DNA from: Candidatus Hydrogenedentota bacterium
GTDB taxonomy: Bacteria; Hydrogenedentota; Hydrogenedentia; Hydrogenedentales; JAGMZX01
Assembly: GCA_029556545.1 (NCBI GenBank)
Contig: JAKQEQ010000139.1
Span: 1 to 22,465 of the forward strand
Length of the DNA stretch: 22,465 bases
Reading direction: 5' to 3'
The translations under genes were made by a program, and so were the position numbers. How positions within the stretch are numbered: the stretch's first letter is position 1; the number at the start of each line of letters is the position of its first letter. The notes under the pieces were generated by a model. It made no database searches, was not told where the DNA came from, and saw nothing but the letters and a program-made list of their open reading frames with translations. Shown in pieces: positions 1-22,465 of the stretch.

Positions 1-1
1 A

Positions 2-127
2 GGCGAGGGCGAGGGCGAGGGTGAGGGTGAGGGTGAGGGTGAAGGAGAGGGCGAGGGCGAAGGCGAAGGGGAAGGGGAAGGCGAGGGGGAAGGCGAGGGC
101 GAGGGTGAGGGAGAAGGCGAGGGCGAA
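2..127 (+). repeat. GGNGAR hexanucleotide repeat coding for (Gly-Glu)n
   Basis: Twenty-one in-frame copies of the hexamer GGN-GAR are visible and the tract is cut by the window edge. The third codon positions vary, so it is a protein-level repeat more than a perfect DNA repeat. Unit gain or loss would keep the reading frame. Confidence 0.95.
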
Positions 128-442
128 CCCGCAAGCCATACGGCGGACCAGAACGGGAACGGCTTCATCGAGTTGACCGAACTGCTGCGGGTGATCCAGT
201 TCTACAACTCGGGCGGTTTCCACTGCGCGGAAAATCCTGGTGACACGGAGGACGGCTATGTCCCCGGCCCGGGCGAGAACCATTCTTGCGCGCCTCACGC
301 GAGCGACTACGCCCCGTCCGGTCCGGATTGGACCATTGGCCTGACGGAACTGCTTCGCCTGATTCAGTTTTACAACTCCGGCGGCTACCATCCCTGTCCC
401 GGAGAGGGTACGGAAGACGGCTTTTGCCCCGGTCCGGCGTGA
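2..442 (+). CDS. 3' end of a secreted Gly-Glu-repeat protein with a dockerin-like C-terminal module (partial)
   Basis: The reading frame is open from the first base of the window and ends at TGA 440-442; the start lies outside. It begins with about 42 residues of pure Gly-Glu dipeptide repeat. A 104-residue tail follows. The tail contains DQNGNGFIELTE, which fits the 12-position EF-hand/dockerin calcium loop (acidic or Asn at 1, 3 and 5, Gly at 6, Ile at 8, Glu at 12), then two LTELLR(V/L)IQF motifs each followed by NSGG and a His/Cys pair, and four Cys in all. The same tail closes the gene at 1754-4153 with 9 differences in 104 residues by my alignment. The likely role is attachment or assembly of an extracellular protein, with the Gly-Glu stretch as a flexible acidic linker. 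The function of the missing N-terminal part is unknown. Similar tails are, to my recollection, frequent in Hydrogenedentota. Confidence 0.85.
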   Translation, partial: GEGEGEGEGEGEGEGEGEGEGEGEGEGEGEGEGEGEGEGEGEPASHTADQNGNGFIELTELLRVIQFYNSGGFHCAENPGDTEDGYVPGPGENHSCAPHASDYAPSGPDWTIGLTELLRLIQFYNSGGYHPCPGEGTEDGFCPGPA

Positions 443-444
443 AC

Positions 445-496
445 GTGGCACGGGCATCTTGCCCGTGACGGATCATGGGCGGGACGCCCATGCCAC
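445..496. repeat. REP-like element folding as a three-way junction
   Basis: An outer inverted repeat (GTGGCA 445-450 / TGCCAC 491-496) encloses two perfect 8-bp hairpins with 3-nt loops: CACGGGCA 449-456 with TGCCCGTG 460-467, and CATGGGCG 474-481 with CGCCCATG 485-492. The first starts seven bases after the preceding stop codon, so it could also stop or protect that transcript. No T-run follows, so a classical Rho-independent terminator is not supported. Confidence 0.75.
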
Positions 497-504
497 AAAT
501 GCCG

Positions 505-523
505 CCTCTCCCCGAGGGAGAGG
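505..523. repeat. Perfect 8-bp hairpin (CCTCTCCC / GGGAGAGG)
   Basis: The arms 505-512 and 516-523 pair perfectly around the loop CGA. This is the third hairpin in 80 bases after the partial gene. Similar CTCTCCC-loop-GGGAGAGG units are widespread as intergenic palindromes in many bacteria. Confidence 0.7.
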
Positions 524-543
524 GTTGGGGTGGGGGTTTTGGG
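522..543 (+). other. Possible G-quadruplex motif
   Basis: Four G runs on the plus strand (GGG 522-524, GGGG 527-530, GGGGG 532-536, GGG 541-543) are separated by loops of 2, 1 and 4 bases. This meets the usual G3+ N1-7 pattern. It lies about 40 bases upstream of the possible promoter of the next gene. Confidence 0.6.
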
Positions 544-579
544 TGGAGACCGGGCACAAGCGGGAGCAGTACTTGTGTC

Positions 580-606
580 TTGACAGGGAAACGGATTTGG
601 TATAAC
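580..606 (+). promoter_or_regulatory. Possible sigma-70-type promoter of the first collar gene
   Basis: A consensus -35 box TTGACA (580-585) is followed after 15 bases by TATAAC (601-606). The spacing is two short of the optimum. It stands 128 bases upstream of the ATG at 735. The other two collar paralogues also have a TATAAT-like box about 100 bases upstream of their start. Confidence 0.45.
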
Positions 607-734
607 GTAGTACGTGGCTTTGTTGGCGGATTCTTGTGGTATGAGCAGCGTCACGGTGCGCCGATGACAAGATCGGTCTGGCTGCGGACAGGTACATAAT
701 CGTGCGTCCTAATATGCCGAAGAGGAGACAAGAC

Positions 735-1733
735 ATGGAGCGGAAAAAGTGTTTTGGATGGTGCGTGTTGTGCGCGTTGGGGGTAGTTGCGCTTCTATCC
801 ACGAGCGCCGCGGCGAATTCGACCACGGTGTCCTACCAGGGTGTGCTTCGCGACGCGACGATGACGCCCGTGCCGGACGGCGCGTATCCGATGCGGTTCT
901 CGATTTGGGACGACCCGGCGGCGGGCAACAAGCGCTGGGGCGACGAGGACCATCCGGTGGTTCCGACGAAGAACGGCATGTTCTCGGTGTACCTGGGCAG
1001 CACCCTTTCCCTGGCGGGCGTGTTCGCGATGCATAGCTCGCTGTGGCTGCAGATCGAGGCGGACACGGGGGCCGGGCTCGAGGTCTACAGTCCGCGCGTG
1101 CCCTTGGCCAGTGTGCCCTACGCCCAAGACGCGCAGAACGGCTCGCTCATAGGCGAGATTATTTGTGTGTACATCGGCCTGCCCGGGGTGCCGAGCATTG
1201 CCGACTACCAGAGCCGCGGCTGGGCCCTCTGCAACGGCACCACCCCTGCCGCCCAAGGCATCGTCGGCTCGCCCATCACTGTGGCCCTGCCGAACCTGAA
1301 CGGGCAGGGCCTTTTCCTGCGCGGCGGCGCCACGGCGGGGACTATCCAGGGCCATTCCGTCGGCCCGCACAGCCACCCGGCCAGCTTCTCGGGCGGCAAC
1401 GCGGCCTCCGCCGGCGCCCACGAGCACTCGGTTTCGGGGACCACAAGCACTATCGGCAACCACACGCACACGCAATATGTCACGGCGAATCCAGGGGCCG
1501 GCCCCTACAACACAAGGGCGGACTACAATTCTGACAATAACAACCTGCAAAGATATCCCCAGGTTGAGACGTCTGCTGCAGGCAGTCACAACCACACGTT
1601 CAACGTGACATCGGGCAGCGCGGGCGCCCACGAGCACTTGGTTAGCGGCACGGTGACGGTGAATAACAACACGGGCACCACGGAGACGCGCCCTGTCAAC
1701 ATGTCGGTCGTCTATTTCATGAAAGTGCGCTGA
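735..1733 (+). CDS. Exported tail-collar-domain protein with HxH-rich tip (collar paralogue 1)
   Basis: This 332-residue protein starts at ATG 735, seven bases after AGGAG (723-727). The in-frame upstream Met at 702 is less likely because the paralogues also start at the Met before a Lys/Arg-rich signal peptide. Residues 1-27 form the signal peptide, with cleavage near AAA-N. Residues about 28-135 are a domain shared with the paralogues at 4341 and 5603 (VSYQG near its start, WGDE, GMFSVYLGS, PRVPLASVPYA at its end). Residues about 140-210 resemble the phage tail collar domain (GWALCNG, LPNLNGQGLFLRGG). Residues about 210-300 carry five HxH motifs (HSH, HEH, HTH, HNH, HEH), and the end has ETRPVNM as in phage fibre tips. 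In T4 gp37 such HxH motifs bind iron inside a trimeric needle, so a surface-exposed trimeric fibre is the likely structure. Target and function are unknown. The next gene starts 20 bases downstream, so the two may be co-transcribed. Confidence 0.85.
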   Translation: MERKKCFGWCVLCALGVVALLSTSAAANSTTVSYQGVLRDATMTPVPDGAYPMRFSIWDDPAAGNKRWGDEDHPVVPTKNGMFSVYLGSTLSLAGVFAMHSSLWLQIEADTGAGLEVYSPRVPLASVPYAQDAQNGSLIGEIICVYIGLPGVPSIADYQSRGWALCNGTTPAAQGIVGSPITVALPNLNGQGLFLRGGATAGTIQGHSVGPHSHPASFSGGNAASAGAHEHSVSGTTSTIGNHTHTQYVTANPGAGPYNTRADYNSDNNNLQRYPQVETSAAGSHNHTFNVTSGSAGAHEHLVSGTVTVNNNTGTTETRPVNMSVVYFMKVR

Positions 1734-1753
1734 GGATAGCGGAAGCCGAACTC

Positions 1754-4153
1754 ATGAACGATATTGGTGATAACCGGCAGGCGACGGCTACTGCCCGCCT
1801 TTCCGGGGCCTTGAATTGTGGTTCTCTTCCGAAGCGGCCTGCCGTGTACTGTTCATGCATTCAGCGCGCGATACCCGCGTTGTTGTTCCTCGCCGCATCC
1901 GTTCTCTGTGCCACAGCGGGCACGGCCCAAGAATTCACGCTGACCGTCAGCGTAATCGGTAACGGCACGACCGACCCGCCGCCCGGAACACACACGTACG
2001 ACGAAGGCGAGTTCGTATTTATCACCGCCACGCCGGATGTGGGTTGGGCCTTCGACCGCTGGGACGGCGACTACTCAGGCGAAGAAAGCACGTTGATTGT
2101 CGAAATGACCTTCGATACCAGCGTGACCGCCGTCTTTGTCGAGGGCGGCTACCCGCTGACCATCGCCGTGACCGGCAACGGCCAAACCATCCCCGCGCCG
2201 GGCACGCACACCTACGTGGAAGGGCGCGTGGTGCAGATTATGGCGTCCCCGGACTTGGGCTACCGCCTTGACCGCTGGGAGGGCGACGCATCAGGATCGG
2301 ACGACATCATCTGGGTCACCATGGACGGCCCCAAGAGCATCACCGCCGTCTTCGTGGAGATTCCAACCCGGACCGTGACCATTTCCGTCTTAGGCAACGG
2401 AACGACCAGCCCCCCACCCGGAACCTATGACTTTGCGGAGGGCGGCGTCATGCTGCTCAGCGCCTTGCCGGATTCCGGTTTTGCCTTTGATCGCTGGGAA
2501 GGCGATCTCGAAAGTACCGTGCAATACGTCGCACCGCTACTTGTCGACGATGACAAGGCCGTCACCGCCGTCTTCGTGGCCGCCGACCACACGCTGACCA
2601 TCACGCACACCGGCCAGGGCGAAACCCGGCCCGCAGAGGGCGCCCATGGCATGCTGGATGGCCGCGAGGCTGTCTTGCTGGCGAACCCTTTCGGTCCCTT
2701 GCCCGGCTGGCATTTCGCGCGATGGGAAGGAGACCTCGAAAGCACGGACAATCCGGCTTCCATGCTCATGGACGGCGATAAGACGGTCAACGCCGTGTTC
2801 GAGCAGGAATTCACGCTGCTGACTTGGGCGCAAGGCGGCGGTATCGTCGATCCCGACGGCCTTAATACGTATGCCCCGGGCACGGAAGTGACGATCACCG
2901 CGACCCCGCTCGCCGGTTGGATGTTCAGCCACTGGGAAGGCGACCTGAGCGGCGCCGAGAACCCGGCCACCATCATCATGGACGCGGACAAGGAGATCGC
3001 AGCCGTCTTCGTCGAGGAAGGCGTCCAATACACCCTCACCACGCTGGTTTCCGGTAGCGGCGGCGTCGAGCCCGCCGGCACGACCAGCCACGCACCCGGC
3101 GCGGAGGTCGCCCTCACCGCAACCCCCGACACCGGCTGGGTCTTCGTCGAGTGGCTGGGCGACCTCGCGGGCGCGGAGAATCCCGCCACGATCATCATGG
3201 ACAGCGACAAAACGGTGACCGCTGTGTTCGCCGAGACCAAATACGTGCTTACCATCGGCATCACCGGGGGCGGCACGGTGGATCCCGCGCCTGGCACGCA
3301 TGAATACCCCGCCGACACCGTGGTGACCATTACCGCCACAGCGCAGACGGGCTGGGTCTTTGACCAGTGGGAAGGCGACATTGCGGGGTCGGAGAATCCG
3401 CTCACCATCACCATGGACGGCGACAAGACGATTACCGCCGTGTTCGTACCCGTACCGTCCTATGTCCTCTCGATGGCGGCTGTGGGGCTGGGAAGCACCA
3501 GCCCCCCCGTGGGAAACCATTACTACCTCGCAAGCACCGAGGTGGCAGTTTCCGCCACCCCCGCGGAAGCCTGGAACTTCGACCGTTGGGAAGGCGGCCT
3601 CGAAGGCAACGAGAATCCCACCAGCGTCATCATGGACGGCAACAAGTCCATTACGGCCGTCTTTGTCCAGGAACCCGCGGAAGGCGAGGGTGAAGGGGAA
3701 GGGGAAGGGGAAGGCGAGGGTGAAGGCGAAGGCGAGGGCGAAGGAGAAGGCGAGGGCGAAGGGGAGGGCGAAGGTGAGGGGGAAGGGGAAGGCGAGGGTG
3801 AGGGCGAAGGCGAGGGCGAAGGCGAGGGCGAGGGCGAACCCGCAAGCCATACGGCGGACCAGAACGGGAACGGCTTTATCGAATTGACCGAGCTGCTGCG
3901 GGTGATCCAGTTCTATAACTCGGGCGGCTTCCATTGCGCGGAGAATCCCGGCGACACGGAGGACGGCTATATCCCCGGCCCCGGCGAGAACCATTCCTGC
4001 GTGGCGCACGCGAGCGACTACGCCCCGTCCGGCCCGGATTGGACCGTAAGCCTGACGGAATTGCTGCGCCTTATCCAGTTTTTCAACTCCGGCGGCTATC
4101 ATCCCTGCCCCGGCGAAGAAACGGAGGACGGCTATTGCCCCGGCACGGCATAA
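1754..4153 (+). CDS. Exported protein with eight InlB-B-like repeats, Gly-Glu linker and dockerin-like tail
   Basis: This 799-residue protein starts at ATG 1754 behind a weak GGAAG (1741-1745). Its N-terminal region is unusually long (about 36 residues) before a hydrophobic signal segment at about 38-57 ending ATAGTAQ, so a later non-ATG start is possible. Residues about 59-642 hold eight units of about 73 residues, each with GxGxxxPxxGxHxY near the start, ATPxxGWxFxxWEGD in the middle and a DKTITAVFV-type end. This is the pattern of the divergent InlB B-repeat family, a beta-rich extracellular repeat. Residues 643-695 are pure E(GE)n. The last 104 residues nearly duplicate the tail of the partial gene at 2-442, including the EF-hand-like DQNGNGFIELTE. 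The likely role is a cell-surface or secreted stalk; its ligand is unknown. It sits 20 bases behind collar gene 1. Confidence 0.9.
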   Translation: MNDIGDNRQATATARLSGALNCGSLPKRPAVYCSCIQRAIPALLFLAASVLCATAGTAQEFTLTVSVIGNGTTDPPPGTHTYDEGEFVFITATPDVGWAFDRWDGDYSGEESTLIVEMTFDTSVTAVFVEGGYPLTIAVTGNGQTIPAPGTHTYVEGRVVQIMASPDLGYRLDRWEGDASGSDDIIWVTMDGPKSITAVFVEIPTRTVTISVLGNGTTSPPPGTYDFAEGGVMLLSALPDSGFAFDRWEGDLESTVQYVAPLLVDDDKAVTAVFVAADHTLTITHTGQGETRPAEGAHGMLDGREAVLLANPFGPLPGWHFARWEGDLESTDNPASMLMDGDKTVNAVFEQEFTLLTWAQGGGIVDPDGLNTYAPGTEVTITATPLAGWMFSHWEGDLSGAENPATIIMDADKEIAAVFVEEGVQYTLTTLVSGSGGVEPAGTTSHAPGAEVALTATPDTGWVFVEWLGDLAGAENPATIIMDSDKTVTAVFAETKYVLTIGITGGGTVDPAPGTHEYPADTVVTITATAQTGWVFDQWEGDIAGSENPLTITMDGDKTITAVFVPVPSYVLSMAAVGLGSTSPPVGNHYYLASTEVAVSATPAEAWNFDRWEGGLEGNENPTSVIMDGNKSITAVFVQEPAEGEGEGEGEGEGEGEGEGEGEGEGEGEGEGEGEGEGEGEGEGEGEGEGEGEGEPASHTADQNGNGFIELTELLRVIQFYNSGGFHCAENPGDTEDGYIPGPGENHSCVAHASDYAPSGPDWTVSLTELLRLIQFFNSGGYHPCPGEETEDGYCPGTA
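3680..3838 (+). repeat. GGNGAR hexanucleotide repeat coding for Gly-Glu
   Basis: Fifty-three codons alternate Glu and Gly without exception, with third positions varying among the synonymous options. It matches the tract at 2-127 in type and in position relative to the following module. Confidence 0.95.
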
Positions 4154-4207
4154 GACAAAGATGGGAAACCGCGATTGGACGGACTTCTGCTCCTCCGCCA
4201 GAGGCGT

Positions 4208-4236
4208 TTGGAGAAATGCAACGCGTGGTGTATAAT
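4208..4236 (+). promoter_or_regulatory. Likely sigma-70-type promoter of collar gene 2
   Basis: TTGGAG (4208-4213), a 17-base spacer and a perfect TATAAT (4231-4236) lie about 105 bases upstream of the ATG at 4341. The context GGTGTATAAT is repeated before collar gene 3. Confidence 0.6.
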
Positions 4237-4340
4237 TCTCCGGGGCAAAACGGGGCGTGGGATTTAGGTCAAAGTCGGCTGCGGTCACGGGCAAAGGGTT
4301 AACCATGCGTTGTCATATTCTTCATAGGAGGAGCCCGAAA

Positions 4341-5273
4341 ATGGATCGGAAAGCGTATGTCGGTTGGCGCGTACTGGGCATTCTGGCGGTGGGCGCGCTG
4401 CTGGCGGCGGGCGCGGCGGCAAACTCGAACACGGTGTCGTATCAGGGCATGCTGCGCGACGCGACGATGACGCCGGTGCCGGATGGCACTTACCTGATGG
4501 CGTTTTCGATCTGGGACGATGCGACGGCGGGCACGAAACACTGGGGCGACGAGGTCCACAGCGCGGTGCCCACGAAGAGCGGCATGTTTTCCGTTTATCT
4601 CGGCAGCACCCAATCGCTGGGCACGCTGTTCACCGATTATGGCGTGCTGTGGCTGGAAATCGCGGCGGACCCCGGATCGGGACTCGAAGTATACGCCCCC
4701 CGCGTGCCCCTCGCGAGCGTCCCCTATGCGCGGCACGCCGCCACTGCGATAAACGCCGTCAATGCGACCAATGCGGTGAACGCCGTGAACGCGGGAAACG
4801 CCGACACGGTGGACGGGCTGCACGCTTCCGATCTGCAGGCAATCATCAACGCGGTCGCGAACCAGCTCACGCCGATCGGCACCATCGTCGGCTGGCACAA
4901 GAATCTGAGCGGCACGCCCGCGCTGCCCGGAACCTGGGTCCAGTGCAACGGCCAGGTCATCAACGACGCCGGATCCCCGTATAACGGACAGACGGCGCCC
5001 AGCTTGAATGGAACGGGTCGGTTCCTGCGCGGCAGCGCCACCTCGGGGACCCTGCAGGACCATCAACTTCAGGACCACCAGCATGCGTTTACGGAGACCG
5101 GCGCCAACAGGCCGCCCGATTCCGGAACGGTTTTCTACGTGCAGACGCTGCCCAGTCCCGGGTTCTGGTATAACAGTACTACGCTTAATACAAGTAACCC
5201 AATAACCGGCAACCATGGCTCGGAGACGCGTCCGAGCAACATGTCCGTAACCTGGATCATGCGGATCAAGTAG
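4341..5273 (+). CDS. Exported tail-collar-domain protein (collar paralogue 2)
   Basis: This 310-residue protein starts at ATG 4341, nine bases after a full AGGAGG (4326-4331); this excludes the longer in-frame reading from 4257. Residues 1-27 are a signal peptide. Residues about 28-135 are the N-terminal domain shared with the genes at 735 and 5603. Residues about 136-170 are an Ala/Asn/Val-rich stretch ending NADTVDGLHASDL, a motif known from tail-fibre-like and surface proteins. Residues about 179-240 resemble the tail collar domain (GTWVQCNGQ, LNGTGRFLRGS), with one HxH (HQH) just beyond. The end has ETRPSNMSV, like paralogue 1. A trimeric extracellular fibre is inferred. The gene has its own promoter-like element and stands 187 bases after the InlB-repeat gene. 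Confidence 0.85.
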   Translation: MDRKAYVGWRVLGILAVGALLAAGAAANSNTVSYQGMLRDATMTPVPDGTYLMAFSIWDDATAGTKHWGDEVHSAVPTKSGMFSVYLGSTQSLGTLFTDYGVLWLEIAADPGSGLEVYAPRVPLASVPYARHAATAINAVNATNAVNAVNAGNADTVDGLHASDLQAIINAVANQLTPIGTIVGWHKNLSGTPALPGTWVQCNGQVINDAGSPYNGQTAPSLNGTGRFLRGSATSGTLQDHQLQDHQHAFTETGANRPPDSGTVFYVQTLPSPGFWYNSTTLNTSNPITGNHGSETRPSNMSVTWIMRIK

Positions 5274-5602
5274 GTACATGGGGGATTGGTGATGGACATG
5301 ACTCGGGCGTTGCGCCCGCGACAAGCGGGCCGGGAAGGCCCTTGGAGTATGACGACAAGGCACATCGGAGCGTATGGACCCCGCCGCGTGTCGGGGCGGA
5401 AGAGTAACGTCGTGGCTCGACAGACCTGCAACGACGGAAGCCGCGGTTTCGTGCGCTTCTTGCGCCCGATCAGCGCGTCGGAATGGCCTGAGTTGGTGTA
5501 TAATGAGGCGTGTATCGGCCTGCCGGCCGATATCGAGATAAGCAGGGTTTCGGGGAAGCGAGCAATCATTTGGTCTTAAACGTTGTCATTAGGAGACTGA
5601 AG
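5274..5602 (+). other. 329-bp gene-free spacer between collar genes 2 and 3
   Basis: It holds two hairpins close to the stop codon (CGGGCG 5304-5309 with CGCCCG 5313-5318, and GGGCC 5327-5331 with GGCCC 5337-5341) and the TATAAT of the next gene at 5499-5504. An open frame at 5286-5579 has no ribosome site or recognisable product, and I do not call it. Confidence 0.6.
5499..5504 (+). promoter_or_regulatory. -10 box of collar gene 3
   Basis: A perfect TATAAT preceded by GGTG, as upstream of collar gene 2 (4227-4236). It is 98 bases before the ATG at 5603. No convincing -35 box is seen at 16-18 bases. Confidence 0.4.
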
Positions 5603-7030
5603 ATGTGCGGGAAGAAGTTTGTCGGTTGGCGTATGCTCGGGGTCTTGGCCGTGGCCGCGCTGCTGGCCGCGGGCGCCTCGGCGGATTCGGCAACGGTGTC
5701 GTATCAGGGGATATTGCGGGACGCGACGTTGACGCCGGTGGCGGACGGCGCGTATCTGATGGCGTTCTCGATCTGGGATGACGCAACGGCGGGCACGAAG
5801 CGCTGGGGTGACGAGGTCCATAACCCGGTGCCCACGAAGAACGGCATGTTCTCCGTATATTTGGGCAGCATCGTGTCCCTCGGGACAGTGTTTCTCGACT
5901 ATCCCGTTTTGTGGCTGGAAATCTCGGCGGATACCGGCGACGGGGTCGAGGTCTATGCGCCGCGCGTGCCGCTGGCCAGCGTGCCCTATGCGCAGCACGC
6001 CCGGAGCGCGTGGTCGATCAAGGGCAACGCGGCGCTGGGCACGGATTTCATCGGCACCACCAATGCGCAGGCCCTGATCGTCAAGACGGATAACGTCGAG
6101 AGAATGCGGGTGACCTCGATCGGGAGAGTCGGCATCGGGCAGACAAACCCGGGGGCGAAGCTCGAGGTAGGCGGTCTCGCGATAAATGAGCAGGGCCTGC
6201 GAATAACGGAAAGCGACAATAACCGGCACGTGTTCATTGCGCCCCATGTGGGCGCGGGCGGGTATAACCCGCTGTCACAATCCGGTGACTCCGGCATCTT
6301 CTTCAAAGAGACCAGCGACTCGAGCGGCCTGGTGATCGCCCCCTGGATTGGGACGGCAGGCGCCGGCATGCGCTTGAGCGCCGCCGGCAACCTTGGTATT
6401 GGCACGGGGACTCCGAGCGCCTCGGCAAAGGTGGAAATCGCCAGCACAACGCAGGGCTTCGCCATGCCGCGCATGACCACGGCGCAGCGCCGCGCCATCG
6501 CGTCGCCGGTCGCCGGACTCATGGTCTATGACATCAACTTGAAGGGCTTCTACTTCCACGACGGCGCGAAGTGGGACTGCGTGTCCACGCCGGCGGGCAC
6601 GGTGGCTTACTTTGCAAGAAACCTGGTCCCCAACGGCTGGCTCGAATGCGCGGGGCAAACCGTGTCGACTACGACCTATCCCGAGTTGTTCGCCGCCATC
6701 AGCTACACTTACGGCGGTAGCGGCACGAACTTTGTCATTCCCAACTTGCGCGGTGAATTCATCCGCGGTTGGGACAATGGCCGCGGATTGGACTCCGGCC
6801 GCAGCTTCGGCACTGTTCAAGGGCAGGATTTCAAGTCGTTCTCTATGCAGAATGCCAACGGGCCGACTTATTCATACAGCCATGGACCAATTCTATTTCC
6901 CAAGACCGGAATGAACGGCAATCTTTTTGGTGGAGAGTGGGCAGCTCCTTCCGGACATATCGCCGTCCAGTGGGACGGCTCCGAAATCCGTCCGCGCAAT
7001 TTCGCGCTGATGCCTTGCATCAAGTACTAG
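5603..7030 (+). CDS. Exported tail-collar-domain protein with long shaft (collar paralogue 3)
   Basis: This 475-residue protein starts at ATG 5603, seven bases after AGGAG (5591-5595). Residues 1-27 are a signal peptide and about 28-135 the shared N-terminal domain. Residues about 136-195 contain GTTNAQALIVKTDNVERMRV and VGIGQTNPGAKLEV, a pattern common in the shafts of phage tail fibres and bacterial adhesins. A related shaft segment at about 280-330 has AMPRMTTAQRRAIASPVAGL and MVYD. Residues about 332-410 match the phage tail collar domain well (GTVAYF, GWLECAGQ, YPELFAAI, PNLRGEFIRGWDNGRG). The last residues, EIRPRNFALMPCIKY, match the typical tip end of tail-fibre proteins. No phage morphogenesis gene is nearby, so I read it as a host surface fibre built from phage-type domains. 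Its binding target is unknown. Confidence 0.88.
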   Translation: MCGKKFVGWRMLGVLAVAALLAAGASADSATVSYQGILRDATLTPVADGAYLMAFSIWDDATAGTKRWGDEVHNPVPTKNGMFSVYLGSIVSLGTVFLDYPVLWLEISADTGDGVEVYAPRVPLASVPYAQHARSAWSIKGNAALGTDFIGTTNAQALIVKTDNVERMRVTSIGRVGIGQTNPGAKLEVGGLAINEQGLRITESDNNRHVFIAPHVGAGGYNPLSQSGDSGIFFKETSDSSGLVIAPWIGTAGAGMRLSAAGNLGIGTGTPSASAKVEIASTTQGFAMPRMTTAQRRAIASPVAGLMVYDINLKGFYFHDGAKWDCVSTPAGTVAYFARNLVPNGWLECAGQTVSTTTYPELFAAISYTYGGSGTNFVIPNLRGEFIRGWDNGRGLDSGRSFGTVQGQDFKSFSMQNANGPTYSYSHGPILFPKTGMNGNLFGGEWAAPSGHIAVQWDGSEIRPRNFALMPCIKY

Positions 7031-7134
7031 CAGGCGAACGAACATGGCAAAGACGGCATGCGTCATGCCGCGAGCGACATATGGTGGAACGGGAACAGTA
7101 TTGAGCGAAAATGCCCGGCGGGCGGGCTAACAGC

Positions 7135-7139
7135 GAGGT
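7135..7139 (+). promoter_or_regulatory. Ribosome binding site that selects the GTG start at 7148
   Basis: GAGGT ends eight bases before GTG 7148. No comparable site stands before the in-frame ATG at 7184 or before the ATG at 7058. Confidence 0.5.
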
Positions 7140-7147
7140 ATCATAAC

Positions 7148-10100
7148 GTGTTTACAGCCAGACAGATCAGCGGGCGCCGCGGGATGCATTGTTCCTTCGC
7201 GGCGATCATCGTGGTCGCGGTGGCGGCGGCGACGTCGATCGCGGCGTGGGCGGGCGAACTGGTCGCGCCGTCGGGCAGGGTCCTCGACAGCGACGTGATC
7301 AGCGGGGGCGGCGTGTATCTCAGCGGGACTGGCCACGGCATCCAGAGCGCGGTCGGCCAGACGGCCATCGGCGTTTCCCAAGGCGCTTCCCGTGCGGTCG
7401 TCAATCACGGTTGGCCCCCCCCGGACCCGGAACCGCTTCAGGTCGCGGGGCCGCTGGCGGGCGAGAAGTATCTTAATGACCCGACGCATAGCTTCACTGC
7501 GACGACGACGGGCGGCGTCCCGCCGTACACGTTCCAGTGGCAATTCTCGACGGACCCGGGCTTCGCGACCCCCGCGCCCATCAGCGCCGGGCTCGGCGGT
7601 CATCCGGGCGATCCCGCGGTTACGGTGACCATCGGCGGCGTTATCCCCGACAGCATCTTGAGTTTCGGTCCGATGACCATCGGAGTCGTCGGTTACTATC
7701 GCTGCGTTGCCACGGACACCGACTTGACGGAGGCGATCTCCGCCGTCGTGTTCCTTGATGTGCAACCCGCGGTGGGCGCGACGGACCCGGTCGGCGGGCA
7801 CCGGAACACCGGGGGATCGATGACGTTCAGCACGACGGCGTCGAACGGCTACACGCCGTATTCTTACGCGTGGTACAAGTCGCCGAACCCGACGCCGTTG
7901 TCGAACGGACCGACGGGCGGCGGGTCGACCATATCCGGCGCGGCCACGGCGGACATGACGATCAGCAACCTGCAATTGGCGGACGCCGGCGACTATTACT
8001 GTGTCGTGACGGACCGGCTGGTCAGCGGTTCGGGATCGACGAAGCAGACGGCGGCCGCGGCGATGACGGTGACGGACCTGCTGACTATCGCGGGCCCGGT
8101 GCCCGCCGAGGCGCGCATCTACGGTACGGCGCAGAACTTCGAGGTCACGGCCACGGGCGGGAGCGGCCCAGCGAACTACACGTTCCTCTGGGAATGGGAT
8201 CCGGACGGTTTCGGCACGGGCAACCCGGCGTTCGCGCTCTCGACCGGCACCCACCCCAATACGCAGACGCAGGTCACGATCTCGAACCCGAGCCCGGATG
8301 TCAGTCGGCTGGCGATGTCCAGCATTATTCAGAGCGCGAACGGCGAATACCGCTGCACGGTTTCGGACACGAGCCCGGACCCGGACGCGGTATCGGCGGC
8401 GGCGATTCTGGAGAAGCGCATCGCGGTGACGGTGACGAATCATCCGGCGACACCGGTCACTCGGGGCCAGTATGTCGACACGCTATCCCTGTCGGTGACG
8501 GCCACGGGCGGTTTCGCGCCGCTGAATTACCAGTGGGAGTACAGTTCGGACGGCGGTGGCACCTGGAATCCCGTCGCGGATGGCATAACGACCCACGTCC
8601 GGCCGGGCCACGACCCGTTGCTCACGGATCCGTGCAATTACCTGGTGCCGGTGGACGTGGAGATCTCCGGGGCGACGAGTTCCACGCTGCTTGTTGACCA
8701 CCCGTTGTACCAGGTCCATACGGGGCAGTATCGCTGTGTTGTGACGGACTCGTATCCGGGCGATCCGCCGCTGCCGCAAGGGACGGCGACGTCGAACGCT
8801 TCGGTGGTGACGATCCGGGACAAGATGGCGGTTGTGCGCCAGCCGGTGGGCGGCGAGTACTACGACGGGAACGTCGAATACATCAACGTGGCCGTGATCG
8901 GCGGCGTGCCGGTTCCGGCCACGCCGACACCGGAGAATCCGTGCCCGGCGCCGGATAATTACACGTTCGGATGGCGCTTCATGAACGTTGCCATGCTGAA
9001 TTCGCCGCGGAACCCGATGAAGTTCGACCCGGTGAAGTCGGGGACGGCGCCCGCACCGCCGTTTATCTATCCGGATGCGGTGGGCTACAGCGGCAATTAC
9101 AGCGTGACGGTGACGTATACGGGCATACCGGGACTACCGAGTGGCGATGCTCTGATCACGTCGCAGGCGGGGGCCATCCTTGTGCAGCCCGCGGTGAGCT
9201 TCCTGACGGCGCCGCAGGACGAGACGAAGAACGTGACGGATTCCGTGACGTTCACGGCGGAGGCGACGGGCGGGTATCCGGGGTACACGTACGCCTGGAA
9301 CTGGAACGGGAACCTGCTCGTGAACGGCAATCACCCGTCGGGATCGGGCGCGCAGGTCAGCGGCGCGGGCACGACGTCGATTACCATCACCGACTTGGGC
9401 GAGGCGGATGCGGGGACGTATGCAGTGGTGGTGAATGACTCCAAAGCGCCGTGCTCCGGCCCGACGCCCGGCCACCAGGACAAGTGCACGGCGACGGCGT
9501 CGGCCACGCTCGTGGTGACGAATAACATTCTGATTGAGGACGACCCGGACGATCTCGATGTGTACCACGGCGACAATGTGAGCTTCTCGGTGACGCCGGT
9601 CGGCGGCCAGCCGTCGTCGTACAGTTACGAATGGTACTGGGACTTCGGCGCGCCCGAAGGGGCGGTACAGTTGGAGAACGGGCCGCACCCGTCGGGCACG
9701 GGCGCGACGGTGAGCGGTGCGACTTCGGCGACGCTGCAGATCGCGGGGGTGCGCCTGGGCGCGACGCCGAACACGCGCGACGCGGGCCAATACTACGCGA
9801 TCGTTCGTGACGCGGTGCCGCAGAACAACGCGGGTCAATCCGCGCCGGCGACGCTGGGCGTGTACGCGGCGGTATCGGTGACGACGCATCCGGCGGCTGC
9901 AAACCGCTACGCGGGGGAGAGCGTGTCGTTCTCTGTCGCGGCGACGGGCGGCCTGCTTGGCCAGCGGAACTACCGCTGGCAGCGGAGCACGGACGGCGGC
10001 TTGAACTGGTCTGACCTGAGCGACGGCGGCGGGGTGTCCGGCGCAACCACGACGACGCTGACGCTGGCCTCGGTGGCCTTGGGCGACGACGCGAGCCGGT

Positions 10101-10888
10101 ACCGGTGCCGAGTGACGTCGCTGCCTTCGGACGTGAGTTCGCCGTCCTTCAACTGGGAGACGGAGTCGAACGCGGCGGTGCTGCGGGTGTCCGCGCCACT
10201 GGTGCTGTTGGACCGTCCGGCGGACGTGCAGGCGTATGTGACGGACCCGGTGTTCCAGTTGCGGGTGCACTTCGAGGGCGGTATGCCGGGCTACAGTTCG
10301 CAGTGGCGTCGGTCCGGCCTCGATCCGGTGTCCCCGGAAGTGGGCGCGGGCACGGGCACGATTATCCTTGGCGACCCGAACACGACGGTGCTGGCGGTAA
10401 GCCCAGCCTCGCTGTCGCCGGGGCTGTACGCCTATGCGGCGGAGTTGACGGACCAGGTGAAGACGACGCGTTCGGACGTGGGCACGGTCGAGATCGCGAA
10501 CAACCTCCAGTTCGTGCGCGGGTTGACGAACCAGGCGGTGCGCGCGCGGCAGCGGTTCGAGTGGTCGATCGAGGTTTCGGGCGGCCTGGGCGGCGTTCAC
10601 TACCAGTGGTACAAGTTCGAGGCCGAGGGCGGCAAGGCCTTCGTGCCGATCGTGGATGACGGCGCGCACTACGGTGCGCAAACGTCCAGCCTGACGTTCG
10701 TCGAGGTGGCGGCGGAGGATGACGGCTTGTACCTGGCGGAGGCGTCCGACGACTTCACGATCATCTCGTCCGAGGCATATTTGACGGTGGGTACGGCGCT
10801 GCCGGCGCTGGGCCTTGGCGGGCTGGCGCTGCTGACGGCGGCCAGCGCCTTGTTCGGCGCGGCGCGGCTGCGTCGTCGCGGTCGATAA
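7148..10888 (+). CDS. Large exported protein with about ten Ig-like domains and a C-terminal membrane-anchor/sorting signal
   Basis: With the GTG start at 7148 the product has 1246 residues. Residues about 1-36 are a signal peptide (RR, then a long Ala/Val/Ile core ending AAWA). A short domain with SGGGVYLSGTGHGIQSAVGQ follows. About ten units of 90-130 residues then repeat the Ig pattern: TATGG and a YxWxW strand early, an SGA.T..LTI segment, and DAGxYYCVVTD or GEYRCTVSD near the end. The last 30 residues contain LPALGLGG, a hydrophobic helix and the basic end RLRRRGR, the three-part layout of PEP-CTERM/IPTL-type and similar sorting tails. No exosortase or other sorting transpeptidase lies in the window. 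The protein is probably held at the cell surface and could act as adhesin or scaffold for the neighbouring fibres. An ATG start at 7184 would remove 12 residues and leave the signal peptide intact. Confidence 0.85.
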   Translation: MFTARQISGRRGMHCSFAAIIVVAVAAATSIAAWAGELVAPSGRVLDSDVISGGGVYLSGTGHGIQSAVGQTAIGVSQGASRAVVNHGWPPPDPEPLQVAGPLAGEKYLNDPTHSFTATTTGGVPPYTFQWQFSTDPGFATPAPISAGLGGHPGDPAVTVTIGGVIPDSILSFGPMTIGVVGYYRCVATDTDLTEAISAVVFLDVQPAVGATDPVGGHRNTGGSMTFSTTASNGYTPYSYAWYKSPNPTPLSNGPTGGGSTISGAATADMTISNLQLADAGDYYCVVTDRLVSGSGSTKQTAAAAMTVTDLLTIAGPVPAEARIYGTAQNFEVTATGGSGPANYTFLWEWDPDGFGTGNPAFALSTGTHPNTQTQVTISNPSPDVSRLAMSSIIQSANGEYRCTVSDTSPDPDAVSAAAILEKRIAVTVTNHPATPVTRGQYVDTLSLSVTATGGFAPLNYQWEYSSDGGGTWNPVADGITTHVRPGHDPLLTDPCNYLVPVDVEISGATSSTLLVDHPLYQVHTGQYRCVVTDSYPGDPPLPQGTATSNASVVTIRDKMAVVRQPVGGEYYDGNVEYINVAVIGGVPVPATPTPENPCPAPDNYTFGWRFMNVAMLNSPRNPMKFDPVKSGTAPAPPFIYPDAVGYSGNYSVTVTYTGIPGLPSGDALITSQAGAILVQPAVSFLTAPQDETKNVTDSVTFTAEATGGYPGYTYAWNWNGNLLVNGNHPSGSGAQVSGAGTTSITITDLGEADAGTYAVVVNDSKAPCSGPTPGHQDKCTATASATLVVTNNILIEDDPDDLDVYHGDNVSFSVTPVGGQPSSYSYEWYWDFGAPEGAVQLENGPHPSGTGATVSGATSATLQIAGVRLGATPNTRDAGQYYAIVRDAVPQNNAGQSAPATLGVYAAVSVTTHPAAANRYAGESVSFSVAATGGLLGQRNYRWQRSTDGGLNWSDLSDGGGVSGATTTTLTLASVALGDDASRYRCRVTSLPSDVSSPSFNWETESNAAVLRVSAPLVLLDRPADVQAYVTDPVFQLRVHFEGGMPGYSSQWRRSGLDPVSPEVGAGTGTIILGDPNTTVLAVSPASLSPGLYAYAAELTDQVKTTRSDVGTVEIANNLQFVRGLTNQAVRARQRFEWSIEVSGGLGGVHYQWYKFEAEGGKAFVPIVDDGAHYGAQTSSLTFVEVAAEDDGLYLAEASDDFTIISSEAYLTVGTALPALGLGGLALLTAASALFGAARLRRRGR

Positions 10889-11279
10889 CGGCGATATAAC
10901 GGACCGCTCGCGGTTCCCGTAGTTGCCCCGCATAGCGCGGGGCTGCCGCGGGCGCCGCGGGCGGTTTCTTCTTTGGAGGCGAAGGCGGGCGTCTCTTGTT
11001 TGGCGACGCCGGGCTGTCCGAGAAGGGACGTAGAAGAATCTAAGAACACAAGGGACGTTGGCGCAGCGGCGTGCCCGCCGTCAGCCCGCCGGGGGGCGAT
11101 AGGTAAGCCCGAGTCGCCGTCGCCGATTCCGCTCGTTCAATCCAGGATAGCCGCGGCAGCGGCCTCGATCACGCGCGGGTACGCAGTGAACCCCGCAGGT
11201 CAAGAGTACGCTTGCTTGGGCGCAAGTTGCCGCCGGAATATCGAGGGAAGGGTCCGGTAGACAACCCGAACGCGCCCGG
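10889..11279. other. 391-bp spacer between converging transcription units
   Basis: It separates the plus-strand surface cluster from the minus-strand hydrogenase operon. Apart from the terminator-like structure at 10925-10974 I see no gene, tRNA or repeat in it. Confidence 0.6.
10925..10974 (+). terminator. Probable terminator of the surface-protein cluster
   Basis: A 7-bp hairpin (GCCCCGC 10925-10931 / GCGGGGC 10937-10943) is followed by a second GC-only inverted repeat (CCGCGG 10946-10951 and 10955-10960) and then by the T-rich stretch at 10965-10974. It begins 37 bases after the stop of the Ig-domain gene. Confidence 0.5.
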
Positions 11280-12689
11280 TCAATCCGCCGCGGGCACTTC
11301 AAAGCCGAAGATGCTGCCGCGGTCGACGTGGCTTCGGACGTTGATGCGGCCGCCGTGCGCCTCGGCAATCCGGCGCACGATCACCAGGCCGAGGCCCGAT
11401 CCTGGAACTTTGGCAACGGCGGCGTGGGTTTTGTGCACGCGCACGAATTCCTGGAAGAGGCGGGTCTGGGCTTCCGGCGGGATGCCGACGCCGTTGTCTT
11501 CGACCTCGACGCGGACGAAGCGTCCGCGATTCATGGCGCGGACGGTGATGCGGCCGCCGTCCAGGGTGTACTTGACGGCGTTTGTGATGAAATTCGCGAC
11601 GGCCTCGCGGATCAGGCGGGGCACGCCGCGCACGGGGCGCAGCCCGTCCGCGAGTTCGAGGGTGAGCGCATGGCGGTGCTGGCGGGCGAGGTCCTGGTTT
11701 TCCTCGACGACGGCCCCGAGCAGCTCGGGGAGGTTAACGTCCTGCATATAGGATTCGAGGTCGCCGGATTCGAGGAGGGCGAGCGATTCGAGGTCGTGCA
11801 GGAAGGCCGTGAGTTCCCGGAGCCGGTGCTGGGCCCGGTCGGTCCACGCGGCCTGCTGATCGTTGAGCGGGCCGGCATAGCCGCCGCCGAGGTTGCTCAG
11901 CAGCATGCTGACCGCGCCGATGGGCGAGCGGAGGTTGTGCAGGGCGAGGTGGAGGAAATCCCGCCGCTGCCTCGAGAGACGATCGAGTTCCCGGTTCGAC
12001 TCGCGCAATTGCCGCGCGCCATCGCGCAGGAGCCGCATGAGATAGGTCATGAGCAGGGCGATCAGCGCGAAGAGCAGGCCCTGGACGACGAGCACGGTGA
12101 TGATGTAGCGTCCGTCGAGCGGCCCGTCGCCGGGGCGCGGCACGGCGCCTTCGGGGTAGTGGGCCGGGATGCAGCCCCTCCAGGTGCCTACGACCAGCAT
12201 GGCAAAGAGCGCGTAGCCAAAGAAGACATACGCGAAGGTGGCGCGGGGCGACAAGAGCACGCTGGCGATAATGACGTTGAAAATGAAGAACGCCTGAAAA
12301 GGCGATTGCGAGCCGCCGACGAGCCAGAGCGCCACCGTGAGGCAAAGGAAGTCGATCGCGATGCTGATGTCTATGACCAGAATGAGCAGGTCGCGCCGCG
12401 CGTTTGCGCGTTCGTAGTCGCCCCGGTAGGGCCGGGCAATGACATAGGCGACGCAGTTGCAGAGGAAGAGCACGGCGGCGAGAAGAGTGAACGCGCGCAC
12501 GTCGAGGCCGCGGATGTCCACCACGTACTCCGCGAAGACAGCGGCGATAACCATCGCCACGGCTACGAGAAAACGGACTTGGATAAAGGTGTAAAGCCGG
12601 TCGCCGAGGTGCATGCCCCGCCCGAAGAGGGGCTGGTCGTCCTCAAACAAGGCCTGTTTGTTTTCCGGCGCGTTATGCTCTTCCGCCAT
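11280..12689 (-). CDS. Membrane sensor histidine kinase
   Basis: This 469-residue protein starts at ATG 12689, nine bases behind AAAGGAG (12699-12705). About six transmembrane helices occupy residues 30-225, with no large periplasmic loop apart from a short one near 170-200. A coiled linker (residues about 230-245) leads to the H-box HNLRSPIGA with the phosphorylatable His251. The ATP-binding domain follows with N-box NFITNAVKYT (366-375), G1 DNGVGIP (398-404), F-box FQEF and G2 GSGLGLVIV. All catalytic boxes are intact. It is the last gene of the hydrogenase operon, 163 bases after the receiver protein, its probable partner. The stimulus is unknown; the placement suggests control linked to hydrogen or redox state. 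It is not a HoxJ-type soluble PAS kinase. Confidence 0.9.
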   Translation of the reverse strand: MAEEHNAPENKQALFEDDQPLFGRGMHLGDRLYTFIQVRFLVAVAMVIAAVFAEYVVDIRGLDVRAFTLLAAVLFLCNCVAYVIARPYRGDYERANARRDLLILVIDISIAIDFLCLTVALWLVGGSQSPFQAFFIFNVIIASVLLSPRATFAYVFFGYALFAMLVVGTWRGCIPAHYPEGAVPRPGDGPLDGRYIITVLVVQGLLFALIALLMTYLMRLLRDGARQLRESNRELDRLSRQRRDFLHLALHNLRSPIGAVSMLLSNLGGGYAGPLNDQQAAWTDRAQHRLRELTAFLHDLESLALLESGDLESYMQDVNLPELLGAVVEENQDLARQHRHALTLELADGLRPVRGVPRLIREAVANFITNAVKYTLDGGRITVRAMNRGRFVRVEVEDNGVGIPPEAQTRLFQEFVRVHKTHAAVAKVPGSGLGLVIVRRIAEAHGGRINVRSHVDRGSIFGFEVPAAD

Positions 12690-12763
12690 CAGGGCAGTCT
12701 CCTTTGCGCACTTCACGCCGATGTGCCTTCACGCATGCCTCCCGCCGTCGAAACACCCGCGCC

Positions 12764-12800
12764 GGAACCGCGCGCCCGGTTGTCCCCGAGATGCGGTTCC
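12764..12800 (-). other. Hairpin in the receiver-kinase spacer
   Basis: GGAACCGC (12764-12771) pairs perfectly with GCGGTTCC (12793-12800) across a 21-nt loop. It lies inside the only large gap of the operon. It could lower read-through into the kinase gene or protect an mRNA end. No T-run follows it. Confidence 0.35.
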
Positions 12801-12852
12801 AGCGCGACTACTCCACGCGCGAAACCCGGCGAGGCGATCCGCGCCCTCTCGC

Positions 12853-13224
12853 TCAAGCGTCTCGCAGTTTTGCCTTGAGCGTGGCGACCAGCGTGGTCGG
12901 ATCAATGGGCTTCTGGAAGATGCCCGCCAGACCGAGGTCGCGCGTGTCGATATTATAGCGCACCGTGTCGCCCGCCGAACTCAACATGTAAACCGGGCCG
13001 CGGAAGCCGATTTCCTTCAGCTTCTGGGCCAGCCAACTGCCGGAGTCCACGTTCTCCATCATCAGGTCGACAATGACCGCGTCCGGCCTGATCCGCTCGG
13101 CGACCTTCAGGCCCTCTTCGCCGTTGGCGGCTTCGCCGACGGAGAAGCCCTCCGCCTCGAGCACGACGCGCAGCGCCGCGCGAACATCGGGGTCGTCGTC
13201 GATGGTCAGAATCGTTTTTTCCAT
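12853..13224 (-). CDS. Stand-alone receiver-domain response regulator
   Basis: This 123-residue protein starts at ATG 13224, eight bases after GGAG (13233-13236), and consists of one receiver domain only. The acidic pocket is D9-D11, the phosphoacceptor D53 (VIVDLMM), the conserved hydroxyl residue S82 or S83 (YMLSSAG) and the conserved lysine K105 (FQKP). All active-site positions are present. There is no DNA-binding or enzymatic output domain, so it must act by protein contact or in a phosphorelay, as CheY and Spo0F types do. It starts five bases after the stop of the hydrogenase endopeptidase gene, which places it firmly in the hydrogenase operon. The kinase downstream is the obvious candidate partner. 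Confidence 0.92.
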   Translation of the reverse strand: MEKTILTIDDDPDVRAALRVVLEAEGFSVGEAANGEEGLKVAERIRPDAVIVDLMMENVDSGSWLAQKLKEIGFRGPVYMLSSAGDTVRYNIDTRDLGLAGIFQKPIDPTTLVATLKAKLRDA

Positions 13225-13229
13225 GCCCG

Positions 13230-13679
13230 TTACTCCCTACGCGTGCCGATCCATGATCGGATGAAGGAAAACGCTTCGTCAAAGTTGGCCTGCGCCTGCG
13301 GCGTCAGACCCTCCTGAAACTCGAATTCGTAACCGCGGATGCCGAGCACCCACGCCTCGGGCGCCCTGCCGAAATGCTCGACCGCGACGGCCAGCACCGA
13401 CTCCGGCGAAACGCTGTGGCTCGTGAACGTGATCTCCGTCGCTGGCGCGATGCGCTCGAACGTGAACGGCGCGGGCGCGGTCTTGCTCGCGTCCACGAAC
13501 ACGACCGCCTCGTACTCCGCCAGGTCCGCGCCGTCCTCGACATTCAACTGGTAGTCGGCGTCCGTCGTGACGCCCGGCAGGCCGAGCGCCTCGAGCCGCG
13601 CCGCCATCGCGGGCCCCAAGCCGTCGTCTTGCCGGCCCGGGTTCCCATAACCCAGCACCATGATACCCTTGAGCGTCAC
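13230..13679 (-). CDS. hoxW: Hydrogenase maturation endopeptidase (M52/HoxW-HycI family)
   Basis: This 149-residue protein starts at GTG 13679. An ATG at 13661 would shorten it by six residues to just before the nucleotide-fold strand, which seems too short. The family fingerprints are visible: GYGNPGRQDDGLG at residues 10-22 with D18/D19 at the position of nickel ligand Glu16 of HybD, FVDA with D63, and SHSVSP with H88, matching Asp62 and His93 of HybD. These proteases cut the C-terminal extension from the hydrogenase large subunit after nickel insertion. The gene follows hoxH by six bases, and HoxH still carries the cleavable tail. The symbol is assigned by context; sequence alone identifies the family. 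Confidence 0.88.
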   Translation of the reverse strand: MTLKGIMVLGYGNPGRQDDGLGPAMAARLEALGLPGVTTDADYQLNVEDGADLAEYEAVVFVDASKTAPAPFTFERIAPATEITFTSHSVSPESVLAVAVEHFGRAPEAWVLGIRGYEFEFQEGLTPQAQANFDEAFSFIRSWIGTRRE

Positions 13680-13685
13680 CCTGCG

Positions 13686-15137
13686 TCACCCGCGGATGCG
13701 TTCGTCCACCACCGCGCCATCCGGGCCAATGATCTGCACGTGCAGCCGCATCTGGCCCAGCGCGTGGGTGGCGCAGCTCAGGCAGGGGTCATAGGCGGGG
13801 ATGCCGACCTCGATGTGGTTGAGGAGGCCGTCCGTGATTTCCTCCTTGCCCTCGAGGTGCGCGCGGGCCACGACGTTCACGCAGCGGTTCATCGCCTCGT
13901 TGTTGTTCGTTGTCGAGACAATGAGGTTCGCCCGGGTGATCTGGTCGAGTTCGTTGACTTCATAGTGGTGGAAGAGCGTGCCGCGCGGCGCCTCGATCCA
14001 GGCCACGCCCCGGTCGCGCCGCGTGCCGGTCACGACGAGGTCCGTTCCCTGGAGGTCAGGATCGGGCAGCAGTTCCTTGAATTTCTCCGCCGAATGCACG
14101 AGCTCGATCATGCGCGCCCAGTGATACGCCATCGTTGCGTTGATGGGCTTGCCGTTCCCGAGCGCCATGAACTCCTGGCGCTCCTTCTCGGCGATGGGCG
14201 TGTCGATGAAGTCGCAGTTATTGATGCGCGCCAGCGGCCCGACGCGGTACCAGCCGTCTTCCTTGCCCAACGACTTGATGTACGGGAATTTCATGTAGCT
14301 CCAAGGCCGCACTTCCTCGGCGATGTAATCGAGGTAGTCCGCCGGCGCCACTTGGTCGAAGATGATGCCGCCGTCGGCGTCTTTGGCGCGGAGCTTGCCG
14401 TCGTAGAGGTCGAGACAGCCGTCCTCGCGCACAATGCTGAGATGGTTTGAGGGAAACGAACCGAAGGCGAGCAGCATCTCGGCGTTCTCGAGCGTGGTCT
14501 TCTTGCACAGATCGAGTCCCTCGACCGCCCACGCGAGCATCGTGTCCGCGTCCTTGAGCAGGGCGTCGCGTTCCTCGATGCTCAGGTTCTTGTTCATGCC
14601 GCCAGGAATCGAGCCGGTGCCGTGGACCTTCTTGCCGGCCGTCGCCTTGATGACTTCCTGGCCGTACTTGCGCATCAGTACGGCCTTCTTGGCGACATCG
14701 GGGAAGGCGGCGAGGACCGCCAGCACGTGGCGCTTCTCGACCGGCGCGTCGAACCCGAAGAGCAGGTCCGGTGACGCGAGGTGGAAGAAGTGCAGCGCAT
14801 GGGACTGGTAGGTTTGCCCGTAATGCATGAGGCGGCGCATCTTCTCGGCAGTCGGCGTGAGCTTGTCCGCGCCCACGATCACGTCCATGGCCTTCGACGC
14901 CGCGAGGTGGTGGCTCACCGGGCAGATGCCGCACAAGCGCTGGACGATCGTCGGCGCCTCCCAGTAGAACCGGCCTTGCGCGAAGCGCTCGAAGCCGCGA
15001 AACTCGATGATATGGAAGCGCGCCTGTTGCACCTTGCCCGCCTCATCGAGGTGGATCGTGACCTTGCCGTGTCCCTCGACGCGGGTCACCGGGTTAATGA
15101 CGATTTTCCGCTTCCCGTTTGTCGTTGTCGTTGCCAT
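13686..15137 (-). CDS. hoxH: NAD-reducing [NiFe] hydrogenase large subunit HoxH
   Basis: This 483-residue protein starts at ATG 15137, nine bases after GGAGA (15147-15151). It holds the Ni-Fe active site where H2 is split or formed. The L1 motif RLCGICPVSHH (C69, C72) and the L2 motif DPCLSCATH (C452, C455, H458) supply the four nickel-binding cysteines. The L1 form with PVSHHLA is that of group 3d (bidirectional/NAD-linked) enzymes. Twenty-five residues follow H458 (ALGQM onward), the extension that is removed in maturation; the matching protease is the next gene. The protein has no export signal and lies in an operon with hoxF, hoxU and hoxY, which fits a cytoplasmic enzyme. Confidence 0.95.
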   Translation of the reverse strand: MATTTTNGKRKIVINPVTRVEGHGKVTIHLDEAGKVQQARFHIIEFRGFERFAQGRFYWEAPTIVQRLCGICPVSHHLAASKAMDVIVGADKLTPTAEKMRRLMHYGQTYQSHALHFFHLASPDLLFGFDAPVEKRHVLAVLAAFPDVAKKAVLMRKYGQEVIKATAGKKVHGTGSIPGGMNKNLSIEERDALLKDADTMLAWAVEGLDLCKKTTLENAEMLLAFGSFPSNHLSIVREDGCLDLYDGKLRAKDADGGIIFDQVAPADYLDYIAEEVRPWSYMKFPYIKSLGKEDGWYRVGPLARINNCDFIDTPIAEKERQEFMALGNGKPINATMAYHWARMIELVHSAEKFKELLPDPDLQGTDLVVTGTRRDRGVAWIEAPRGTLFHHYEVNELDQITRANLIVSTTNNNEAMNRCVNVVARAHLEGKEEITDGLLNHIEVGIPAYDPCLSCATHALGQMRLHVQIIGPDGAVVDERIRG

Positions 15138-15158
15138 GTCTGTAGGTCTCCGCTGGGA

Positions 15159-15701
15159 TCAGTCGTATTTGACCAGTTCGTAGGGCAGCGCCACTTCCTT
15201 ACCCTGGAGTAGCGCCACCAAGGCCGCCCACAACGTGTCCGCCGACGGCGGGCACCCCGGCAGGAAGTAATCGATCTTGACCACCTCGTGACACGGATAC
15301 ACCTTGTCCAGCATCGTCGGGATGTCCGGGTCGTTCGGGATGATCCCGTCGTTCTGGATGGTGGGTCCGTTCAGGTAGGCCTCTTCGAGGCATTCCTTGA
15401 GCGGCACGGTGTTCCGCATCGAGGGCACGCCGCCCGTTATCGCGCACGAGCCTATCGCGATCAGAATCTTGCAGTGCTTGCGGAACTCGCGCAGGAATTC
15501 CACGTTCTCCTCGTTGCTGACGCCGCCTTCGATAATGCCGATGTCGACCGGTCGCGTGAACTCCTTGATGTCGTTTATCGGGGACTTGTCGAACTCGATT
15601 AGCTCGACGAGGTCGATAATCCGCTCGTCAATATCGAGAAACGACATGTGACAGCCGAAGCAACCCGTGAAGAAACCGGTCGCCACTAATGGTTTCGCCA
15701 T
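15159..15701 (-). CDS. hoxY: NAD-reducing hydrogenase small subunit HoxY
   Basis: This 180-residue protein starts at ATG 15701, eight bases after AAAGGA (15710-15715). It carries the proximal [4Fe-4S] cluster next to the Ni-Fe site: GCFGCHMS (C14, C17), IGSCAITGG (C86) and LPGCPPSAD (C150) are the four ligands. The short length, without Tat signal or C-terminal ferredoxin-like part, is that of soluble group 3 small subunits and excludes the membrane-bound uptake type. It lies 33 bases after hoxU and 21 bases before hoxH. Confidence 0.94.
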   Translation of the reverse strand: MAKPLVATGFFTGCFGCHMSFLDIDERIIDLVELIEFDKSPINDIKEFTRPVDIGIIEGGVSNEENVEFLREFRKHCKILIAIGSCAITGGVPSMRNTVPLKECLEEAYLNGPTIQNDGIIPNDPDIPTMLDKVYPCHEVVKIDYFLPGCPPSADTLWAALVALLQGKEVALPYELVKYD

Positions 15702-15734
15702 GACTCCATTCCTTTCTCGGCCGTGCTTCGCCGT

Positions 15735-16451
15735 TCAGACCTTCGCCGTTTTCTTCTCGATTTCCGCGCCGATGGGCGTCTTGTCGTATTTCCGCCGGCC
15801 CACGGGCGTGGCGTAGCCGACGCGCTTCACGGTAAGGCAGCCCGTCGGGCACACCTGCGCCGCCTTGTCGGCGGCGCTTACCGCGGTCTCGCCCAGGCCA
15901 TGCACCGCATCGACCGAGAGCCGTTTCTTGATCCCCCGGTTCTCGAAACCGAATGCGTCCTTCTTGTCCACCACCGACGAGGCGCGCACGCAGCGTCCGC
16001 ACAGCACGCAGCGGTCGCGGTCGATATAAACGTCCTTGTGCGTCGCGTCGAGTTCGCGTTTCACGCGCAGGTAGGGCAGCGTGGGCGCGAGCATGCCGAG
16101 CCGGTAGCCCAGCGCTTGCAGTTCGCAGTTGCCGCCCGCTTCGCACGAGGGGCAGTAGTGATTGCCCTCGACGAAGAGCATCTCGATGATCCGGCGGCGC
16201 TGCGCGTTTATTTCGTCTGTGTCGTTCTCGATGACGAGTCCCTCGCTCACCGGAAACGTGCACGAACTGGCTGGGCGTCCGTTCACCTTCACGGTGCAGA
16301 CGCGGCAATGGCCGCCGGGCGGCAGGTCCGGGTGGTGGCAGAGCCGCGGGATGTACATGCCCGCGGCGTCGGCCGCCTCGAGGATCGTCTGGCCGGCCGT
16401 GGCCTGGATTTCGACGCCGTCGATAATGATGTTCACGGTGTCCTGGCTCAT
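15735..16451 (-). CDS. hoxU: NAD-reducing hydrogenase diaphorase subunit HoxU
   Basis: This 238-residue protein starts at ATG 16451, ten bases behind GGAGG (16462-16466); the longer TTG start at 16460 would sit one base from that site. It passes electrons between HoxF and HoxY. Domains in order are a plant-type [2Fe-2S] ferredoxin (C38, C49, C52, C64), a NuoG-like His-Cys3 [4Fe-4S] site (GNHYCPSCEAGGNC; H98, C100, C103, C109), and a [4Fe-4S] site CVLCGRC (C148, C151, C154) with C201 of CPTG. The end VGYATPVGRRKYD is typical of HoxU. The hoxF stop lies five bases upstream. Confidence 0.94.
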   Translation of the reverse strand: MSQDTVNIIIDGVEIQATAGQTILEAADAAGMYIPRLCHHPDLPPGGHCRVCTVKVNGRPASSCTFPVSEGLVIENDTDEINAQRRRIIEMLFVEGNHYCPSCEAGGNCELQALGYRLGMLAPTLPYLRVKRELDATHKDVYIDRDRCVLCGRCVRASSVVDKKDAFGFENRGIKKRLSVDAVHGLGETAVSAADKAAQVCPTGCLTVKRVGYATPVGRRKYDKTPIGAEIEKKTAKV

Positions 16452-16456
16452 AGGGG

Positions 16457-18223
16457 TCAATCCTCCAACACGGGCTGCTTGCCCGTGATCGCGCAGCCTT
16501 CCGCCAAGGCCGCCTTGAGGTCGAAGGGCGGGACAAAGTCGTCCTTTTTCAGACGCGCCTCATACAGCCCCGGGAAACTGCGGAGCGTGCTGAGAATCGG
16601 GTTGGCCGCCGTCTGGCCCAGGCCACACCGGCTCATGGTCTTGACGGTGTTGGCCACCTTCTCCATTTCCTGCACGTCGGCGCGCGTTCCGCGCCCGTCG
16701 AGTATCTTCGCAAGCTGCTTCGACAGGATCGTCGTGCCGACGCGGCAGGGAACGCACCAGCCGCACGACTCCTCGACGAAGAACTCTATGAACTGGCGCA
16801 TGCATTCGAGCAGGTCGCGCTTCGGGCCGAACACGATGATCGATCCGCCCGTCGGCAGGTCCTCGAACGAGATGCTGCGTCCGAAGTCTTTCGGCGCGAC
16901 GCACTGGCCCGAAGGACCGCCCACCTGGACCGCCTGCGCGTCCTCCGCGCCGACCATTTCGAGCAGTTTCTCGACCGTGATCCCGTACTCGAGTTCATAC
17001 ACGCCCGGGTGCTTGCAGTCGCCCGAGACGCTCAATAACTTGGTGCCGGTCGAGTCCCGCGTACCCATCGCGGCGAACCAGTCGCCGCCCATTTCGAGGA
17101 CGCGGGCCGCGCAACAGAGGGTCTCGACGTTGTTGACCGACGTCGGCTGGTTCTTGTAGCCCTTTTGCACCGGGAAGGGGGGCCGGTCGCGCGGGGCGCC
17201 GCGTTTGCCTTCGAGCGATTCGATCAGGGCAGATTCCTCGCCGCAGATATACGCGCCCGCGCCCAGTTGGATGCGGATGTCGAAGTCGAAACCCTCACAG
17301 CCGACGATGTTCTTGCCGAGCAGGCCGAGATGCCGCCTTTTCGCGAGGACCTGATCGAGGTGCGGCAGGAGGTACTCGTACTCGCCGCGCAGGTACAGCA
17401 GGCCTTCCTTGGCGCCCAGCGCGTAGCCCGCCACGGTCATGCCCTCGAAAAGCAGGTCCGGGCATTCCGTGAGGATCACCCGGTCCTTGAACGTGCCTGG
17501 CTCGCCCTCGTCCGCGTTGCAGATCAGGTAGCGCGCGTTGCCCTTCGCCTTCCGGCAGAAATCCCACTTCATCGCCGTCGGGAAGCCCGCGCCGCCGCGG
17601 CCGCGCAAGCGCGACTTGTTCATCTCGGCGATGACTTCCTCGGGCTTCCGGTTCACCGCGGCGCGAATCGCCGTGCCCCGCTCCATGGGGGCGAAAATCA
17701 CCGGTCCCGGCTTGCGCAAGTTGAGGTCCACTTCCGCCTGCGGCAGCGTGGCGATATCTTTGCCGTCCTGCAGGGCCTGGACGATCTTCGGCGCGTCCGC
17801 CGGCGTGAGATTCGTCACCGGCGTCGCGCCGATGAGCGCGCCCGGCGCCTGATCGCTCAAGCCGATGCACGGCGCGTGCTCGATCGTAATTGCGCCGTCC
17901 GGCGTCGTCTCGCCTACCTTGATGCCCAGCGCCTCCTCGAACGCGCGGGCTACCTCCTCCGCGCCCTTCATGCGCTCGGGCACTGCGTCGCAAAGACGGA
18001 TCACCGTCTTGCCCTTCGGACGGCGCGAGAAGAAGGCGTAAAAGCTCACCATGTCCCGCACCTGGACGCGGCGCATCCCGAGCGCATCCGCCACGTCGCC
18101 GATGGTGTCTTCCGTCAGGCAGCCCAGCTTCGCGTGCAGCGCCCGCGCGATGTCCATCAACCGGCCGCGGTCGCGCCCGAACTGCTCGACGACCTGGGTG
18201 ACCAATGCTGCGTCCCCTGCCAT
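16457..18223 (-). CDS. hoxF: NAD-reducing hydrogenase diaphorase subunit HoxF with fused NuoE-like domain
   Basis: This 588-residue protein starts at ATG 18223, nine bases after GGAGG (18233-18237). The frame stays open to 18496 but that extension has no ribosome site and low complexity. Residues 1-150 are a NuoE/HoxE-like thioredoxin fold, so no separate hoxE is needed. In it the ligand pattern C-x4-C / C-x3-C is reduced to C78 and C119, with E83 and S123 in the other places. Residues about 160-480 are the NuoF-like part with the Gly-rich GRGGAGFP, ICNADEGEPG for FMN and NAD(H) binding, and GAYICGEESALIES. The C-terminal [4Fe-4S] ligands are SCGWCVPC (C487, C490, C493) and C533. It oxidises or reduces NAD(H) at FMN. 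It is the first gene of the operon. Confidence 0.95.
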   Translation of the reverse strand: MAGDAALVTQVVEQFGRDRGRLMDIARALHAKLGCLTEDTIGDVADALGMRRVQVRDMVSFYAFFSRRPKGKTVIRLCDAVPERMKGAEEVARAFEEALGIKVGETTPDGAITIEHAPCIGLSDQAPGALIGATPVTNLTPADAPKIVQALQDGKDIATLPQAEVDLNLRKPGPVIFAPMERGTAIRAAVNRKPEEVIAEMNKSRLRGRGGAGFPTAMKWDFCRKAKGNARYLICNADEGEPGTFKDRVILTECPDLLFEGMTVAGYALGAKEGLLYLRGEYEYLLPHLDQVLAKRRHLGLLGKNIVGCEGFDFDIRIQLGAGAYICGEESALIESLEGKRGAPRDRPPFPVQKGYKNQPTSVNNVETLCCAARVLEMGGDWFAAMGTRDSTGTKLLSVSGDCKHPGVYELEYGITVEKLLEMVGAEDAQAVQVGGPSGQCVAPKDFGRSISFEDLPTGGSIIVFGPKRDLLECMRQFIEFFVEESCGWCVPCRVGTTILSKQLAKILDGRGTRADVQEMEKVANTVKTMSRCGLGQTAANPILSTLRSFPGLYEARLKKDDFVPPFDLKAALAEGCAITGKQPVLED

Positions 18224-18571
18224 AGTTCCTGGCCTCCACTGTTCCGACTTCCAATTTGCGGGAGCGACGTCCAGCCGGTTTCCCGCGCGCCCGATATCCA
18301 GGGGCAGCTTACTTCTGTTGCGCTTGGGAAAGAGCAGGAATCGTACCAGAATCGGCGAAAGCGCTGGATCGGATCGTAAGTTATTTATATCAGGCAAGTT
18401 ATGACGCTGAGCTCTTCGTAAGCTGAACGCCAGACGCAACCAGATTTGAGCATATATGTACGCATTGTACTGAGCATGTGCGCTCATATTGAGCATGTGT
18501 GAAATGCGCGGTATTGGCGTACCCCGTGCTTGCCGGGGACTCTACCGACATGAAACTGGGGAGCGCTAAGA
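18224..18571 (-). promoter_or_regulatory. 348-bp control region upstream of hoxF
   Basis: No gene is seen. The part near 18376-18400 is AT-rich and contains TATAAA on the minus strand (18389-18384). A second possible -10, TACAAT on the minus strand (18469-18464), stands among the TGAGCAT boxes. No -35 box of good quality accompanies either, which would suit an activator-dependent promoter. A GC hairpin (CCCCG 18522-18526 / CGGGG 18534-18538) lies just behind tsaC. Confidence 0.4.
18446..18496. promoter_or_regulatory. Cluster of TGAGCAT boxes (possible operator)
   Basis: Three direct copies, TTGAGCAT (18446-18453), CTGAGCAT (18470-18477) and TTGAGCAT (18489-18496), are joined by one inverted GCTCA (18482-18486), which forms TGAGC-N6-GCTCA with the second copy. 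Each direct copy is followed by AT or GTG. Such clustering in 51 bases is unlikely by chance and fits a transcription-factor target for the hydrogenase operon. Confidence 0.45.
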
Positions 18572-19183
18572 TCAAGTAATGGGCAGCGGGCGGATATGCC
18601 GGAGCGCCGCCTCGGGAATGGCGCCGGCGCGAAGCACCTCGCCGGTCACGGGGTCGAAGAGGGTGGATGGCGGGCTCTCGGGGAGAAGGCCGCCGTCTAT
18701 CGCGAGGTCGACGCCCGCAAGGTTGATTTCGTCGACGCAGCGGGCGGGGGGCGCGCCGGATTGATTGGCGGAGGAGGAGGTGAGGGCCCCTCCGAAGGCG
18801 CTGCATAGGGCGCGCGCGGTGGCGCAGGCGGGCAGCCGGACGGCTACCTTGTCGCGGTCTGCGGTGAGGCGCGACGGGAGGCGCTCGTTTTTCGGGAACA
18901 ACAGGGTCAATGGTCCGGGCCAGAAGGTGTCCATGCAGGGCCACGCTTCGGCGGGCACGCGCTGGACGATTGGGGCGAGTTGGCGGAGTTCACCGATGAC
19001 AAGCAGGAGGGGCTTGGCGGCGTCGCGGCGTTTGATGTCGAACAGGCGGTCGAGCGCCGCTCCGGAGAAGGGGTCTACCGCGAGGCCGTAGACGGTCTCG
19101 GTGGGGTAGGCCACGACGCAGCCGTCACGGAGCGCGGCGACGGCTTCGGCCAACCCTTTGGGCGTTGCGGGAACCACTTTCAC
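18572..19183 (-). CDS. tsaC: L-threonylcarbamoyladenylate synthase (TsaC/Sua5/YrdC family)
   Basis: This 203-residue protein starts at GTG 19183, whose GTGA overlaps the rdgB stop by four bases; the frame open further upstream reads antisense-like text inside rdgB. It makes threonylcarbamoyl-AMP from threonine, bicarbonate and ATP for the t6A37 modification of ANN-decoding tRNAs. Visible family marks are YPTETVYGL (26-34), KRRDAAKPL (51-59) with the substrate-binding Lys/Arg, PGPLT (89-93) and SSSAN (136-140). The size is that of the single-domain TsaC form without the Sua5 C-terminal domain. It is the last gene of a coupled rph-rdgB-tsaC run. Confidence 0.92.
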   Translation of the reverse strand: MKVVPATPKGLAEAVAALRDGCVVAYPTETVYGLAVDPFSGAALDRLFDIKRRDAAKPLLLVIGELRQLAPIVQRVPAEAWPCMDTFWPGPLTLLFPKNERLPSRLTADRDKVAVRLPACATARALCSAFGGALTSSSANQSGAPPARCVDEINLAGVDLAIDGGLLPESPPSTLFDPVTGEVLRAGAIPEAALRHIRPLPIT

Positions 19184-19776
19184 GCCAAGGCTTCCAGGTA
19201 GCCGCGAAGTTGGCGGAAGGCGCGGCCGCGGTGGCTGATCGCGTGTTTCTTGTCGGGTTCCATTTCGGCGAAGGTGTGCTCGTGGGGCGAGGGGACGAAG
19301 ACGGGGTCGTATCCGAAGCCGCGATCGCCAAAGGGGGCGGCGGCGATGTGGCCCTCGACGGTTCCGACGGTGATATAGGGTTCGCGGCCCGGAGCGACGA
19401 ATGCGGCGCAGCACACGAAGCGGGCCGTGCGCTCGTGCCACGGCACTTGGTCCAAGGCGCGCAGGAGTTTCTCGACGTTCTTGTCGTCGCGGCATTCCGG
19501 CCCGGCGTAGCGGGCGGATTGCACGCCGGGGGCGCCGCCCAATGCGTCCACGATAAGGCCGGAGTCGTCGGCGACGCAGGGCAGTCCCAGGGCGTCGCCG
19601 TAATAGCGCGCCTTCTTCAGTGCGTTGGCCTCGAAGGTATCGCCGTCCTCGACGGGTTCGGCCATGGGGGAAAAGTCGGCCAAGGTCTTGACGGTCCAGG
19701 GCAGCCCGGCCAGGATGTCGGCGAGTTCCCGGGCTTTCTTCTGGTTGTTCGAGCCGATGACCAGGGTTTCAGGCAA
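19180..19776 (-). CDS. rdgB: dITP/XTP pyrophosphatase (RdgB/HAM1 family)
   Basis: This 198-residue protein starts at TTG 19776, eight bases inside the 3' end of rph; no ATG or GTG is available near the conserved N-terminus. It hydrolyses non-canonical purine triphosphates (ITP, dITP, XTP) to monophosphates and so keeps them out of nucleic acids. Family marks are GSNNQKK (8-14), TFEANALKKA (47-56), the catalytic ADDSGL (69-74), FGDRGFGYDPVF (149-160) and SHRGRA (181-186). The length is typical. The overlaps with rph and tsaC suggest translational coupling. Confidence 0.94.
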   Translation of the reverse strand: MPETLVIGSNNQKKARELADILAGLPWTVKTLADFSPMAEPVEDGDTFEANALKKARYYGDALGLPCVADDSGLIVDALGGAPGVQSARYAGPECRDDKNVEKLLRALDQVPWHERTARFVCCAAFVAPGREPYITVGTVEGHIAAAPFGDRGFGYDPVFVPSPHEHTFAEMEPDKKHAISHRGRAFRQLRGYLEALA

Positions 19777-20479
19777 GATCCAGGACCCTCCGCTGCCGCG
19801 CGATCAGGTCGCGGATCCCGTTCGCGGCCACGTCGAGCATGCGGTCGAGCAGTTCGCGGGGGAACGCGGCGCCTTCGGCGTTGCCCTGGATCTCTATGTA
19901 GTTTCCGGCGCCGTTCATGACGACGTTCATATCCACGGAGGCCGCGACGTCTTCGCGGTAATCGAGGTCGAGGAGGACTTCGCCGTCCACGAGGCCGACG
20001 CTGACGGCGGCGCACAGGTCGGTGACGGGCACGCGGGGGAGGTTCCCCTTGGCCACGGACTTGCGCAACGCGTCATAGACCGCGACGCAGGCGCCGGTGA
20101 TCGCGGCGGTGCGGGTTCCGCCGTCCGCCTGGAGGACGTCGCAGTCGACGTTGATCTGGCAGGGTCCGACGGCCCGCAGATCGACGACGGCGCGCAAGGA
20201 TCGCCCGATGAGCCGGCTGATTTCCTGGGCGCGCCCCTCGGCGGCCTTGCGGCGTTCGCTGCGTTCTGGGGTGGCGCCGGGCAACATGCCGTATTCGGCG
20301 GTGAGCCATCCCTTGCCGGAATCCCTGAGAAAGGCGGGGACGCGATTCGCGAAATTGGCGGTGCAAACGACGCGGGTGTCGCCGAAGGCGACGAGTACGG
20401 AACCCGCCGAGGTTTTTATGAAGTCACGTTCGATGGTGATCGGACGCAGGGCGTCCGGGGCGCGTCCGTCTGCACGCAT
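19769..20479 (-). CDS. rph: Ribonuclease PH
   Basis: This 236-residue protein starts at ATG 20479 behind GGAGG (20484-20488) with a short 4-base spacer. The frame is open to 20536, but that part reads through a tandem repeat and the family begins at MRADGR. It trims tRNA 3' ends by phosphorolysis. Marks are RADGRAPDALRPI at the start, GWLTAEYGMLPGAT (57-70), GRAQEISRLIGRSLRA (82-97), DCDVLQADGGTRTAAITG (112-129) and the metal-binding DLDYREDVAASVD (171-183). The length is typical, so the gene is complete. It is followed directly by rdgB, a common pairing in bacteria. Confidence 0.95.
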   Translation of the reverse strand: MRADGRAPDALRPITIERDFIKTSAGSVLVAFGDTRVVCTANFANRVPAFLRDSGKGWLTAEYGMLPGATPERSERRKAAEGRAQEISRLIGRSLRAVVDLRAVGPCQINVDCDVLQADGGTRTAAITGACVAVYDALRKSVAKGNLPRVPVTDLCAAVSVGLVDGEVLLDLDYREDVAASVDMNVVMNGAGNYIEIQGNAEGAAFPRELLDRMLDVAANGIRDLIARQRRVLDLA

Positions 20480-20496
20480 AAGACCTCCATAGGATC

Positions 20497-20599
20497 GGGG
20501 ACAGGCACGTCTCGAAGGCAAGCCCGCCTTCGCCACAGCTACGGCGTGGCAAGCCCGCCTTCGCCACAGCTACGGCGTGGCAAGCTTGTGCCAGTCCCC
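20497..20599. repeat. Palindromic element B between ctpA and rph
   Basis: Its ends are GGGGACAGGCAC (20497-20508) and GTGCCAGTCCCC (20588-20599), inverted copies with one mismatch. The inside is filled with two and a bit copies of a 31-bp unit. Its termini are identical to those of the element at 20642-20693. Confidence 0.75.
20517..20585. repeat. 31-bp tandem repeat, 2.2 copies
   Basis: The units 20517-20547 and 20548-20578 are identical (GGCAAGCCCGCC at the start, CTACGGCGT at the end), and seven bases of a third follow. It sits inside palindromic element B. Confidence 0.85.
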
Positions 20600-20608
20600 G
20601 GGGGATAC

Positions 20609-22153
20609 TCACGGATCGGGGACAGGTTGTTCTTCGGGATTGGGGACAGGCACGTCTTGCCCGCCTGGGGCGGGCAAGCTTGTGCCAGTCCCCGGAGTAT
20701 CCGCGGGGGCGGGGTCCGCGGGAGGCCGCCTTCTGGCGCTTGCGCGCTTGCCGTCTTGCTGGTTCTGGGCTTCATCGGCGGCGACTTGGGTGATCTGGAC
20801 GTCGCGGTGGTACTTTTGGATGAGATCGGCCCAGACGTTGCTTTCGAGGAGAATCTCGACGGCGCGCTGGAGTTGGAGGTCCTCGACGAGTCCCTCGGCG
20901 GCTTCGTTGCCGGTGACGGCGCCGTGATTCTGGCGGTCGGCCATATCGGGATCACGCTCGAAGGACTCGTAAAGTTGCTTGCCGAGTGCGCGTTCGTGTT
21001 CCCAGTCCATGGGGACCTCGATGTCCGGCAGGATGCCGTTCTTGTCGATGGTTACGTCTCCGGGGGTATAGTAGAGTGCGGTGGTGAGGCGGAGGGCGGT
21101 ATTTATGGGGTGGGGAAGGGGGATGATGGTCTGGACGCTGCCTTTTCCGAAGGTTTTCTCGCCGAGGATGAGTGCGCGCTTGTAGTACTGGAGGGCGCCG
21201 GTGACGATTTCGGAGGAGCTTGCGGTCTGCTCATTGACGAGGACGATGATGGGGAAGCCTTCGGGAAGGACGGGGTTTCCTCCGGTATAGAGTTCGAGGT
21301 CGTCCGCGTTGTGTTTGCCGTTTTTTTCGCGGCCTTTGGTGTAGGTGACGAGGGCGCCGCGCTGGAGAAAGAGTTCGCAGACATCCTTTGAGGCGGTAAG
21401 GAGTCCGCCGGGATTCCATCGGAGGTCGAGGACAAAGGCGCGCATGTCCTGGCCGAGAAACTCCTTGATCTTTTTCTTGAGGTCCTGGGCGGTGTTCTGC
21501 TTGAAATCACTGATGCGGATATAGGCGATCTTGTTGTCGAGCAGGCGGGATTCCTTGAGGCTTGCGAGGGGGACCTTGTCGCGGCGGACGTCGACCTCGA
21601 TGACTTCCGGTTCCTCCTGGCCTTCCTTCTCGCGCAGGAGGGTGAGGCGGACGGAGGTGCCTCGGGGCCCGCGAATACGCTCGGCGGCGTCGCTGAGGCT
21701 CATGCCGCGGGTGGAGACGTCGTCGATTTTGGCGATGACGTCGAAGGGCCGGATGCCGGCGTCGGCGGCGGGGGAATTGGGGATGGGCTGGAACACCATG
21801 ATGCGTTCGTCTTCATCGAGTTTGATGGACACGCCGATGCCCTCGAACTCGCCCTGGGTATCCTCCTGCATGATTTCGAGGTCTTCGGCGGACAAGAAGG
21901 AACTGTGCTCGTCCAGCGACCCCATCATGCCGTAGAGCGCGCCCTCGACGACCTGTCGGATATCGACGGGACGGACATACTGGTCCTGAATCGTATCGAG
22001 GACGACGCCGATAGGCTCGATCTCGCGGTAGACATCCACCTCGCCGCTCTCGGCGCTGATGCGCGCGACGAAGCCGTCGCTGAGGAGCATGACCGAGACG
22101 ACGAGGAACGTCAGCAAGCTCGTGAATTCGAGTTTTGAGTTTCTTTTCCGCAT
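20609..22153 (-). CDS. ctpA: S41-family C-terminal processing peptidase (CtpA-type)
   Basis: This 514-residue protein starts at ATG 22153, six bases after GGAG (22160-22163). Residues about 9-30 are a signal or membrane anchor, so the enzyme works outside the cytoplasmic membrane. A PDZ domain spans about 95-185 (FEGIGVSI, SPAADAGIRPFDVI). The S41 core follows with YIRISDF, VLDLRWNPGG (241-250), the nucleophile in TASSSE (S312 by alignment with the usual TASASE) and the general base K337 in GEKTFGKGSV. These serine-lysine proteases degrade or trim periplasmic proteins from the C-terminus. The last about 40 residues are rich in Pro, Ala and Gly, and part is encoded by a palindromic repeat. It stands upstream of rph, 129 bases away. 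Confidence 0.93.
   Translation of the reverse strand: MRKRNSKLEFTSLLTFLVVSVMLLSDGFVARISAESGEVDVYREIEPIGVVLDTIQDQYVRPVDIRQVVEGALYGMMGSLDEHSSFLSAEDLEIMQEDTQGEFEGIGVSIKLDEDERIMVFQPIPNSPAADAGIRPFDVIAKIDDVSTRGMSLSDAAERIRGPRGTSVRLTLLREKEGQEEPEVIEVDVRRDKVPLASLKESRLLDNKIAYIRISDFKQNTAQDLKKKIKEFLGQDMRAFVLDLRWNPGGLLTASKDVCELFLQRGALVTYTKGREKNGKHNADDLELYTGGNPVLPEGFPIIVLVNEQTASSSEIVTGALQYYKRALILGEKTFGKGSVQTIIPLPHPINTALRLTTALYYTPGDVTIDKNGILPDIEVPMDWEHERALGKQLYESFERDPDMADRQNHGAVTGNEAAEGLVEDLQLQRAVEILLESNVWADLIQKYHRDVQITQVAADEAQNQQDGKRASARRRPPADPAPADTPGTGTSLPAPGGQDVPVPNPEEQPVPDP
20642..20693. repeat. Palindromic element A inside the ctpA 3' end
   Basis: GGGGACAGGCAC (20642-20653) and GTGCCAGTCCCC (20682-20693) are inverted with one mismatch. 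They enclose a perfect 10-bp stem CTTGCCCGCC (20656-20665) / GGCGGGCAAG (20669-20678) with a 3-nt loop. A solitary half-end GGGGACAGG stands at 20618-20626. The element is translated as part of the CtpA C-terminus. Confidence 0.85.
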
Positions 22154-22199
22154 GCCTGTCTCCACGCCCGGGAAGCCGAGGGACCCCGCGCGCCTTCTG

Positions 22200-22229
22200 C
22201 CAGATGCCGGTCAGTGTACCAGATGCCGG
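22200..22229 (-). promoter_or_regulatory. Possible ctpA promoter with overlapping direct repeats
   Basis: On the minus strand TGG-TACACT (22221-22213) fits an extended -10 element (TGn plus TACACT). It is bracketed by two identical 11-mers, CCAGATGCCGG at 22200-22210 and 22219-22229 (plus-strand reading), 19 bases apart. The repeats could be a repressor or activator site. No good -35 box is seen. Confidence 0.4.
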
Positions 22230-22384
22230 CAAATGATTGCGAACGCGGGGCGGTTGCAGGGCAATCGCACTAAGAAGTACGAGCATTCCGCTTCCATGCG
22301 CATAACTACTCCGGCACATATGCAAACTCGACGTGTGGGTGTCTTGCCCTAGGTCCGCGTCGCGCGCTGGAGTTCCCGCATTTA

Positions 22385-22465
22385 GGGCCGAAGGCCCATG
22401 ACATAGTAGCCCAGGGCAACGCCCTGGGAAAATGTGCGCGCCTCAATGTGAAGCCCTGCAAGGGC
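22385..22465. repeat. Array of REP-like hairpins (cut by the window end)
   Basis: Three perfect hairpins lie in 81 bases: GGGCC/GGCCC (22385-22397, loop GAA), CCCAGGGC/GCCCTGGG (22410-22428, loop AAC) and GCCCT/AGGGC (22453-22465, loop GCA). Units of this kind are, to my recollection, common intergenic repeats in Planctomycetes and relatives. Confidence 0.7.

Follow-up and report, generated by a model that had tools for sequence, protein, structure and literature searches.

The mosaic adhesive trimer (MAT) fibres of Bdellovibrio bacteriovorus have been described as prey-recognition tools (Caulton et al. 2024, PMC10769870). Each of these fibres combines a signal peptide, a conserved beta-rich N-domain of ~130 amino acids (aa), a variable shaft and swapped adhesive tips, with a typical length of ~1,000 aa, and an S74 peptidase serves as the tip domain of 13 of the 21 Bdellovibrio MATs. 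What anchors the N-domain at the surface is not settled in that paper. Phage tail fibres, such as gp12 and gp37 of T4, provide a second comparison; in T4 gp37, seven iron atoms lie along the needle, coordinated by histidines of the trimer (PMC6957217). A third is offered by dockerin-like and EF-hand C-terminal modules.

The window analysed here spans 22,465 nucleotides and corresponds to contig C124 in a draft genome of 6.1 Mb (G000); its forward strand encodes three proteins that resemble the MAT fibres. P0001 (735-1733, 332 aa) consists of a base domain and an HxH-rich collar/needle tip, without a long shaft; P0002 (4341-5273, 310 aa) joins the base through an Ala/Asn linker with an ADTVDG motif to a divergent collar tip; and P0003 (5603-7030, 475 aa) carries the base, a beta shaft and a Collar tip. 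We consider it probable that all three are MAT-like surface fibres, exported, held by their base and equipped with phage tips, and that the tag-bearing proteins encoded next to them are likely co-expressed surface proteins. Signal-peptide-like N-termini, with a hydrophobic stretch and a small-residue cleavage site, are found on the three proteins and on most of their paralogues, as judged by eye rather than by a dedicated predictor. The open reading frame starts and the domain at residues ~28-135 were likewise confirmed, in agreement with the earlier note, which had assigned a common signal peptide style and base domain to the genes at 735, 4341 and 5603. A promoter scan was uninformative.

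The base spans ~108 residues (about 28-135), encoded on the forward strand at 816-1136 in P0001, 4422-4742 in P0002 and 5684-6004 in P0003, and its pairwise identity among the three is 70-82%. With P0002 as the query, P0003, a paralogue on contig C42 and P0001 were recovered at E values of 1e-54 to 1e-67, a similarity far above chance, together with more distant copies. The NCBIfam model Bdello_MAT_N (NF053851) matches P0001, P0002 and P0003 at E 1e-6 to 6e-6, their 26-29 bits lying under its cut-off of 60 bits, and the best relative, from another family (L067) and with a base ~51% identical, reaches 52.6 bits (E 4e-14), also below the cut-off. When the 6.1 Mb genome was scanned with this model at E up to 10, all 30 places fell within the 15 paralogous open reading frames. 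Because these matches, although below the cut-off, are confined to the paralogues across the whole genome, and because of the score of the L067 relative, the sequences support distant homology between the base and the N-domain of the Bdellovibrio MATs, with the base lying outside the curated NF053851 subfamily. The base of P0002 was modelled with AlphaFold as a single chain from an alignment of six relatives, P0001 included, and the model is all-beta with good confidence (pLDDT 83, pTM 0.75). A signal peptide followed by a beta-rich N-domain is the order that characterizes the MAT superfamily. Comparison of the model with solved and viral structures (Foldseek, VIA) returned middling beta-sandwich matches (Z < 7), none of them clear and none confidently viral; Caulton et al. 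(2024, PMC10769870) likewise describe their own N-domain as having no clear solved match. The base was found neither among 50,697 phage records, where the best match was no better than E 0.3, nor in viral contigs, and as far as tested it appears to be bacterial.

This distant homology points to a MAT-like fibre set rather than the undescribed kind of apparatus envisaged in the earlier note, since MAT fibres have already been described (PMC10769870). The general architecture of MATs recurs here, from the signal peptide and the conserved beta-rich N-domain to the variable shaft and the swapped tips, as do the large size of the paralogue set (15-17 members here, 21 in Bdellovibrio) and a shaft motif resembling the capping loop. 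In contrast, the base is related only distantly, at sub-threshold scores; the proteins are shorter, at 310-600 aa; the S74 peptidase is absent from this genome, and phage Collar and gp37-like tips are present; and the genes lie beside lineage-specific tag proteins, often with InlB repeats, with no sign of predation. The genome holds 15 clear base copies in eight arrays, as well as 2 weak copies, so the set extends well beyond the three genes of the window. Base copies were identified in 17 of the 68 genomes of the phylum that were searched, and the other carriers have 1-4 copies each, which indicates an expansion in this genome. One bin each of Chloroflexi, Fermentibacteria and Deltaproteobacteria also contains relatives of the base. 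A scan of genome contigs for the base returned three distant relatives only.

The tips of all three proteins are phage-like, judging from their homology to tail fibres. The tip of P0003 (6587-7027, forward strand) is the only one of the three to match Pfam Collar (PF07484; E 5e-21, 74.8 bits versus a cut-off of 24); it shares 47.5% identity with a tail fibre of Pseudomonas phage Persinger in an alignment covering 99% of the tip, matches 972 phage records and has T4 gp12 (E 4e-7) among its best solved relatives. The shaft of the same protein contains the motif VGIGQTNPGAKL (6128-6163, forward strand), which resembles the MAT/S74 capping loop, with a second motif at 6392-6439, and its residues 151-192 match Bd3182 of Bdellovibrio (PDB 8ojn) at E 0.006. 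P0001 and P0002 have no Pfam match; what they hit instead are tail-fibre families of PHROGs (E 1e-6 to 1e-7). The divergent collar of P0002 has a segment in common with the collar of P0001 (39% identity over 77 aa, E 1e-9), and the earlier statement that the C-termini 'diverge completely' is therefore incorrect.

Within the P0001 tip, five HxH motifs (at 1368, 1419, 1461, 1587 and 1629, together spanning 1368-1637 on the forward strand) were counted, a number reached in none of 10,000 shuffles, and the protein ends in ETRPxNM. The HxH motifs and this ending are shared with the T4 fibres, as is the full Collar tip of P0003, and the closest solved chain to the P0001 tip is the T4 gp37 tip 2xgf, a weak match (E 0.045); a search of viral contigs for the P0001 tip found none. 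Because iron is coordinated by the histidines of the gp37 trimer, P0001 may, by analogy, form a metal-bearing needle of the same type. Unlike the T4 fibres, the proteins described here are apparently exported, have a base not found in phages and have no phage structural genes close by. The proposal of the earlier note that exported fibres combine a bacterial base with phage-type tips varying among paralogues is supported.

Comparison of the paralogues provides direct sequence evidence for modular tip exchange, in which similar tips occur on differently built fibres. Aligned over 204 aa, the tips of P0001 and of a paralogue on contig C25 share 53% identity, and over 226 aa the P0001 tip shares 43% identity with a fibre tip from another genome (G003), while the bases of P0001 and these two fibres are only 44-45% identical and their shafts differ. 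Additionally, P0003 and the C133a paralogue have a common Collar (~45% identity over 83 aa) on different bases. The set therefore displays the mosaic organization of the MAT superfamily, with a conserved base and exchangeable C-terminal tips. A separate type of tip, ending in VAVVYTxG, is common to the C190 copy of this genome and to fibres of two others, G039 (L073) and G040 (L085), at 49-58% identity; for the C190 copy, Pfam gave no match.

According to the proposed mechanism, the fibres would be exported by the Sec route, as their signal peptides suggest, and would trimerise, probably through the shaft and tip, by comparison with phage and Bdellovibrio relatives. The conserved all-beta base would retain each fibre at the cell surface, and the phage tail-fibre tip would bind a specific ligand at a surface, with a glycan from another cell or from a biofilm matrix as the likeliest candidate. 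Diversity of the repertoire would arise from duplicated base domains combined with swapped tips, the swapping itself being directly visible in the sequences. That an uncultured lineage unrelated to Bdellovibrio possesses an expanded set with shuffled tips suggests that further bacteria display phage-type receptor-binding tips on their own surfaces. There is a considerable chance, approaching an even one, that the fibres are general adhesins for particles or polysaccharide matrices and do not recognise other cells: nothing found points to predation, and some tips (the C132 and C133 types) lack Pfam matches, although the C132a tip does match phage tail fibres. On the other hand, the tips of P0001-P0003 belong to collar and gp37-like classes, which bind bacterial surface receptors in phages, even if their reuse on matrix glycans is plausible.

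The MAT-like fibre genes are accompanied by a second class of genes. P0004 (1754-4153, forward strand), a candidate partner, contains InlB-like repeats (PF18998) in eight stretches, a Gly-Glu linker (3683-3838, forward strand) and a C-terminal tag domain (3836-4147, forward strand) built of two LTELLR half-repeats, the first of which is EF-hand-like. Directly upstream of P0001, the end of a second gene with a Gly-Glu linker and tag lies at 2-442 on the same strand, cut by the contig start. The tag is an order-wide, lineage-specific module that occurs in 111 places in this genome. Its EF-hand-like loop and its two half-repeats recall dockerin-like modules; unlike them, it has only EF-hand matches below threshold in Pfam, with no family above the cut-off, and its structure model (confidence 41) gives no confident fold. 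The candidate role of a cellulosomal dockerin was set aside, given six cohesin-like places against 111 tag places, with some of the former on the same open reading frames as tags; two such cases in this genome are C33:42205-42834 and C116:7454-8245. Genes with a Gly-Glu linker and tag often lie at contig ends, as at 2-442 of the window and in many cases across the genome, probably because their repeats break the assembly.

At seven of the eight arrays, a tag gene lies on the same strand directly upstream of the fibre genes, its tag ending 49-327 bp from the fibre start, and most of these genes have a long Gly-Glu linker before the tag and several have InlB repeats; at the eighth array (C42), the tag gene lies just downstream instead. 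Gene order in related genomes agrees, with a tag gene upstream of single arrays in G001, G003, G039 and G040. Across five further tag-rich genomes, seven arrays were compared and four show the pair; G001 has it at one of three loci and G041 at none of one. These last two genomes, together with the fibres that lack a partner in tag-poor or tag-free genomes, indicate that the partner is not needed everywhere. The larger apparatus suggested in the earlier note is thus upheld in part, because Gly-Glu/tag genes, often with InlB repeats, recur beside fibres in several genomes, and the Ig-domain protein does not.

Linkage of the fibre and tag genes appears to be the new element of this system. The tag/InlB proteins could nevertheless be merely abundant neighbours, or passive baggage duplicated along with the fibre genes, a possibility to be taken seriously even though we lean against it. 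The abundance of tags in the genome and the incomplete pairing in G001 and G041 speak for it, as does the relatedness of the arrays by duplication, which makes them non-independent. An upstream tag neighbour is expected for ~2% of genes, and seven of eight corresponds to P ~1e-11 under a simple gene-level expectation, a value that overstates the linkage because the arrays share ancestry. Passive association is also opposed by the occurrence of the pair in other genera and families (L067, L071, L073 and L085), and by the matching of partners to fibre types: short tag proteins accompany the divergent type (C134, C190, G039, G040), and long InlB-repeat ones accompany most arrays of the main types (A/B). 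Under the preferred reading, the tag proteins, with their InlB repeats and Gly-Glu linker, would likely be co-expressed with the fibres and possibly act as anchor or partner of the base. A more doubtful proposition, and one we think rather unlikely, is that the tagged protein, which often has InlB repeats, holds the MAT-type base of the fibre and forms with it a surface attachment unit of two parts. The pairing of the genes nonetheless names a testable candidate for the surface element holding the MAT N-domain.

Derivation from a prophage or tailocin, as remnants or cargo whose exported look is accidental, would account for tips closest to phage tail fibres, but it is highly improbable and was dismissed on the signal-peptide-like N-termini of most paralogues, the failure to find the base in phage or viral collections, its 15 copies across eight arrays, and the chromosomal metabolism encoded by the following genes. 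These genes encode a histidine kinase, a response regulator, a NiFe-hydrogenase and housekeeping functions, consistent with the earlier observation that phage structural genes are absent nearby.

The Ig-repeat protein P0005 (7058-10888), whose tail weakly resembles IPTL-CTERM (E 0.19), was considered as a member of the system and rejected, since its relatives are nowhere near other fibre arrays; the closest of them are encoded at contig ends, on C164 and C52. Further along the window, an open reading frame on the reverse strand (16457-18301) apparently fuses NuoE-like and NuoF-like parts and adjoins HoxU-like and Vhu-like NiFe-hydrogenase genes.
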